Notes under the pieces: model-generated
What the model was told of the DNA's origin: nothing
Databases searched by the model: none
What the model saw: the letters and a program-made list of their open reading frames with translations, nothing else
Shown here: piece after piece, positions 1 through 64,000 of the stretch
How the letters are laid out: each line of letters starts with the position of its first letter
Position numbering within the stretch: position 1 is the stretch's first letter
Translations under genes and position numbers: made by a program
NCBI RefSeq assembly: GCF_036046055.1
Contig: NZ_CP107939.1
Location: forward strand, 2,666,001-2,730,000
Origin: Nocardia sp. NBC_00403
GTDB taxonomy: Bacteria > Actinomycetota > Actinomycetes > Mycobacteriales > Mycobacteriaceae
Reading direction: 5' to 3'
Length of the DNA stretch: 64,000 bases

Positions 1-1
1 C

Positions 2-70
2 GCCGAGGCGAAGGCGCAATTCTCCGGCCCGGTGCATGCGGTCGCACCCGGGGAAACCTTCGACATCTGA
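2..70 (+). CDS. C-terminal end of a metallo-beta-lactamase-fold hydrolase (partial)
   Basis: An open frame enters from the left edge and stops with TGA at 68-70. The 22 visible residues read AEAKAQFSGPVHAVAPGETF followed by DI, a typical C-terminal tail of the MBL-fold phosphodiesterases (Rv1339-like) that sit just upstream of rph in mycobacteria and nocardiae. Identification rests on this tail and on gene order only; no catalytic motif is inside the window. Confidence 0.5.
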   Translation, partial: AEAKAQFSGPVHAVAPGETFDI

Positions 71-113
71 CCGTACGTCCAACGCCCGGATTCCCCCTCC
101 GGCCCAACCACTG

Positions 114-517
114 CGGAGCGAGTCTTACGAGCGACCGCGCGCAGCCGGCACCCACACAACCGATACAGCGCACCAAAGTCGCGAGCTTCCCCACCAACGC
201 ACCCACCACGGAGCGAGTCTTACGAGCGACCGCGCGCAGCTGGCACCCACACAACCGATACAGCGCACCAAAGTCGCGAGCTTCCCCACCAAAGCACCCA
301 CCACGGAGCGAGTCTTACGAGCGACCGCGCGCAGCTGGCACCCACACAACCGATACAGCGCACCAAAGTCGCGAGCTTCCCCACCAAAGCACCCACCACG
401 GAGCGAGTCTTACGAGCGACCGCGCGCAGCTGGCACCCACACAACCGATACAGCGCACCAAAGTCGCGAGCTTCCCCACCAAAGCACCCACCACGGAGCG
501 AGTCTTACGAGCGACCG
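114..517. repeat. 95-bp tandem direct repeat array, four full copies plus a partial fifth
   Basis: Units start at 114, 209, 304, 399 and 494, each beginning CGGAGCGAGTCTTACGAGCG. The four full units differ at only one or two positions (for example GCAGCCGGC in unit 1 and GCAGCTGGC later; CCAACGCA and CCAAAGCA near the unit ends). The fifth copy diverges after about 24 bases. The period is not a multiple of three, so all reading frames through it are accidental. It fills the gap between the MBL-fold gene and rph, where a promoter is expected. Function unknown. Confidence 0.95.
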
Positions 518-608
518 TTCGCGGCCGGCTCGCGTCCGAGTGGCCGAAGCGCATGCGACGAAGTCGCGAGTCTCGGCCGCTCGGACGCGAGCCTTCGGGG
601 CCGCGAAC
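517..608. repeat. Long inverted repeat (cruciform or RNA hairpin) upstream of rph
   Basis: Inner arms 527-547 and 573-593 are complementary over 21 bp with one mismatch. Outer arms 517-526 and 599-608 (GTTCGCGGCC and GGCCGCGAAC) add 10 bp, separated by a 5-nt bulge on the right. The apical region holds a further mini-hairpin GCGAC-GAA-GTCGC at 555-567. The structure abuts the 95-bp array and ends 46 bp before the rph start. No T-tract follows, so it is not a classical intrinsic terminator. Confidence 0.85.
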
Positions 609-654
609 ACGCAGTGCCGCAGGCGCTGCAAATCAAACACAGTAGGCTGGGCCC

Positions 655-1425
655 GTGTCGAGACGAGCCGATGGCAGGGCGGACGATCAACTCCGCGAGG
701 TACGGATCACCCGTGGATTCACCGCACACCCAGCCGGTTCGGTGCTGGTGGAGTTCGGGCAGACCCGCGTGATGTGCACCGCGAGTGTCACCGACGGTGT
801 GCCGCCGTGGCGGCGCGACTCCGGCCTCGGTTGGCTGACCGCCGAATACGCGATGCTGCCCGCGGCCACTCACACCCGCAGCGGGCGGGAATCGGTCAAG
901 GGCAAGGTCGGCGGCCGCACGCAGGAGATCAGCCGGCTGATCGGTCGATCGCTGCGTGCTTGCATCGACCTCGCGGCTATCGGTGAGAACACCATCGCCC
1001 TCGACTGTGATGTGCTGCAGGCCGATGGCGGTACCAGGACTGCCGCCATCACCGGCGCGTACGTGGCGCTCTCGGATGCGGTCACCTATCTGGCCGCTGC
1101 AGGCAGACTCAACGATCCGCAGCCGATCTCGTGTGCGATCGCCGCGGTGAGCGTCGGCGTCGTGGACGGCCGGGTACGCCTGGACCTGCCCTACGAAGAG
1201 GATTCGCGCGCTGAGGTCGACATGAACGTGGTCGCCACCGACACCGGCACCCTGGTGGAAATCCAGGGCACCGGCGAGGGCGCGACGTTCCCGCGCTCCA
1301 CCCTGGACAAGATGCTCGACTCGGCGCTCGCCGGTTGCGAGCAGCTGTTCGCCGTGCAGAAAGAGGCGCTGGCGCTGCCCTATCCTGGCGTGCTGCCCGA
1401 GCCGACCGAGTCCAAGAAGAAGTAA
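655..1425 (+). CDS. rph: Ribonuclease PH
   Basis: A 256-residue protein, the usual length for RNase PH, the phosphorolytic 3'-5' exoribonuclease that trims tRNA 3' ends. The GTG start at 655 gives the expected N-terminus ([20 protein letters not shown]). The RNase PH core is clear: [12 protein letters not shown] near residue 34, the [20 protein letters not shown] segment near residues 81-100 and [14 protein letters not shown] with the phosphate-binding region. The stop codon overlaps the next start by one base (TAATG), so it is translationally coupled to rdgB, an order conserved in actinobacteria. Very secure. Confidence 0.97.
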
Positions 1426-2033
1426 TGACTCGACGCGTTCTGGTTGCCAGCCGTAATGCCAAGAAGCTGAACGAGCTGCGGCGCATCCTCGACGACGCCG
1501 GTGTCGCGGGCATCGAGATCGTCGGGCTCGACGATGTGCCCGCTTACGACGAGGCGCCCGAGACCGGCGCGACGTTCGAGGAGAACGCGCTGGCGAAGGC
1601 GCGCGACGGTGCCGTGGCTACCGGATTGGCTTGTGTCGCAGATGATTCCGGTATCGCGGTGGATGCGTTGAACGGGATGCCCGGCGTGCTGTCGGCGCGC
1701 TGGTCCGGTGGCCACGGCGAGGACGCGGCCAACAATGAGCTATTGCTTGCTCAACTCGGCGATGTGCCCGACGAGCGGCGTGGTGCGCAGTTCGTCTCCG
1801 CATGCGCGTTGGTGGTTCCCGGTGGGAGCGAGATCGTGGTTCGCGGCGAATGGCCCGGCTCGATCGCGCGCAAATCCGTCGGCGACGGCGGTTTCGGCTA
1901 CGACCCGCTGTTCGTTCCCGCGGGTGGGGTCGGCACCGCCGCGCAGCTCACGCCCGAGCAGAAGAACGCGGTCTCGCATCGTGGGCGCGCATTGGCCCAG
2001 TTGGTTCCCGCGCTCGCCGCGCTCGCGGACTGA
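1425..2033 (+). CDS. rdgB: Non-canonical purine NTP pyrophosphatase, RdgB/HAM1 family
   Basis: Hydrolyses dITP, XTP and related deaminated purine nucleotides to the monophosphate, keeping them out of nucleic acids. The 202-residue protein starts at ATG 1425, inside the rph stop codon. N-terminal VLVASRNAKKLNEL is the substrate loop, TGATFEENALAKA and ADDSGIAVDALNGMPGVLSA form the catalytic and metal-binding core, and GFGYDPLFVP lies in the C-terminal half. Full length. An upstream in-frame start at 1335 lies inside rph and is rejected because the coupled ATG gives the family N-terminus. Confidence 0.96.
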   Translation: MTRRVLVASRNAKKLNELRRILDDAGVAGIEIVGLDDVPAYDEAPETGATFEENALAKARDGAVATGLACVADDSGIAVDALNGMPGVLSARWSGGHGEDAANNELLLAQLGDVPDERRGAQFVSACALVVPGGSEIVVRGEWPGSIARKSVGDGGFGYDPLFVPAGGVGTAAQLTPEQKNAVSHRGRALAQLVPALAALAD

Positions 2034-2045
2034 TTCGCCCGCGGG

Positions 2046-2429
2046 TCAGAGGTTGAAGTCCGCCTTGACCTTCTTGGCGTTGACATGCTCGACGAAGAAG
2101 GACAGCAGCGGGACGGTGCCCGCGATCAGGGTGCCGACGGTGCGCAGCAGCGGCCAGCGGACCTTGACCGCGAGGTCGGCGGTGACCAGCAGGTAGGCGA
2201 AATACACCCAGCCGTGCACGACGGCGATCCAACTCGGGGTGTGCACGTCGAAGCCGTATTTGGCGATGATTTCGCCGGTCAGCAGCAACAACCAGAGACC
2301 GGTGACCCACGCGAGCACCCGATAACGCAGCAGCGCGCCCGTGATCTTGCCGATGTTCGTCGGGGCGCCGGCGGCCGCCGGCGCGCTTTCGGTCAGGGTG
2401 GGCTCGGTCGAGTTCTCGCTGGTGGTCAA
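2046..2429 (-). CDS. DUF3817-family integral membrane protein
   Basis: A 127-residue protein with about 35 polar N-terminal residues, then hydrophobic segments (ALLRYRVLAWVTGLWLLLL, a central IAVVHGWVYFAYLLV, and a C-terminal TLIAGTVPLLSFF) ending in charged KKVKADFNL. The WVTGLWLLLLTGE and HGWVYFAYLL signatures fit DUF3817, the counterpart of the membrane gene found beside rdgB in mycobacteria (Rv1342c). It converges on rdgB with a 12-bp gap and overlaps the next minus-strand gene by 4 bp, so those two form an operon. Molecular role unknown. Confidence 0.85.
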   Translation of the reverse strand: MTTSENSTEPTLTESAPAAAGAPTNIGKITGALLRYRVLAWVTGLWLLLLTGEIIAKYGFDVHTPSWIAVVHGWVYFAYLLVTADLAVKVRWPLLRTVGTLIAGTVPLLSFFVEHVNAKKVKADFNL

Positions 2430-2893
2430 CCGGCGCTCCTCTCGGTATCGCGGGCACGCAGGCCCGCCTCGCGGACGTGCTGGTCGATGTCATTGGCGTG
2501 TAGCTCGGCGAGATACCTGTTGTACTCGGCGAGCACTGGGTCTTCGTCGCGAACGGCCTTCGGCCGTTCCGGCAGCAACCCTTCCGGAATCTCTCGTGGC
2601 GCAACGGGTTTCGGGGCCCGCTTCGGCTTTGCAGGCGCCTGCTCCGCATGGTCTCCGGTCTCGGCTTCGCGTTCCAGGCGCACGAAACGGAAGTAGGCGA
2701 ACACCGCGAATCCGGCGAACAGCGGCCACTGCAGCGCATAACCGAGGTTCTGGCCGGTGCCGCTCGCGGACTCGAACCGCTGCCACTGCCACCAGCCGAG
2801 GGCCAGACAGCCGAGGGCAGCAACGATCACCAGCGCAATAAGGGCTGGGCGATTGTGTGCCGAGCGGCGAGGTGGAGCGGACACGGCTACCAC
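2426..2893 (-). CDS. Conserved actinobacterial membrane protein, LprD-like position
   Basis: A 155-residue protein with a GTG start at 2893. Two hydrophobic segments near the N-terminus (PALIALVIVAALGCLALGWW; WPLFAGFAVFAYFRFV) flank a short loop. The rest is a basic, proline-rich cytosolic tail ending in a charged helix. By synteny (rph-rdgB-DUF3817-this gene) it matches mycobacterial Rv1343c/LprD, but sequence alone only supports a small two-TM protein. First gene of a two-gene minus-strand operon; its promoter faces the NRPS locus. Confidence 0.7.
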   Translation of the reverse strand: MVAVSAPPRRSAHNRPALIALVIVAALGCLALGWWQWQRFESASGTGQNLGYALQWPLFAGFAVFAYFRFVRLEREAETGDHAEQAPAKPKRAPKPVAPREIPEGLLPERPKAVRDEDPVLAEYNRYLAELHANDIDQHVREAGLRARDTERSAG

Positions 2894-2927
2894 GGTACCC
2901 GTCTACTACACGACACGTAGGAGGCAG

Positions 2928-2981
2928 GTCCACTCGTGGACGTCACACCAAGGTGTGAGAAACGCACACCCTCGGAGGGTG
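2928..2981. promoter_or_regulatory. Cluster of three palindromes upstream of the NRPS locus
   Basis: Within 54 bp lie GTCCAC-TC-GTGGAC (2928-2941), TCACACC-AA-GGTGTGA (2943-2958) and CACCCTC-G-GAGGGTG (2967-2981). GGTGTG can also pair with the CACACC at 2965-2970, so alternative hairpins are possible. The cluster sits between the divergent gene starting at 2893 and the first NRPS-locus gene at 3083. It is most simply read as operator DNA or an attenuating leader; the regulator is not identified. It does not match the IdeR iron-box consensus by eye. Confidence 0.55.
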
Positions 2982-3023
2982 GAGGCCAGTACTGGGGTTC
3001 CTGTCGAAATGAGGCTCCGGCGA

Positions 3024-3127
3024 CGAGATTTATAGGCATACCGAAGACGCCACGGACCAAGATTTTCGAGAGAGAGACGAACATGACCACGCTGATCGAA
3101 TCGCCTGCTGAAACAGTTGTCCAGCTG
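3024..3127 (+). repeat. 5' leader, copy 1 of a duplicated NRPS leader
   Basis: Carries CGAGAT followed by ACCGAAGACGCCAC, with CCGAAG starting at 3041, exactly 42 nt before the ATG at 3083. The same arrangement recurs at 3719-3821. Similarity continues past the start codon: MTTLIESPAETVVQL here and MCKPVESSVSAVVSM in copy 2. Confidence 0.6.
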
Positions 3128-3547
3128 CGGCCGAGCGCTGTGTCCGCGCATGCCGTGAACGATCCGACCGCCGTCGCCGTGTCCGCCGCCGACTGCGAGC
3201 TCACCTATCGTGAGCTCGACCTCTGGTCGAACCGTCTGGCCCGGCTGCTGCTTGCCCGCGGCGCAGGCCCTGGTGTCCGCGTCGCGGTGGCCGTCACCCC
3301 CGCGGTCGAGGCCACCGTGACCGAGTGGGCCATCGCCAAGACCGGCGCAGTCGCCGTCGCGGTCGCTCCCGGAACGGCCGTCCACGGCGCCACCCTCGGT
3401 GTGACGACCAAGGCGCTGCGCGGCGAGCTCGCCGATTCGCTCAACTGGCTCATGCTCGACGACCGCTCGACCCTGGTGCATTACATGACCGGTTCCGACG
3501 CGCCCATTACCGACGCGGACCGCGGCATCGTGCTCGAGATCGCTTGA
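3083..3547 (+). CDS. Stand-alone truncated adenylation-domain protein (N-terminal fragment only)
   Basis: A 154-residue protein homologous to the N-terminal part of an NRPS adenylation domain. [20 protein letters not shown] matches the A1 core and AIAKTGAVAVAVAPG the A2 region. It then skips the stretch after A2, resumes with LNWLMLDDRSTLVHYMTGSD and APITDADRG, and stops just before the A3 P-loop. It therefore lacks ATP- and substrate-binding motifs, thiolation domain and C-terminal subdomain. Its closest match in the window is the A2 domain of the adjoining NRPS. Start chosen at ATG 3083 because the duplicated leader ends there; an upstream GTG at 2936 is open but runs through the palindromes. 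It cannot activate an amino acid by itself; it is either a degenerate module or a small accessory protein. Confidence 0.65.
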   Translation: MTTLIESPAETVVQLRPSAVSAHAVNDPTAVAVSAADCELTYRELDLWSNRLARLLLARGAGPGVRVAVAVTPAVEATVTEWAIAKTGAVAVAVAPGTAVHGATLGVTTKALRGELADSLNWLMLDDRSTLVHYMTGSDAPITDADRGIVLEIA

Positions 3548-3704
3548 TCCGACTTGTCACCTACGGGCGGATCTCGGCTTCCACGCCGGGATCCGCCCGG
3601 CTTCTCGCCATCAGGATTTCGCTATTCAACGCTGTGAGCTGGGGAAACGAGGCGCTTCGCCGATAGCCCTCGCCAGCTGGGATAGGGGAGGGCACCGACA
3701 ACTC

Positions 3705-3842
3705 ATGCCCGATGGTGCCGAGATCACCAACATTCCGAAGACGCCACCTGTCGACACCATCGAGGGGAAAATAGCGATGTGCAAGCCGGTCGAATCATCC
3801 GTATCAGCAGTCGTTTCGATGTGGCCTGGCCTGGTCGGCTGA
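3705..3842 (+). CDS. Possible 45-residue ORF in the NRPS leader
   Basis: ATG 3705 is preceded by a purine-rich GGGGAGGG at 3685-3692. The frame reads MPDGAEITNIPKTPPVDTIE and continues through ATG 3777 to a TGA at 3840-3842. Residues around IPKTPxxxxIE match the translation of the first leader (IPKTPRTKIFE). It could be a leader peptide, a remnant of a second truncated adenylation gene, or untranslated leader. Confidence 0.25.
   Translation: MPDGAEITNIPKTPPVDTIEGKIAMCKPVESSVSAVVSMWPGLVG
3719..3821 (+). repeat. 5' leader, copy 2 of a duplicated NRPS leader
   Basis: CGAGAT at 3719-3724 and TTCCGAAGACGCCAC, with CCGAAG beginning at 3735, exactly 42 nt before an ATG at 3777. Spacing and motif are the same as in copy 1. 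The reading frame after this ATG stops at 3842, and the NRPS begins 76 bp further on. Confidence 0.6.
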
Positions 3843-3917
3843 CGCGAGGCGAGCACCGAGGATCGACCATTGCTCGACCAGCGGACCGAGGTCCACGATC
3901 AGCATGCAGGAATACCC

Positions 3918-6900
3918 ATGCAGCAGCAATCCCGCTCGCCCATCGTGGCGAGCAACGGTTTGCCCGCGGGTGCGTTCGCGCTGTCCGCGGCCCAACGCGG
4001 AATCTGGTTCGCCCAGCATTTTGCTGGTGACAACCCGATTTCCATCGCCCAGTACGTCGAATTCGTCGGATCGGTCGACGTCGACATACTGGCAGATTCG
4101 GCGCGTCGGGCCGGGCGCGAGTTCGGTACCGGCTATCTGCGCCTGATCGAGGTCGACGACGCCCCGTTCCAGGTCATCGACACCACCTTGGACGACCGCA
4201 CCACCATCCACGACCTGCGCGCCGAACCCGATCCGGCGGCGGCGGCGCAGGCGTGGATGCGGGCGGAGTACACCGCGCCGCTCGACCTGCTGCGCGATCG
4301 GCTGTGCGAGGTCACGATGCTGCGCCTCGCCGACGACCACTGGTACTGGTATTCGCGAATCCATCACATCGTGCTCGACGGCGTCGGTGCGATCACCATG
4401 CTGCAGCGCACGATGGATCTCTACAACGCGGCCATCGAGGGGCAGCAGCCACCAGAAGGCAAGGCCGAGGACCTGCGCAAGATCGTCGACGCGGACGTGG
4501 CCTATCGCGACTCGGGGCGTTTCGAGGCCGACCGGCAGTACTGGCGTGAACACCTGGCCGGGATGGCGGAGCCGGTGAACCTTGCGGGCCGCTTCGCCGC
4601 GGTCGACGCGCACCCGCGGCTGGTCAGCGGCGCACTGTCGTCCGAAACCGCCGAACTGCTCGATGCCGTCGCGAAGGCGAGTTCGTCGAGCATGGCACCG
4701 GTGATCGTGGCCGCGTTCGCCGCGTATCTCGCCGCCATGACCGGTGCGCCCGAGGTGGCGCTGAGTCTGCCGGTATCCGCCCGCACGACCGCGTCGCTGC
4801 GGCGCTCGGGCGGCATGGTCGCCAATGTCGTGCCGCTGCGCCTCACCCTGGATCCGACCGCGACGGTGGGCGAGCTGATCCGGGCGACGCAGAGCGAGCT
4901 CACCGGCGCGCTGCGGCGACCGCGCTATCGGCAGGAAGACATCGTCCGCGATCTCGGCTGGGCGCTGGACGAGGCGGCCTCGTTCGGTCCGACGGTGAAC
5001 CTGATGATGATGGACTCCCGGATCCGCCTCGGGTCGGTCACCGGTCGCCTGCATGTGCTCACCTCCGGGATGATCGAAGACCTGTTCGTCAACGTGTATC
5101 CCGGCGTGGCGGGCGAGCGCACCCACATCGATTTCCAGGCCAACCCGAATCTCTACAGTGACACCGAGCTGGTCGCACACCACGGCCGTTTCGGCGCTTT
5201 CCTGTCCCGCTTCCTCGCAGCGGGCGCGGATGCGGCGCTGTCTACGGTGCAGGTCGTTTCCGAGGCCGAGCAGGCCGAGCTGGTTCCCGCGTATGGTCCG
5301 AACGGGGTTGCGCCGCAAACGCTTCCGGACATCCTGGCCGCGGGCGCTGCTATCGAACCCGGCGCGGTCGCCATCCGGGCGGGCGAGGTCGCGATGACCT
5401 ACCGTGAGCTCGACGAACACTCGAATAGGTTGGCCCGCCTGCTGATCGCGGCGGGTGCGGGCCCGGAGCGCACGGTGGCGATCTCGATTCCGCGCTCGCT
5501 GGATTCCGTGGTCGGGTTGTGGGCGGTGGCCAAGACCGGTGCGGCGTTCGTGCCGATCGACCCGAACTATCCCGCGGACCGTATCCAGCACATGGTCGGC
5601 GACAGCGGGATCGTCGCCGGTCTCACCGTCGCCGCGGCACGGGAATCGCTGCCGGACCGGGTGATCTGGTTGATCATGGACGACGACGCGACCGATCGCA
5701 TGGCCGCGATGCGGGATTCGTCGCCGATCACCGATGCGGAGCGCACCGCGCCCGTGCTGCTCGACCAGACCGCCTACGTCATCTACACCTCGGGATCGAC
5801 GGGCCTGCCCAAGGGAGTCATGGTGTCGCATCGTGGGCTGGCGAATCTGGCTACCGGCTCCGGCTCCAGCTTCGGTGTGACGGCTGATTCCGTTGTGGCG
5901 CATGCTGTCTCGCCGAGTTTCGATATTTCAGTGGAGGAACTGCTCGTCGCCTTCGCCGTCGGCGCGACGGTCGCGGTGGTGCCGCCGTCGGCATACGCGG
6001 GCGAGGATATGGCGCAGGTGCTGCGCACGCACGGCGTTACCCATCTGAATGTGACTCCCGCCGTGGTGGGTTCGCTCGATCCCGCGACCCTGCCCGCGCT
6101 GCGCACCGTCATCGTCGGCGGCGACGCCTGCCCGCCGGAGTTGGTGGCGAAGTGGTCGGATCGCAGACTGTTGAACGGGTACGGGCCCACCGAAACCACT
6201 GTCACCACGACCCTGAGCGCACCGATGGCGCCGGACGCACCCGTCACGATCGGCAGCCTGATGCGTGGCGTCTCGGCCGTCGTGCTCGATCCCTGGTTGC
6301 GGCCGGTGGCCACCGGCACGATCGGGGAGCTGTATTTGGCAGGCGACGGCGTCGCCCGTGGCTACCACCAGCGCAACGGGCTCACCGCGAGCCGATTCGT
6401 CGCCAACCCGTACGAGCCGGGCGCTCGCATGTACCGCACCGGAGATCTGGCGCGCTGGCATCGGCGTGCGGGGCGGCTCGAGCTGGACTATGCGGGGCGC
6501 AGCGACTTCCAGGTGAAGGTGCGCGGTTTCCGCATCGAACTCGGTGAGGTGGACGCCGCGCTGCAGCGCCACCCCGACATCGACTTCACCCTCACCATCG
6601 GCGCGACGACACCGTCCGGAGCCACCGCGCTGGTGTCGTATGTGCTGGCGAAGCCGGGCACGCGGGTGCACCCCGAGGAATTGAAAACATTTGTCGGCGA
6701 GACACTTCCGGCCCACATGGTGCCGACTGTCATCATGCTGCTCGACAGCTTGCCGCTCACCCCGGTCGGCAAGGTGGATCGACGGGCGCTGCCCGCTCCG
6801 GATTTCACCGCTCGCAGAGCTGTGAAGCGCGCGCCGAGCACACCGAACGAAGAAGTTCTCGCACCGCTGTTCGCCGAGGTGCTCGGGTTGGACGAGGTGG

Positions 6901-9900
6901 GTGTCGACGAGAACTTCTTCGCGCTCGGCGGCGACAGCATCGTGTCCATTCAGCTGGTGTCACGGGCACGGGCGGCAGGTCTGTCGTTCAGCGCGCGAGA
7001 TGTGTTCGAGCGCAAGACCGTTGCCGGACTGGCCGCCGTCGCCACCGACGCGGCCGCACATCAGGTGCGCGAACTGCCCGGTGGCGGTGTCGGCCCGGTC
7101 GAGCTCACGCCGATCGTGCACGCGATGCTGCAGCACGGCGAGCCGTGGCAGCGGTTCAGTCAGGCCGTACTGGTCGGCCTGCCCCGCGGCGTCGAGCGAG
7201 CACAGCTGACCAAGGCCCTGGCGACGCTCATCGATCACCACGATGTGCTACGCAGCACCCTGCGACAATCGGCGGCGGGCTGGGAATGGGTTGTCGGCGC
7301 GGCTGGTTCGGTCGATGCCGACAACCTCATCGACGTCGTCGCCGCCGGTTCGGATCCGACCGAGACCTACGAGCGCGAGTTGCAGCGCGCGGCCGATCTG
7401 CTCGATCCGGCCGCGGGCGTCGTGGCGCGCGTGGTACTGATCGAGTCACCGGACGTGGATCCGCGGCTGTGGCTGGTGCTGCACCATCTTGTGGTCGACG
7501 GGGTGTCGTGGCGAATTCTGTTGCCGGACTTGGTCACTGCCATGATCGGCGGGAAGCTGGAGCCGGTCGGCACGTCGATGCGGCGCTGGGCGCACGGCCA
7601 GGTCGAGGTCGCGGTCGGCCGAGCCGGTGAGCTCCCGGTGTGGCAGCGGATTCTGGCCACTCCCGATCAGGAACTCGGTGCCCGCGAGCTGGATCCAGCG
7701 CTGGACGTAGTCGCGACCATGGCGGATGTGCGCACGACGGTACCGGCCGAGGTGGCGAGTGTCGTGCTCGAACTGGTGCCGGACCGATTCCACTGCGGCG
7801 CCGACGACGCGCTGCTCACCGCGCTCGCCATGGCCGTATGCCGCTGGCGTCCGCGTACGGCTGTGCTGCTCACGCTGGAGGGCCACGGGCGCGAGGAGGC
7901 CGTGCTGCCGCACGCCGCCGTCGACCGCACCGTTGGCTGGTTCACCAGTGTCTATCCGGTCGCGATCGACCTGACCGGCATCGACCTCGACGACGCCTTC
8001 GCGGGCGGCCCCGCCGCGGGGGCCGCCATAAAGGCCGCAAAGGAACAGTTGCGCGCGATTCCGGACAAGGGCGTCGGCTACGGCATGCTGCGCTATCTGA
8101 ATCCGGAAACCGCTGCAGCCCTGACAGATACCGGGACCCCACAGATCAGCTTCAACTATCTCGGACGCGCGGCAACCGGAGGCGCGGGCGCAACCTGGCA
8201 GCCGGAGCGATTCGCCGCGACCAACGACGACCGCACGCCCTTGGCGGCTGTCGTCGACATCAACGCCATCATGGGCGACACCGAGCTCGAGGCGACCTGG
8301 GGCTACGCGTCACGGATTCTCGACGAGGCACAGGTGCGTGAGCTCGCCGAGCTCTGGGCGGACGCCCTGCGCGCCCTGGCCGCGCATGCGCGGACCGCAG
8401 GTGCGGGCGGCCACACACCGTCGGATTTCGACCTCGTCGGGGTGACCGCAGGCCAGCTGGACGGCTGGGAGCAGAGCTACCCGAATCTGACCGACGTGTG
8501 GCCGCTCTCGCCACTGCAGTACGGCCTACTCTTCCACGCCTGGTACGACTCCGACACCGCCGACGGATACACCGTGCAGACCAGACTCGCCCTCGCCGGT
8601 CGCGTCGACGCGGCCCGTTTGCGTTCGGCCGCACAGGCATTGGTCGAACGGCACGAGAATCTGCGGGTCGCCTATGTGGATACCGACGACGGTCCACGCC
8701 AGCTCGTGCTCGCGACCGCCGAGATACGGTGGTACGACCTGGATCTGAGCGCGATCACCGACAACGCCGAACGAGAACGCGAACTGGAACGCCTCATCGA
8801 GGTCGACGCGAGCACTCGCTTCGACCTCACCCGTCCGCCGTTGCTGCGCTTCACCCTCGTCAGGACCGCCGCCGAGGACTACACGCTGGTGATGACGAAT
8901 CACCACCTGGTGCTCGACGGGTGGTCGACCCCGCTGCTGGTGCGCGAGCTACTGGCGATCTACATCACCGCCGGCGCGGCAGGGCAGCTCCCCGCGCTGC
9001 CGCCCGCCCCCTCCTACCGAGAGTTCCTGTCCTGGCTCGACAGACAGGACAGCGCGGCCTCGATCGCGGCGTGGCAGCAGTCGCTGGCCGGGATCGACGC
9101 CCCGACGCGCGCGGTGCCGACACTGGCAGGGATCGAATCCACCGAATCCGGCATGGTTTCGGTGGATCTGCCCGCCGATTCCGTGGCGCGGCTGGAGAAG
9201 TCAGCGCGCGAGGCGGGCGCGACGGTCAACACCTCGGTGCAGGTCGCGTGGGCGCTGCTGCTCGCGATGGTGACCGGCCGGAGCGATGTGGTGTTCGGCG
9301 GCACGGTCTCCGGCCGGCCGCCGCAGCTGGCGGGCGTCGAGGACATGGTCGGACTGTTCATCAACACGCTGCCGGTGCGGGTGCGCCTCGAGCCGGGCGA
9401 GCGGGTCGTCGATCTGCTGGCTCGCGTCCAGTCCGAGCAGGCGCGGCTGCTGGATCACCAGCATGTCGGGCTCGCCGCGATCCATCAGGCCGTGGGGCTT
9501 GCCGAACTGTTCGACACGCTCACCGTTTTCGAGTCCTACCCGATCGATCGGGAGGTGCTGTCGCAGTCGCTGGATATCGCGGGCATGCGGGTGCTCGATG
9601 TGACGGGGACCGACGCGACGCCGTATCCGTTGAACCTCATGGTCATTCCGCTGCCCGGCGGGCCTGCGGGCGACAGCATGCGGATCACCGTGAAGTTCAT
9701 GGCCGACCAGCTGGCGGCGCCCGCGGCGCGCCGGTTGCTCGACCGCTTTGTGCTGCTGCTGACACAGATCGCCGAAAAGCCGCAGCAGGCGGTGGCACTG
9801 GTGCAGCACTGCGATCGCGACGAACGCGCTGCCTTGCTGCCGGTCCGCGGGGCCGCCCCGATGCCGCTGCGCACGCTGCCCGACATCCTGACCTCCGGTG

Positions 9901-12900
9901 CGGCCATCGCCCCTGATGCCACTGCTGTCAGTGCCGGCGGCGTGTCCATGACCTACCGCGAACTCGATGCCTGGTCGAACCGATTCGCCAGGGTACTGCT
10001 GCGTCGCGGTGTCGGCCCCGAAGTGTTCGTCGTGCTCGCGCTCACCCGCTCGGTGGAGTCGGTGGTCGCGGTGTGGGCGCTGGCCAAGACCGGCGCGGCC
10101 TTCGCGCCATTGGACCCGAGCTATCCGCCGGAGCGGATCGAGCACATCCTCACCGACTCCAAAGCGCCGATCGGCGTGACGGTCTGCGCGACCGGCGACA
10201 CCTTGCCCGGCACCATCGACTGGCTGCTGCTGGACGATCTCAACACCATCCGCAAGGTGATGACGGTTTCCGACGCGCCCATCACCGACGCGGATCGTGG
10301 CCGCGCCATCGACATCGAGCAGATCGCCTACCTGATCTACACCTCGGGTTCCACCGGGAAGCCGAAGGCTGTGTTGCTGAGCCATCGCGGCCTGGCGAAC
10401 CTGGTGACGACCCAGAGCAATTCGCTCGATCTCGACCCGACCGCACGCGTATTGCAGGTCGCTTCACCGAGTTTCGACGCATCGGTGTTCGAGCTGCTGA
10501 TGGCGCACGCAACCGGCGCGAAGCTGGTGCTGTCACCGCCGGATGTGTACGGCGGCAGTGCGCTCGAGCACTTGATCCGCGACGAAAAGATCACCCATGC
10601 GGTCATCACGCCGTCGGTGCTCGCCACCATGGATCCCAGCGACCTCATCGAGCTGCGCATGCTGTCGGTGGCCGGTGAGGCGATCAGTCCGGAGCTGACG
10701 GCCCAGTGGGCACCGGGTCGCCGACTGGTGAACCTGTACGGCCCAACGGAATTCAGCATCTGGGCGACAGGACCGAGCGAGCTTCGAATCGGCGAACCGG
10801 TCACCATCGGCGGACCGGTTCAGGGCGCGGCGGTGATGGTGCTCGACCCATGGCTGCGTCCCGTCCCGGTCGGCATCACCGGTGAGCTGTACCTGGCGGG
10901 GCCGGCCCTGGCGCGCGGCTACTTCAATCGGTTCTCGATGACCGCGGGACGATTCGTCGCCAACCCGTACGGTGCGCCGGGGGAGCGGATGTACCGCACC
11001 GGTGACATGGTGCGATGGGTGCCGGATAAGCCTGGTGAGCTGGACTACCAGGGCCGCAGCGACTTCCAGGTGAAGATTCGCGGCCTGCGTATCGAACTCG
11101 GCGAGATCGATGCGGTGCTCACCGCCGACGAACGGGTGGAATACGCGGCGACGATCGGCCGCACCGGACCGGCGGGAGAGACCGTGCTGGTGTCCTATGT
11201 GGTTCCCGTCGCCGGGGTGGAGCTGGACACCGAGCAGTTGCGCAACCAGATCGCCACCACCCTGCCCGGGTATATGGTCCCCGGCTATCTCATCGCACTC
11301 GACGAGGTTCCGCTGACCCCGGTGGGCAAGCTGGACCGCAACGCGCTGCCGGTGCCCGATTTCTCGGTCTCGCGACGGGCCTATCTCGCGCCGCGCACAC
11401 CCGTCGAGCAGGCCGTCGCGGAGGTGTTCGCCGACGTGCTCGACACCGAGCGGGTCAGCATCGACGAATCGTTCTTCGAGCTCGGCGGCAACTCACTGAG
11501 CGCAACCCGGGTCGTCGCCAGGATCAATGCGGCACTCGGCGCGCGGATTGCACTGCGCGACCTCTTCGATGCCCCGACCATCGCCCAGCTTTCCGCGCGG
11601 ATCGTGCCCGCCGCCGATGGCGATCGGAGCAGGTTCGTGCTCGCGCCGCGGATCCGGCCGGACCGGATTCCGTTGTCGCCCGCGCAACAGCGCATGTGGG
11701 TGCTCAATCAGTTGGATCCCGGTTCACCCGCCTACAACATCGCGGTGGCGCTGCGGCTCACCGGCACGCTCGATATCGATGCCTTGCGGGTGGCGGTGGC
11801 CGATGTCGTCGACCGGCACGAAAGTCTGCGCACCGTGTATCCCGCCGACGCGGAGGGGCCGCGGCAGGTGGTTTTGCGTGGTGCGGCAGCGCTGCCCGCG
11901 CTCACCGTGGTAGACACCGAAGACGGTGTGCCGCTGCATAATCGGTTCGCCGAGCTGACCGGTACCGGATTCGACATCGGCACCGCGCCGCCGCTGCGGG
12001 TTGGATTGCTGCGTGTCGCGCCCGAGGTCCTCGTGGTGGTCCTCGTGGTCCAACACATCAGCGCCGATGGTTCGTCGATGGCGCCGCTGGCCGGTGACCT
12101 GATGACCGCCTATGCCGCGGGCACGGCGGGACCGCCACCGGCCGTGCAGTATGCCGACTACGCGCTCTGGCACCGAGAGCTGCTCGGTGACGAGCGCGAT
12201 CCCGAGTCGATGGCCGCGCGCCAGATCGGTTACTGGACCGGCGCGCTGACCGGCGCACCCGACCTGCTCGAACTCCCCGCCGACCGACCGCGGCCCGCCG
12301 TGCAGACAATGCACAGCGCCGATGTGGATTTCGAGATCGACGCGGCACTGCATCGGGCCATGGGCGAACTCGCGGCCACGGCCGACGTCAGCCTGTTCAT
12401 GGTTGTGCACGCCGCGCTCGCGGTGCTGCTCGCCCGCCTCGGCGGCACCGACGACGTAGTGATCGGCACAGCGATCGCCGGTCGCGGCGAGGCGGCCCTC
12501 GACGGGCTGGTCGGCATGTTCGTCAACACCCTTGCCCTGCGCACATCGGTCGATCCGAGCACGGGCTTCCGTGAGTTCCTCGCGACGGTGCGCTCGACCG
12601 ACCTCGACGCGTTCGGCAACGCCGATGTGCCGTTCGAACGGCTCGTCCAGGTGCTGAATCCGACGCGGTCGACGGCGCACCACCCCATCTTCCAGGTATC
12701 GCTGTCGCTACAGAACTTCGTCGAGCCGACCCTCGAATTGCCCGGTCTGCGCATCGAGGTCGAGAACCTCGACCGGGACGCCGCGCAGTTCGACCTGACT
12801 CTCGATCTGCGAGAACATCTCTCGGGGACCGAACCGGCCGGGCTGAGCGGCGTGCTGTCCTACGCGACGGACCTGTTCGACGCGGCCACCGCGGCGACAC

Positions 12901-15900
12901 TGGTGGCCCGGTGGCAGCGCGTGCTGAACGCGGTGGTCGCCGACAGTGACCAGGCAATCTCCGATATCGATGTGCTCGAGGAATCCGAGCGCGAGACACT
13001 GGTTCCCGTGCGCGGGCCCGCCGGCGGCGGGACCATGACGCTCGCGCAGGTCCTGGCTGCGTCGGCGTCGACGCATCCGGAGCGACCTGCGCTCGTCGTC
13101 GACGGGCGCACCACTACCTACCGCGCGCTGGACGCCCGCGCCAACAAGCTCGCTCGAGTCCTGATCGGTGCCGGTGCCGGGCCGGAAACCGTGGTCGCGC
13201 TCGGTCTCACCCGCGGGGCCGAACTGCTCACCGGCATGTGGGCGGCGGCCAAGGCCGGTGCTGCTTTCCTGCCTGTCGATCCGAACTACCCGGCCGAGCG
13301 CATCGAGCACATGCTCACCGATTCCGGCGCGGTGCTCGGACTCACCGTGGCCGCACATCGAGCCCAATTGCCGGACGGCGCACAGTGGCTGGTACTCGAC
13401 GATGCCGAGTTCACCGCGCGCATCCAGCCGATGGGCGAGGATGCCGTGCGGGCCGACGAGCTGCGTAGCCCGGTTCATCTGGACCAACCCGCATGGATGA
13501 TCTACACATCAGGGTCGACCGGAACACCGAAAGGTGTCTCGGTGTCGCATCGCGGCATCGCCGATCTGGTTGCGGCGCAACAGGAACAGCTCGCGCTCGA
13601 CGAGAATTCGCGAGTCCTACAGGTGGCGTCACCGAGTTTCGACGCCTCGGTGTTCGAGGCGATGATGGCGTTCGGCTCGGGCAGTGCGTCGGTGGTCGCG
13701 CCGCCGGATGTTTTCGGCGGCATACCGCTTGCCGAGCTGATCGGCGCCGAGCAAGTGACGCATATGGTGATCACCCCGTCGGCGCTGGCAACGATGGACC
13801 CCGCGGCGGTGCCGAGCGTGCAGCTGCTCGCGGTGGTCGGTGAGGCAGTCGGCGCGGAACTGGTCGAGCGGTGGGCGCAGGGGCGCACCATGGTGAACCT
13901 CTATGGACCCACCGAATCCACCATCTGGACAACGAGTTCCACCGCAATGGCCGTGGGTGCTCCGGTGACCATCGGCCGCCCGATTCGTGGTTCGGCGGTC
14001 CTGGTGCTCGACGATCGGCTACGCCCGGTCCCGGTCGGGGTCGCGGGCGAGCTGTACATTGCGGGATCCGCGCTGGCCAGGGGCTACCACGGCAGACCGG
14101 AGCTGAACGCAACCCGGTTCGTCGCCGATCCGTTCGGCGCGCCGGGCGAGCGGATATACCGCACCGGTGACCTCGTGCGGTGGACGCGCGACCGGCAGCT
14201 GGAGTACATCGGGCGGACCGATTTCCAGGTCAAGGTGCGCGGGCAGCGTATCGAGCTCGGCGAGATCGATGCGGTGCTCGGGCGCGCCGACGGTGTGGAA
14301 TTCGCGGTGACGCTCGGTGTGCGCGGGCCCGCGGGCTCGACGGCACTGGCAGCCTATGTGGTTGCGGCGGCCGACCACACGCTCGACCTCGCGCAACTGC
14401 GCGCCTTCGCTGCGGAAACCTTGCCCGCGTACATGGTTCCTGCCGCGTTCGTCGTCCTCGACGAGATCCCGATCAACGCGGTCGGCAAGCTCGATCGCCG
14501 CGCGTTGCCCGATCCGGTGTTCGACGATGTCGAGACCGAATACCGCGCGCCGCAAACACCTTCCGAGGAGCGGCTCGCGGAGATCTTTGCGGAGCTGCTC
14601 GGCCGCGAAAAGGTGGGCGTGCACGATTCGTTCTTCGCTCTCGGTGGCGACAGCATTCTCGCGATCCAACTGGTGTCGCGGGCGCGGATGCACGGCCTGG
14701 TGCTCACACCGCTGCAAATATTCGAGCACCGCACCGTCGAAGCGCTTGCGGCGCTCGCCGACGCCGCAGGCGAGGTGGTGGTTCTGGAGGAGCTGCCCGG
14801 CGGCGGCGTGGGTGCGCTGCCGCTGACGCCGATCGTGCGATACATGATCGAGCGGGGCGGGAACTTCGACCGGTTCGCCCAGACCGCGGTCCTCGAGCTG
14901 CCGGTCGGCATCGAGCGCGCGCAACTCGTCGCGACGCTCGCGGCCGTCGTCGACCGGCACGACATGCTGCGCACCAGGCTGTCTCAGGACGCCACGGCCG
15001 AATGGCAGGTGCAGGTCGGCGAGCCCGGCTCGATCGAGGTGGACGCGCTCGTGCACCGCATCGAGTTCGACGCCGATGCCGACACCGTGGATGTCCGCGA
15101 ATACGCCATCGCGGAAGTGGATTCCGCGCTGAACCGACTGGACCCGGCCAACGGTGTCGTCCTGCAGTTGATCTGGCTCGATCCCGTCGGCGACGCGGGT
15201 GCCCGGCGCAGGCCCGGTCGGCTGATCGTCGTCGCGCACCACCTCGTCGTGGATGGTGTGTCATGGCGAATCCTGGTGCCGGACTTGATCGCCGCATGGG
15301 CCCAGGTCTCCACCGGCGGCACCCCGATCCTCGCCGAAACCGGAACTTCCATGCGTCGTTGGTCGCACGCGCTGACCGAGGAGGCACACCGGGAGGCTCG
15401 CACGGCCGAGCTCACCTACTGGCGTGACGTCGTCGACGGGCCCGACCCGCTGATCGGCTCACGCGAGCTCGACCCGGCCATCGATCAGGCGCACACCATG
15501 CGGATGGTCGAGTTCGATGTGTCCGCGGAGGCGACCACCGGACTGCTGACGACACTGCCCGCACTCTTCCAGGGGGGCGCCGACGACGCTTTGCTCGCCA
15601 CGTTGGCCTTGGCGCTCATGCGCTGGCGGGGGCGCGCGGAATTCGAGGGTGACGCCGGAATTTCGCCGACGGACTCCGCCGGTGCGAGCAGCTCTGCGCT
15701 CATCCGGCTCGAAGGACACGGTCGTCGAGAGGAGGTGGTTCCCGGCGCCGATCTTTCGCGGACTGTCGGATGGTTCACCAGCATCTACCCGGTGCGATTG
15801 GATCTCGCCGAGATCGACCTCGACGCCGCGTTGTCCGGTGGCGCGGCGATGGGTTCGGCGATCCGCGTGGTGAAGCACCAGTTGCGTGCGATACCGGACA

Positions 15901-17111
15901 AGGGCATCGGTTTCGGACTGCTGCGTTATCTGAACTCCGCTGCGGCGGAGCAACTGCCGAAACGGCTGCCGGGGCGGGTCGGCTTCAACTATCTCGGCCG
16001 CTACGCTACGGCGAGTATTCCGGCCGGGTTGGAAGGGCTCGGCTGGCTGCCGACCGACGAGTTCGGCGACCTGCACGCCGCCGAGCATCCGGACGTGCCG
16101 TTGATGTCCGAGATCGACATCAACGCTGTCGTTCTCGGCGATCGACTGCACGTGAGCATCGGCTACCCCGAAACCCTGTTGGACCGCGCTGATGTCGAGG
16201 AGCTGGCGCGGATATGGACCGAGGCCCTCTGCGCGGCAGCGGAATTCGCGCAGACGCCGGAGGCGCAGCAGGCGGCCGCCGAGGAGGCTGCCCTTGCCGC
16301 GCAACCGGTCGCCGAGGCCGGGCCGGGCGGACTCGGACTCGACGTGCTGCTGCCGATCCGGCTCGGCGGGGACGAACCGGCATTGTTCTGCATCCACCCG
16401 TCGTCCGGAATGGCATGGACCTATCTCGGGCTGGCGGACGCACTGGCGCCGGGCCGTCCGATCTACGGCCTGCAGGCTCCGGATCTCAGTGGCGCACCGT
16501 CGGTTCGGTCCATCGAGGAGTTCGCCGACCACTACGTCGCCGAGATCCGCCGGGTGCAACCCGACGGCCCCTACCACCTGCTCGGCTGGTCTTTCGGTGG
16601 GCTCATCGCGCAGGCGATCGCCACGAAGCTGGAGCAGGCCGGCGCATCGGTCGGGGTGCTGGCGTTGCTGGATGCCGACACCGCCGACATCGACGGTGAC
16701 AGCATCGAGCGGCTCACCGCGGGCGCCTTCGTCAACACCTTCGGCGCGGTCTTCGGTATCCACGATGTTCCCGCCGAGGCGACCGCACAGGAGGCGGCGA
16801 ATCTCATCCGCGATCGGATGGGTGGCGTCTCGATCATCGGTGCGGACACCCTCGAACGAATGGCAGGCTCCTACAACGCGTCGGCGCGCACCAGGACCGG
16901 CTATCAGCGCCCGACCTACCACGGCGACGTGCTGTATTTCCACGCCACTGTGGACACTTCGGACATTTTCGGTCCGGATGGCTGGCGACCGTATGTCACC
17001 GGCGAGATCACCACCGTCGATGTCGACGTGACCCATGACGAACTGACCGCACCACACGCGCTGGCAACCATCGCCCGCGTGCTCGACGAGCAGCTGGGAG
17101 GCAGGCGATGA
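3918..17111 (+). CDS. Three-module non-ribosomal peptide synthetase, C-A-T-E / C-A-T / C-A-T-E-TE
   Basis: A 4,397-residue synthetase from ATG 3918, preceded by AGGAA at 3908-3912; an in-frame TTG at 3870 is less likely. By residue: C1 (HHIVLDG, 149), A1 ([11 protein letters not shown], 623), T1 (GGDSI, Ser 1007), E1 (HHLVVDG, 1189, with [15 protein letters not shown]), C2 (HHLVLDG, 1662), A2 (P-loop 2141), T2 (GGNSL, Ser 2526), C3 (QHISADG, 2712, first His replaced by Gln), A3 (P-loop 3196), T3 (GGDSI, Ser 3579), E2 (HHLVVDG, 3774), and thioesterase (GWSFGG, Ser 4225). Both epimerase-coupled carriers have the GGDS form, the other GGNS, as expected. All three A domains keep the A10 lysine (GKVD/GKLD). 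C1 opens the first module with no upstream carrier, consistent with a starter C that acylates residue 1. Predicted product D-aa1/aa2/D-aa3, possibly N-acylated. No MbtH-like or acyl-ligase gene is nearby. Confidence 0.95.
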
Positions 17112-18082
17112 GTTCCGACACCGGAGTCCTCGTCGAGGGCATCGAGAAATCCTTCGGCGCTGTGCAGGCATTGCGCGGTATCGATTTCACGGCCGCCGAG
17201 GGGGAGGTGCTCGGCATCCTCGGACCCAACGGCGCGGGCAAGACCACTATGGTCAACATCCTGTCGACGCTGATCGTCCCGGACAAAGGCCGAGCCATGG
17301 TCGCGGGGCACGACGTCGTCGCCGATCCCGCGGCAGTGCGCAAATCCATCATGCTGACCGGGCAATTCGCCGCACTCGACGACATGCTCAGCGGCTACGA
17401 GAACCTCGTGCTGTTCGGCAGGTTGATGGGGCTGCGCAAGGGGGCCGCCAAGGCGCGCGCGGATGAGCTGCTCACCGAATTCGATCTGGTGGGCGCTGCG
17501 AGTCGCCGAGTCGGCACCTATTCGGGCGGCATGCGCAGGCGCATCGATATTGCCTGCGGTCTGGTGGTCCGACCTGATGTCGTGTTCCTCGACGAGCCGA
17601 CCACCGGCCTGGATCCGCGCAGCAGACAAGGAGTATGGGACCTGGTGTCCAGCTTCAAGAAGAACGGCATCACCACCCTGCTGACCACCCAGTATCTGGA
17701 GGAAGCCGACGCACTCTGCGATCGGATCATCGTCATCGACCACGGGGTGGTGATCGCGCACGGCACCGCCGACGAGCTGAAATCGCGGACCGGCGGTAGC
17801 TACTGCGAGGTGGTGCCGCTGGATCTCAAGGATGTGCCCGCCATCGTGGCGGCGCTCGGATCACTGCTGCCGGAAGAGACTCGCACCGCACTGACACCCG
17901 ACTCGGACCGCATCGCCATCCCGGCGGTCGACGGCGCCAAGACCCTCGCGGAGGCGCTGCGACGGTTGGACGGCGCCGGGATCGAATTGGTCGACATCGC
18001 GCTGCGCAGGCCGTCGCTCGACGATGTATTCCTGCAGCTGACCGGTCATCTCGCCTCGGTAGACGGTGAGGCGGGGTCATGA
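17108..18082 (+). CDS. DrrA-type ABC transporter ATP-binding protein
   Basis: ATPase of a daunorubicin-resistance-type exporter. The ATG at 17108 overlaps the NRPS stop by 4 bp (ATGA), so it is coupled to the synthetase. 324 residues. Walker [10 protein letters not shown] is at 39-47, followed by a Q-loop, signature YSGGMRRR, Walker [14 protein letters not shown] and switch His region ([15 protein letters not shown]). The C-terminal extension with [15 protein letters not shown] is typical of DrrA/CcmA-like exporters. With the two permeases downstream it should export the NRPS product; this is inferred from coupling and from similar NRPS/Drr loci in actinobacteria. Confidence 0.93.
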
Positions 18083-18897
18083 CGGCGGGTACCTGGCTGA
18101 CCTCAGCCCGCGCGACCCCGGCCACCGTGCAGCAGTGGTGGGTGCTCACCTCGCGGTTGATCGTGCCATCGGTCAAGACCGGCGAAGTGCTGGCGTCGAT
18201 TCTCGCGCCCGCGGCCTTCACCGCCAGCTTCTACATCCCGTTGAAGACGGTGATGACTTTCTCCGGCAATGGCTTCAGCAGCTACGCGCAGTACATGATG
18301 CCGCTGGTGATCCTGCAGGCGGCGGCCTTCACGGCCATCTCGGCCGCATTCCGCGCCGCCTCCGACGCTGTCGCGGGGTTGGACCGCCGGTTCGGCTCGA
18401 TGCCCATTTGGCCGCTGGTACCCGTCGCGGCGCGCATGTCCGGCAATTTCTTTCGACTACTCCTCGCCTTGGCCGCCGCGGTGGTGTGTGGGCATGTCAT
18501 CGGCTTCCGTTTCCGTCTGGACACCGTCCACACGCTCGGTTTCCTGGCGTTCTCCTTGCTCATCGGCATCGCGTTCACGCTCGGCGCGGATGTCATCGGG
18601 ACGGTGTCGAAGAGCCCCGAGACCGTCACGCAGGCGCTGGTGTTGCCGCCGTTGATCTTCGGCATGCTGTCGACGGGGCTGGCTCCGGCGAGCCAATTTC
18701 CGCACTGGGTGCAGTGGTTCGTGCGCAACCAGCCGGTCTCGCAGTTCGCCATCGCACTGCGGGCGCTGGCCGGCGACACCAAAGGCAACGCGGGTGAGGT
18801 GACCTGGTCGCTGATGGGCCCACCACTGTTGTGGGCGTTGGGAATCCTGGTCGTGTGTATTCCGATCGCCGTGCGGCTGAGCTCCAGGAGGGCGTGA
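18079..18897 (+). CDS. DrrB-type ABC-2 transporter permease
   Basis: 272 residues, coupled to the ATPase gene by a 4-bp ATGA overlap at 18079. About six hydrophobic segments in ABC-2 arrangement: an amphipathic N-terminus, a first TM near the residues VLASILAPAAFTASFYIPLK, and a long conserved stretch with LPPLIFGMLSTGLAPASQFP and WVQWFVRNQPVSQF, the hallmark loop of Drr/ABC-2 permeases. Ends one base into the next start. Forms the membrane channel with the next gene. Confidence 0.9.
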   Translation: MTAGTWLTSARATPATVQQWWVLTSRLIVPSVKTGEVLASILAPAAFTASFYIPLKTVMTFSGNGFSSYAQYMMPLVILQAAAFTAISAAFRAASDAVAGLDRRFGSMPIWPLVPVAARMSGNFFRLLLALAAAVVCGHVIGFRFRLDTVHTLGFLAFSLLIGIAFTLGADVIGTVSKSPETVTQALVLPPLIFGMLSTGLAPASQFPHWVQWFVRNQPVSQFAIALRALAGDTKGNAGEVTWSLMGPPLLWALGILVVCIPIAVRLSSRRA

Positions 18898-19706
18898 TGA
18901 CACTGTTTGCCACGCCCAGCGTGCGCGGCTCCGAGACATCACCGGTGTCGCTGGTGCGGCACACGATTCTGCAGACACAGCGACTGCTGCTGCGTTCGGT
19001 GCGCCATCCGGTTGCCCTGCTCGAGACGCTGATCATCCCGTGTCTGCTGCTGTTCATGCTCGACACCGTGATCGGCGGTCAGATCGAGAAGTTCACCGGT
19101 GGCGATGGGCTCTACGGCTCGGTGCCGATGGTCGCGATCGTCGGCGCGCTATCCGGCGCGGTGGCCAGCGGCGTGATGCTCGGGCGCGAACGCGACGCTG
19201 GTCTGCTCGCCCGGTTCTGGGTGCTGCCGGTCCACCGCGCCTCCGGCCTGATGGCCAGGATCCTCGCCGAGGGTTGCCGCATCCTCGCCGGAACCGTCAT
19301 CGTCGTCGTTGTCGGGCATCTGCTCGGGTTCCGCTTCCAGCAGGGTGTGCTCGCGGCGCTGGTGTTCCTGTTGGTGCCGGTGCTCTTCGGCCTCGCCTTC
19401 GCCACAATCGTCACCGCCATCGCGGTCTACACCGCGAAAGCGACTCTCGTCGAAGGCATTACGATACTGAGCTCGCTGCTGATGTTCTTCAGCACCGGCT
19501 TCGTCCCGCTCGTTGCCTATCCGGAGTGGATTCAGCCGGTGGTGCGCAACCAGCCGCTCTCGGTCGCGGTCGACGCGATGCGGGCGCTTGCGCTCGGTGG
19601 CCCGCTCGCCAGGCCGCTGACCATGACGATCATCTGGTCGCTCGGCGCGATCATCGTGTTCGCCGTTCCTGCCGCGGTGGGCTATCGACGCGCCAGCCGG
19701 AGATAG
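18897..19706 (+). CDS. DrrB/DrrC-type ABC-2 transporter permease (second)
   Basis: 269 residues from ATG 18897, which shares its A with the preceding stop (TGATG) and follows a CCAGGAGGG ribosome-binding site. It has the same fold as the previous gene: a TM near LLETLIIPCLLLFMLDTVIG, a cytosolic GRERDAGLLARFWVLPVHR loop, and SSLLMFFSTGFVPLVAYPEW then IQPVVRNQPLSVAVDAMRAL. Two non-identical permeases next to one ATPase mirror the drrABC layout. Last gene of the NRPS operon; the toxin gene on the other strand ends 18 bp away. Confidence 0.9.
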   Translation: MTLFATPSVRGSETSPVSLVRHTILQTQRLLLRSVRHPVALLETLIIPCLLLFMLDTVIGGQIEKFTGGDGLYGSVPMVAIVGALSGAVASGVMLGRERDAGLLARFWVLPVHRASGLMARILAEGCRILAGTVIVVVVGHLLGFRFQQGVLAALVFLLVPVLFGLAFATIVTAIAVYTAKATLVEGITILSSLLMFFSTGFVPLVAYPEWIQPVVRNQPLSVAVDAMRALALGGPLARPLTMTIIWSLGAIIVFAVPAAVGYRRASRR

Positions 19707-19724
19707 ATTCGGGCGCACTCGAAG

Positions 19725-20093
19725 TCATTTGATCCATTCTTCCAGCAGCGTAGCAATCTCGGGCACTTCCATATCGCCTTGCGCAATCGCATTCATGGCT
19801 TTTTCCTGGGCCTCCGGGAATGCCTTGACATGCTCGCCGTTGATCCGCAACATAATCGCCGCCGCGAGGAATGCGGTCCTCTTGTTGCCATCAACGAGAG
19901 CGTGATTCCGTGCAATCGAATGCAGCAGTGCCGCCGCCTTGTCGATGAGACGTGGATACGCCTCGTGCCCGAACACCGTGGTGCGGGGACGTTCCGCCGA
20001 GGCAGCCAACAAGCCTGCGTCGCGTACGGCGGCATGTCCGCCGTTCACTGCGGTAGCAATGGCCAGTAGTTCCTCGAGGGTGAGATATTTCAT
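19725..20093 (-). CDS. doc: Doc-type (Fic fold) toxin, death-on-curing family
   Basis: 122 residues, typical for Doc, the short Fic-fold toxin that inactivates elongation factor Tu by phosphorylation in phage P1. Motif HALVDGNKRT near residues 63-72 matches the Doc/Fic core HxFx(D/N)xNKRT, with Leu in place of Phe. YPRLIDKAAALLHSI and the C-terminal IATLLEEWI helix also fit. Its ATG overlaps the upstream antitoxin gene by 4 bp. The target and activity here are inferred from the family. Confidence 0.9.
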   Translation of the reverse strand: MKYLTLEELLAIATAVNGGHAAVRDAGLLAASAERPRTTVFGHEAYPRLIDKAAALLHSIARNHALVDGNKRTAFLAAAIMLRINGEHVKAFPEAQEKAMNAIAQGDMEVPEIATLLEEWIK

Positions 20094-20284
20094 GCCAGCC
20101 GCTCGAGCAGTTCGGCGTGCTCGGTCATAGTTTCGGCGAGTAGTGCGTCGAAGGCTTCGGCGCGGCGTGTCAGGTGAAGGTGGATCGCCTCTTGGGCAAT
20201 CTCTTGCTTGCTACGGCCTTCCCGCTGAGCCTGCTCGGTGAGTGCCCGGTCATCATCGTCATTGAGTCTGAGTGTCATAGCCAT
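20090..20284 (-). CDS. Antitoxin of the Doc pair, ribbon-helix-helix type
   Basis: 64 residues when started at the ATG whose first base is 20284 (MAMTLRLNDDDDRALTEQAQ), then REGRSKQEIAQEAIHLHLTR. The pattern of a short beta strand (MTLRLND) and two helices is that of a CopG/Arc-like DNA-binding antitoxin. The C-terminal tail (FDALLAETMTEHAELLERLA) would bind Doc. An alternative start at 20311 would run through the operator palindrome, so the shorter form is preferred. First gene of the two-gene operon. Confidence 0.85.
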   Translation of the reverse strand: MAMTLRLNDDDDRALTEQAQREGRSKQEIAQEAIHLHLTRRAEAFDALLAETMTEHAELLERLA

Positions 20285-20291
20285 ATGGGCA

Positions 20292-20310
20292 TGATACCTC
20301 GGTGGTATCA
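20292..20310 (-). promoter_or_regulatory. Operator palindrome of the toxin-antitoxin operon
   Basis: TGATACC-TCGGT-GGTATCA (7-bp perfect arms) lies just upstream of the antitoxin start, with a further GGTATC half-site at 20320-20325. Type II toxin-antitoxin operons are normally autorepressed, so this is the expected RHH antitoxin operator. Confidence 0.7.
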
Positions 20311-20484
20311 CCTGTTCTTGGTATCGGCCGGATGGCTGTAGGTCGCTCCGTGTGACTGGACAAGATCGAGTGTGGCGTGATCCTGCCGTTTGTTGGCTTT
20401 CTTGTCACCCGTCGCGTGTCATCGAATCCGGAAATCTTGTTGCCGCGCGACTGGTGCGCCAGGGAACGGTCCGGAGAGCAGGAG

Positions 20485-20660
20485 ATGTGCGATCCGCGCT
20501 ATCGGTCAGGACGCATTCGGTGGGCCGAGGTGCTGCGGGTGGTCGAGCGGCCGGAGCCGGGCCGGGTCGAGGTGCTCGTCCGGATGCGCGCGGCGGGGTG
20601 AACCCGACCGATGTCTGGCACCGGGCCACCGGCGGCCTGGCGGGCAAAGGCGATTCGGCT
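20485..20660 (+). pseudogene. Relic of a quinone-oxidoreductase-like (MDR) N-terminus
   Basis: Reading across three frames gives AIRAIGQDAFGGP, then EVLRVVERPEPGRVEVLVRM with RAAG, then GVNPTDVWHRATGGLAG. This is the N-terminus of an NADPH:quinone reductase/alcohol dehydrogenase of the medium-chain family. Two single-base losses in G runs (near 20524 and 20599) separate the frames, and similarity ends after about 55 residues, so the gene is also truncated. The remainder of 20312-20753 shows nothing recognisable. Confidence 0.7.
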
Positions 20661-20753
20661 GGCAAGATTGTGTGTCGGTTCTGAGCTGATCGGGATCGGT
20701 GCGGCCCGCCGGCGCTGTGGCCGACGGGCCTTCCGCTGCCGAATTCACCGGTC

Positions 20754-21629
20754 TCAGAACTTGTAGGAGATCCCGGTCATGCGTTCGGATTCCTCCCAGA
20801 GCCGACGCTGTAGGACGCGGTTGTTCGACAGCTTGCTCGACGGCGCCGCCTCCACCGGTCCCTGGGTCTGGAAGAACTTGGTCGGGCCCCAGTAGGTGTT
20901 CGGGTCGGCGTCCGCCATGGTCGCTGCGAACAGCGTCGAGTGCGCGGCCTTGGCCGGGGAGTGGCCGATGAGGCGGATGAAGGGCTTGCTGACCCAGTCG
21001 ATCGGGGTCTCGGTCTTGGCGAACAGGTCGGTGGCCGATACGCCGGGGTGCACAACATAAGAGCGCTTGCTGCTACCGGATTCGGCCAGTCGGCGCTGTA
21101 ATTCCCTGCCGAACATCAGGTTCGCGAGCTTGGACTGGGCATAGGCCAGATTGCGTTGGTAGCGACGATTTTCGTAGTTCAGGTCATCGATCCACAGCTT
21201 CGGGGTCTGCTTGTGGGCGATGCTCGCGAGGCTCACCACCCGATCGCGCATCCGGTCCAGCAGCAGCCCGGTCAGCGCGAAGTGGCCGAGATGGTTGACG
21301 CCGAACTGGGTTTCGAACCCGTCCTTGGTGCGGGAGAAAGGCACGTTCATCAGGCCTGCGTTATTGATCAGCACGTCGAATTCGTCGGTACTGTCGGCGA
21401 ATCGGCGTACCGAGGCCAGGTCCGCGAGATCCAGCACGGCGACACGGACATCGCCGTCGATGCGCTCGGCGATTGTCTTGGCCTTCTCCGCGTTGCGGCA
21501 GGCCATGATCACCGTGCCGCCTTTGGCCGCCAGCGCCGTGGTGGTCTCGACGCCGAGCCCACCGTTGGCTCCGGTGACGATAAAGGTGCGCCCGCTCTGG
21601 TCGGGTACTTCTTGTGGTTTCCACGCCAT
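20754..21629 (-). CDS. Short-chain dehydrogenase/reductase, protochlorophyllide-reductase-like
   Basis: 291 residues. NAD(P)-binding TGANGGLG near residues 19-26, NNAG near 88-91, catalytic YAQSK near 160, and PGVSATDLF after it. Length and the LMNVPFSRTKDGFETQFGVN segment fit the retinol-dehydrogenase/POR-like SDR group common in actinobacteria. Substrate cannot be read from sequence. The start codon lies 9 bp from a perfect palindrome (21638-21653), implying repressor control. Divergent from the TetR gene at 21910, a candidate regulator. Confidence 0.9.
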   Translation of the reverse strand: MAWKPQEVPDQSGRTFIVTGANGGLGVETTTALAAKGGTVIMACRNAEKAKTIAERIDGDVRVAVLDLADLASVRRFADSTDEFDVLINNAGLMNVPFSRTKDGFETQFGVNHLGHFALTGLLLDRMRDRVVSLASIAHKQTPKLWIDDLNYENRRYQRNLAYAQSKLANLMFGRELQRRLAESGSSKRSYVVHPGVSATDLFAKTETPIDWVSKPFIRLIGHSPAKAAHSTLFAATMADADPNTYWGPTKFFQTQGPVEAAPSSKLSNNRVLQRRLWEESERMTGISYKF

Positions 21630-21637
21630 GGCCCGAC

Positions 21638-21653
21638 CTTACTCCGGAGTAAG
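21638..21653. promoter_or_regulatory. Perfect 16-bp palindrome at the SDR promoter
   Basis: CTTACTCCGGAGTAAG is fully self-complementary and sits 9-24 bp upstream of the SDR start codon. Size and symmetry are those of a TetR-family operator. No second copy was seen near the TetR gene at 21910, so the cognate regulator is uncertain. Confidence 0.65.
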
Positions 21654-21682
21654 TTTCGTGGGAAGGGCGACACGGGTGTGTA

Positions 21683-21732
21683 ATCCGAGCGTCTCGGACG
21701 CCAAGGCCCCGCGCGGCCGACAACGCTCGGAT
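21683..21732. repeat. 10-bp inverted repeat between SDR and TetR genes
   Basis: ATCCGAGCGT (21683-21692) and ACGCTCGGAT (21723-21732) pair perfectly around a 30-nt GC-rich loop. Position between two divergent promoters; it could be structural or regulatory. Confidence 0.45.
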
Positions 21733-21749
21733 ACGCGGGGTGAAGTACG

Positions 21750-21845
21750 TCAGCGCCCGCTGCCGATCGGCTGCTGGAACGCCGCGGCCAGGCTGGCGTC
21801 CACCGTCTCCTCCCAGACCTTCCAGGTCGCCGGATCGAGCATCAT
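21750..21845 (-). other. Short minus-strand ORF, possible gene tail
   Basis: A 31-codon frame reads MMLDPATWKVWEETVDASLA and AAFQQPIGSGR before TGA. The frame stays open upstream without a start (through KPAPVAAGCSTSDVGS), towards the TetR gene. Its composition looks protein-like, so it may be the C-terminal remnant of a secreted protein gene. Weak. Confidence 0.2.
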
Positions 21846-21909
21846 CGAGCCGACATCACTGGTGGAGCAGCCCGCCGCGACCGGAGCGGGCTTCGCTACG
21901 GTGGTGGGC

Positions 21910-22542
21910 GTGACAACCACGGTGGGCAGGCAATACGGCGGTCGCGCCGTGGCCGAGCGGAAGGCCGAGCGCCGCCTGCGGTTCCTCGACGCGGCGACCA
22001 GGATCTTCGCCGAACGCGGTTACCCCTCGTGCTCGCTTGCGGATGTCTGCGCCGCGGCAGGATTGTCCAAGCGGCAGTTCTACGAGGAGTTCCAGACCAG
22101 GGAAGACGTATTGATCGCGGCCTATGACCGCATCCAGGACGAGGCCGCGGCGGCCATCATGGCGGCACTCGAGCAACTCGATCCGAGGTTCGACATCACC
22201 GCCGCGATGACCGCGGTGCTCGCCGCGTATCTCCAGTCGGTCGGCTCCGACCCGTACCGGGCCAAGGTTGCGTTCATCGAGGTGGTCGGCGTCAGCGAGC
22301 GTATGGAACGCCACCGGCGCGAGCGCCGCCACTCCTGGGGGACGGTGCTGGAATCCCTGGTGGTGCCCGCCGTCACCGCGGGCGGTCTAGTGCGCGGTGG
22401 ACCCGGGCTCAGCATCAGCGCCCTGATCGGTGCGATCAACGGGCTCGCCCACGAGTGGCTGCTCGCCGACCCGCGCCCACCGGTCGAGGCGCTGGTCGAG
22501 GTGCTCGTCCCGGTGGCGGTGGCGTTGATCGAAACGCCATGA
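21910..22542 (+). CDS. TetR/AcrR-family transcriptional regulator
   Basis: 210 residues from GTG 21910; the open frame extends far upstream, but the TetR domain starts here. The N-terminal HTH runs ATRIFAERGYPSCSLADVCA then AAGLSKRQFYEEFQTREDVL, with the recognition helix at SKRQFYEEF. The variable C-terminal ligand domain (ISALIGAINGLAHEWLLADP) includes the dimerisation helices. It could control the divergent SDR or the preceding oxidoreductase relic; the ligand is unknown. Confidence 0.88.
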   Translation: MTTTVGRQYGGRAVAERKAERRLRFLDAATRIFAERGYPSCSLADVCAAAGLSKRQFYEEFQTREDVLIAAYDRIQDEAAAAIMAALEQLDPRFDITAAMTAVLAAYLQSVGSDPYRAKVAFIEVVGVSERMERHRRERRHSWGTVLESLVVPAVTAGGLVRGGPGLSISALIGAINGLAHEWLLADPRPPVEALVEVLVPVAVALIETP

Positions 22543-22561
22543 CCGCCACCGGGATACCGCG

Positions 22562-23530
22562 CTAGGCGAGCATGCCCTCCAGCGTGCGGGTGCACGACGG
22601 CCTGCGCAATTTGCCCATGCCCTTGGCTTCGATCTGCCGCACTCGCTCGCGGGATACACCAAGGGTGGTGCCGATTTCCGCCAAGGTCCGCGGCTGGCCG
22701 CGATCCAGGCCGAAGCGCAGCCCGATCACCTCGGCCTCCTTGGCGGTCAGCGTCGCGAGTGCCGCGTCGAGCTGAACACGCATCATGCCCTCGGCTACCA
22801 CATCGGCAGGGTCGGGAACATCGTCGGCCAGCAGGCCGCCGAGTTCTGTGTCGTCCTCCGCACCTACCGGGGTGTGCAGCGAAATCGGTTCGCGCCCATG
22901 GCGCATCACCTCCTCGACTTGGTTGACCGCTAGGTCCAGCTCGGTGGCCACCTCCGCGGCGGTCGCCGCACGGCCCAGTTGCTGCGACAGCGCGTGCCGG
23001 GTGCGGGTAACGCGGTTGAGTACGTCCACCACATGCACGGGGATGCGGATGGTGCGGCCCTGGTCGGCCAGCGCGCGGCCGATCGACTGGCGGATCCACC
23101 AAGTCGCGTAGGTGGACAGCTTGAGACCGCGCCGGTGGTCGAATTTCTCCACCGCACGGATCAATCCGAATGTGCCCTCCTGGACCAGGTCCAGCAGCGA
23201 CATGCTGGTCGGCGTCGGGTAGCGCTTGGCGACCGAAACGACAAGGCGCAGGTTGGCCTGGACCATGTGCTCCTTGGCGCGGCTGCCGTCCGCGGCGGTG
23301 CGCCGCAGCGTACGCCGCTGTGTGGCGGTGAGTTCGATTCCCGCGGAAGCGCTTTCGTCGAGGCGCCGCTGGGCGAGCACACCCGCCTCGATGCGCTCGC
23401 CGAGCTCTACTTCCTGCGTTGCGGTCAGCAGCGCGGTCTGCCCGATCTTCCGCAGGTAGTCCTTGATGGGGTCCACGCTGACCATGCCCTGGGCCGTGCG
23501 GGTGGAGCGAGTGGTGCAGATCTGGGTCAC
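22562..23530 (-). CDS. Group 2 (SigB/SigA-like) RNA polymerase sigma factor
   Basis: 322 residues. Region 1.2 (DPIKDYLRKIGQTALLT), region 2 (LRLVVSVAKRYPTPTSMSLL, DLVQEGTFGLIRAVEKFD, STYATWWIRQSIGRALADQ), region 3 (HVVDVLNRVTRTRHAL) and region 4 HTH (TLAEIGTTLGVSRERVRQIE) are all present, while the long acidic N-terminus of the primary sigma is missing. This is a non-essential, stress- or stationary-phase-type sigma that recognises promoters close to those of SigA. A second start, Met16, would give a slightly shorter protein. No anti-sigma gene adjoins it. Confidence 0.93.
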   Translation of the reverse strand: MTQICTTRSTRTAQGMVSVDPIKDYLRKIGQTALLTATQEVELGERIEAGVLAQRRLDESASAGIELTATQRRTLRRTAADGSRAKEHMVQANLRLVVSVAKRYPTPTSMSLLDLVQEGTFGLIRAVEKFDHRRGLKLSTYATWWIRQSIGRALADQGRTIRIPVHVVDVLNRVTRTRHALSQQLGRAATAAEVATELDLAVNQVEEVMRHGREPISLHTPVGAEDDTELGGLLADDVPDPADVVAEGMMRVQLDAALATLTAKEAEVIGLRFGLDRGQPRTLAEIGTTLGVSRERVRQIEAKGMGKLRRPSCTRTLEGMLA

Positions 23531-23631
23531 GGGTGCGCCTTTCGGTCGAGCGAGGGGAGAAGCCGGTAGTCGATGCCGATGGGCCGGATCGACTACCGGC
23601 TGGGTTGTGCGGATTCAGCGGCGGTGCGGAT

Positions 23632-23874
23632 TCAGCGGCCGAGAATCCGCAGCGGACGCCGTGGCTGCGTACGGAATCCTTGTCCTTTCGGTGCATTCCT
23701 CGACTGACGGCCGCGCCTGCTATTGCCGCCGGGGAAACCTGTTGTAGTCCGGATCCGTTGGGCGGCAGCGTCATTCGCGGATCGTGCCGCCGCGGGCTCG
23801 CCCGACTTCGGCGAAGAGCTCTGCTCGAGCATGCCGCGGATCGCCGCGTCCAGCGTGCTGTGGTACTCGGCCAT
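23632..23874 (-). CDS. Small basic hypothetical protein
   Basis: 80 residues from an ATG at 23874 preceded by a GAGGGAG-type ribosome-binding site. The N-terminal helix MAEYHSTLDAAIRGMLEQ is followed by a low-complexity, Arg/Pro/Gly-rich tail. No family recognised. It lies downstream of a plausible minus-strand promoter (23990-24018), which supports it being real. A start at 23946 is also open. Confidence 0.4.
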   Translation of the reverse strand: MAEYHSTLDAAIRGMLEQSSSPKSGEPAAARSANDAAAQRIRTTTGFPGGNSRRGRQSRNAPKGQGFRTQPRRPLRILGR

Positions 23875-23989
23875 GGTGGCTGCTCCCTCGTGGCTGGTCT
23901 GCATCGTGTTGCGGGTCGGGGCTGCTACGTCGTGACCGTGGGGCATCCGTTTTCTCCTTCGTCTTCGTCGTCTCGCGGCGACGAGAGCA

Positions 23990-24018
23990 AACTTAGAACA
24001 GACCTAAAAATATGTCAA
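23990..24018 (-). promoter_or_regulatory. Candidate sigma-70 promoter, leftward
   Basis: On the minus strand TTGACA (24018-24013) and TAAGTT (23995-23990) are 17 bp apart, in an unusually AT-rich island for this genome. It would drive the gene starting at 23874. The -35 is perfect, the -10 weak. Confidence 0.45.
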
Positions 24019-24019
24019 G

Positions 24020-24031
24020 CATAAATTTATG
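24020..24031. promoter_or_regulatory. Palindrome upstream of the TetR gene at 24056
   Basis: CATAAATTTATG is a perfect 12-bp palindrome, 25 bp before the TetR start and adjacent to the divergent promoter. Flanking TGTCA and TGACG extend the symmetry imperfectly. It is a probable operator for the autoregulated TetR protein. Confidence 0.5.
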
Positions 24032-24055
24032 ACGAGATCATGTAGTCTGCTCGAC

Positions 24056-24742
24056 ATGAGTGCACAGACCGTCGACACGGGCGCCGAGCAGGGACTTCGG
24101 GCCAAAAAGAAACAGCAGACGAGGGAGAAGATCTCGTACCAGGCCACGCTGCTGTTCCTGGAGCGAGGCTTCGACAAGGTGACGATCGCGGACGTGGCCG
24201 CGGCTGCCGAGGTCGCCAAGATGACGGTGACCAACTACTTCCCGCGCAAGGAGGACCTCGCGCTGGATCTGGGCGAAGTGTTCGTGGACCAGCTCGGCCG
24301 CACCGTCCGCGAACGCGTGGCGGGGGAGTCCGCGCTCGCCGCGTTGCGGCGCGCCTACCTGGCGGCGGTCGCCGATCGGGATCCGGTCATCGGATTCTCC
24401 GGTCCGGAATTCGCCGGGCTGATTGCGGGCAGTCCCGCGCTCGTCGCCCGGTTGCGCGAATTCCACGAGGAGCGGGAGGCAGCGCTGGCGCGAACCCTTG
24501 CGACCGAAACCGATACTGCGTCAGGCGACATCACGCCGCGGGTGGCCGCGGCGCTACTGGGCGGGGTACATCGGGTGCTGTTCGACGAGACGATGCGCCG
24601 CACACTCGCCGGCGAGTCCAACGACGACATCGCCACGGCACTGCACGGGTACATCGAGGTCGCCTTCGCCGCGCTGGAGCCGTCGCTGGCCGACTACGCG
24701 GTGCGGGCCGCTGACCGAAGCGAGCCGGTCACCATCGGGTGA
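24056..24742 (+). CDS. TetR/AcrR-family transcriptional regulator
   Basis: 228 residues when started at ATG 24056; an in-frame ATG at 24029 lies inside the palindrome. N-terminal HTH: KKKQQTREKISYQATLLFLE, then KVTIADVAAAAEVAKMTVTN with YFPRKEDLALD. The C-terminal domain is all-helical and ligand-binding by analogy. Its HTH is of the MftR-like/actinobacterial type. Divergent from the small gene at 23874. Confidence 0.9.
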   Translation: MSAQTVDTGAEQGLRAKKKQQTREKISYQATLLFLERGFDKVTIADVAAAAEVAKMTVTNYFPRKEDLALDLGEVFVDQLGRTVRERVAGESALAALRRAYLAAVADRDPVIGFSGPEFAGLIAGSPALVARLREFHEEREAALARTLATETDTASGDITPRVAAALLGGVHRVLFDETMRRTLAGESNDDIATALHGYIEVAFAALEPSLADYAVRAADRSEPVTIG

Positions 24743-24870
24743 ACACCGAGACTCTCGGCGATTGCCGAGCGCTATGACGATGCTTGCGGAAAGATTGCCC
24801 GCAGCGTTTCCCTAGTTCGTGTGTGTTGTTCGGCATGCTCCCGATTACCCACGATTCCGGAGGTCCCGCA

Positions 24871-25551
24871 ATGGTCAACATCCTGCTCGTGCACGGTGCT
24901 ATCGCCGACGGCTCGTCCTGGTCCGGTGTCATCCCCACGCTCCAGGCCGCCGGCCACCATGTCGTGGCCGTGCAGCAGCCGCTGTCCTCGATTCCCGACG
25001 ATGTCACCAAGGTGCGTCAGGCCCTCGACATCCTCGAAGGCCCGACCGTAGTCGTCGGGCATTCCTTCGGCGGCTGCGTCATCACCAATGCCGCGCACGG
25101 AGCCAGGAATGTGAAAGCGCTGGTCTACGTCGCGGCGTTCGCGCCGGACGAGGGGGAGACGGTCACAGCGCTCGGTGAGCCGTTCGGTCAGCCGCCCTCG
25201 GCGCAATTCTTCGTGACCGACCCGCAGGGCAGGGTGACGTTGCCGCAGGACAAGTTCGTCGAGTATTTCGCCTTCGATGTCGATCCGGTGCAGGCGCGCG
25301 TCATGGCCGCGGTGCAAGGCCCGAGCGACGCGGCGCGTTTCGGCTTCGTCTCGGGTCCGCCCGCCTGGCGCGAATTCCCGAGCTGGTACATCGTCGCGGG
25401 CAACGACCTGATCATCGGCACGCGGCTCGAAGAGGTGCTCGCCGAGCGGATGAGCGCGAAGACCACCAAGGTCGCAGGCGCCAGCCACGCGGTCATGGTG
25501 TCCAACCCGGAGGCGGTCGCCCAGGTGATCCTCGAGGCGGCGGCAGGCTGA
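24871..25551 (+). CDS. Alpha/beta hydrolase
   Basis: 226 residues from ATG 24871, with GGAGG at 24859-24863. Oxyanion motif LLVHGAIADGSSW near residue 5, nucleophile elbow VVGHSFGGCVI (Ser near 72), acid in IVAGNDLIIG and His in GASHAVMVSNPEAV. The short cap region fits the esterase/salicylate-esterase-like hydrolases frequent in Streptomyces and Nocardia. Substrate unknown. Confidence 0.88.
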   Translation: MVNILLVHGAIADGSSWSGVIPTLQAAGHHVVAVQQPLSSIPDDVTKVRQALDILEGPTVVVGHSFGGCVITNAAHGARNVKALVYVAAFAPDEGETVTALGEPFGQPPSAQFFVTDPQGRVTLPQDKFVEYFAFDVDPVQARVMAAVQGPSDAARFGFVSGPPAWREFPSWYIVAGNDLIIGTRLEEVLAERMSAKTTKVAGASHAVMVSNPEAVAQVILEAAAG

Positions 25552-25630
25552 GCGCCTGGCCGGTTGCCTCCCGTTTGCCTGGGCTCGTGTCGCACCGTCC
25601 CGACCGTCGAAGTCGGCACATACTGAACCG

Positions 25631-27667
25631 ATGACCGGTGCAGTCGCTGTCGCCGACACATCCGCGCCCGCGCCCTTGAGCAGGGCACGGACCAACATCG
25701 TGTTCGGCACCATCGTGCTCGGCATGCTGATGGCCGCGCTCGATCAGACCATCGTTTCCACCGCACTGCCGACGATCGTCGCCGATCTCGGCGGTGCGGG
25801 GCACCTGGCCTGGGTGGTCACGTCCTATCTGCTCGCCGAGGCGGTGGCGACGGCACTGGCGGGCAAGCTCGGCGATCTGTTCGGCCGCAAGCTGGTGTTC
25901 CAGCTCAGCGCGCTGATCTTCATCGTCGGCTCGATAGTCGCGGGCCTGGCCAACGGCATGCTGTTGCTGATCATCGCGCGCGCCGTTCAGGGCCTCGGCG
26001 CCGGAGGTCTCATGGTCACGGCGATGGCACTGATCGCCGACATCATCCCGCTGCGCGAACGCGGCAAGTATCAGGGCGCGCTCGGCGCGGTCTTCGGCGT
26101 CACCACGGTGATCGGCCCGACGCTCGGCGGGTTGTTCACCGACCATGCGAGCTGGCGCTGGTGCTTCTACGTCAACGTGCCCGTCGCGATCGTCATGATC
26201 GCCCTTGCCGCGCGCACCATCCCGCGGGTGCGGGCCGCGATCAAGCCCATCATCGACTATGCGGGCATCGGGTTGGTCGCGCTCGGCGTCTCCAGCCTCA
26301 TCCTCGGACTCGAATGGGGCGGCACCGAATATCCGTGGGGCTCTGGGCAGATCATCGGCCTGTTCGTCGCCGCGGTGCTACTGCTCGCGGCGTTCGTCGC
26401 GGTCGAATTGAGAGCGACCGAACCGATGCTGCCGATGGGATTGTTCCGCAGCAGAGTGTTCACGGTCTGCTCGATCCTGAGCTTCATCGTCGGCTTCGCG
26501 ATGCTCGGCTCGATAACCTACCTGCCCGCGTATCTCCAATATGTGAACGGGGTGTCGGCCACCGCGTCCGGCGTTCGGACGTTGCCGCTGGTCGCGGGAT
26601 TGTTGTTCACCTCGATCCTGTCCGGGCAGATCGTCGGAAAGACCGGTCGTTACCGGTACTTCCCGATTGTGGGCACCGCGGTGATGGCGGTCGGTCTGTA
26701 TCTGATGTCCACGATGGGCCGAACTACCAGCATCTGGCTGGAATCGCTGTACATGCTGATTCTCGGTCTGGGTATCGGCCTTGCCATGCAGGTGCTGACC
26801 ATCGTCGTGCAGAACACCGTGCCTTACACGCAATTGGGCACGGCAACTTCGGGCGTCACCTTCTTCCGCACTCTCGGTAGCGCTTTCGGCACCGCGATAT
26901 TCGGCACGTTGTACACCAACCAGATTGCCACCGATCTGACCGCGGCCCTGACCGAGGTGAAGGTCGTGCCACCCGCGGTGGCGGCGAATCCGCAGCAGCT
27001 GCGGGCCCTGCCTGCCGATGTCGCCGCGCCCATCATCGACGCCTACGCGAGGTCCATCGACCACGTCTTCCTGTGGGTGGTCCCGGTCGCGCTCGTCGGT
27101 TTTGTTGTCGCGTGGTTCCTGAAGGAAATACCGCTGCGTGACAGCGTCCGGGCCGGCGCTTCCGATGTGGGCGAGGGCTTTTCGGTGCCCGATTCCCCGG
27201 ACCGCCTAGTGCTGCTGGAGCGCGCGGTCTCCGGTGCGATGCGCAAGGCACACGCCGAGGGGCCGATCGGACCGCGCATTCTCGCGGACTCGGGGTCGAA
27301 GCTGAGTCCGGGCCGGGCGTGGGCGCTCGGCCAGGTGTACATGCACACCCGGGTTCGCGGTGTGGCCACGCTCGAGGCCATCGCGCACGCCCACAAGATG
27401 CCGCCCGAAGTAATCCGCCCGATCTACGTGCAGGTGATCGCCGCGGGCTATGTCACCGCCGACGATGGCCGCGTTCGACTCACCGATTCCGGCCGTGCCG
27501 AGGTCGACCGGATCCATGCCTCGTGGCGACATTGGCTCGATACCCAGCTCGACGACTGGGACTACCGCGACCCCGCCGACCGTGCGCTGCTCGATCAGGC
27601 GTTGGAGAACATCGCTACCAAGCTCCTCGACGAGGAGGCTCAGGAGCGCGAACCCGTTGACGCTTGA
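25631..27667 (+). CDS. DHA2-family MFS drug efflux transporter with C-terminal winged-helix-like extension
   Basis: 678 residues. Residues 1-510 form a 14-TM EmrB/QacA-type proton-driven drug exporter: LDQTIVSTALPTIVADLGG (motif D1), GKLGDLFGRKLVF (motif A) and GVTTVIGPTLGGLFTDHASW (motif C). About 165 cytosolic residues follow; the end (MPPEVIRPIYVQVIAAGYVT, ADDGRVRLTDSGRAEVDRI) resembles a MarR-like winged helix. Such tailed pumps are found in actinobacteria; whether the tail binds DNA is untested. The PadR regulator gene follows 60 bp downstream. Confidence 0.92.
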   Translation: MTGAVAVADTSAPAPLSRARTNIVFGTIVLGMLMAALDQTIVSTALPTIVADLGGAGHLAWVVTSYLLAEAVATALAGKLGDLFGRKLVFQLSALIFIVGSIVAGLANGMLLLIIARAVQGLGAGGLMVTAMALIADIIPLRERGKYQGALGAVFGVTTVIGPTLGGLFTDHASWRWCFYVNVPVAIVMIALAARTIPRVRAAIKPIIDYAGIGLVALGVSSLILGLEWGGTEYPWGSGQIIGLFVAAVLLLAAFVAVELRATEPMLPMGLFRSRVFTVCSILSFIVGFAMLGSITYLPAYLQYVNGVSATASGVRTLPLVAGLLFTSILSGQIVGKTGRYRYFPIVGTAVMAVGLYLMSTMGRTTSIWLESLYMLILGLGIGLAMQVLTIVVQNTVPYTQLGTATSGVTFFRTLGSAFGTAIFGTLYTNQIATDLTAALTEVKVVPPAVAANPQQLRALPADVAAPIIDAYARSIDHVFLWVVPVALVGFVVAWFLKEIPLRDSVRAGASDVGEGFSVPDSPDRLVLLERAVSGAMRKAHAEGPIGPRILADSGSKLSPGRAWALGQVYMHTRVRGVATLEAIAHAHKMPPEVIRPIYVQVIAAGYVTADDGRVRLTDSGRAEVDRIHASWRHWLDTQLDDWDYRDPADRALLDQALENIATKLLDEEAQEREPVDA

Positions 27668-27679
27668 TTTCCTTGCCCT

Positions 27680-27717
27680 CGATTACTCGTAGACGTATAT
27701 TCGTAGACGAGTAATCG
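27680..27717. promoter_or_regulatory. PadR operator: 38-bp inverted repeat
   Basis: CGATTACTCGT (27680-27690) and ACGAGTAATCG (27707-27717) are perfect 11-bp arms. Inside are two direct TCGTAGACG copies and an AT-rich TATAT centre that could be the -10 element. It lies 10 bp before the PadR start. PadR repressors usually bind long inverted repeats overlapping their own promoter. Confidence 0.75.
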
Positions 27718-27727
27718 GGAGGTAGTC

Positions 27728-28375
27728 ATGGCTACGAAGCGCAAGGTGGACAACCTGCTGGCGCTTGCGGTGCTCTCGGTGATCGTCGCGCGGCCGATGC
27801 ACCGATACGAGATCGCGTCGACGCTGCGTGCTCGCGGCAAAGACCGCGACATGGACATCAAATGGGGCTCGCTGTACACGGTCGTACAGAATCTGGAAAA
27901 GGCCGGCTTCCTCGAGATCGTCGGCAGCGAGCGCGACGGGGCACGCCCGGAACGCACGATCTACCGGATCACCGACGCCGGTCGCACGGAAATGGCCGAC
28001 TGGACAAGAGAATTGATCGCCACCCCGGAACCCGAACACCACCGGTTCACCGCGGGACTCTCCATCGCGGCGGCGCTAGCACCGGACGAGGTGGCCGAGT
28101 TGCTTTGCAGGCGCATCGAGGCGCTGGGTCACATCATCGAGGCTGTGCGCCGAGAACTCGACGGGCTCGCCACTACGCTGCCACGGCTGTTCATCATCGA
28201 GTCCGAGTACGGGCTCGCGATGCTGGAAGCTGAGCAGGCCTGGGCGCGGTCGTTCCGCGACGAACTCATCTCGGGGAGCTTCCCCGGCGTGGACTGGTGG
28301 CGGCAGCTGCATGCCGAGGGTGCGGAGCCCGCGGAAGTCGCAAAGCTCGTCGAAGGGGGGAACGCGCCGCTATAG
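27728..28375 (+). CDS. PadR-family transcriptional regulator
   Basis: 215 residues. N-terminal winged helix: NLLALAVLSVIVARPMHRYE, KWGSLYTVVQNLEKAGFLEI, ERTIYRITDAGRTEMADW. The C-terminal helical domain is the Vir_act_alpha-type dimerisation region (residues 95-190). Located directly after the MFS pump with its own operator, it is best read as the pump's drug-responsive repressor, although the pump's own promoter shows no copy of that operator. Confidence 0.9.
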   Translation: MATKRKVDNLLALAVLSVIVARPMHRYEIASTLRARGKDRDMDIKWGSLYTVVQNLEKAGFLEIVGSERDGARPERTIYRITDAGRTEMADWTRELIATPEPEHHRFTAGLSIAAALAPDEVAELLCRRIEALGHIIEAVRRELDGLATTLPRLFIIESEYGLAMLEAEQAWARSFRDELISGSFPGVDWWRQLHAEGAEPAEVAKLVEGGNAPL

Positions 28376-28589
28376 GGCGCCATTGTCGGATCGATGTCAT
28401 CGTCGGATCGAGACCAGGCTCGGCGGGGTGCGGCAACACCGCCGCCGAGCCCGATGTAACCGTCTCGAACCGTGCCCGCATACGCGCACTCGGCCACGAG
28501 GTTGGCAACCACAGGATAACTGGGTGAGCGGCAGGCGGGTCGGTTCGGGGATTCCACCCAACCCGTATCGCACAAACCTGGAGACACCC

Positions 28590-29792
28590 ATGTCCACAAC
28601 ACGAACCACACTTGTCATCGGCGGCGGCGTCGCCGGACCCGTCACGGCCACCGCGCTGCGCAAGGCGGGCATCGACGCCCGCGTTTACGAGGCGTACCCC
28701 GGCCCGACCTTCGGCGTCGGCAGCGGGCTCGCGCTCGCTCCGAACGGCGTTGCCGCACTGGACATCATCGGCGCGGGTGATCGCATTCGAGGAATGGCCT
28801 CGCCGATCACCGATGTGGCGATGTCGGTCGGCGGCAAGCACCTGCACCTGCCAACGCTGCCGGACACCCTGCTGCAACTGGTCGATCGCAACGAGCTGCA
28901 TCAGGCGCTGCACGATCACGCGGTCGCCGCGGGCGTTCCCTTCGAATACAACAAACGACTGGTCGGCGTCGACGAGCACGAGTCGGGCGTTACCGCGTAT
29001 TTCGCCGACGGCACCAGCGCCACCGCGGATGTGCTGATCGGGGCCGACGGCATCCGCTCGACCGTTCGCGGCCTCATCGATCCGAAGGCGCCGGGACCGG
29101 ACTACACCGGCATGCTCGGTTTCGGTGCGATCGTCGACAGCGATATCGACATCGAGCCGGGGACAATGACTTTCGCCTTCGGAAAGCAAGCGTATTACCT
29201 GTACGGGGCGGTCGAGCCGGGCCGGATCATGTGGGGCGCGAACCTCCCGCACAAGGAGTACATGTCGCTGAGCGAGGCACGGGCGGTCCCGGCCGAGCAT
29301 TGGCTGAAGATCTTGCGCGAGACCTACGCCGAGGACACCCCCGGCGGCGAGCTCGCCCGCAATACGACCGTCGAAACCCTCGAAACGACCGGAGCCCTGC
29401 ACATCATGCCGCCGGTTCCGCAGTGGTACCGAGGTCGCATGGTGCTGGTCGGCGACTCGGTGCACGCGCCGTCCAACAGCTCCGGCCAGGGTGCGTCACT
29501 CGCCATCGAGAGCGCCGTCCAACTGGCACGGTGCCTGCGAGATCTGCCGGACCCGGCATCGGCCTTCGCCGCATACGAGCGGTCGCGGCGCGCGCGGGTG
29601 GAAGGCATCGCCGCGCGGGCCGCGAAGATCAACCACAGCAAGACGCCGGGCCCGGTGGCGCGCAAGGTGATGCCGGTGATGATGCGGGTGATGGTCAGAT
29701 TCATGGACCTGGAGAAGACCATGGGCGCCGAGCAGCGCTACCGCATCGACTGGGATGCCCCCGCGGATCAGGAGCCGGTGGCGGTCGGCTGA
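28590..29792 (+). CDS. FAD-dependent aromatic monooxygenase (PHBH/TetX-like)
   Basis: 400 residues from ATG 28590 with GGAG six bases upstream. FAD-binding GGGVAGPVTATALRKAGIDA at residues 10-29, the DG motif (LIGADGIRSTVRGLI) near 150 and the GD motif (RMVLVGDSVHAPSNSSGQGA) near 285. Class A flavoprotein hydroxylase; family members hydroxylate phenols or inactivate tetracycline or rifamycin. Substrate not predictable. The 28376-28589 leader contains GGTTG-G-CAACC (28500-28510), a possible operator. A LysR gene follows. Confidence 0.9.
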   Translation: MSTTRTTLVIGGGVAGPVTATALRKAGIDARVYEAYPGPTFGVGSGLALAPNGVAALDIIGAGDRIRGMASPITDVAMSVGGKHLHLPTLPDTLLQLVDRNELHQALHDHAVAAGVPFEYNKRLVGVDEHESGVTAYFADGTSATADVLIGADGIRSTVRGLIDPKAPGPDYTGMLGFGAIVDSDIDIEPGTMTFAFGKQAYYLYGAVEPGRIMWGANLPHKEYMSLSEARAVPAEHWLKILRETYAEDTPGGELARNTTVETLETTGALHIMPPVPQWYRGRMVLVGDSVHAPSNSSGQGASLAIESAVQLARCLRDLPDPASAFAAYERSRRARVEGIAARAAKINHSKTPGPVARKVMPVMMRVMVRFMDLEKTMGAEQRYRIDWDAPADQEPVAVG

Positions 29793-30016
29793 CCCGAAAC
29801 TCGGCCGTGGCGCAGCGGCTGCCACGGCCGTGGCGGTTCCGACCGGACGGCGTAGATACGGTGAGAACGGTCTGGGCGAGGATCGGACAGTGTTCAGGAT
29901 TTGCAGCAACTTCGCCCGCACCGCCGTCGCATGGTGGGTGGTGTGTGGGCCGGGCGGGTGCCCGAACTGCTCGTCACCGCGTCGTGCAACCCCAGCTGAT
30001 ACCAGGCCTATGTCAA

Positions 30017-30031
30017 TACACTTGGTGGGTG
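30017..30031 (+). promoter_or_regulatory. -10 element (TACACT) giving a probably leaderless lysR transcript
   Basis: TACACT at 30017-30022 matches TAnnnT and would start transcription about seven bases later, at or next to the GTG start codon at 30029. No Shine-Dalgarno sequence precedes that GTG. Leaderless mRNAs are common in mycobacteria and relatives. Confidence 0.45.
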
Positions 30032-30952
30032 ACCGATAGGAATTTCGATGGCAATCTGGATTTGAACCAGTTGCGCACCTTCCTTGCCGTGCACCGTGCG
30101 GGATCCATTACCGCGGGTGCACGGCTGATCGGTTTGTCCCAGCCGACGGTGACCACGCAGCTGCAAGCGCTGGAGAAACGGCTCGGCTATCGGCTGTTCG
30201 ACCGGCTGCCGCGCGGGGTGGCAGCAACCGACGCCGCCGTCGAACTCGCCGCCAGGGTGGCCGGCCCGCTGGACGCGCTCGGCGGCATTGTGGGCGACAC
30301 TGCACCAGCGCAACCGATCACACAGCCGCCGGTCCGCCTGGCCGGGCCCGCCGAAATGCTTGCGGTGCATGCACTTCCCGCGCTGGCCCCGCTGATCGCC
30401 GGTGGCGTTCGGCTGAATGTGACGGCAGGGCTTTCGGAGGAACTGCTCGCCGGGCTGCGTGCCGGGCACTACGACCTGGTCGTGTCCACCGTCCGGCCGC
30501 GTGGCAGGGCGGTTGTCGCCGAACCGCTTGCCGACGAGGAGTTCGTCCTGGTTGCCGCACCAGCTATCGCGGAGCGGATCGATGTCGCCCGGCTGCGTGC
30601 CGAGGGGCCGCCGGCGCTGACCGGCGTCCCCTTGGTCAGCTACGCCGCGGATCTGCCGATCCTGCGGCGGTATTGGCGGCATGTGTTCGGCGTGCGGCTG
30701 GCCGCCGACGCTGCGGCGGTAGTTGCCGATCTCCGCGCGGTCGCGGCCTTGGTCGCCGCAGGCGGCGGCATCAGCGTGCTGCCGCGCTACCTGTGCACGG
30801 CACGTCTCGCCACCGGCGCCCTGGTCGCACTGCTCGAACCCGAGGATCCACCGATCAACACCGGATTCCTCGTGCGCAGGCCCGGCGCCACGACTCGTCC
30901 GCACATCGATCTGGTCCACGACCAGCTACTAGCGGTGCGCCGCGAGTGGTGA
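30029..30952 (+). CDS. LysR-family transcriptional regulator
   Basis: 307 residues from GTG 30029. HTH in LNQLRTFLAVHRAGSITAGA and RLIGLSQPTVTTQLQALEKR, then the substrate-binding domain (VRLAGPAEMLAVHALPALAP; VSYAADLPILRRYWRHVFGV). Complete. Co-directional with the monooxygenase upstream but 236 bp away, so an independent promoter is likely. Ligand unknown. Confidence 0.9.
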   Translation: MTDRNFDGNLDLNQLRTFLAVHRAGSITAGARLIGLSQPTVTTQLQALEKRLGYRLFDRLPRGVAATDAAVELAARVAGPLDALGGIVGDTAPAQPITQPPVRLAGPAEMLAVHALPALAPLIAGGVRLNVTAGLSEELLAGLRAGHYDLVVSTVRPRGRAVVAEPLADEEFVLVAAPAIAERIDVARLRAEGPPALTGVPLVSYAADLPILRRYWRHVFGVRLAADAAAVVADLRAVAALVAAGGGISVLPRYLCTARLATGALVALLEPEDPPINTGFLVRRPGATTRPHIDLVHDQLLAVRREW

Positions 30953-31101
30953 GCCCGTCACACCAGGTAGCTCGGGACCTCGTGCCTGCGCCAGCCGCCG
31001 CACCCTCGGTCGGGTCGACTGTTCGGCTGAGGATGCAGATGTCGTGCCATGTACCGAGGTCGTCGCGCCTGCGCACCTGCGCGACGACCTCGAGCACACT
31101 C

Positions 31102-31165
31102 GTTGCGGCGTTGCGGCGTTGCGGCGTTGCGGCGTTGCGGCGTTGCGGCGTTGCGGCGTTGCGGC
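31102..31165. repeat. Perfect octanucleotide tandem repeat, GTTGCGGC x 8
   Basis: Eight uninterrupted copies of an 8-bp unit in a non-coding interval between the 3' ends of two convergent genes (lysR and the MmyB-type regulator). A perfect microsatellite of this size is prone to copy-number change. The rest of 30953-31226 shows no gene. Confidence 0.97.
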
Positions 31166-31226
31166 GAGGGTGCGCGGGTCGCGCATTCGGGCCAGCGGCC
31201 GACGTATGGTCCGGCTTCGGTAGTCC

Positions 31227-32036
31227 TCAGTCGGTTTCGGCGCCGCCTCGGCGTTCCGCGTGGCGGCGCAGAATGTCAGCTGTCTGTTCGTCGGCGGGCA
31301 GGAACGCCTCCAGATGCAACTCCGAGAGGGTGATGTCGACGGCGGTGGCGAACGAGGTGATAGTGGTGATGAGTCTGAGTTCGCCGTCGTCGCTGTGCAG
31401 CCGCAGCGGCACCGCGAAGCCGAGGTGGTCCGGGCCCGGATTCACTTCTGGGAGATAGCCTTCCAGCTCGGCGATGAAATCGTCGAGGCCGGCATCGGGG
31501 CTGCGCATGGCCTTGCCGCGCAGGCTTTCGGTGACGTGTCTGCCCCACTCCGGCAGGTTCACCACGCGCCGCGCGAGACCATGGGGATGCAGCGCGAGAC
31601 GCAGCACATTGATCGGAGGCCTCAGCAACTCCGGCGCGACACCCTCGGTGAGCACATCGAACGCCGCGTTGGCGGCCAGCAGAATTCCGTAGGGCCGCAC
31701 GACGACCGCGGGGTAGGGCATATGCCCGTCGAGTATGCGCACCAGCGCATCACGTACCGGGCCCAACGCTTCGGTGTCCATATCCGATTCGGGGAAGACC
31801 GGCGCGAACCCGGCCGACAGCAACAGTCCATTGCGCTCGCGCAGCGACAGCTCGAGCGATTCGGCCAACCGGACCACCATGGTCCGGCCGGGCCTGGATC
31901 GCCCGTGTTCCAAAAAGCTCAGATACCGCTGACTGGTATCCGCGCGAATCGCGAGGTCGAGCTGGCTCACTCGGCGTTGGGTTCGCCAGTGCCGTAGCTG
32001 CGTGGCGAATGGGCTCGGTTCTAGCGCCGTCGTCAT
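31227..32036 (-). CDS. MmyB-family helix-turn-helix regulator
   Basis: 269 residues from the ATG at 32036. N-terminal XRE-type HTH: LRHWRTQRRVSQLDLAIRAD then TSQRYLSFLEHGRSRPGR. The MmyB-like ligand-binding domain follows (PYPAVVVRPYGILLAANAAF; LRLALHPHGLARRVVNLPEW), a PAS-related domain thought to bind fatty acids. The open frame extends to 32441, but this start gives the family N-terminus. Divergent from the NTF2-like gene, with two matching palindromes in between. Confidence 0.92.
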   Translation of the reverse strand: MTTALEPSPFATQLRHWRTQRRVSQLDLAIRADTSQRYLSFLEHGRSRPGRTMVVRLAESLELSLRERNGLLLSAGFAPVFPESDMDTEALGPVRDALVRILDGHMPYPAVVVRPYGILLAANAAFDVLTEGVAPELLRPPINVLRLALHPHGLARRVVNLPEWGRHVTESLRGKAMRSPDAGLDDFIAELEGYLPEVNPGPDHLGFAVPLRLHSDDGELRLITTITSFATAVDITLSELHLEAFLPADEQTADILRRHAERRGGAETD

Positions 32037-32070
32037 GCCTCCAGTGAATCCGACGGAGCTGTTCCGCGCC

Positions 32071-32133
32071 ATTCCTCGCAGGGAATTATCGGGGTGCACC
32101 TGCGGCTCATACCGATCATTCCCAGCTGGGAAT
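32071..32133. promoter_or_regulatory. Two matching 16-bp palindromes between mmyB-like and NTF2-like genes
   Basis: ATTCCTCGCAGGGAAT (32071-32086) and ATTCCCAGCTGGGAAT (32118-32133) share the form ATTCCnnnnnnGGAAT; the second is perfectly symmetric. Their centres are 47 bp apart in the 132-bp divergent promoter region. This is strong evidence for a shared operator, most simply bound by the adjacent MmyB-type regulator. Confidence 0.75.
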
Positions 32134-32168
32134 CGCACCCCTGCTCGGCTTCGGCAAGGCTCTGTCTC

Positions 32169-32612
32169 ATGAGCAAGCAATTCGATGAGAACGAACTGGC
32201 CACGCTGACCGAGCGCTACGTCGCCATGTGGAACGAGTCCGACGCTGAGAACCGCAGTAAAATGATCCGCGAACTGTGGGCGATCGACGGAGTCCAGGTG
32301 CTGGTCGACCCGCCGCAGGAAATCCGCGAGGCGGCCGCGGCACTCGCCTTCCCGATTCCGACCATGGAGGTCCGCGGGCACGACGCCCTGGATCGCAGGG
32401 TCACCCGCGCCTACGAAATGTTCGTCGCAGCGGGCGAGCACATCTTCGCCGCCAGCGGTCAGGCCACCCAGCTGTCGGTGAATCTCGTCGGCATCACCTG
32501 GCTGATGGTCTCGCAGGCCGATGGTTCGGTGGTGGGTGGCGGCTACGACGTGCTCGCCCTCGACGAGGACGGGCGCATCCAGTCAGACCACCAGCACATC
32601 GGCGTCGCCTGA
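32169..32612 (+). CDS. NTF2-like (SnoaL-type) protein
   Basis: 147 residues from ATG 32169. The pattern LATLTERYVAMWNESDAENR followed by AIDGVQ, the central DALDRRVTRAYEMF and C-terminal strands (VNLVGITWLMVSQADGSVVG; YDVLALDEDGRIQSDHQHI) is a cone-shaped NTF2 fold. Family members are small isomerases, hydrolases or ligand-binding proteins. It precedes an alcohol dehydrogenase by 91 bp and is probably co-regulated with it by the MmyB-type protein. Confidence 0.8.
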   Translation: MSKQFDENELATLTERYVAMWNESDAENRSKMIRELWAIDGVQVLVDPPQEIREAAAALAFPIPTMEVRGHDALDRRVTRAYEMFVAAGEHIFAASGQATQLSVNLVGITWLMVSQADGSVVGGGYDVLALDEDGRIQSDHQHIGVA

Positions 32613-32703
32613 CAGCGGCGGACAGCGTTCCCACAACGAGTTCTCCCACGACAGAGTTTCCGCACCACCGAGTTTTCGCACCATAGAGTTTCAGGAGTAC
32701 GTC

Positions 32704-33723
32704 ATGAATGCGATTGCCTACCACCTCGATCCGCTGCGCGGCCTCGAAGGGCTGACGGCACGGGCGCAGGAGGTTCCCGAGCCGGGACCGAATCAAGTTG
32801 TCATCCGGGTGCGCGCGGCCTCGATCAACCGACGCGACCTGATGCTGTTGGACGGCGTCTACCCGCTCCCGGCCACCCCCGGCATCATCCCGCTGTCGGA
32901 CGGGGTCGGCGAGGTGATCGCCGTGGGCGACAAGGTGACTCGCGCCGCGCTCGGCGACCGGGTGACCGCCTCGTATTTCGTGCGGTGGATCGACGGGCCG
33001 CAGCGGTTGGCCCAGGTTGCCGAACAGTACGGCGCCAACTTCAACGGAATGCTCGCCACCTACGCGGTGATCGAAGGGGACTCGGTGGTGCACGTGCCCG
33101 AGCACCTCACCGATGTCGAGGCGGCCACGCTGACCTGTGCGGGTGTCGTCGCGTGGGCGGCATTGACCAAGCCGCAGCCGGTCGGACCGGGTGAGACGGT
33201 GCTGACCGTCGGCAGCGGCGCGGTTGCGCTCTACGGCGTGCAGCACGCCAAAATGCTGGGCGCCCGCGTCATCTCGATCACCTCGGGCCCCGACAAGGCC
33301 GAGCGGCTGCGCAAGCTCGGTGCGGATGAGGTCGTCGACCGGAACCGGACACCGGACTGGGACGAGGCGGTGCTGGAGCTCACCGAGGGCCACGGTGTCG
33401 AACATGTGCTAGAAGCTGTTGGGCTGCCGACCCTGTCGAAGTCGGTGAAGTCCGCCGGGTACAACGCGATGATCACCATGATCGGCGCTACGCAGATGTC
33501 CGAGGGCCGGCCGTTCGAGAATCCGTTCGTCGGACCGTATCTCGGCATCCGCCGCATCGCCGTCGGCAGCCGTACCGATTTCGAGGCGATGAACCGTGCG
33601 ATCACCGAACACCGGATGCACCCGGTCATTGATCGGACATTCCCACTCGACCAGGCCGTCGAGGCCTACCGCTACTTCCGCGATGGCAACCCGTTCGGCA
33701 AGGTCGTCGTCACAATGCCCTGA
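32704..33723 (+). CDS. Zinc-free medium-chain NAD(P)-dependent alcohol dehydrogenase/quinone reductase
   Basis: 339 residues from ATG 32704. GroES-like N-terminal half (VVIRVRAASINRRDLMLLDG, PLSDGVGEVIAVGDKV) and Rossmann half (VLTVGSGAVALYGVQHAKML). The catalytic zinc ligands of classical ADHs are not evident (Asn-Arg-Arg-Asp replaces the CxxD region), so it groups with quinone-reductase-like members. The substrate is presumably linked to the NTF2-like neighbour. Ends before the convergent repeat gene. Confidence 0.9.
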   Translation: MNAIAYHLDPLRGLEGLTARAQEVPEPGPNQVVIRVRAASINRRDLMLLDGVYPLPATPGIIPLSDGVGEVIAVGDKVTRAALGDRVTASYFVRWIDGPQRLAQVAEQYGANFNGMLATYAVIEGDSVVHVPEHLTDVEAATLTCAGVVAWAALTKPQPVGPGETVLTVGSGAVALYGVQHAKMLGARVISITSGPDKAERLRKLGADEVVDRNRTPDWDEAVLELTEGHGVEHVLEAVGLPTLSKSVKSAGYNAMITMIGATQMSEGRPFENPFVGPYLGIRRIAVGSRTDFEAMNRAITEHRMHPVIDRTFPLDQAVEAYRYFRDGNPFGKVVVTMP

Positions 33724-33831
33724 TCAGGGCTGGTCGTCGAGAACCGCTGTCATGGCGACCTTTCGGCTGGTTGCACCCAAGGCCGATGGGTCGCTTCGAC
33801 GGGGATCTTGCTGGCCGCTTCGACGGTCTGC

Positions 33832-34350
33832 CTACTGGTTGCTGTCAGCCGGCGGGTTGCTTTGGTTGTCGGCTGAGCCGGTTCGGGTGTCGGCTGGTGG
33901 GTTGCTTTGGTTGTCGGCTGAGCCGGTTCGGGTGTCGGCTGGTGGGTTGCTTTGGTTGTCGGCTGAGCCGGTTCGGGTGTCGGCTGGTGGGTTGCTTTGG
34001 TTATCGGCCGAGCCGGTTCGAGTGTCAGTCGGATGGCCGCTCTGGTTGTCGGTCGGCTGGTCGATATGACTGTCAGCAGACTGGCCGGTGCCAGGGGATT
34101 GGTTGCCGCGGTCCTCAGCAGGCGGGCCGTTCTCGGCTGTGGCCGGTGTCGCCTCGAACGGCACGATATTGCCTGCGGCGTCACGCGTTCCGATACCGGC
34201 CTCGACAGCGGCTGCCAAGTCGGCGACGGTGGCCCAGGAACGAGGGGGCTCGGCCTCGAGGTTTCCGATGGTGTACCAGCTGTCGTTACCTCGGTAGCGG
34301 ACCAGGCCCTTGCCGGTCTCGTCGACGGTGACATCGAGGTCGCCGGACAC
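33832..34350 (-). CDS. Hypothetical protein with four 15-residue C-terminal repeats
   Basis: 172 residues from GTG 34350, preceded by an excellent AGGAAGGG ribosome-binding site. Residues 1-65 form a compact, conserved-looking domain (MSGDLDVTVDETGKGLVRYR, ending GNIVPFE). The rest is Asn/Asp/Pro/Thr-rich and ends in four near-identical units of PADTRTGSADNQSNP. No family recognised. Its promoter-proximal neighbour is the secreted nuclease 56 bp upstream, so the two are probably cotranscribed. The frame stays open upstream without a start codon. Confidence 0.75.
   Translation of the reverse strand: MSGDLDVTVDETGKGLVRYRGNDSWYTIGNLEAEPPRSWATVADLAAAVEAGIGTRDAAGNIVPFEATPATAENGPPAEDRGNQSPGTGQSADSHIDQPTDNQSGHPTDTRTGSADNQSNPPADTRTGSADNQSNPPADTRTGSADNQSNPPADTRTGSADNQSNPPADSNQ
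33854..34033. repeat. 45-bp tandem repeat, four copies, coding
   Basis: Units begin at 33854, 33899, 33944 and 33989. The first three are nearly identical and the fourth carries several substitutions. Since 45 is divisible by three, copy-number changes would lengthen or shorten the 15-residue peptide repeat without a frameshift. Confidence 0.95.
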
Positions 34351-34406
34351 CGTCCCTTCCTCTTCGGTCAGGACAGCTGCCTTGGCGGAAATCTCGATGA
34401 TGTCGC

Positions 34407-35186
34407 TTATTTGAACTCTCCTCGACGGACGCAGTCCTCGACTGCGGTGCGCAGTGCGACGTGCTCGGCGGGATCAACGGTCAGCGCGTATTTTACCTTG
34501 ACCTTGATGTATCGCTCGATATAGGCGCACCGGAAAGTTCCGGGAGGCAGATAGTTTGCGGCGTCTTGGTCACCCTTGGACCTGTTGGCCGACGGATCGG
34601 AGGCCTCCAGGTTGACCGCGTCGTTGGCGATGCGGCGGCGCGTGTCTTCATCACGCTTGTCGGCGCCCGACCGCCATGCCTCGGCCAGCGCGACGATGTG
34701 TTCGGCATCGACGGATGCCGGATCGGTCATCCACTTGTACGGCTTGAGTTTTCCGGTCTTGGAGTCGAGGAATCCGTACTCGTCGCGCCAGCCGCCGTCA
34801 CGGCCGACCTTCAGTTCGCAGGTTTTCGGATCGAGTGTGACCGAGCCGGTGGCGTCGCGAAGCATCATCACATCACGGCTGGTGCAGCGGCTGTACTGCG
34901 CGAAGTCGGGGCCGAAACCGTGTTCGGGCTTGTTGGAATCCCAGTGCGGGAACTTTTCGCGGCTGTATCCGGCCATTGCCGCCTCGGGCGCGTCGACGAG
35001 CTGTCCGAGCAGCTCGGTGGCGTCCTTGCTGGAAACCGTTGCCGCGCCGGCCGACCCGGGTCTGCCTCCGTCGCCGCCGGTCGGCTTGTCGATATAGGAG
35101 TAGGCAATGGCTACGAGCACAGCGAGGCAGATGGGCGCACAGACGGCGAAGATGCGACGCACGGTGCGGGAGGAGAACACATTCAC
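34407..35186 (-). CDS. Secreted or membrane-anchored HNH nuclease, DUF1524 family
   Basis: 259 residues. Residues 12-32 are a hydrophobic export signal or anchor (IFAVCAPICLAVLVAIAYSY), followed by a Gly-rich linker. The catalytic region has DAEHIVALAEAWRSGA (HNH His), NDAVNLEASDPSANRSKGDQ and ANYLPPG, the signature of DUF1524/GmrSD-type HNH nucleases. Four further Cys suggest disulfides outside the cell. Family members are non-specific nucleases. A downstream repeat-containing gene shares the transcript. Confidence 0.88.
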   Translation of the reverse strand: MNVFSSRTVRRIFAVCAPICLAVLVAIAYSYIDKPTGGDGGRPGSAGAATVSSKDATELLGQLVDAPEAAMAGYSREKFPHWDSNKPEHGFGPDFAQYSRCTSRDVMMLRDATGSVTLDPKTCELKVGRDGGWRDEYGFLDSKTGKLKPYKWMTDPASVDAEHIVALAEAWRSGADKRDEDTRRRIANDAVNLEASDPSANRSKGDQDAANYLPPGTFRCAYIERYIKVKVKYALTVDPAEHVALRTAVEDCVRRGEFK

Positions 35187-35894
35187 GAGAACACCGACAT
35201 CATCGAACTTCCTTACACGAACACCGAACTGAGAACGGGCGTCAAGCTACCGGGTTCGGCTCGTTGTGGAAGTCATTGTCCGTTATGACCTTCGGCACAG
35301 TCCATGAGAAACTTCGTGTGCGCCAAGGGGGCTGGAAACGCAGAACACCCCCGAGCCGCCGTGCCGGCGCCGACTCAGGGGTGATCGATCACGATCGAGC
35401 GTTTGTTCTGTCATGTGACGGGGGAGCGGGCCGGTTGTCCAGACCGGGGTCCGTGCCCAGCGTTCGAGGCCGATGAGGGAGGTCTCGGGCGCTTGTCGCA
35501 CGACCGGCTCGTCGTGACGGTTTACGGATAGCTGTCGGGCGGCGAAGTGCGCGGATCTGCGTGTTGCCGATGCACCGCGTACCTCCGTTCAATCGCCCCG
35601 CTTCCTACGTAGGTAGATAGTAGATACTCATGGATATCTTTGCAATAACATTACCTTCTGGGTGACTGTGCCAGGTGGGTGGCGGTAGAAGTTGAAATTG
35701 CTACTATCTGAGTGCGGAAATACCGCTCATCTGCGGATGCGTGCATGGCGGTAGCGGCGGGGCCGGCCACCATTGCTCGCCATTGAGTGATGAGCATCAC
35801 AGTGGAGCTGCGAGTAAAGCGGTCACAGCAGCCCGAAGTTGTGTGTCCAAACCAGGTGAAGGCAGAAAAGCCGGATCCAGGAAAGGCGCACATC
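35187..35894. other. 708-bp intergenic region with AT-rich promoter-like segment
   Basis: No convincing gene. The first 400 bp have normal GC. From about 35600 to 35710 the sequence becomes AT-rich, with a perfect palindrome CCTACGTAGG (35604-35613) followed by GTAGATAGTAGATAC. It is upstream of the haloalkane dehalogenase, so promoters and regulator sites are expected here. Confidence 0.4.
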
Positions 35895-36767
35895 ATGGCT
35901 ACCGTCGACGTTCTCGACTCGTTCATCAACTACATCGACCTCGGCACCGGCTCGGTTCCGGTGGTGTTCCTGCACGGCAACCCGACCTCATCGCACCTGT
36001 GGCGCAAGGTGATTCCGCATGTCAGCGACCAGACCCGCATCCTGGCGCCGGATTTGATCGGCATGGGAGCGTCCGGAAAGCCCGATAGCGACTACCGCCT
36101 CGTCGACCATGCTCGTTACCTGGACGCATGGTTCGACGCGCTCGGGCTGGACCAGGTGATCGTCGTCGGCCACGACTGGGGCGGTGCGCTCGGTATGGAC
36201 TGGGCGGCGCGCCATCCCGGCCGGGTTCGCGGCATCGCGCTGATCGAGACGTTCCTGCGGCCCATGCGCTGGGAGGAGATGCCACCGCTCGGCGCCGAAC
36301 TGTTCCGCAAGTTCCGCAGCGCGGAGGGGGAACGCATGGTGCTGGAGGAGAACACCTTCATCGAGTTCAACCTGCCGAAGGGCGTTGTCGATCTGTCCCC
36401 CGAGGACCATGACGTCTACCGTGCCCCCTTCCCGACTCCAGAGTCGCGCAAACCGCTGCTGGTGTGGCCGCGCGAGTTCCCGCTCGACGGCGAACCGGCC
36501 GATGTCGTCGCCATCGTGGAGAACTACGACCGCTGGATGGCGCAGTCGCCCGAGGTGCCGAAGCTGGTGATGGCGCTGGACAACGGTGTCGGCCTCGGAT
36601 CGTCCGAAGCTGTTGCCTGGGCGGCGGAGACATTCGCTGCGGTCGAGGTTGTTGCGGTGGGCGCTGCGGGCCATCACGCTCCGGAGGATCAGCCCGACGC
36701 CATCGGCGGCGCGGTGTCCGCCTGGATACGCAAGCACGCGTTGACCGAGGTGCCCGCGAAGGCGTGA
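35895..36767 (+). CDS. dhaA: Haloalkane dehalogenase, HLD-II (DhaA/LinB) type
   Basis: 290 residues from ATG 35895, with AGGAAAGG eight bases upstream. Cleaves carbon-halogen bonds to an alcohol and halide. HGNPTSSHLW holds the halide-binding Asn29; VVGHDWGGALGMDW has nucleophile Asp94 and halide-binding Trp95; IALIETFLRPMRWEEMP supplies the acid Glu118; GHHAPEDQP the catalytic His. This Asp-His-Glu plus Asn-Trp set defines HLD-II. Whether organohalides are the natural substrate is unknown. A broken second copy lies at 42558. Confidence 0.9.
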   Translation: MATVDVLDSFINYIDLGTGSVPVVFLHGNPTSSHLWRKVIPHVSDQTRILAPDLIGMGASGKPDSDYRLVDHARYLDAWFDALGLDQVIVVGHDWGGALGMDWAARHPGRVRGIALIETFLRPMRWEEMPPLGAELFRKFRSAEGERMVLEENTFIEFNLPKGVVDLSPEDHDVYRAPFPTPESRKPLLVWPREFPLDGEPADVVAIVENYDRWMAQSPEVPKLVMALDNGVGLGSSEAVAWAAETFAAVEVVAVGAAGHHAPEDQPDAIGGAVSAWIRKHALTEVPAKA

Positions 36768-36973
36768 GTGCCGATCGTGATCGGCCCGGATGTCGTCCGA
36801 AGCGTTCGGTGGGTCGAGTTCGATGGATCGGTGCCGGGGTCTCGCGGATGGGGACGGATCGCTCGGCCAGGGGACATCGGTGCGACGGTCGTGGCACCGA
36901 TGTCGCCTGATCCGTGCTGTTTGGTGCGCCGGGATTGCTTGCGCGGAGTCGGTGTCCAACGAAAGATTGTGAG

Positions 36974-37858
36974 GTGGACACCGAGCTCGACACCGATTCG
37001 CCCGCCGCCGACGAGGTCGCCCTTGCCAGGGAACGAGAGCTGGTCGCGCGCGCGGTGGCCGGTGACAGCGCGGCGATTTCCGATGTCGTCCGCCAGTTGC
37101 AGGACCCGCTGTATCGGCTGGCTTTGCGCATGGTGTGGCGACCGGCCGAGGCGGAGGACGCGACGCAGGAGATCCTGCTGCGGGTGGTCGGCAATCTCTC
37201 GACTTGGCGCGCCGAAGCGAAGCTGCTCACCTGGGCCTACCGCATCGGTGTCAACTATCTGCTGAATCTGCGCAGGCAGACCCCGCAGGAGGCAGCGCAG
37301 CTGAGCCTCGACACCTTTCGGGAAGGCTTGGCCGACGGGCTCGCCGCCGAGGACTATCGCGGGCCGGAGTCCGCGTTGCTCTCGGCCGAGGTGCGCCTCA
37401 ACTGCAGCCAGGCCATGCTGCAGTGCCTGGCCCGTGACGAGCGCATCGCCTTCGTGCTCGGCGAGGTCTTCGAGCTGAGTTCCGCCGATGCCGCGTGGAT
37501 CCTCGAGGTCACCGCACCCGCCTATCGAAAGCGGTTGGAGCGGGCCAAGAAGCGCATCGGCACCTTCCTGAACGCAACGTGTGGGGTCGCGAATCCCGAG
37601 GCTTTCTGCCGCTGCTCGCGGCGGGTGAACAGGGCGGTGGAACTCGGCAGGATCGATCCGCGCCAACCGCGGTTCGCGATGCATTCGATCAGTGCGGGCG
37701 GCCGCACGGTGACCGAGGCCGAGGATCAGATGATCCGGCTGCACGACGCGGCCGCGGTACTGCGCGCGCATCCCGATTACGCCGCGCCGGAGGCGAAAAT
37801 GCAGGCGATTTCCGGGTTGCTGGACTCCGGGCGGTTCCCACTGCTCGATATGAAGTGA
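36974..37858 (+). CDS. ECF-type RNA polymerase sigma factor with Cys-rich C-terminal segment
   Basis: 294 residues from GTG 36974. Region 2: LQDPLYRLALRMVWRPAEAE, DATQEILLRVVGNLSTWR, LLTWAYRIGVNYLLNLRR. Region 4 is weaker but present (LGEVFELSSADAAWILEVTA, PAYRKRLERAKKRI). About 90 extra residues follow, including CRCSRRVNRAVELGRI, a short Cys-containing motif found in one ECF subgroup. No anti-sigma gene is adjacent. The 36768-36973 spacer holds no gene. Confidence 0.88.
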   Translation: MDTELDTDSPAADEVALARERELVARAVAGDSAAISDVVRQLQDPLYRLALRMVWRPAEAEDATQEILLRVVGNLSTWRAEAKLLTWAYRIGVNYLLNLRRQTPQEAAQLSLDTFREGLADGLAAEDYRGPESALLSAEVRLNCSQAMLQCLARDERIAFVLGEVFELSSADAAWILEVTAPAYRKRLERAKKRIGTFLNATCGVANPEAFCRCSRRVNRAVELGRIDPRQPRFAMHSISAGGRTVTEAEDQMIRLHDAAAVLRAHPDYAAPEAKMQAISGLLDSGRFPLLDMK

Positions 37859-38226
37859 CGTAGGTCATAGCAGTGCCGTGTCGGAGTCGGCCGACATCGT
37901 GTGTCGAAACGAGTGCAGGCAATAAAAGCCGAATCACTCCGAAAGGGGGTCGCCGTAGTATTCGCCGAAGATCGGGCGGATATCGCGTAGACGCAGGTGA
38001 AGCCGATATGCAGTGAGGAGGCCGGAACCGTGGTTCCGGGCCTCACTCGTTCCGGTTCAGAGTTGGCGCAGCTTCGCGACGATATCCGGGTCGGCGATTA
38101 CTACCGGGACCCGAGGACGCCCGAGCGCTGCTCACCCCCGGCCGAGGGCATCGGCTACCCGTTCCCGATGCCCGTCGCCGCGCTCGTGGCCGACGACGCC
38201 GAGTAAGACATGGCCTGAGGCGTCGG
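37859..38226. other. Intergenic region with hairpin, no secure gene
   Basis: A strong imperfect hairpin pairs GAGGCCGGAACC with GGTTCCGGGCCTC (about 38020-38048; one-base bulge), possibly the sigma gene's terminator. A short plus-strand frame ending at 38206 (SGSELAQLRDDIRVGDYYRD) looks partly protein-like but has no family or convincing start. Confidence 0.35.
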
Positions 38227-38829
38227 TCAGTTGCCGAGCAGTTCCAGTGCCGCGATGACCAGTGGCAGCGTTCCTGCGGCGAGGCGGTATTCCCGAATCG
38301 GCTCGGCCAGCGAATTGCACTTATGCCGCGACTCGACCAGTGACGGCCGCGACACCCTGTCGGTTGTGTGGTGGCCGGCACGGCGCATGTTCGAGGTCAA
38401 TTCTCCCAGGTTCTTGACGCCGATAGCTCGTTTGAGTTGGTCCGGTGTCGCAGTGCCCCCCCGGCAGCGACCAATGCTCGAATCGCCCGTAGGCCGGTTG
38501 GGCCGAGATTGCCTATGAACCGCTGTACCGTGACCTCGTCCCACACGAACTCGTCCTCTTCGGCGATGCTTCCGGGCAGCAGCGTGCCGTTGGTTCGCAC
38601 AGTGGCAGGCGCTCGGCCAGCCGACCTGTGCGGTGAGCAGGCCCAGCTGCAACCGCATCTCGAGGGTCATCGGTACCGAGTTGGCAACCATCGCGTAGTG
38701 CAGCTGCTCACGTGCCACTCGCGGGGCATCGATCTCCATCGGCATCACGATAGGCCAGATCGCCACTGGTCCAATCGAATTCAATCCGACCGGACCCTTG
38801 AACGCGGGCACCCCATCGGCCGAGATCAC
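38227..38829 (-). pseudogene. Frameshifted hypothetical protein gene
   Basis: Protein-like sequence switches frame twice. GPVAIWPIVMPMEIDAPRVA through LLTAQVGWP is in one frame, EEDEFVWDEVTVQRFIGNLG and PTGLRAIRALVAAG in the second, then TPDQLKRAIGVKNLGELTSN through AALELLGN back in the first. The second switch is at a run of seven C (38456-38462). The reconstructed product is about 200 residues with helical, HTH-like spacing but no recognised family. Either a decayed gene or two assembly indels. Confidence 0.5.
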
Positions 38830-38868
38830 CTACAGCGAGGGGGTGTCTCCTGTTGGGGAGTCTTGCGG

Positions 38869-39148
38869 TCAGCAGGACGTCTGGAACGGGAAGCACGGCT
38901 GCGGCGGGGCAGTCGGCTGCGCGGGCGCGACGGTCGACGGCACCACGGCGGTGTCGGCCGGCCTGTCGGTGGATCTCATGTCGGTAAGGGTCAGCACGAC
39001 CAGCAGGAGGATCACGCCGCCCACGAGCGCCCCGAGGGCCCACAGGATCGGCGTGGGCGATGCACTGCGGTAGCCGTGGAAGTACGGAGACCGGGTTGCG
39101 CCCCCGTCGGGGTGCGCGTCGGTCAGTGAAGCGGACGGACCCCCTCAC
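38869..39148 (-). pseudogene. Small membrane protein gene with a probable 5' frameshift
   Basis: The frame reads DGGATRSPYFHGYRSASPTP, one TM segment (ILWALGALVGGVILLLVVLT) and a Pro/Thr/Ala-rich exterior ending QPCFPFQTSC. It has no start codon in frame. Removing one G from the five-G run at 39140-39144 would join it to a GTG at 39148. It lies directly upstream of the frameshifted gene at 38227-38829, on the same strand. Confidence 0.4.
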
Positions 39149-39344
39149 GTGACTCCCGCCTACCCGTCCCCTCCGAGAATGCGGCCGCACGGCTTCATAC
39201 CCATGACCGCCAGTATGGCGCGAGGGTCCGACACGATCGGCCGGTCAGCGAGCCGTGAGAGGGTGTTCATCCGTCGATAAGGTTCACGTACCGCTGAGTC
39301 CGGCTGTGCCGCAGACCATATCGCTAGTCTCTGCCCAGGCGCCG

Positions 39345-39473
39345 GTGTTGATGAAGCTGTCGGGACATACCTCGGTATGCAGCCTCGCGAAGTACGCGCG
39401 GATCTCCGACCAGGGACTGCGACGCTATCGGGCCGACGGCGACCCGGCGGCGCGTCGGCGGTCGGGTCGCTGA
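39345..39473 (+). pseudogene. C-terminal relic of a tyrosine site-specific recombinase (integrase)
   Basis: VLMKLSGHTSVCSLAKYARI is the C-terminal catalytic segment of phage-type integrases (L-GH-S box plus the nucleophile Tyr of KYAR), followed by a normal tail (DQGLRRYRADGDPAARRR). The upstream Arg/His boxes are missing, so only the last 40 residues remain. It indicates that the 38-44 kb stretch once carried an integrated element. Confidence 0.65.
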
Positions 39474-39485
39474 TCCGAGCGCCGG

Positions 39486-39917
39486 TCACCCTGGATGCCG
39501 GTACCGGTCCACAGCGATCTCGGCCCACACGGTCTTGTGTCCGTGGTAGCGAGTGTGGGCCCATGCTGTGGCGAGTCGGTCGATCAGGATCATGCCGCGC
39601 CCGCCAGTGCGGTCAGGGGTGCGCAGGTGGGGGACACCGGGGCCGGTGTCGTCTACTTCGATGCGCAACAACTGCCGGTCCGCACGCAGTGATACCCGGG
39701 CTCGCCGTGGTGCCAGTCCGTGGCGGCGGGCGTTGGCGGCCAGCTCGTCGAACACCTGGATCGCGTCGATGACCACCATCTCCGACAGCGGCGCCAGCAA
39801 CTCGCGCACCATCGCCCGCGCCCGCGCGGGCGCGATCAGGTCGAGATCGAGATCCATCGCGACGCCGCGATCCCGGGCGCGGTGCAGATCATCGAGCACC
39901 GGTGTCGTCATGACCAT
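39486..39917 (-). CDS. Anti-sigma-factor-like ATP-binding protein (HATPase_c_2)
   Basis: 143 residues from ATG 39917, with AGGAG upstream; ATG 39911 is an alternative. N-box VIDAIQVFDELAANARRHG, G1 EVDDTGPGVP and G2 RTGGRGMILIDRLATAW form a GHKL ATP site as in RsbW/SpoIIAB-like serine kinases. Such single-domain proteins are numerous in actinobacteria; the sigma factor or anti-anti-sigma partner is not adjacent. Confidence 0.85.
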   Translation of the reverse strand: MVMTTPVLDDLHRARDRGVAMDLDLDLIAPARARAMVRELLAPLSEMVVIDAIQVFDELAANARRHGLAPRRARVSLRADRQLLRIEVDDTGPGVPHLRTPDRTGGRGMILIDRLATAWAHTRYHGHKTVWAEIAVDRYRHPG

Positions 39918-40097
39918 CACCCCTCCTGCCTCGCTAGCCGAGTGCACCGGGTCTACCCCGGTCGGAATGATCCGAAACCGTCTACCTCATGCGAAATAAC
40001 CCCCTGCACTGGTAGATGAAAATCTGTTGTGTCGGGTGTAGACATTCCGCGAGGGTCGGTATACAGTCGCTGTCGTTCGAATTGATGAGTCCAGAGG

Positions 40098-40193
40098 CCG
40101 GGCAGGTGAACTGCCCGGAACATGAAGTTCCACCGTCCCCTCCGGCGGAGAAGAAAATTCCGGTGCAGTCGGCCGGACCGCCGGAGGGGGACG
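40098..40193. other. Two strong hairpins in a 527-bp non-coding interval
   Basis: CCGGGCAG-GTGAA-CTGCCCGG (40098-40118) is a perfect 8-bp stem. CGTCCCCTCCGGCGG (40134-40148) pairs with CCGCCGGAGGGGGACG (40178-40193) with one bulged base, giving a 15-bp stem. A direct repeat of GACCGAGAAGTnAC follows. The interval 39918-40444 holds no convincing gene, and a structured untranslated leader or small RNA is possible. Confidence 0.45.
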
Positions 40194-40390
40194 AAGAAGC
40201 ACGACCGAGAAGTAACAGCGAACAAGCAAGACCGAGAAGTTACGCGGATAAGACCCGGCAATCCAGGAGGTGGTGCTCACTGAGTAGTCATTTATCAGTT
40301 CCGCGGCCCGGGAAGTGTCGGGTGCGGTGTAGTACATCGGCCCGCTCGGCCGGTGAACAGAGTTGATATCGATCCCCCCTTCGTAGATCT

Positions 40391-40420
40391 CAGGCCCCGG
40401 CGCGCATGCGCCGGGGCCTG
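40391..40420 (+). terminator. Perfect 13-bp-stem hairpin ahead of the MerR-like gene
   Basis: CAGGCCCCGGCGC and GCGCCGGGGCCTG pair perfectly around GCAT. No T-tract follows, but GC-rich hairpins without T-tracts are often called as terminators in actinobacteria. It sits 25 bp before the GTG at 40445, so it could end an upstream transcript or attenuate the MerR-like gene. Confidence 0.55.
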
Positions 40421-40444
40421 TCGATGTTGAACCCGAGAGGTGCT

Positions 40445-40801
40445 GTGCAGCAACTGAACACCAATCCCGCCGACGGTCCCAGCGCCGCGGACAAACTCGA
40501 TGACGAGGATTACGCCGCCTACAGCATGGGACGTGCCACGGAGATCCTCGGTGTCACCCAATCGTTTTTGCGCGGCCTCGACGCTGCCGAACTTTTGACC
40601 CCGCAACGTTCGGCGGGTGGGCACCGCCGCTACTCGCGCTACCAGCTGCGTATCGCCGGGCGGGTGCGCGAGCTCGTCGATGCCGGTAACGCCCTCGAGG
40701 CGGCGTGCCGCATCGTGATCCTGCAAGACCAGCTTGCCGAGGCCCAACGCCTCAACACCGACCTGCAGCACGCCCTCGACGAGCGCACCGACCCTGACTG
40801 A
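40445..40801 (+). CDS. MerR-like helix-turn-helix protein
   Basis: 118 residues from GTG 40445 (GAGAGG at 40435-40440); ATG 40424 is an in-frame alternative. AAYSMGRATEILGVTQSFLR is the winged HTH, AGGHRRYSRYQLRIAGRVRE the wing with the MerR RRY signature, followed by a dimerisation helix (VILQDQLAEAQRLNTDLQHA). No effector domain follows. Such short MerR-like proteins are common in actinobacteria and usually act as simple DNA-binding regulators. Confidence 0.82.
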   Translation: MQQLNTNPADGPSAADKLDDEDYAAYSMGRATEILGVTQSFLRGLDAAELLTPQRSAGGHRRYSRYQLRIAGRVRELVDAGNALEAACRIVILQDQLAEAQRLNTDLQHALDERTDPD

Positions 40802-40999
40802 ACCAGGGTACCGACGCCGACTGAAACCGAGAAGTGAACGTGACCGAAACACGCACCGGCCAGCTGAACGTCTTCCTTCCTCAAGCGATGGCCCCGGCTG
40901 CACCTCGCCTTCGCCGGACGCGCCCTCCGTCGTTCGAGTTGGGCTGAGAGCCGGGTGGTTAAAGATCGACCGTGGGGCTCGCACTACCCGACACCGAGG

Positions 41000-41034
41000 C
41001 CACCCACTCACCTGAGCTGCGGGTGAATGGGTGG
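41000..41034 (+). terminator. 13-bp-stem hairpin downstream of the MerR-like gene
   Basis: CCACCCACTCACC (41000-41012) pairs with GGTGAATGGGTGG (41022-41034), one mismatch, 9-nt loop. Placed 199 bp after the MerR-like stop. The rest of 40802-41384 has only a 34-codon frame from a GTG near 40839 with no recognisable product. Confidence 0.4.
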
Positions 41035-41384
41035 CCGGCGGCTACGCGCCGCGGGGGAGTTCGCACCCTTCTGTGCCCGGACGTTGCATCTGTCGAAGAC
41101 TCCCGACGACACCACTGGTGCACCGAGCCATCATCGTAGGAGCCTGGCGACCCACACGTTGCAGTGGCCGATCTACAGATTCTGAGACTTCAACCGGCGC
41201 CGGTTCTCCTTGCGCCCTAGCGCCGCGCACAAATCCGCGATTGGTCAATGACAGGCCTGGTCAGGGCAGTCTTCTCAGTGAATCGTTGATTTTACCTCGC
41301 ACGTAATCGTTTTCATTCACACGCTGCGCCATAATTTGTCAGCAGCCAAGAGCACTGAACGAAATTCTAAGGAGCGCAACCGAT

Positions 41385-42206
41385 ATGCCTTACTTCCAGA
41401 CCACCACGGACGGCACCACCCTCGCCTACGAGGAGTACGGAACCGGCGCCCCGATCGTATTCGTCGCGGGCTGGTCCCTGTATGCGGACATGTGGGAGTA
41501 CCAGTTGCACTACTTCGTGGAGCAGGGCTACCGCTGCATCCTGCTGGACCGCCGCGGGCACGGCCGCTCGGACCGCCCGGCCACCGGCTACGACGTGAAC
41601 ACTCGCGCGGACGACCTGGCCGCCCTCATCGAACACTTGGACCTGCGCGATGTCACGCTGGTGGCGCACTCAGCCGGCGGTGGCGAGGTGGTTCGCTACC
41701 TGAGCCGCCACGGTCAGGAGCGGGTGAGCCGAATCGCCTTGCTGGCGCCCGCGATTCCGTTCCTGTGCCAGACCGACGACAACCCGGTCGGTGCGCCGAA
41801 GGCGGCCCTCGAGGCGTCGATGGCGCAGTTGCGGGCCGACCGCCCGCAGTGGTTCGCCGCTCGGGCGCAGGCCTACTTCGCCACCCACCTACGGCCAGGT
41901 ACCTCGCCGGCGATCATCGATATGGAGATCCAGCGCTGCCTGTCGGCCTCTCCGTACGCCACCCTGGCGGTGCAGCGGGATCTGTTCAACTCCGATCACC
42001 GCCCCGACGTCGCCGCAGTGACCGTCCCGTTCCTGCTGCTGCACGGCCTCGCCGACCAATCGATCCCGATCGACATCAGCAGCCGGCAGGCCGTTCGGCT
42101 GGCCCCGCACGCGGTGTTGAAGGAGTACCGGGATGCCGGGCACGGCCTCTACATCACGCACGCGGCCGAGGTGAACGCCGAAATCCTCGAATTCCTGAAG
42201 AACTGA
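41385..42206 (+). CDS. Alpha/beta hydrolase, perhydrolase/non-heme haloperoxidase-like
   Basis: 273 residues from ATG 41385, with AAGGAG ten bases upstream. LLDRRGHGRSDRP, nucleophile VAHSAGGGEVVRYL (Ser near 97), acid in LLHGLADQSIP and His in GHGLYITH form the triad. The GHGRSDRP and AHSAGGGE motifs fit the cofactor-free haloperoxidase/perhydrolase subgroup. Real substrates are likely esters or lactones. Confidence 0.9.
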   Translation: MPYFQTTTDGTTLAYEEYGTGAPIVFVAGWSLYADMWEYQLHYFVEQGYRCILLDRRGHGRSDRPATGYDVNTRADDLAALIEHLDLRDVTLVAHSAGGGEVVRYLSRHGQERVSRIALLAPAIPFLCQTDDNPVGAPKAALEASMAQLRADRPQWFAARAQAYFATHLRPGTSPAIIDMEIQRCLSASPYATLAVQRDLFNSDHRPDVAAVTVPFLLLHGLADQSIPIDISSRQAVRLAPHAVLKEYRDAGHGLYITHAAEVNAEILEFLKN

Positions 42207-42557
42207 GCGAAAGCCGCGTTCCTCAGGCGAATTTCAGCGCCCGCTTGCCGGAGAACGCGGCAGACAGAACTGATCGGCTCCGCCATCACCGACCGGTGCG
42301 TCATCTCTCGGGTTCACCCGCGCAAGGGTGGAAGCCGAGCGCTGGACCGTGTTCCGGTCGCATCTGGCCCTGGAACCGTTCTCGACCTTGTCGTGGCGAT
42401 GGAAACCGCGCCGTGGTCCGCTTTTCAGGAGCGAACGTGCGCAATACCGGCAGCCAACCAAACCCCCACTTGATCGCAATCTCCCCGCGCCCAGAAGCTA
42501 CGGCATACCCGTCCGTTTTTCGGCCGATGCGACGGCTACCCCGAAAGAACACACATC
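42207..42557. other. Intergenic region without gene
   Basis: Nothing convincing on either strand. A minus-strand frame ending at about 42222 reads AAFSGKRALKFA before the stop and could be a gene tail, too short to name. Confidence 0.25.
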
Positions 42558-42787
42558 ATGGCTACCGTCGTCGTTCTCGCCTCGTTCATCAACTACAGAC
42601 ACCGGTGTCGGTGACATCCCCGTCGTCTTCTGCACGGCAATCCGACCTCCTCGTACCTGTGGCGCAACGTGCTCCCGCACGTTACGGCCAGGCGCGCTGC
42701 CTCGCACCCGATCTCATCGGCATGGGCGAATCGGGTAAGCCGGACATTGATTACCGACTTGACGACCACGCCCGGATCAGGCGGTGA
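42558..42787 (+). pseudogene. Truncated, frameshifted second haloalkane dehalogenase copy
   Basis: Starts with the same CACATCATGGCTACCGTCG context as the intact gene at 35895. MATVVVLASFINY, then (after a frame change) IPVVF, HGNPTSSYLWRNVLPHV and APDLIGMGESGKPDIDYRLD with DHARI follow the first 75 residues of the intact protein. Then it ends, abutting the TehA-like gene on the other strand. The nucleophile and His are absent, so no function is expected. Confidence 0.85.
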
Positions 42788-44018
42788 CCGGGGCGGGGCG
42801 GAGCAATGTTCCGGCCAGCAGGCCGCGGGCGGTCCGCACTGCCACTACTGCCCAAGCGCCGACCAGCACGATGTACAGCGCCACAGCGGCGGCCGCGAAC
42901 AGGTTGGCGCCGGTGTGGCTGTAGAGGATGGTGCTGCCGCTGATGCAGGTGCCGAGGGGGAAGGTGAAGCCCCACCAGGTGAGGTTGAATTTCAGTGTGC
43001 CCGCGCGGGCGGTCTTGGCGGTGACCGCGACAGCGAGCGCCAGCCACAGCATGGCGAAGCCCCAGGTGACGACGCCGAAGATGACCGAGAAGACGGTCAG
43101 GCCCTTGGCGTAGAGGTCGGGCAGGGCGGCGGGGGCGGCATTGGCCAAAAGACCTGCGGCGGTGATGGATTGGCCGAGCGGGCCGAGCACGAGCCACAAA
43201 GTGGGAACCATGCCCGTTTCGGGGATGCCGTAGTGCACCAGCCGGGACCAGATCATGGTGATGGTGACGAGCGCGGCGAACAGGCTCATGCCGAACATGG
43301 CCAGGCACAGCACAATCATGGTCAGTTGGAGCTGGCCGGCAGGGACATAGGGCACCAGCAGCGCACCCATGCCAGCCGACACCATCGGCGGCACAACGGG
43401 CATCAGCCAGCCGCCGAACGCGGCGTTCGGCTCGACGTGGTGATGGGTGAACATGCGGTAGGGAATCACGCAGGCGGTCAGCAGCCCGAGCGCGGTGCCT
43501 GCCGACCACAGCACCCAGTCCACGGTTAACGCCGCCGACAGGCCGATCACATCGCGACCGAGCAGCAGCGTGCCCGCGCCGACCGTCAGCAGCGCCATCG
43601 GGGGAGCACCGAAGAATTGCGACATCACCGGGTGGTTCCAATGATCACGCGCCGATCCGGGAAAGCGCACCCACTGCACCACCCACGCCGAACTCAGCAT
43701 CACGAGCAGCAGTGCGGCCAGCACCCACACCACAGTGGCCGCACCCCGCAGCCCAGGGAACTGCAAGGGCAGTGTGGCGGCAGCGTTGCCGACAATCCCG
43801 GTCCCCATCACAGTCGCGAACCAGTTCGGGCCGAGATGTCGCAGCCCCGCCCGGCGGCGCAGCCGTTCCTCCCGCAAGGCACTGAGCTGGTGCTGCCCGG
43901 CAGCGCCGAGCATGTCTTCGTGCACGGCTGCGAGGCGGCCGCGACGCGTGTCGTCGTGGTCGAGCTCGCCGAAGAGACGCCGCGATCCGGCGGGGTGAGG
44001 AGTCACTGTGGCGGTCAT
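42777..44018 (-). CDS. TDT/SLAC1-family (TehA-like) anion channel or transporter
   Basis: 413 residues. A charged N-terminus of about 60 residues precedes roughly ten TM segments, starting with LGPNWFATVMGTGIVGNAAA and including MSQFFGAPPMALLTVGAGTL, HHHVEPNAAFGGWLMPVVPP and WWGFTFPLGTCISGSTILYS. These are signatures of the C4-dicarboxylate/tellurite-resistance/SLAC1 group. Members move dicarboxylates, sulfite or other anions; the cargo here is unknown. Divergent from a LysR gene with a shared operator motif, a typical regulator pairing. Confidence 0.9.
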   Translation of the reverse strand: MTATVTPHPAGSRRLFGELDHDDTRRGRLAAVHEDMLGAAGQHQLSALREERLRRRAGLRHLGPNWFATVMGTGIVGNAAATLPLQFPGLRGAATVVWVLAALLLVMLSSAWVVQWVRFPGSARDHWNHPVMSQFFGAPPMALLTVGAGTLLLGRDVIGLSAALTVDWVLWSAGTALGLLTACVIPYRMFTHHHVEPNAAFGGWLMPVVPPMVSAGMGALLVPYVPAGQLQLTMIVLCLAMFGMSLFAALVTITMIWSRLVHYGIPETGMVPTLWLVLGPLGQSITAAGLLANAAPAALPDLYAKGLTVFSVIFGVVTWGFAMLWLALAVAVTAKTARAGTLKFNLTWWGFTFPLGTCISGSTILYSHTGANLFAAAAVALYIVLVGAWAVVAVRTARGLLAGTLLRPAPVTA

Positions 44019-44074
44019 GTCTCCAGCGTCGCCGCTGGCGGACGTTGCGAGTAGGCACCGCGCTCCTATGGATA

Positions 44075-44091
44075 CATAGACTCGTTCTATG
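44075..44091. promoter_or_regulatory. LysR-type operator copy 1, upstream of the TehA-like gene
   Basis: CATAGACTCGTTCTATG, palindromic at both ends (CATAGA...TCTATG), 57-73 bp upstream of the TehA-like start. It matches copy 2 at 15 of 17 positions. Confidence 0.75.
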
Positions 44092-44207
44092 TCCAGCCGT
44101 CGCGATGGCCCAGCGTGCGAAGAAGTTGGCGATAGATAGCCACATTTGGACGTTGTAGCTCACCATTTGTCACAAGACGACCGCACAGGTGGTTGAAACT
44201 GCGGCAC

Positions 44208-44238
44208 CCTGACAGCTCGGCGAATTAGAGCTGTCAGG
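44208..44238. repeat. 11-bp perfect inverted repeat
   Basis: CCTGACAGCTC and GAGCTGTCAGG around a 9-nt loop, in the middle of the 510-bp divergent region. It may terminate a short transcript or form a regulatory hairpin. Confidence 0.5.
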
Positions 44239-44241
44239 CGC

Positions 44242-44358
44242 ATGATCACCGTTCCACTGCAAGCGGTCTTTGCGGACACCGAAGTAGTAGCTGACCCCTG
44301 CGGATGTGGCACCTGTGACGATTGCAATCGCAGCACTGTAGAGCGCAAGCGCGGCTAG
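44242..44358 (+). CDS. Possible 38-residue cysteine-rich mini-protein
   Basis: ATG 44242 to TAG 44358. It contains CGCGTCDDC (C-x-C-x2-C-x2-C, residues 20-28), a metal-binding-like cluster in an otherwise polar peptide ending VERKRG. Only a weak AGG precedes the start. The frame continues after the stop with RSTVSDHLHRKRIRAY, so it could instead be a decayed larger gene. Confidence 0.25.
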   Translation: MITVPLQAVFADTEVVADPCGCGTCDDCNRSTVERKRG

Positions 44359-44515
44359 AGGTTACGTGGTGCCGTGCGATCCACGGTGTCGGACCACCTG
44401 CACCGCAAGAGGATTCGCGCGTACGCCGCTCGCATCGACGGCATACCCTGGTGTGAGCACACTTCGCTGCTGCGTGCTGCCAATTGCGTTCCGAAGGGTT
44501 ATCGGACACCGATGA

Positions 44516-44532
44516 CATAGGCTCGATCTATG
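44516..44532. promoter_or_regulatory. LysR-type operator copy 2, overlapping the lysR start codon
   Basis: CATAGGCTCGATCTATG; its last three bases are the ATG of the LysR gene. This placement allows direct autorepression and is consistent with a leaderless or very short-leader transcript. Confidence 0.75.
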
Positions 44533-45438
44533 CCGCTGTCGCCGCGCGTCCCAGATCTGGCTGCCCTCGACCTGCTGCTCTCGGTAATCGAGCTGGGCAG
44601 CCTGGGCCGGGCGGCAGAGGCGCACGGCATTAGTCAGCCGTCGGCGTCCTCGCGCATCCGCTATCTGGAGAAGCTCGTCGGCCTGCCGGTGCTGGAGCGC
44701 ACGACTCTCGGCTCCCGGCCCACACCAGCGGGTGCGCTCATCGCTGAATGGGCGCGCACCGTGGTCGACGCCGCCGGGCAACTCGACGCGGGCATCGACA
44801 CTTTGCGGGCCGAACGTGACTCCCGCCTTCGCGTTGCTGCCAGCCAGACTGTCGCGGAGTACCTGTTCCCCGGCTGGCTGATGACCTTGCGCGCCGCCGC
44901 TCCCGAGACCACCATTGCCTTGGAATCCGGCAATTCCGTCGAGGTCGCGCACGCCGTGCTCGACGGCAAGGCCGCCATCGGGTTCATCGAGAGTCCGCAG
45001 AACTTCCGCGGCATCGAAAGTCATACCGTCGCGCGGGACCACCTGGTCGTCGTGGTGGCCCCGCAGCACGGCTGGGCCCGGCACGGCGCGGTCGCCCTCG
45101 AAGCACTCGCCGAAACCCCGCTGATCCAGCGCGAAGTCGGGTCGGGCACCCGAACCTGGTTCGAGCATGCGATCTCGCGCAGCATCCCGGGCTGGCAGCC
45201 GACCGTTGCTTTGGAGCTGTCCTCGACGACTGCCATCAAAACCGCGGTCGCCTCGGGGGTAGGTCCCGCAGTCCTCAGCTCGTTGGCCGTCGCCGCGGAG
45301 ATCACCGCAGGCACCCTGGTCTCGCCTACCGTGACCGGCCTCGATCTCGCCCGCACTCTGCGTGCCATCTGGCCGAGCGGTCAGCGCCTGACCGGCCCCG
45401 CCCGCGATCTCTACACCATCGCTCGCCGCACCCAGTAG
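44530..45438 (+). CDS. LysR-family transcriptional regulator (TehA partner)
   Basis: 302 residues. HTH: LSVIELGSLGRAAEAHGISQ and PSASSRIRYLEKLVGLPVLE. The substrate-binding domain includes LRVAASQTVAEYLFPGWLMT and the TAIKTAVASGVGPAVLSSLA signature. LysR genes divergent to TDT channels are a recurring pair, and the two matching 17-bp motifs here support direct control of both genes. Confidence 0.93.
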   Translation: MPLSPRVPDLAALDLLLSVIELGSLGRAAEAHGISQPSASSRIRYLEKLVGLPVLERTTLGSRPTPAGALIAEWARTVVDAAGQLDAGIDTLRAERDSRLRVAASQTVAEYLFPGWLMTLRAAAPETTIALESGNSVEVAHAVLDGKAAIGFIESPQNFRGIESHTVARDHLVVVVAPQHGWARHGAVALEALAETPLIQREVGSGTRTWFEHAISRSIPGWQPTVALELSSTTAIKTAVASGVGPAVLSSLAVAAEITAGTLVSPTVTGLDLARTLRAIWPSGQRLTGPARDLYTIARRTQ

Positions 45439-45463
45439 CGCTGCTGCACAGTCGAGGCCGAAA

Positions 45464-46126
45464 TCAGGGGGCATCCTCGGGCTGCGCCGTCGGCGGAATC
45501 CCGGTGTCCAGGAAGCGGATCAGTCGATCGATACGGGCGGTGTGGTCGACGCAGCGTTCCAGGTGATTGCCGACGAGGGCGATATCGATGGAGGCATCGG
45601 TGGGCCCGGACCACACCGGGCCGGTGAGTGCCGCGTGCAGTTGCTGATGTAGTTCGTCCATGGTGGGTGCGTCGGATGCCGGTTCGGCAGGCGGTTGATG
45701 GCCGGTGGCGACCGCTTGGCCGGCGATGGCGGTGCGGTGCGCGGCGAGCCGGCCCATGGCCATCAACAGGTCCATGATGGGCCGCGGGGCAACGGGTTCA
45801 GGGTGGGATTTGTAGACCTGCTCAGCGGCGCGGCTGATCAGCGTGCCGATTCTGGACAGTTCGCTGGCAATCTGGATGGCGGTGACCACATGGCGCAGGT
45901 CTCTGGCGACCGGCGCTTGCAGCGCGAGCAACACCACGGTCCGCGCCTCGCAGGCGCTGTACATCTGCTGTAGCTGCTCGTCGAGCGCGAACACTTCGTA
46001 GGTGGCGGTGAGGTCGGCGTCGGCGAGCGCATCGGTGACCCGCTCGGCGGCATCGTGGGCGAGCCTGCACATCAGCGTCAAGTCATTGGTCAACGCGACG
46101 AGCTCGCGAGTGAACTGGGTCCGCAC
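45464..46126 (-). CDS. PhoU-domain phosphate-signalling protein
   Basis: 220 residues from the GTG at 46126. It has two three-helix PhoU repeats: ELVALTNDLTLMCRLAHDAA through HVVTAIQIASELSRIGTLIS, and the second ending HLERCVDHTARIDRLIRFLD. Carries the acidic metal-contact positions of the family in weak form. PhoU normally restrains PhoR/Pst signalling; here no pst or pho genes adjoin it, so it may be a paralogue. Faces a divergent transglutaminase gene. Confidence 0.85.
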   Translation of the reverse strand: MRTQFTRELVALTNDLTLMCRLAHDAAERVTDALADADLTATYEVFALDEQLQQMYSACEARTVVLLALQAPVARDLRHVVTAIQIASELSRIGTLISRAAEQVYKSHPEPVAPRPIMDLLMAMGRLAAHRTAIAGQAVATGHQPPAEPASDAPTMDELHQQLHAALTGPVWSGPTDASIDIALVGNHLERCVDHTARIDRLIRFLDTGIPPTAQPEDAP

Positions 46127-46252
46127 CGGCAAATTGTCGCCTATCCGCGCCCAATCGAGTACTCGAAAGGTTATTCGGCCGCCGCATCGGCCGGAACTCG
46201 CAGGCTGTGGCATTAGAACTGGAAAGATTCGCCGGGTGCGGGAGACTGTGGA

Positions 46253-47056
46253 ATGAAGCGTGACGTCTCGGCGCAGCTGGAAATCGCGGTCTCCGGGCCG
46301 ACCACCCTCGAGTTCCAGATCGCCGTGGCCCGACAGCCAGGCATCGAGCTGACCGAGTCGCTGGTATTCGACCTCGACGGCCGCAGGATCGCGGCGCAGG
46401 AAATCCTCGGTCCGCACGGCACGCGCATTCACAAATTCGAGGTCGGCACCGGCGCGCTGCAAGTGCGCTACAGCGCAACAGTCTTCGGTACCGCGATAGC
46501 CGAACCGATATCGGACTACGACCTCGCGGTATACCTGCGGCCGAGCCGTTTCGTCGAGTCCGACAAACTGCTCGGATTCGCCGCAGCCGAATTCCCCAGC
46601 GGCGCAACGCCTGCGGACATTGCTGCCATCGTGTCGTCGTGGGTCGGCCGTCGTGTCCGTTATGTCGCCGGCAGCAGCGACCCCATCGATGGCGCGGTGG
46701 AGACACTGCTGGCCGGGGCAGGCGTGTGCCGCGACTTCACCCATCTGCTGGTGGCATTGTTGCGGGCGCTCAAAGTGCCTGCGCGCTTGGTGTCGGTGTA
46801 CGCGCCGGGGCTGTTTCCCATGGACTTCCACGCCGTCGCCGAGGCATACATCGATGGCGGATGGCGGGTTCTCGATGCCACCCATCTCGCCCCGCGCTTG
46901 TCGCTGATCCGCATCGCCACCGGCAGGGATGCCTCCGACGCCGCGTTCCTCGACAATCACGGCGGCGAGGTCTATGTGAGCAATATGCAGGTGAGCGCCA
47001 CCATCGACGGCTACCTGCCCTTCGACAACGGCACCGCCCCTGTCACGCTCTGGTGA
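46253..47056 (+). CDS. Transglutaminase-like cysteine peptidase family protein
   Basis: 267 residues. An N-terminal beta domain precedes the transglutaminase core: AGVCRDFTHLLVALLRALKV (Cys nucleophile), DFHAVAEAYIDGGWRVLDAT (His and Asp). No signal peptide, so cytosolic. Members of this bacterial group act as proteases or amide-crosslinking enzymes; the exact reaction is unknown. Starts 126 bp from the divergent PhoU gene. Confidence 0.88.
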   Translation: MKRDVSAQLEIAVSGPTTLEFQIAVARQPGIELTESLVFDLDGRRIAAQEILGPHGTRIHKFEVGTGALQVRYSATVFGTAIAEPISDYDLAVYLRPSRFVESDKLLGFAAAEFPSGATPADIAAIVSSWVGRRVRYVAGSSDPIDGAVETLLAGAGVCRDFTHLLVALLRALKVPARLVSVYAPGLFPMDFHAVAEAYIDGGWRVLDATHLAPRLSLIRIATGRDASDAAFLDNHGGEVYVSNMQVSATIDGYLPFDNGTAPVTLW

Positions 47057-47133
47057 GCATGGACCGGGCGGTCGGTGCCGCTGCCCGTGATCCGGCACTC
47101 TGCCGAGGCCGGATTCGGTGTTACCGTCGACAT

Positions 47134-47526
47134 GTGCCGAAACGCGATATTCAACATCGAGTGGTGACGGCTTTTCAACGGCGGATCGGCAATCCGATCC
47201 TGCGCAGGCTGCCGAGTCAGCAGCTGCTCGAGACCACCGGCCGGGTGAGCGGTCAGCCGCGCAGCACGCCGATCGGTGGACGGCGGATCGGCACCGAATT
47301 CTGGCTCGTTTCGGAATTCGGCCAACGCTCCCAGTACATCCGGAATATCAACGCGAACAACCGAGTCCGAGTGCGCCTGCACGGCCGGTGGCACACCGGC
47401 ACCGCGCACCTTCTGCCCGAGGACAACGCCCACGCCCGCCTGCGCCAGCTGCCGAAAGTCAACAGCTCGGCCGTCCGATTGGTCGGCACCGACCTGCTGA
47501 CCGTCCGTATCGATCTGGACGACTGA
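47134..47526 (+). CDS. Ddn-like F420-dependent nitroreductase/quinone reductase family protein
   Basis: 130 residues from GTG 47134. LLETTGRVSGQPRSTPIGGR and GTEFWLVSEFGQRSQYIRNI follow the split-barrel Ddn (Rv3547) family, which uses deazaflavin F420 to reduce quinones and activates nitroimidazoles in M. tuberculosis. The C-terminal strand AVRLVGTDLLTVRIDLD fits. F420 use is inferred from family. Confidence 0.82.
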   Translation: MPKRDIQHRVVTAFQRRIGNPILRRLPSQQLLETTGRVSGQPRSTPIGGRRIGTEFWLVSEFGQRSQYIRNINANNRVRVRLHGRWHTGTAHLLPEDNAHARLRQLPKVNSSAVRLVGTDLLTVRIDLDD

Positions 47527-47753
47527 GGTCGAAAAGTATGGCTTGACGGGCCGGAGCCAGCAGGTGTCGAGGTGTGGGTGTTTCGACCGCTCGGAAGGTC
47601 GATGCTCCAGCGTCGAACATCGCGGTTGAGCGGGTGATCCACACCACTTGCGCGGGGAGTCGCGGCTGCCGGAGCTTGTTCCGAACCTCGGGTAAGTAAC
47701 CGGATCCTGAAGTGCGGTCCGAGTGCGGACAATTTGCTGACACGATGGTTGGC

Positions 47754-48845
47754 ATGATCCGTGCGTTGAGTTCCCGCTGGACCGTGTTCGTACCGCTTCT
47801 TGCTGCCGCTGCGCTGGCCCTGACCTGGGGGCGAAGTCTGTATTCGGTGGGTGTGATCATCGTGGTCGCGGCGTTGATTGGTGCGGTTCTCGCGGCGGTG
47901 CGGCACGCTGAGGTGGTTGCGCATCGGGTGGGCGAGCCGTTCGGATCGCTGGTGCTGGCGGTCGCGGTGACGGTGATCGAGGTGGCGCTGATCGTCACGC
48001 TGATGAGTTCGGGCGGCGAGAAGACCGCCTCACTTGCGCGCGACACGGTGTTCGCGGCCGTGATGATCACCTGCAACGGGATCTTCGGTCTGTCGCTGTT
48101 GGTCGGCGCGCTGCGCAGGCGGGTCGCGGTGTTCAACGCCGAGGGCACCGGTGCGGCGCTGGCCACGGTGGCGACGCTGGCCACGCTCAGTCTGGTTTTG
48201 CCGACGTTCACCACGAGCAAGCCGGGTCCGGAGTTCTCGACCGCTCAGCTGGCGTTCGCCGCGGTGGCCTCGCTGGCGCTGTACGGGTTGTTCGTCATGG
48301 TGCAGACGGTGCGTCATCCCGACGACTTCCTGCCGGTCGAGGGCGACGGCGTGGTCACCGACGACGACGTCTGTGACGAGCGGCCGTCGGTGCGTGTCAC
48401 GCTGATCAGCCTTGCGTTGCTGCTCGTTTCGCTGATCGGTGTCGTCGGGCTTGCCAAGGTGGTGTCGCCGTCCATCGAGTCGACGGTCGCGTCCGCCGGG
48501 CTGCCGCAGTCGGCGGTCGGTGTGGTGATCGCGCTGCTGGTGCTGCTGCCGGAGACCCTCGCCGCGGTGCGGGCCGCCCGTCGCGACCAGGTGCAGATCA
48601 GCCTGAACCTCGCGCTCGGTTCGGCGATGGCGAGCATCGGCCTGACCATCCCGGCGATCGCGCTGGCAAGTATCTGGCTAGAGGGACCGCTGGTGCTCGG
48701 TCTCGGTGCCACCCAGATGGTGCTGCTCGGTCTGACGGTCGTGGTGGGTGTGCTCACCGTCGTGCCTGGTCGGGCGACGCTGCTCCAAGGTGGCGTTCAC
48801 CTGGCGTTGTTCTCGGCTTTTGTGTTCCTGGCCGCCAGTCCGTAG
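47754..48845 (+). CDS. CaCA-family cation/proton antiporter (ChaA-like)
   Basis: 363 residues, eleven hydrophobic segments. The two alpha-repeats of the Ca2+:cation antiporter family are visible: GEPFGSLVLAVAVTVIEVAL (residues near 60-80) and LLVLLPETLAAVRAARRDQV with LNLALGSAMASIGLTIP. Both acidic ion-binding Glu residues are present. Likely exports Ca2+ or Na+ in exchange for protons. An alternative start is nine bases upstream (47745). Confidence 0.9.
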   Translation: MIRALSSRWTVFVPLLAAAALALTWGRSLYSVGVIIVVAALIGAVLAAVRHAEVVAHRVGEPFGSLVLAVAVTVIEVALIVTLMSSGGEKTASLARDTVFAAVMITCNGIFGLSLLVGALRRRVAVFNAEGTGAALATVATLATLSLVLPTFTTSKPGPEFSTAQLAFAAVASLALYGLFVMVQTVRHPDDFLPVEGDGVVTDDDVCDERPSVRVTLISLALLLVSLIGVVGLAKVVSPSIESTVASAGLPQSAVGVVIALLVLLPETLAAVRAARRDQVQISLNLALGSAMASIGLTIPAIALASIWLEGPLVLGLGATQMVLLGLTVVVGVLTVVPGRATLLQGGVHLALFSAFVFLAASP

Positions 48846-48899
48846 CGGCCGCGACCGGAACCATGAATAACTTGGCCGCTCGTGGTCAACGACGAGTAA

Positions 48900-49112
48900 G
48901 TGGCGAGGGGTCACGTCGCACCGCTGCTGAACATCTTTATCATTTGGATGGCGAAGGTCGGTCCGGAGCTGAAGTCGCTGATGCCGGGGTTGCGGCCGCT
49001 GACCGATGCCGTCACCACCACCGCGCCACGCATCGACCTCGGCAGCCTGATCGGTCAGGCCCTGCACGAGACCGGTGACGACTCGATCAAGGTCCGCGTC
49101 ACCGTCAAGTAG
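48900..49112 (+). CDS. Small hypothetical protein
   Basis: 70 residues from GTG 48900, or 54 from ATG 48948 (MAKVGPELKSLMPGLRPLTD). Ends HETGDDSIKVRVTVK. No family recognised. The regular amphipathic pattern suggests a real small protein; position between the antiporter and the repeat protein gives no clue. Confidence 0.4.
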   Translation: MARGHVAPLLNIFIIWMAKVGPELKSLMPGLRPLTDAVTTTAPRIDLGSLIGQALHETGDDSIKVRVTVK

Positions 49113-49257
49113 TCGGCGAATTTTCGGCATCCTGGCCTTGATGGCTTCTACCTGCGGCGACACGGCGTGTCGAAGTTGATCTTTTGCTGCGCAACTTTCG
49201 GTAACCTGCCACCTGGCGAGCTTTTCGTGACGGTGTAGTCCCAACGAAGGCGGTGCG

Positions 49258-50055
49258 ATGGTGGAACCCGGCGGCAGTTCGGAGCCCGGCGGCGGAACCG
49301 ACAACACGCGGCTGTTGGCCATCGCGGCCGTCCTCACCGCGGTGCTCGCATTGGTGGTCGCGGCCGCACTGGTCCTGCGCGCCGATCAGCAAGCCGATGA
49401 CGACAAGAACACTCCGTCGGCGACGTCCACCTCGACCACGGCGCGGCCGACTGCAACGTCCGGGGCCAGGCCCGTGCTGCCGCGGGTCAAACCGGTGCGT
49501 CGGATCGGTGATGACTGCTCACACGACAACGTCGTCGCCCAGTGGCATCTGCGCGATGGGGTATGGGTGTGTACCCCGCAGGAGCAGGGGCCTGCAGAAC
49601 ATCGGATCGCTGACGACTGCTCACACGACAACGTCGTCGCCCAGTGGCATCTGCGCGATGAGGTATGGGTGTGTACCCCGCAGGAGCCGGCCCCTGCAGA
49701 ACATCGGATCGGGGACGACTGCTCCGCGGGTGGCATTGTTGCCCAGTGGGGCCTGGCGCCCGATGGGATATGGGTGTGCGCCCGGAAGGAACAGGGCACT
49801 GCAGAACATCAGGTCGGGGACGACTGCTCCGCGGGTGGCATTGTCGCCCAGTGGGGCCTGGCCCCCGACGGGCTATGGGTGTGCGCCCCGCTGCAGCAGG
49901 GCCGCGAAGAACATCGGATCGGTGACGACTGCTCGCACGGTGATGTCATCGCGCAGTGGGGCCGCACCCCGCAGGGGCGTTGGGTGTGCATTCCACCAGC
50001 GCATGGCGGCGAGGAGCCCGCGCCGCCGCCCGCGGTATCAGGCGAAATTCGATAG
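49258..50055 (+). CDS. Membrane-anchored protein with five cysteine-pair tandem repeats
   Basis: 265 residues. One TM segment at about 19-40 (LLAIAAVLTAVLALVVAAAL) with a Gly-rich cytosolic N-terminus, a Thr/Ser/Ala linker, then five 34-35-residue repeats (from about residue 82) of the form RIGDDCSxxxxVAQWxL-x(3-4)-WVC, each with two Cys about 18 apart and two invariant Trp. The C-terminus is Pro/Ala-rich. No family recognised. In this topology the repeats are extracytoplasmic and the Cys pairs could form one disulfide each. Confidence 0.82.
   Translation: MVEPGGSSEPGGGTDNTRLLAIAAVLTAVLALVVAAALVLRADQQADDDKNTPSATSTSTTARPTATSGARPVLPRVKPVRRIGDDCSHDNVVAQWHLRDGVWVCTPQEQGPAEHRIADDCSHDNVVAQWHLRDEVWVCTPQEPAPAEHRIGDDCSAGGIVAQWGLAPDGIWVCARKEQGTAEHQVGDDCSAGGIVAQWGLAPDGLWVCAPLQQGREEHRIGDDCSHGDVIAQWGRTPQGRWVCIPPAHGGEEPAPPPAVSGEIR
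49500..50010. repeat. Five coding tandem repeats of 102-105 bp
   Basis: Unit starts near 49500, 49602, 49704, 49809 and 49914, each encoding (R/Q)(I/V)(G/A)DDCS. Units 1-2 (HDNVVAQWHL) and 3-4 (AGGIVAQWGL) form two near-identical pairs, implying stepwise duplication, with unit 5 more divergent. Confidence 0.9.
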
Positions 50056-50077
50056 ACACGGCTGAGATGCTCGATGG

Positions 50078-50959
50078 GTGATTGTCGTCCCGGATTTCTT
50101 TGCCAACCGCTTAGTCGACATGGAACCAGAGGCCGAGGCCTGGCTCGATCGGCTGCCCGAACAAGCCGCCGAATACGCCGACCGCTGGCAGGTGCGCATT
50201 GTCGGTGAGCCGATGCACGGATACGCGGGCGTCGTACTGCCGGTGCTCGCAAGCGACGGCACTCCCGCCGTCCTGAAGCTCAGCTATATCACCCCGGAAA
50301 CCCGCGACGAGCCACTTGCCCTCGCCGCTTGGCAGGGGCAGGGCGCGGTGCAGTTGCTCGACAGCGACCCCGAACACGGTGTGCTCCTGCTCGAGCGCCT
50401 CGACCCCAGCCGGTCGTTGGAAACCGAGCCGATCGATGTGGCGGTGCCGATCATCGCGGGCCTGCTGCGCCGCCTCGCCATCCCCGCGCCGTCCGGACTT
50501 TCTCGCGACCTCAGGACCGAGGCCGCCCGCTGGGCCGAGGAATTGCCGAGCGAATGGGAGCGACTCGGCTCCCCCTTCCCACGAAAGATGCTCGACGCCG
50601 CCATCGAGGTGTGTCGTCAACTGGGACCGACCGCGGACCGCCTACTGGTGAACGAGGACCTGCACTTCGAGAATGTTCTCGGCGGTTTCCGCGAATCCTG
50701 GCAGGTCATCGACCCGCAGCCGCTCGTCGGTGACCTCGAATTCACTATGCTCTCGCTGCTGTGGAACCGCCGTACCGAGTCCGTCCTCGACGACCGCTTC
50801 ACCGCCATCGTCGCTATCGCGGGCCTCGACGCCGAACGCGCCCGCGCCTGGACCCTGTTCCGCGCCGTCCAGAACTGGCTCTGGTTCGTGGCGGACGAGG
50901 ATACCGAAGACTTCGGCTGGCCCGCTGTCCAAGCCATCGCCCCCTGGGCGATGCGCTGA
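50078..50959 (+). CDS. APH(6)/hydroxyurea-type antibiotic kinase-like protein
   Basis: 293 residues from GTG 50078. Fits the aminoglycoside/hydroxyurea phosphotransferase family (APH(6), streptomycin 6-kinases): N-lobe strand PAVLKLSYITPE (Lys), hinge LLLERLDPSRSL, catalytic loop LLVNEDLHFENVLGG (Asp, Asn) and metal-binding VIDPQPLVGDLEF. Asn-Glu replaces the usual HG ahead of the Asp. It could phosphorylate an antibiotic or a cellular alcohol; resistance is not proven. Confidence 0.85.
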   Translation: MIVVPDFFANRLVDMEPEAEAWLDRLPEQAAEYADRWQVRIVGEPMHGYAGVVLPVLASDGTPAVLKLSYITPETRDEPLALAAWQGQGAVQLLDSDPEHGVLLLERLDPSRSLETEPIDVAVPIIAGLLRRLAIPAPSGLSRDLRTEAARWAEELPSEWERLGSPFPRKMLDAAIEVCRQLGPTADRLLVNEDLHFENVLGGFRESWQVIDPQPLVGDLEFTMLSLLWNRRTESVLDDRFTAIVAIAGLDAERARAWTLFRAVQNWLWFVADEDTEDFGWPAVQAIAPWAMR

Positions 50960-51169
50960 ACCCCCGGCAATGAAACGAAAGCTGGCCCGGCACATCACCC
51001 GCCCGGCCCCCGCCCCGTCGCGTAATCAGTTGCGCGCGAACACAACCGTGACCAGACCGCCCGACAAGTCTGCGACCCGCCGCCTGATTCGCCGCCGGTG
51101 AGCTGTGCGTGGGCCGCCATCGTCGAAACTTGCCCGAGTCGGTATTGCCGGTAGGCCCCTACCACGGCT

Positions 51170-51796
51170 TCACCGGGTGAAGGCGGGGCTGACGAATCGG
51201 TCGACGAGGGTGCGTTCGGTGGTGGGATCGCTTGCGGGCCAGAACAATAGCGACAGCACCACGCGGACGATCCATTGTCCGGCGGCCGGGTCGTCGGCGG
51301 TTGCGGTGAGGGTGGTCGCGGCGTCCGCGAGTCGGGGGTTGCCCGCTAGGAAGGTGTCGACTTCCTGCGGCGTGGTTGCGGCGAGGAAGGCGACTGCTAC
51401 CGGGTCGGCACGGACGGCGTCGAGGGCGGCGAGGATGGCTGCCGCGACACGATCGGGGCCGGTGAGTGTGGCGATCGAGTGCTGGATGGTCGCGGCGATC
51501 CGGGTGGTCGCGGCCGTGAGCACGGCCTCGCGTAAGGCGGACTTGCCGCCGACGTAGCGGTAGACGGTGGCACGGGAGCAGCCCGCGTGCGTGGCGACGT
51601 GGTCGATGTTGAGTCCGGCCATGCCGTGGCGTGCGATCAGCTCGGCCGCGGCCGCGTGGATGCGTTCGCCGGCGAGCGCGTTGCGGTCGCCGCCGGCCAG
51701 CCAGTCCGGCGGTGGCCCCGAACGGACACTCTTGGAGGCGACCGACAGGGATCGGCGCGTTTCGGTAGAAGGTGTCCGGGTCGGCCGGTCGGGCAT
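51170..51796 (-). CDS. TetR-family regulator divergent from a P450
   Basis: 208 residues. A 40-residue polar N-terminal extension precedes the HTH (IHAAAAELIARHGMAGLNID, HVATHAGCSRATVYRYVGGK). The C-terminal domain is helical. A 17-bp palindrome lies in the divergent promoter region 42 bp from its start, so it probably represses itself and the P450. Confidence 0.9.
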   Translation of the reverse strand: MPDRPTRTPSTETRRSLSVASKSVRSGPPPDWLAGGDRNALAGERIHAAAAELIARHGMAGLNIDHVATHAGCSRATVYRYVGGKSALREAVLTAATTRIAATIQHSIATLTGPDRVAAAILAALDAVRADPVAVAFLAATTPQEVDTFLAGNPRLADAATTLTATADDPAAGQWIVRVVLSLLFWPASDPTTERTLVDRFVSPAFTR

Positions 51797-51837
51797 CGCC
51801 GAGCTCCTGTTCTGCGGCAGATACGGTTGAACAATTT

Positions 51838-51854
51838 TGTCTCACATTGAGACA
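51838..51854. promoter_or_regulatory. TetR operator in the TetR/P450 divergent region
   Basis: TGTCTCA-CAT-TGAGACA, perfect 7-bp arms with a 3-bp centre, flanked by AT-rich sequence. This is a well-formed TetR-family operator between divergent promoters. Confidence 0.8.
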
Positions 51855-52027
51855 TTTCGAAAGTAGTATCCCCGGTGGTCCGCAGGTGGGCGATCTGCCT
51901 GAGAAAAGGTGTGACCTGGTGATTCGAGGTTCTTTTCGCAGTTTTCCGAGGCTATTGACGAGGGTGGCCGGGGCGCGAAATCTGGTGTGTGAAAGCAGAT
52001 ATCGAGCGTGGAGGAAAGGCGGATCGG

Positions 52028-53260
52028 ATGACCCGTGCGTTGGATGAGATCGATGTGTTCGACCAGGGGTTGCTCGACGATCCGTACCCGCTGTACGAGC
52101 GACTGCGCATCACCGCACCGGTGCACCGAGTCGCCGATACCGATTTCTACCTGGTGAGTCGCTGGGATCTGGTCATGGAGGCGACCACCCGGGTCACCGA
52201 CTTCTCCTCGAATCTCACCGGCGCGCTGGTGCAGCAACCCGACGGCACGGCCGCGGTGTTCGACCTGGACGGCGGCGGCGGGGCCGTGCACGTCTTGGCC
52301 ACCGGCGACAATCCCACCCACATGGCGCATCGCAGGGTGGTCCTGCCCGCCCTCGTCGCGAAACGTATCCGAGCATTGGAGCCGGCGATCGCGACGAACG
52401 TGGATCGGCTGTGGGAGGACGGTTTTCGCGACGGTCGCATCGAATGGATGTCGGCACTGGCCGACCGGCTGCCGATGATCATGGTGGCAGGCCTGATCGG
52501 TTTGCCCGACGAGGATATTCCGCAGCTCGTGGCCTGGGGTTACGCCAGCACCGAGCTGCTCGGTGGTGTAGTGACGACCGAGCGTCTCGGCGTCGTCGTC
52601 ACTGCTGCTACCGAACTCGCCGGATACCTGCATCGACAGTTCATGTCCGCGTGCGCCCACCCCGGTGACAACCTGCTCGGCGACCTCGCGAAAGCCTGTG
52701 CCGCAGGCGAACTCGAGACCGAGGTCGCCGTGCTGATTCTCGTCCAGCTGGTCGGCGCGGGCGGCGAATCCACCGCGGGCCTCATCGGAAACGCCGCGCG
52801 ACTGCTCGCCACCGATCCCACCCTCCAGCACCGGCTGCGCGAGGACCAGGACCTCCTCGTGCCGTTCCTGGAAGAGGCCCTCCGGCTGGAATCGCCGTTC
52901 CGTGCCCATCACCGGCATGTCGTCGCCGACACCACCCTCGGCGACGTCGCCCTACCCGCAGGTAGTCACCTGCTCCTACTCTGGGGTGCCGCCAACCGAG
53001 ACCCCGCGGTCTTCCCTGACCCCGACGAGATCCGCCTCGACCGCGCCACCCGCAATCACCTCGCCTTCGGCAAAGGCATCCACTTCTGCGTCGGCGCCAC
53101 TCTCGCCCGCCTCGAAGCCGAACTTGCGCTGCACACCCTCCTGACCCGCACCGCCTCGTTCCAGATCGCCTCGGAACATACAGCCGCCCAATGGGTCCCG
53201 AGCATCTTCGTCCGGCGCCACCACAGATTGTCCCTGGTGATCGATCGAAACCTGATGTAG
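52028..53260 (+). CDS. Cytochrome P450
   Basis: 410 residues from ATG 52028, with GGAGGAAAGG eight bases upstream; GTG 51989 is also open. I-helix LILVQLVGAGGESTAGLIGN (oxygen-activation motif AGGES-T), ExxR in FLEEALRLES, heme loop LAFGKGIHFCVGATLARLEA with the Cys ligand. Soluble bacterial class I P450 needing ferredoxin partners, none of which is nearby. Substrate unknown; controlled by the divergent TetR. Confidence 0.93.
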   Translation: MTRALDEIDVFDQGLLDDPYPLYERLRITAPVHRVADTDFYLVSRWDLVMEATTRVTDFSSNLTGALVQQPDGTAAVFDLDGGGGAVHVLATGDNPTHMAHRRVVLPALVAKRIRALEPAIATNVDRLWEDGFRDGRIEWMSALADRLPMIMVAGLIGLPDEDIPQLVAWGYASTELLGGVVTTERLGVVVTAATELAGYLHRQFMSACAHPGDNLLGDLAKACAAGELETEVAVLILVQLVGAGGESTAGLIGNAARLLATDPTLQHRLREDQDLLVPFLEEALRLESPFRAHHRHVVADTTLGDVALPAGSHLLLLWGAANRDPAVFPDPDEIRLDRATRNHLAFGKGIHFCVGATLARLEAELALHTLLTRTASFQIASEHTAAQWVPSIFVRRHHRLSLVIDRNLM

Positions 53261-53329
53261 CCGAACGACTTCCACAGATCGGCTGTCCTGCGGCAAGACG
53301 CGCAACCAATCACGGGCGTGGCGTGTGGG

Positions 53330-54297
53330 TCAGGCGTGGGCGGTCTTGCCGCCATCGATGACCAGTTGGGCGCCGGTGAGGTAGGGGTGCTCGTCGGACG
53401 CGAGGGTCAGTGCGAACGAGGCGATTTCCTGTGGGGTCGCCAGGCGGCCGAGGCCAGGGACGTTGGACTTGGCCCACTGTTTCATCAGGACCTGCCAGGC
53501 ATCGTCGGGGAGGGCTTCCATGCCCGCGGCGCGGCGGACCAGCTCGGTGTCGGTGGTGCCGGGGATGAGGGTGTTGACGCGGATGCCGTCGGCGGCGTAA
53601 TCGAGGGCGGCGGATTGGACCAGACCGGCGAGGCCGCGCTTGCTGGCTGTGTAGGCGGCGCGGCTCGAGTCCGTGGCGAGGGCGTTGCTGGACGCGGTGA
53701 CGACGATGGTGCCGCCGCCCGCGCGCAGCAGGTGCGGCACTTCGTACTTGATCGCGAGGAAGGTGCCGCGCAGGTTGGTGTGCAGCACCCGGTCGAACTC
53801 CTCGGCGCTGTATTCGTGCAGCTTCTTCTGAATGGTGATCCCGGCATTGTTGAACGCCACGTCGAGGCGACCGTAGGTGCGCACCACAGCGTCGACGAAC
53901 TCCCGCACATCGTCTTCTACGAGAACGTCGGCACGAAAATAAGTGGCCTCACCGCCGGCCGCGCGAATCTCCTGCTCCACCGCCCGGCCGCGCTCGATCC
54001 GCCTGCCGCAGAACGCGACTCGGCCACCCTCCGCTGCGAACAGTCGAGCGGCGACCGCGCCGATCCCGGACGTCGCGCCGTGATCAGCACAACCTTGTTC
54101 TCGAAACGGCGCAACCCCGACGGACGAAAAGCGGGCGGATTCGAATTCGCGCCGAGCGCCACCCCGCCCGCCAGCCCGGCCGTCGCACCGACCACCAGCC
54201 CGGAGGCGGCAGCCAAGCCGAACAGCTTGCGCCGGTTGGGCTTCCCCGAGGACACCTCGGAAGTTGCTGTGCCGATGTCATTCGCGTCGTATGTCAT
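53330..54297 (-). pseudogene. Tat-signal short-chain dehydrogenase with one apparent frameshift
   Basis: From ATG 54297 the frame gives GKPNRRKLFGLAAASGLVVG, a twin-arginine export signal, then GLRRFENKVVLIT. Restoring one base near 54078 continues with GATSGIGAVAARLFAAEGGR and joins EQEIRAAGGEATYFRADVLV in the second frame, NNAG, YTASKRG (catalytic Tyr/Lys) and LTGAQLVIDGGKTAHA. The rest is complete. The indel falls within the cofactor loop, so as read the enzyme is inactive. A 216-residue internal frame (53330-53980) is otherwise open. Confidence 0.8.
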
Positions 54298-54464
54298 GCC
54301 ACAACCGTCGCCGACACGCGCGCCGACCGATTCCCTCGATGAGCCCGAGTCGCGGCCTCGAGTAGGGCGGGCGGCTCCTCCCACGGAAGGAGTCGGATCG
54401 GTTGACTGTGGACGGCCGCATGGGTTGCCGAGTTGGCGGGGTTTCGACGACATGTCGGCCGGTA

Positions 54465-54483
54465 GGAGGAGCGATACTCCTCC
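54465..54483. promoter_or_regulatory. Inverted repeat just upstream of the histidine kinase
   Basis: GGAGGAGCGATACTCCTCC: perfect 7-bp arms, 5-bp centre, ending 16 bp before the GTG at 54499 and just ahead of the Shine-Dalgarno sequence. Candidate operator for the divergent SDR/kinase region or an RNA hairpin affecting translation. Confidence 0.5.
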
Positions 54484-54498
54484 AGCGGGAGGAACCGG

Positions 54499-55694
54499 GT
54501 GGCGCGGATGCAGGGCATCATTGTTGGCGTGGTGGATTCGGCAGATGTGACTCGCGGGGTCGAGTGGGCCCTCGATGCGCGGTCGCTGCCGGTGCGGTTG
54601 ATCGCGCTGGGTGGGGCAGCGGTGGGGTGCCTGCTGCTGCTTTCGGATGCACCTGGGCCGGTGGACTGGGTGATCGGCCTGCTGGCGGTGCTGGCCACGG
54701 CGGGGGTGTGGGCTGGCCGCTGGTCACTTCGCTCGTCACGACCGGGCTGCTTGCTGTCGGGTTCGAGATCGGCCAGGTGGGGCCGGTTGTTGCCAAGGTC
54801 GCTGCCGCCATCGCCCTGATCGAGCTGGCGGCGCGGCGGGGCGGTTGGCAACCCCTGCTGGCGTCAGCGGCATTGGGTGGCGCGTATCTGTTGCATCCGG
54901 CGGGGGTCCTCGCCGCGACCGGTTATCGCGCACTCGTCATGGCTGGTGCGCCGCTACTGATCGGCAGTTTGCTGCGGACGGCGCGTGAGGGTGCGGAACG
55001 GGCCAGGCGGGAGGCGGGGGAGCTGACGCTGCGCCGCGAGTCCGATATCGCGGCGGCGCGGGCGTTGGAGCGCACCGCCATCGCCAGAGAGCTGCACGAC
55101 CTTATCGCCCACCATGTTTCGTCGACCGTGCTGCGGGTTGGAGTGGCCAGGCATGCGGTCGCCGATGCGCCGCCCGCTGTGCGCGAGGTACTCGACGACA
55201 TCCACGCCAGCGGCACCGAAACCCTCGCCGACCTGCGGCTGCTCGTATCGATCCTGCGCGATCCGGCCATGGTAGGCGAATCCTTCGTCGCACCGACGGA
55301 TTTGCCCGCCGCTCTGACCGGCGTCGCAGACCGCGCCGCACAACTGGGCCACACTGTCGAGGTGCACGTAGACGACGCCGTCACCACCGTCGACGCGCTC
55401 CGCGCGCTGACGCTATTGCGCCTCACTCAGGAAGGCATCGCGAACATTGTGAGACACACGGCCCCGGGCACGAAAGCACGGCTGGCCATCGATGTCATCG
55501 ATGACGGCACCGTCGATTTCGTGTTATGCGACAGGGGGATGCGCACCGAACCGAACGGAACCGGCCACGGCCTCGGCCTGGTTGGGCTGCGCGAGCGGGT
55601 CGAACTACTCGGCGGTGAGTTCACCGCGGGGCCATGTGATATGGGGTGGCAGCTGGTCGCACGACTGCCCGCCGCAGCACGGGTGTCGACGTGA
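54499..55694 (+). CDS. NarL-type sensor histidine kinase, apparent frameshift near 54715
   Basis: The N-terminal frame from GTG 54499 (good GGGAGGAA site) encodes LPVRLIALGGAAVGCLLLLS and WVIGLLAVLATAGVW, two TM segments. The rest lies in another frame: SLVTTGLLAVGFEIGQVGPV, further TMs, H-box ALERTAIARELHDLIAHHVS (phospho-His), ATPase motifs RLTQEGIANIVRHT and GHGLGLVGLRERVELLGGEF. Joined, this is a 4-TM HisKA_3 kinase of about 398 residues. The indel lies near a G-rich stretch at 54702-54718. Its response regulator follows 298 bp downstream. Confidence 0.82.
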
Positions 55695-55881
55695 GTGTGT
55701 CGTTTTGGAGGGCGATTTGGTGTCTGGTTGTGCACCTGTCCCGGCTTGACGCCGGTGGCGATGTGAGCGTGCACCTCTGGAGGGTGATGTGGTTGCCACG
55801 TTCGTCGGTGCGGTGGTGGCGATCGGCTGCGTTTGCCGATGGTGGCGTGGTGAGTGTGCGGTTGCGGAAGGTGACTTCGCT
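55691..55881. repeat. Three degenerate about 30-bp repeats in the kinase-regulator gap
   Basis: Copies begin GTGAG at 55691, 55763 and 55850, with the shared shape GTGAGyGTGy...GGAGGGyGAT...TGG (third copy weaker). They occur in the 298-bp gap between kinase and response regulator, and are not explained by either gene. Degenerate and modest. Confidence 0.4.
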
Positions 55882-55992
55882 GTTCGATCGGGCGATGGTG
55901 TGGTGGCTGGTTTTCCGCTCGGGTGTTCGCCGCAGCGCAGGTGATGGCTTGGCATCGGCCGCGGGGCGACGTGCTGTGACAGGGTGCGGGTC

Positions 55993-56661
55993 ATGACCAT
56001 TCGGGTGCTCATCGTCGACGACCAGCAGTTGGTGCGGGCCGGGTTGCGGATGCTGTGCCAGACCGATGGTGAGCTCGAGGTGGTCGGGGAGGCAGCCGGT
56101 GGTGGGGACGCGGTTCGGCTGGCCGAGCAGTTCGCGCCGGATGTGGTGCTGATGGATCTGCAGATGCCGGGCATGGATGGAATCCGTGCCACCGAAAGGA
56201 TTCTCGCGACTCGCCCCGCGATCCGGATCGTCGTGCTGACCACCTTCGACGACGACGATCACCTCTATCCGGCGCTTGCGGCGGGCGCCTGCGGATTCCT
56301 CGTCAAGGATGCGTCTCCGACCGACCTGCTCGACGGCATCCATCGCGCGGCTGCCGGCGAATCTCCATTCACCCAAGCCATATTGCAAAGATTGGTCGGC
56401 TCTGCAGTGGCGGCGCGTGTGGCGACTAATGCGGAAAGCCGGGCGAATTCCACCGCGCCTCAGGGGCTCACCCCACGCGAGGCCGAGGTGCTCGCCCTTG
56501 TCGTCACCGGTCTCTCCAACGCCGAGATCGCCGACCGACTGCACCTGGGTGTCACCACGGTCAAAACCCACATCGCCAACCTCATGGCAAAAACCGGCGC
56601 CACCAATCGAGTTCGACTCGCCGTGCTCGGCACCCGGGTCCACCAGCCAGGTCCGGAGTAG
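55993..56661 (+). CDS. NarL/FixJ-type response regulator
   Basis: 222 residues from ATG 55993. Receiver: VLIVDDQQLVRAGLRMLCQT, phospho-acceptor Asp in VVLMDLQMPGMDGIRATERI, VLTTFDDDDHLYPALAAGAC and LVKDASP (Lys). A 40-residue linker, then the LuxR-type HTH: LTPREAEVLALVVTGLSNAE, LHLGVTTVKTHIANLMAKTG. Complete; pairs with the kinase at 54499. Targets not visible nearby. Confidence 0.95.
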   Translation: MTIRVLIVDDQQLVRAGLRMLCQTDGELEVVGEAAGGGDAVRLAEQFAPDVVLMDLQMPGMDGIRATERILATRPAIRIVVLTTFDDDDHLYPALAAGACGFLVKDASPTDLLDGIHRAAAGESPFTQAILQRLVGSAVAARVATNAESRANSTAPQGLTPREAEVLALVVTGLSNAEIADRLHLGVTTVKTHIANLMAKTGATNRVRLAVLGTRVHQPGPE

Positions 56662-56698
56662 CGCCAGCGGTGTCGATTTTGCTCGGTACGTGTGCTAG

Positions 56699-56841
56699 GT
56701 GCACATCGGCGACGGCAATGCTATTCGCTGCCATGAGGATTCGCTGCGCATCGGCGACAAGGTGGCCTTTGACAAGGGCAACATCGTCTCACCGACCTCG
56801 ACAACGAGATCGGTGAGTTGACGCTCGTCTCGGACCGGTGA
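56699..56841 (+). pseudogene. Short gene remnant
   Basis: From GTG 56699 the frame gives HIGDGNAIRCHEDSLRIGDK and VAFDKGNIV; a one-base shift continues TDLDNEIGELTLVSDR to a TGA. Consistent protein-like composition across a frame change suggests a remnant of a small gene of unknown function. Confidence 0.3.
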
Positions 56842-56898
56842 CCAGCAGGGCGTTCGATCCTCATCGGGCCGGCTCGTCCCGCGCGCTGCCGATAGCGC

Positions 56899-57273
56899 TC
56901 AGTGTGGGTGCTGCGCAGCGTATTTCGCGCGTTCGACGGCGCGCCGCCGTGCGCGTTCCGGGTTTTCCAGATCGGCGGGCAGGCCATGCTCGGCGAGCCG
57001 GTGGGCGCGGTTCATCGGCATGAAGGCTGCGGTGTAGAAGAGCGCGAGCAGCATTGCGAGCAGGACCATCGAGCCGCGGAGCCATAGTTCGCCTGGAAAC
57101 AGCAGGAACACCGCGAACAGTGGGGTGAAGGGGACCATGCCGCGCAGGAGATGGCGTGGGGCAGCGTATTTTCCGGTGAGGTCGTTGCGGACCCAGCCGC
57201 GCAGGGAATCCGGGAGGCGGCGGCCGAAGGCGTAGCCGATCCATTGGATCGGGTTGGGGCGTGCCTGGCTCAT
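56899..57273 (-). CDS. DUF5313-family membrane protein
   Basis: 124 residues: RPNPIQWIGYAFGRRLPDSL at the N-terminus, two TM segments (VPFTPLFAVFLLFPGELWLR; SMVLLAMLLALFYTAAFM), and a basic C-terminal helix. This matches the actinobacteria-specific DUF5313. Its start overlaps the MarR stop by 4 bp, so it is the second gene of that operon. Function unknown. Confidence 0.85.
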   Translation of the reverse strand: MSQARPNPIQWIGYAFGRRLPDSLRGWVRNDLTGKYAAPRHLLRGMVPFTPLFAVFLLFPGELWLRGSMVLLAMLLALFYTAAFMPMNRAHRLAEHGLPADLENPERARRRAVERAKYAAQHPH

Positions 57274-57764
57274 CGGCGGACTCCTGTCGTTGTGCCGGAA
57301 GGCTTTTCGTCATCACCAAGCAAAGCTCGCCGGGCGGCCTCGTTGACCCGGTTGAGGACGTCGCGCAGTTCTTCCAGATCCGACATCGGTACGCCGAGGC
57401 GCGCCACCACGGCCGGCGGGATCTGCTCGGCCTGCTTGCGCAATGCGATACCGGCTGGGGTCAGGTCGACCAGCAGGTTTCGCTCGTCGCGCAGATCGCG
57501 GGTCCTGGTGATCAGGCCGGCCGCTTCCAGTCGCTTGAGCAGCGGAGACAGTGTCGGGGAATCCAGCTGGATCGCTTCGGCAATCGCCTTCACCGGCATC
57601 GGCGCCTCGCCCCACAGCGCAAGCATCACCAGATACTGCGGGTGGGTCAGCCCGAGCGGTTCGAGTAGCGGGCGGTAAACGCCGAGCACTGCGCGGTTGG
57701 CGACGGCCAGCGCGAAACACACTTGGCGATCCAACTGCAGTGGGTCGTCGATCTGGGTCTCCAT
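57270..57764 (-). CDS. MarR/OhrR-family transcriptional regulator
   Basis: 164 residues from ATG 57764 (METQIDDPLQLDRQVCFALA). The Cys in QVCFAL is at the position of the redox-active Cys of OhrR. HTH: MPVKAIAEAIQLDSPTLSPL, LKRLEAAGLITRTRDLRDER (wing). Either a peroxide- or aldehyde-sensing repressor, or an ordinary MarR. No ohr gene adjoins it; the cotranscribed gene is DUF5313. A start at 57788 is possible. Confidence 0.88.
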   Translation of the reverse strand: METQIDDPLQLDRQVCFALAVANRAVLGVYRPLLEPLGLTHPQYLVMLALWGEAPMPVKAIAEAIQLDSPTLSPLLKRLEAAGLITRTRDLRDERNLLVDLTPAGIALRKQAEQIPPAVVARLGVPMSDLEELRDVLNRVNEAARRALLGDDEKPSGTTTGVRR

Positions 57765-57788
57765 TGGTCCTCCTGGTTCCCCCGACAT

Positions 57789-57813
57789 GTTAGCGCATTA
57801 ATAGTTAGCGCAT
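57789..57813. promoter_or_regulatory. Direct repeat GTTAGCGCAT x 2 at the MarR promoter
   Basis: Copies at 57789-57798 and 57804-57813, period 15, in the 118-bp region between the divergent MarR and DUF418 genes. Candidate regulator binding sites near the MarR promoter. Confidence 0.5.
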
Positions 57814-57882
57814 GAAGTAAATGTGCGCGACACCTCAGCGCCGCAGCGCCGGCAACACGCCGGATTTCGATAGCGTGTGCGC

Positions 57883-58920
57883 ATGAGTGACGACGCTGTC
57901 ACGCCGCGTCCGCGGATCCATGAGCTCGACGCCGTGCGCGGGCTGGCGCTGTGCGGGATTCTGGTCGTCGATATCTGGCAGATCACCGATATGTCGGCGA
58001 CCGTCGCACCGGGAGTCATCGATCCGGCCCGGCATGTGCTGTCGGTGCTGTTCGAGGGACGGTTCTTTCCGATCTTCTCGTTCCTGTTCGGGTTGAGTTT
58101 CGCGCTGTTGCTCGACAGCGCGGCGCAGCGCACCGATCGGCCGCGACTGGTGTTGGCGCGCAGGCTGGTGGCGCTCGGGGTGCTCGGCGCGGTCCATCAC
58201 GTGTTCCAGCCCGGTGAGGCGCTGCTCCCATATGCGATGGCGGGGTTGGTGATCTTGCTGCCCGCCGCGGGGCTGCCGAGGTGGACCCTGCTGATTGCCG
58301 CAGCGGCGGGGACCGTCGGTGTCGCGCTCACCCTCGGCGGCGGGCTCGGCCTGGTGCCGGGACTGTTCTTGCTCGGCCTGGCCGCCGACCGCTTCGGCAT
58401 CCTCGACCAGCTGCGTGATCGAGGCCGGCTACTCGCCCTTGCCTTTGCGGTGTCGTCGCCTGCCGCCGTGTTCGCGGGGATGTGGGAGTTCCGCACGCCA
58501 TATCTGGAACTGTGGACCAGCGTCGTGGCACCGGTCGCCGGGCTGCTCGGCGCGCTGGCCTACTTGACCGGCTTCCTGCTGTTCTTGCGCACCGACACCG
58601 GGGAACTGTGCTCCGAGGTGCTGGAGCCGATGGGCCGGATGGCGCTGACCAACTATGTTTCGGCCACCGCGCTGATCCTGGTCGCCGACCCGTGGCTCGG
58701 CCTGTCCGGCTCCACCCGCTACGGATCGCTGCTCGGTTCGGCGGCCGCGATCATCGTGGTGCAGGCGCTGTTCAGCTACTACTGGCTGCGCTGGTTCCGT
58801 TACGGCCCGATCGAATGGATCTGGCGTTGCCTCACCTGGTGGCAGCTCGTGCCCAACCGGTGCACCCGCGACGAACGACGGCAACGCGCCGGCATGGCCG
58901 GTGTGCCGCAGCGGTGGTGA
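57883..58920 (+). CDS. DUF418-domain membrane protein
   Basis: 345 residues from ATG 57883, multiple TMs. N-terminal HELDAVRGLALCGILVVDIW and FFPIFSFLFGLSFALLLDSA are the DUF418-associated signatures; C-terminal MGRMALTNYVSATALILVAD and WLRWFRYGPIEWIWRCLTWW complete the domain. These proteins resemble acyltransferase-3-type membrane enzymes; the reaction is unknown. Ends 8 bp from the convergent P450. Confidence 0.9.
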   Translation: MSDDAVTPRPRIHELDAVRGLALCGILVVDIWQITDMSATVAPGVIDPARHVLSVLFEGRFFPIFSFLFGLSFALLLDSAAQRTDRPRLVLARRLVALGVLGAVHHVFQPGEALLPYAMAGLVILLPAAGLPRWTLLIAAAAGTVGVALTLGGGLGLVPGLFLLGLAADRFGILDQLRDRGRLLALAFAVSSPAAVFAGMWEFRTPYLELWTSVVAPVAGLLGALAYLTGFLLFLRTDTGELCSEVLEPMGRMALTNYVSATALILVADPWLGLSGSTRYGSLLGSAAAIIVVQALFSYYWLRWFRYGPIEWIWRCLTWWQLVPNRCTRDERRQRAGMAGVPQRW

Positions 58921-58927
58921 CGTGCCG

Positions 58928-60100
58928 TCAGCCGAGCTTCACCGGCAGCGTCAGCGGACCGCGATGCCTGAACCCGGAGCGCCACACTATTTCTCGTGGT
59001 GACACCGTAAGTGTTGTGCCGGGCCATCGGGTGAACACCGCGTCGAGGGTGGCGCCGGTGATGGTGCGCACCAACGCGGTGCCGAGACAGGAATGGATGC
59101 CGTAGCCGAGGCCGAGGTGTGGGTTGCGCTTGCGGCCGAGATCCAATTCGCCCGGCCGCGTGAAGACGCGGGGATCGTGGTTGGCCGCGGCCAGGCACAG
59201 CAGCACCGTCTGACCGGACCGAATCGTGTAGTCGCCGAACCCGATGTCGGCGGTCGCGAAGCGAGGTCCCGCCAGCACCTGCGGCGACAGGTACCGCAGC
59301 AACTCCTCGACGGCGGGCTGCCTGTTGGATGCGGAGTGCAGTGCGGGCAGCTGGTCGGGGTGGTTCAGCAGCGCGAGGATCGAACCGGCGAGTAGATCGG
59401 TGAGCACCTCGTACCAGACGAACAACAGGTAGAACAGCAGTCCGGCAAGCTCTTCCGTGGACGGCGACCCGGTGTCGTCATGGGCGGCGACCACTCTGCC
59501 GAGCAGGGTGTCGGCCCGCTCCGCCCGCGCCTGCTCGGTTGCCGCGGTGATGATGGACTGCATCGTCGCAAGCGTGTCCCTGGCGCGTGGGGGAGCGGCG
59601 GAGGCGAGCAATGTCGAATTCGCCCACGCCGCAAGCGCTTCCCGCTCGTCGGACCCGAGACCGAGGAGTTCGCCGAGCACCGCGGCGGGCAGCGGCACCG
59701 CAAGCCGTTCGACCAGATCGACTTCCGTATCGGAATCCACTTTCCGCAGCAGCGATTCGACCAGCAATGGGGCGAGTCGGTCCCACTCGGTCAGCCGTCG
59801 CGGCGAGAGTTCGCCGGTCACCAGCTTGCGCAGGCGCGCATGATCGCCGGGTGCCGTGACGAGCAGTGCGTCCAGTGGTGGCGGGACCGCGAAGCCCCGG
59901 TAGTCCGTGCGGCCCGCGGTGCGAACGTCGCTGGTCAGCCGGTCATCCAGCAGGCCGGCCCGCACATCGTCGTATCGCGTCACCAGCCATGCGGGCGGAC
60001 CGTCCGGTGTCCGCACCCGGTGCACACCGCCGTCGCGCCGCAGCCGGTCGAGCACCGGCCACGGGTCCGCCGCGAACTCGGCATCGAAAACTTCTTGCAC
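58928..60100 (-). CDS. Cytochrome P450 with atypical I-helix
   Basis: 390 residues. ExxR in VEELLRYLSP, meander and heme loop LGLGYGIHSCLGTALVR with the Cys ligand; the Phe usually seven positions before the Cys is Leu. The I-helix reads GLLFYLLFVWYEVLTDLLAG: the expected AG-x-(D/E)-T motif is replaced by FVWYE-x-LT, lacking the conserved AG. This can mark a P450 with altered oxygen activation. No ferredoxin gene nearby. Confidence 0.88.
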   Translation of the reverse strand: MQEVFDAEFAADPWPVLDRLRRDGGVHRVRTPDGPPAWLVTRYDDVRAGLLDDRLTSDVRTAGRTDYRGFAVPPPLDALLVTAPGDHARLRKLVTGELSPRRLTEWDRLAPLLVESLLRKVDSDTEVDLVERLAVPLPAAVLGELLGLGSDEREALAAWANSTLLASAAPPRARDTLATMQSIITAATEQARAERADTLLGRVVAAHDDTGSPSTEELAGLLFYLLFVWYEVLTDLLAGSILALLNHPDQLPALHSASNRQPAVEELLRYLSPQVLAGPRFATADIGFGDYTIRSGQTVLLCLAAANHDPRVFTRPGELDLGRKRNPHLGLGYGIHSCLGTALVRTITGATLDAVFTRWPGTTLTVSPREIVWRSGFRHRGPLTLPVKLG

Positions 60101-60200
60101 CAGTCACCATCCCCGTTGTCCGCCAACATTTCCCGTCGGCGCCCGACGCGGACCAAAGTACACGCGAACGCGCCGCCTCGATCTCGGGCGACGCTGGTCG

Positions 60201-60392
60201 TTACCTGGCGGCCACGCCGGCCGAGCGGATCGCGTCCAGGACTTCGCCGTAGCTGAGTGTCGAGTTCACGGTGATCGTTTCCGCCACCCGGTCGACGTCG
60301 GCGGAATCCACCCCGCCGAGGCCGAGCAGTGCCTGTTCGGCAACCTTGGCGTCTTGGTCGGAGTAGTTGGGCAAATCGAACGTGTAAGTCAT
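60201..60392 (-). CDS. HMA-like small protein without metal-binding Cys pair
   Basis: 63 residues: FDLPNYSDQDAKVAEQALLG, VDSADVDRVAETITV, YGEVLDAIRSAGVAA. Strand/helix order is that of heavy-metal-associated (CopZ-like) domains, but the CxxC loop is absent, so it probably does not bind copper. Stand-alone gene; role unknown. The 60101-60200 gap holds no gene. Confidence 0.65.
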   Translation of the reverse strand: MTYTFDLPNYSDQDAKVAEQALLGLGGVDSADVDRVAETITVNSTLSYGEVLDAIRSAGVAAR

Positions 60393-60504
60393 GTGACGGA
60401 CTTATCCCGACCCCGAGTGCTCAAACATTTCGACGTCTGTTGTTTGACTCCTGAATTACCGGGAATAGCGGAGTTGTAACACCAACCAGCGCATCGGGAT
60501 TGTC

Positions 60505-60948
60505 ATGATCATACTTATCGGACTCGTCGTATTGATAGCCGCGGTAATCATCGGCGTTGCCGGGGTCGCGGCCAATATGGGCGAAGTAAGCACGTCCACG
60601 AATGATTTCGCCATGTTCGACTATCACTTCACCGCCGACGCAGGCCAGCTGTTCGGCTACGGAGCTGCCGTCGGGGCCATCGGGATGCTCGGGCTGAGCC
60701 TGCTGTTGGCCGGTGTCTGGCGCAGTTCTCGCCGTGGCATGGCGACGCGACGCGAGCTGAGGCAGACCCGCAAGGAGGTGGCTGCGGTACGCCGCAACGC
60801 GCCACCTGACGCCACCCCACCGCCGCCCGCAGCACCGCCTGCCTCGCGACCGGCAAGCCCGCCGCCGAGCGGTAAGCCGGCCTGGAGCTGGAACCGGTTC
60901 ATGCGCCAACCGTCCGGGGACGCCCCGGTCGAAACAGTAAGGAAATGA
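60505..60948 (+). CDS. Two-TM hypothetical protein
   Basis: 147 residues: TM1 at the start (IILIGLVVLIAAVIIGVAGV), a short periplasmic loop with NDFAMFDYHFTADAG, TM2 (AAVGAIGMLGLSLLLAGVW), then an Arg-rich and Pro/Ala-rich cytosolic tail. Overlaps the next gene by 4 bp (ATGA). Conserved in nocardiae as far as can be recalled; function unknown. Confidence 0.75.
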   Translation: MIILIGLVVLIAAVIIGVAGVAANMGEVSTSTNDFAMFDYHFTADAGQLFGYGAAVGAIGMLGLSLLLAGVWRSSRRGMATRRELRQTRKEVAAVRRNAPPDATPPPPAAPPASRPASPPPSGKPAWSWNRFMRQPSGDAPVETVRK

Positions 60949-61106
60949 CCATGATTGTTTTAGGGCTTATTCTGCTTGTCGTCGGATACCTGCTCGGTAT
61001 TCCATTGCTCACCACCGCGGGAATCATTCTGCTGATTATCGGAGCGGTGCTCTGGATCGCCGGATCGGTGGGTCGCCCTGTCGGCGGCCGGCGTCACTAT
61101 TACTAG
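60945..61106 (+). CDS. DUF6131-family 53-residue membrane protein
   Basis: ATG 60945 overlaps the preceding stop by 4 bp. 53 residues: IVLGLILLVVGYLLGIPLLT and TAGIILLIIGAVLWIAGSVG form two TM segments, with a short basic tail GRRHYY. Size and pattern fit DUF6131, small proteins common in Corynebacteriales. Found by reading directly. Function unknown. Confidence 0.7.
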   Translation: MTMIVLGLILLVVGYLLGIPLLTTAGIILLIIGAVLWIAGSVGRPVGGRRHYY

Positions 61107-61125
61107 AACGTCGACCGGCGGCGAT

Positions 61126-61860
61126 TCAGATCCCGGACACACCGGCGAGCTGGCCAATGGCATAGGTGACTGCCATGGCCAGCGCGCCGCCGATGACAAC
61201 ACGCACAACGGCCCGGCCGCGATGGCTGCCGCCGAGGCGGGCGCTGACCGAACCGGTGATCGCCAACGCCACCAGCATCGACCCGAAGGTCACCGGAATC
61301 CGAGCCGTGGTGGGCGGCAACATGATTGCCAGCAGCGGCAACACCGCACCGAGGATGAACGAGATCGCCGAGGAGATGGCCGCCTGCCACGGATTGGTCA
61401 GCTCGTGTGGGTTCAGCCCGAGCTCGGCCTCGGCGTGCGCGGTGAACGCGTCGTGCGCGGTCAGCTCCGCGGCGACCTGACGCGCGGTGGCCGCCGACAA
61501 ACCCTTGGCCTGATAGATGTCGGCCAGTTCGGCAAGTTCGAAATCCGGTTCATCCCGCAGTTCCGTGCGCTCTTTGGCCAACAGCGCGCGCTCGGAGTCG
61601 CGCTGGGTGCTGACCGAGACGTACTCGCCAACCGCCATGGAGATCGCGCCCGCGCTGAGTCCGGCGATGCCCGCGGTGAAGATGGCCGACGGACTTGTCG
61701 TCGCCGCGGCGACGCCGACGACAAGACCCGCGGTCGACACGATACCGTCGTTCGCGCCGAGCACGCCCGCGCGCAGCCAGTTCAGCCTCGACGCCAGGCC
61801 CTCGGCGTGCGGCTCGTGCGGATGCGGCGCACCTCTGCCCGGCCCGGTCGTCTCGTCCAT
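61126..61860 (-). CDS. VIT1/CCC1-family membrane transporter
   Basis: 244 residues from ATG 61860; an alternative start is nine bases upstream. LRAGVLGANDGIVSTAGLVV and AGAISMAVGEYVSVSTQRDS are the family signatures in TM1-TM2. A cytosolic helical Glu-rich domain (KERTELRDEPDFELAELADI) follows, then C-terminal TMs (AAISSAISFILGAVLPLLAI). VIT1/CCC1 proteins move Fe2+ or Mn2+; the acidic middle domain is the metal-binding region in plant VIT1. Role in iron or manganese handling is inferred. Confidence 0.9.
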   Translation of the reverse strand: MDETTGPGRGAPHPHEPHAEGLASRLNWLRAGVLGANDGIVSTAGLVVGVAAATTSPSAIFTAGIAGLSAGAISMAVGEYVSVSTQRDSERALLAKERTELRDEPDFELAELADIYQAKGLSAATARQVAAELTAHDAFTAHAEAELGLNPHELTNPWQAAISSAISFILGAVLPLLAIMLPPTTARIPVTFGSMLVALAITGSVSARLGGSHRGRAVVRVVIGGALAMAVTYAIGQLAGVSGI

Positions 61861-61870
61861 GAGCCGCACA

Positions 61871-63463
61871 CTAGTTCAAAGTCCGCAAAGTATCAGCCAG
61901 CCGAACCGCCAGCGCCACGATGGTCAGGGTCGGATTGGCGTGCCCGGTGGTCGGGAACACCGAACTGCCTGCAATGAACAGGTTGTCCACGCCGTGCACC
62001 CGGCACTCGACATCGACGACGCCGTCGCGGGGGTCCACCGACATCCTGGTCGTTCCGGTCGGATGCGCCCAGTCGGTGAGCTGCGGCGGCAACGCGCTGG
62101 CTTCGCGCGCCCAGTCGTAGAGCACGGGTGCCGGGAAACCGAGACGAGTGAATTCGTCGATCGCGAGTGCGGCCGCGCGGCGAACTGTGGAGTCCTCCTG
62201 TGCGTTGACCCGCCAGTCGATCCGAGCCAGCGGCATGCCGAGCCGATCGGTGCGGTCGGTCAGCATGACGCGGCTGTCCGGGTTGGGTGCCTGTTCGACC
62301 ATGCAGCGCAACTCGATTCGGTCGAGTTTGTGTGGCAGCCCCGTGTGCTGGATGAGCCTGCGCCGCGCACCGGACAGCAGCAAACCCGAATGGGCGAGTG
62401 CCACCTTCGCGTCGTGCGCGGTGCCGCGGCCGCGCAGTAATTGCTTCACCGAATCCCATGGATCGTCCTCGGCGGGGACCTCTTGCAGCCACAGCGCGCA
62501 ATTGAGCAGGCCCTCGGTCGCCTGGACCTCGGGTGACAGCGCGATACCGTGCAGAAAGGTGTGTTTGCCGTGCGGTGTCTTGACAACGTATTTGCCGAAA
62601 CGCTCCAGCGCACTGTCCGCGACCGCCGGGTCGAGCGCACCGACCGCGCCACAGCGGTGGTCCATCAGATAGCGCCCGACCAGGTTGTGCCGGTTGCCGA
62701 TGCCCTCCGGCCGGACGCGCCGCGAGGCGAGCAACAGGCGTGGATTTCCGATGCCGCCGGTGGCGAGCACGAACATCGCGGCCCGCACCGTTCGCGGTCG
62801 CGGATCGGCGCCCGCGACCTGCAACGAATCCACCCGAGCGCCATCCTGATCGGTATCGATATGGGTGACAGTGGCGTTGACGAGTACGCGGACATTCGGC
62901 GCGACAAGGTCTTTCACATGCGCGCCGAATCGCTTGCAGTCGAACGGGTCCACCGGATCCCGGCTGATCTGCCAGAAGTAGGGGCGCAAGCGCGTCGGAT
63001 CCAGTGCATCGGACGGCTGTGGGCGACCGGCCAACTGCCAGAACGCGTCATCGGTGAAGCCGCTGCCATAGCCGATCCCGATGTGCTCGGCGGCCCGCTC
63101 CAGGAACGGTTCGAGCTCACCTGCGCCGATCGGCCAGCCCGAGTTGGCAACCCAGGGGCGGTCGCTGAAATCGAGCTCGTCGAGTAGCCCGCAGCGTCCG
63201 CTCCAGGTGTGCGACGCGCCGCCCAGAATCCGATCGCCCGCGACCCGCGTCGACTGGGCTCGGCGCGCACCCACATTATCGATATCGGCGAGTGCGTCCA
63301 CCTCCTCGGACAATTCGAGGCCGCCGCTCTCCACCACCAGCACTCGCCGCGGTGTGCCGGCCAGCTCGGCAGCGAGGGTCAACCCTGCCGGGCCGGACCC
63401 GACGATGCATATATCAGCGGACAATTCGTTGTCCCCGACCGATCGCAAATCATCGATACGCAA
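61871..63463 (-). CDS. GMC-family FAD oxidoreductase
   Basis: 530 residues from TTG 63463, preceded by GGAGAGGA six bases away; GTG 63496 is also open. FAD-binding IVGSGPAGLTLAAELAGT then VVESGG near the N-terminus, ATGGIGNPRLLL mid-protein, and the C-terminal GMC_oxred_C signature (THPTG-like AHPTGTTRMSVDP; FIAGSSVFPTTGHANPTLTI). Oxidises an alcohol or sugar by flavin; the substrate is unknown. One base-pair triplet from the VIT-family gene but with its own start. Confidence 0.9.
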   Translation of the reverse strand: MRIDDLRSVGDNELSADICIVGSGPAGLTLAAELAGTPRRVLVVESGGLELSEEVDALADIDNVGARRAQSTRVAGDRILGGASHTWSGRCGLLDELDFSDRPWVANSGWPIGAGELEPFLERAAEHIGIGYGSGFTDDAFWQLAGRPQPSDALDPTRLRPYFWQISRDPVDPFDCKRFGAHVKDLVAPNVRVLVNATVTHIDTDQDGARVDSLQVAGADPRPRTVRAAMFVLATGGIGNPRLLLASRRVRPEGIGNRHNLVGRYLMDHRCGAVGALDPAVADSALERFGKYVVKTPHGKHTFLHGIALSPEVQATEGLLNCALWLQEVPAEDDPWDSVKQLLRGRGTAHDAKVALAHSGLLLSGARRRLIQHTGLPHKLDRIELRCMVEQAPNPDSRVMLTDRTDRLGMPLARIDWRVNAQEDSTVRRAAALAIDEFTRLGFPAPVLYDWAREASALPPQLTDWAHPTGTTRMSVDPRDGVVDVECRVHGVDNLFIAGSSVFPTTGHANPTLTIVALAVRLADTLRTLN

Positions 63464-63559
63464 CGGAGGTCCTCTCCCGCAAAACACCCCGGCCACGAAC
63501 CCCCCTGGCAGGCTCGCGTCCGTTCACTGTAAAAGCCGGGCCGGACTTTTGCCGGTGCT

Positions 63560-64000
63560 TCAGCAGCCCCCGCTGAAGAACGCGCGTATATAGCCCGCGG
63601 ACTGTCGGACATACATCCAGGTCCAGAACTTCACGCCGGAGTCGCTCGGGCTCGCCACCATGGTCAACTCGCCGCCGAAGCACTTGCTCACGATGTACCT
63701 GGCCCGCGACACATGCGGGGTGTAGGTCACCACGATGATGTGGCGCCAGCCGAACAACTGTGCCCGGCGCCGGATTTCGCGTGCCTCACCGTCGGTCGTC
63801 CACGGATACGGGACGAAACAGTCGACCTGGAAGTCGAATCGGCCGGCGCAGTACTTGTCCATCGCGTGGTCGTTGATGCCGGTCGATCGCGAGATCAGCA
63901 ACTGCGGGGCGTATCCGCGCCGCGCGAGATCGAGACCCATATCGAAGCGTTCGTAGGCTGTCCCGCCGAGGACCACGATCGCATCCGCCTTCCGCAGCGG
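63560..64000 (-). CDS. YdcF/DUF218-family protein (5' end outside window)
   Basis: Runs off the right edge; about 147 C-terminal residues are visible. ADAIVVLGGTAYERFDMGLD (DUF218 start), LLISRSTGINDHAMDKY, then RRAQLFGWRHIIVVTYTPHV with ARYIVSKCF match the YdcF/SanA-like fold, ending MYVRQSAGYIRAFFSGGC. DUF218 proteins are implicated in envelope function. A stop codon gives the clear 3' end. Confidence 0.85.
   Translation of the reverse strand, partial: PLRKADAIVVLGGTAYERFDMGLDLARRGYAPQLLISRSTGINDHAMDKYCAGRFDFQVDCFVPYPWTTDGEAREIRRRAQLFGWRHIIVVTYTPHVSRARYIVSKCFGGELTMVASPSDSGVKFWTWMYVRQSAGYIRAFFSGGC

Follow-up and report, generated by a model that had tools for sequence, protein, structure and literature searches.

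The window, a 64,000-nucleotide stretch of the Nocardia sp. NBC_00403 genome, carries a trimodular nonribosomal peptide synthetase (NRPS) gene (3918..17111, 4397 aa; all features are on the forward strand unless stated otherwise), whose start codon at 3918 is preceded by a ribosome site, GCAGGAAT. Pfam places five Condensation, three AMP-binding, three PP-binding and one Thioesterase domain in this single open reading frame (ORF). Together with motifs and domain borders, they confirm the layout given in a preliminary description of this DNA, which, with the starter C domain written as Cs, reads Cs-A-T-E / C-A-T / C-A-T-E-TE. Module 1 comprises C1 (3975..5255; motif HHIVLDG), A1 (5322..6815), T1 (6837..7052) and E1 (7080..8399; HHLVVDG, EGHGR and NYLGR all intact). 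C2 (8484..9794), A2 (9876..11366) and T2 (11394..11612) form module 2. They are followed by C3 (11661..12965), A3 (13041..14522), T3 (14553..14768), the terminal epimerase E2 (14799..16256; motifs intact in the window) and the TE (16350..17102; GWSFGG, with Asp and His present). The T domains were placed by Pfam and alignment. Alignment recovered all C, E, T and TE motifs, the sole deviation being C3, which reads QHISADG in the window versus HHISADG in 37 of 40 aligned rows; the remaining rows have HHVSADG (one) and HHVGAEG (one, taken as row L098, a wrong-strand reading).

Three overlapping transporter genes follow, as the preliminary description had proposed. The stop of the NRPS gene overlaps the start of a DrrA-type ATPase gene (17108..18082) at 17108-17111; this gene in turn overlaps that of a DrrB-type permease (18079..18897) at 18079-18082, and a DrrC-type permease gene (18897..19706) begins at the shared position 18897. 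By NCBIfam cut-offs, DrrA passes TIGR01188 (381.8 bits; cut-off, 312.45) and DrrC passes both TIGR01248 (166.9; cut-off, 165.65) and TIGR00025 (164.8; cut-off, 146.9), while DrrB falls marginally below TIGR00025 (146.5 bits; cut-off, 146.9). We set the DrrC start at ATG 18897, whereas a longer version of the frame, beginning at 18831, went into the family search. No Nocardia DrrABC was found in the papers searched.

The preliminary description had delimited the locus as 3918-19706. Its right border stands: beyond it lies a Fic/RHH gene pair on the opposite strand. Its left border was too short, and the unusual part of the cluster, a gene at 3083-3547 and a promoter block at 2943-3006, was thereby missed. 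An Rfam scan of positions 1-25000 of the window at gathering thresholds gave 0 matches.

The mini-A gene and its promoter region

The gene 5' of the synthetase, which we call mini-A (3083..3547), encodes a free-standing N-terminal A-domain fragment of 154 aa. It corresponds to no more than the initial ~130 residues of an A domain and breaks off ahead of the ATP loop; the P-loop and cores A3 to A10 are absent. Because it stops before core A3, we do not class it as an adenylating enzyme, though it is derived from an A domain. Mini-A proteins form one clade whose nearest kin is A2 of the NRPS itself, and the fold predicted for mini-A is a confident one. We found mini-A in 108 of 148 genus genomes, the matches bearing Nocardia names only, and 5' of the NRPS in all 39 loci of the first sample. 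One genome (G063) has the NRPS and DrrABC and lacks mini-A, which is therefore not indispensable. By title and start of abstract, the papers searched gave no free-standing A-domain fragment of this kind, though some NRPS papers use the term "truncated A domain."

Upstream of mini-A lies a conserved cis block (2943..3006), defined by alignment of 38 upstream regions. It contains three tight palindromes, CACACCAAGGTGTG, CACCCTCGGAGGGTG and CCAGTACTGG (centers at 2950.5, 2974 and 2990.5), and ends in GGGGTTCCTGTCG; the triple palindrome usually precedes mini-A. The last 20 bp have one exact copy in the 8.7-Mb genome, and the next best match has 2 mismatches. A regulon sharing this end was considered and rejected: at up to 3 mismatches, the forward matches numbered 10 and the reverse ones 4, compared with 9 and 7 for a reversed-pattern control. 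The mini-A leader also holds a 17-bp element, CATACCGAAGACGCCAC (3037..3053), a copy of which, differing by one change, lies at 3731-3747 ahead of the NRPS gene. There it belongs to a second leader (3731..3842) with a 21-codon ORF (3777-3842) whose start resembles mini-A N termini; ORFs with similar starts occur in 8 of the 37 other spacer regions scanned.

Might mini-A be a dying remnant, or nothing but a translated leader on the NRPS transcript, with no protein function? The short second ORF, with its similar start, fits such a reading, as do the absence of mini-A from G063 and its variable length (131-155 aa). Constraint is also weaker than on the A2 N terminus: the codon position ratio was 0.49 for mini-A (15 close pairs) versus 0.20 for A2 (117 pairs). 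The pairwise dN/dS estimate serves as a rough guide only, since dS cannot be relied on at such a GC content. Nevertheless, mini-A substitutions are commonest at third codon positions, and the mini-A-specific motif DDRSTLxRYL is conserved. Open copies exist without an adjoining NRPS in four genomes, and these copies, the position before the NRPS throughout the first sample and the predicted fold all argue against a remnant or leader. Gaps give a divided answer. In eleven hand-picked close pairs, mini-A gaps were all multiples of three, bar two 1-nt gaps in one pair, whereas 9 of the 11 spacers had gaps that were not. When all 137 gene pairs with 75-99.5% identity were taken together, 305 of 790 mini-A gaps were divisible by three, little above one third, compared with 136 of 777 spacer gaps (184 pairs). 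The all-pairs count supports the coding status of mini-A less than the hand-picked pairs do. No in-frame stop interrupts mini-A in the 38 loci read (38/38), but this counts little because the antisense frame, from high GC, is also open in 37 of 38. On balance, we regard a functionless mini-A as rather unlikely.

Fusion of mini-A to the NRPS by stop read-through was also considered and discarded: the NRPS frame opens at the mini-A stop in 9 of 38 loci, about the chance level.

Mini-A is most likely a putative noncatalytic accessory protein of the synthetase. Like MbtH-like proteins, it is a small protein encoded beside an NRPS, a likeness by analogy only, since mini-A is homologous to the A domain itself and not to MbtH. 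The MbtH family (PF03621) matches this genome only at 79881 and 1838606, with no match in mini-A or elsewhere in the locus. More tentatively, mini-A may represent a novel class of NRPS helper. In this view, the synthetase's own A2 would have been the source of a pseudo-adenylation fragment that folds by itself, acts in trans as a chaperone, allosteric partner or decoy, has its own promoter region and, in some Nocardia, persists as an independent gene. We hold this specific proposal at less than even odds.

Peptide release, starter domain and residue codes

Type I TE domains can cyclize or oligomerize, and the basic side chain expected at position 1 could serve as a nucleophile. A cyclic or larger peptide in place of a linear acyl tripeptide is nonetheless unlikely in our estimate. 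The locus shows no sign of ring formation, and the nearest domain-order precedent, ACV synthetase (AT-CAT-CATETe), yields a linear tripeptide, (L,L,D)-ACV, according to the excerpts of PMC7147772 available to us. As described there, that enzyme is likewise trimodular, ends in A-T-E-TE and makes a tripeptide with a C-terminal D-residue; it differs in beginning with A-T without a starter C domain and in lacking an E domain in module 1. The likeness is one of domain order. The preliminary description had remarked that the TE must accept a D-terminus. The E-TE order on which it relied is confirmed, but the ACV synthetase precedent makes the arrangement less odd than was stated.

It had also been proposed that the first C domain takes an acyl starter. 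We typed C and E domains within a set of 88, all from this genome. C1 falls within a 9-row clade (support, 100) whose every member is N-terminal; it has no upstream carrier domain and is separate from the LCL and DCL clades. C2 falls within a 12-row clade (99) dominated by domains located after E, and C3 within a 49-row set (98) in which most members follow T; E1 and E2 fall among the E domains (98). The typing thus returns C1 as starter, C2 as D-C-L and C3 as LCL, and the first domain is no ordinary LCL domain. Among solved structures, it is closest to the lipoinitiating Cs domains of RzmA (7c1k; E, 2.7e-68), to which it aligns along the whole length, and of CDA (4jn3; E, 3.4e-50), to which it aligns along most of it, and the acyl-gate residue can be read. 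RzmA positions 136, 138 and 143 correspond to Ser, Ile and Leu in C1. In the passages of PMC7804268 available to us, the gate residue sets acyl size: Ala in HolA (C8), Arg in RzmA (C2) and Met in CDA (C6). The C1 gate is Ala in 39 of 39 rows, as in HolA and unlike RzmA and CDA; by this size rule, a medium or long acyl-CoA is therefore the predicted substrate. Could C1 instead be inert, or take a carrier-bound starter? All nine clade members come from one genome, and their activity is a prediction. However, the HHxxxDG active motif is intact in 39 of 39 rows, the best matches are Cs domains solved with bound acyl-CoA, and the locus has no additional carrier protein. We consider both options improbable.

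The codes given earlier for the three A domains, DIENIGGVTK (A1), DAFVSALIWK (A2) and DAFVAVLIWK (A3), were reproduced by alignment. The A1 code is DIEN[IV]GG[VI]TK in 39 of 39 rows, and two more distant relatives have DIED in place of DIEN. We take DIEN/DIED to mark a basic-residue-like pocket, in keeping with the ornithine-like look first ascribed to A1; its residue is probably of the ornithine, lysine, arginine or citrulline type. The proposed likeness of A2 and A3 also holds, and A2 probably loads a hydrophobic residue and A3 a similar one. None of five specificity-code strings matched in the papers searched. A hydroxamate siderophore built on N-hydroxy-ornithine is very unlikely: the A1 code resembles the D-x-E-N pattern seen in some hydroxy-ornithine codes, but no hydroxylase or acetyltransferase gene lies from mini-A to the Fic/RHH pair, likely nocobactin genes (an assignment from domain order) lie elsewhere at 2164-2180 kb, and the promoter block, judged by eye, is unlike an iron box.

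Distribution in Nocardia and proposed scheme

A DrrB match of at least 370 bits occurs in 105 of 148 genus genomes. Of the first 40 loci retrieved around these genes, all 40 have DrrA, DrrB and DrrC together and 39 have the NRPS; as the loci were chosen by DrrB, only the co-occurrence of DrrA and DrrC is informative. One genome (G047) has kept DrrABC and lost the NRPS, which means that export of this peptide may not be the sole task of DrrABC. Four relatives (L194 and L204-L206) have a terminal E domain without motifs and no DrrABC match within the fetched stretch; terminal-E motifs and DrrABC are therefore not universal. A conserved genomic address was rejected, since the rph-rdgB flank occurs in only 1 of 40 loci.

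No product of this locus, and no Nocardia lipotripeptide, was found in the papers searched, in agreement with the preliminary description. The cluster is not unreported, however. In the parts of PMC7413640 (Mannle et al. 2020) available to us, GCF 5, present in 75 of 101 Nocardia genomes, consists of one trimodular NRPS gene whose first and terminal modules carry E domains, as in the window. Our locus fits GCF 5 by that description, which those parts leave uncharacterized: they give no product, starter-C typing, transporter or mini-A. To it we add the Cs typing, DrrABC, mini-A and the variants lacking E domains or DrrABC. The passages of PMC12153302 retrieved by term name no such cluster.

We propose, with a probability of about 0.72 for the whole scheme, that this locus encodes the GCF 5 assembly line of Nocardia, that its product is an acyl tripeptide exported by DrrABC and that mini-A is a likely accessory. 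What the DNA shows directly is the order of the genes and domains, the types of the domains, the intact motifs, the conserved codes and the fact that mini-A is linked to the cluster. The cluster would be led by mini-A, a noncatalytic protein expressed from the conserved promoter region. Cs would take its acyl group straight from a medium or long acyl-CoA and transfer it to the probably basic residue loaded by A1, which E1 would epimerize. C2 would couple this D-residue to the probably hydrophobic residue loaded by A2, and C3 would append the similar residue loaded by A3, to be epimerized in turn by E2. The TE would then free acyl-D-X1-L-X2-D-X3, most simply by hydrolysis, for export by DrrABC. 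The length of the acyl chain, the identity of the residues, the way the peptide is released, its export and whatever mini-A does are what we infer here.

Nocardia are soil bacteria and opportunistic pathogens. The cluster is kept by most Nocardia species with almost unchanging codes, and it probably makes and exports one common core molecule, a small fatty-acid-capped tripeptide. This molecule is unreported in the papers searched, and its codes, acyl gate and stereochemistry offer a concrete search target. What is new here is mini-A, a conserved and overlooked small protein that resembles a truncated part of the assembly line and is encoded beside a known cluster. Should it prove to act on the synthetase, mini-A would be a means of regulation or assistance distinct from MbtH, and it might serve as a tool for assembly-line expression.

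A trimodular synthetase with a starter-type condensation domain

The NRPS is a single open reading frame of 4397 aa (3918-17111) with, by Pfam, five C/E domains, three A, three T and a single TE, and three overlapping DrrABC-type genes follow it directly, to position 19706. The architecture given in the preliminary description is borne out, and the NRPS is genuine and of an ordinary type. The genes rph and rdgB lie upstream of the cluster, in a host genome that is a single contig of 8.7 Mb. Beyond drrC, the opposite strand carries a Fic/ribbon-helix-helix pair and an SDR gene; hence, the cluster ends there. This Fic/DOC protein and its ribbon-helix-helix partner (19731-20284), right behind drrC, are likely a toxin-antitoxin pair. 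A small gene upstream of the NRPS (3083-3547), missed in the preliminary description, encodes a free-standing A-domain fragment, here called mini-A.

The first C domain (C1) had been proposed to be a starter domain, a claim that we checked by phylogenetic typing. We parsed 90 C and E domains from NRPS stretches of the host genome and placed the 88 longer than 300 aa in a FastTree tree. C1 fell in a nine-row clade (support 100) in which every member is the first domain of its own protein; five further first-position rows, one cut by a contig end, lay outside it. C2 grouped in a 12-row clade (support 99), half of whose members (6/12) follow an E domain, and C3 in a 49-row set of mostly post-T domains (support 98). 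E1 and E2 joined a 13-row E clade (support 98), four rows of which lack EGHG and were therefore labelled C by the rule used. In the PDB, the nearest match of C1 was the starter domain of RzmA (7c1k, E 2.7e-68), followed by that of CDA (4jn3, E 3.4e-50). These results support the starter assignment.

According to PMC7804268, acyl length is set by the residue behind HHxxxDGxG: Arg for C2, Met for C6 and Ala for C8. Across 39 rows (the window plus 38 orthologues, L098 being left out), the C1 gate residue is always Ala, position 143 is always Leu, and position 138 is Ile, Met, Phe or Leu in place of Tyr. Hence, by a rule built on other enzymes, C1 is expected to use a medium or long acyl-CoA. HHxxxDG is present in E1 in 39/39 rows. 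For E2, 34 of 40 rows fell among the six motif classes listed, and 12 of these 34 carry DS or DA for DG while retaining the two His residues and the Asp. C3 of the window has Gln in place of the first His, the sole such row, and its second His is intact.

An NRPS of this type occurs once more in the host genome (locus L108, 3236-16636; G000:C1:4591735-4605135). Its A codes are near-identical, its E1 is dead (HQLVIDD, GNGR), neither mini-A nor DrrABC was seen adjoining it, and an IS481-type integrase ORF lies nearby. A very large NRPS, an open frame of 15575 codons with 14 A domains, lies at the contig edge (approximately G000:C1:3-46727).

Sequence and distribution of mini-A

Mini-A is 154 aa long and corresponds to the N-terminal ~130 residues of an A domain, ending before core A3; it is therefore without the ATP loop, the specificity pocket and the C-terminal subdomain. 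The motif DDRSTLxRYLxxSDAP is typical of it, and the region around the A-domain YPxxRI motif is shortened. An AlphaFold model built with 54 sequences (pLDDT 80.3, pTM 0.74) predicts that mini-A forms a self-contained alpha/beta part of the core of an A domain, and its best Foldseek matches were NRPS A domains (8hlk, TMq 0.68; 8www, 0.72; 1amu, 0.65). A tree of 121 A-domain N termini included 14 of the 38 mini-A rows, and these formed one clade (support 100). The clade adjoins A2 of the locus NRPS and one further A domain from the host genome, in a larger group with support 84. Another A-like fragment in the host genome, a 280-aa open frame in locus L109 (around G000:C1:7820349-7820720), lacks the mini-A motif by eye.

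Relatives of like size numbered 76 in the database, and all 61 with an organism name were Nocardia, as were the closest named DrrB loci; by these relatives, the host is itself a Nocardia. We compared 40 orthologous loci, all chosen by strong DrrB, 28 with and 12 without an earlier free-standing mini-A match. Mini-A lay just upstream of the NRPS in 37/40, and in two more after a closer look; it was thus present in 39/39 NRPS-bearing loci, among them 11 of the 12 that had lacked a match earlier. The fortieth, L088, has neither NRPS nor mini-A and retains DrrABC. There, DrrABC adjoins rph-rdgB, the promoter block is gone, and a leader piece and an NRPS tail are left (G047; 15900-16700 and 16530-19122). 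Surroundings vary: the rph-rdgB flank of the window was found in 1/40 loci.

A profile search matched mini-A in 116 of 148 genus genomes, or 108 after removal of eight weak matches (7.6e-29 to 1.1e-33), of which that in G063 is recorded as belonging to an NRPS A domain, and the other seven were assumed to do so too. DrrB orthologues of at least 370 bits occurred in 105/148. Both were present in 103 genomes and neither in 38; five had mini-A without DrrB (G009, G045, G049, G116, G120) and two DrrB without mini-A (G047, G063), counts that are not independent events in genomes related by descent.

A possible role for mini-A in trans

Is mini-A under coding constraint? In-frame stops were absent from 38/38 coding sequences, which says little because the antisense frame is also open in 37/38 at such GC. 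Changes per codon position were 0.098, 0.073 and 0.173 (15 close pairs), and the A2 N terminus is under tighter constraint than mini-A (ratio 0.20 versus 0.49). In eleven hand-picked close pairs, mini-A gaps were multiples of three, save two in one pair, and spacers of the same pairs had gaps that were not in 9/11. However, across all 137 pairs at 75-99.5% identity, 305/790 gaps in the gene were multiples of three (spacer, 136/777 in 184 pairs). Hence, the gap-length evidence for coding constraint is moderate.

Three tight, conserved palindromes precede mini-A, with centre-to-centre spacings of 23.5 and 16.5 bp in the window, and the last 20 bp of this promoter block occur exactly once in the genome. 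Scanning relatives with a degenerate form of that end, allowing up to four changes, we located it in L194, L195, L204-L206, L207 and L210 (one change each), in L209 (two changes) and in L208 (four changes); it was not found within 700 bp in L196-L199 or L088. The mini-A leader (a 17-mer and a short-ORF start) recurs between mini-A and the NRPS, at 3731-3842.

Could mini-A then serve only as a leader for the NRPS? Four loci (L207-L210, in G040, G100, G107 and G049) argue against this: each has a free mini-A with no NRPS adjoining, a DrrBC-like pair on one side and a THAP4-type heme-binding gene on the other. Three of these genomes hold another mini-A elsewhere. G049, when searched, gave no second mini-A profile match and no strong DrrB; it seems to have mini-A without an NRPS of this type, although its contig ends ~1 kb beyond. 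We favor mini-A as a putative trans-acting protein on the assembly line over a leader-only role. G063 (L195), which has the NRPS and retains the promoter block before it despite the loss of mini-A, counts against mini-A being necessary.

Other variants also occur. L196-L198 have mini-A, DrrABC and a three-module NRPS devoid of E, and L199 has mini-A and a dimodular NRPS. In L194 and L204-L206 the line is the same except that the terminal E motifs are gone, and no DrrABC match lay within the fetched stretch. The dead terminal E and the absence of DrrABC coincide in 4/4, and this variant is possibly a single event in one clade.

A probable core peptide of the genus

The locus fits GCF 5, a published family of trimodular NRPSs with E in the first and terminal modules, found in 75/101 Nocardia genomes, whose peptide was not predictable (Mannle et al. 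2020, PMC7413640), by architecture, genus and frequency. The preliminary description named no matching known product; none is given for GCF 5 either, but the locus itself was already described. The NRPS cluster is thus already catalogued, without a product, and mini-A is the new part of the locus.

The best-supported mechanism, as predicted, would be lipoinitiation by C1 from an acyl-CoA, assembly of D-X1, L-X2 and D-X3, release of the tripeptide by TE and export by DrrABC. ACV synthetase (AT-CAT-CATETe) gives a D-terminal tripeptide from a line ending in E-TE (PMC7147772).

The three A-domain codes read by eye were reproduced here. A1 is DIEN[IV]GG[VI]TK in 39/39 rows, with DIED in two more distant relatives. 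Acidic and amide residues at these A1 pocket positions point to a basic substrate, and the code suggests that A1 would load a basic residue. The A2 code is DAFV[SA]ALIWK in 33/39 rows and the A3 code DAFVAALIWK in 32/39; the window has DAFVAVLIWK at A3, shared with one other row. The code strings had no match in the literature searched. Given this conservation from A1 to A3, a single core peptide seems to be common to most of the genus.
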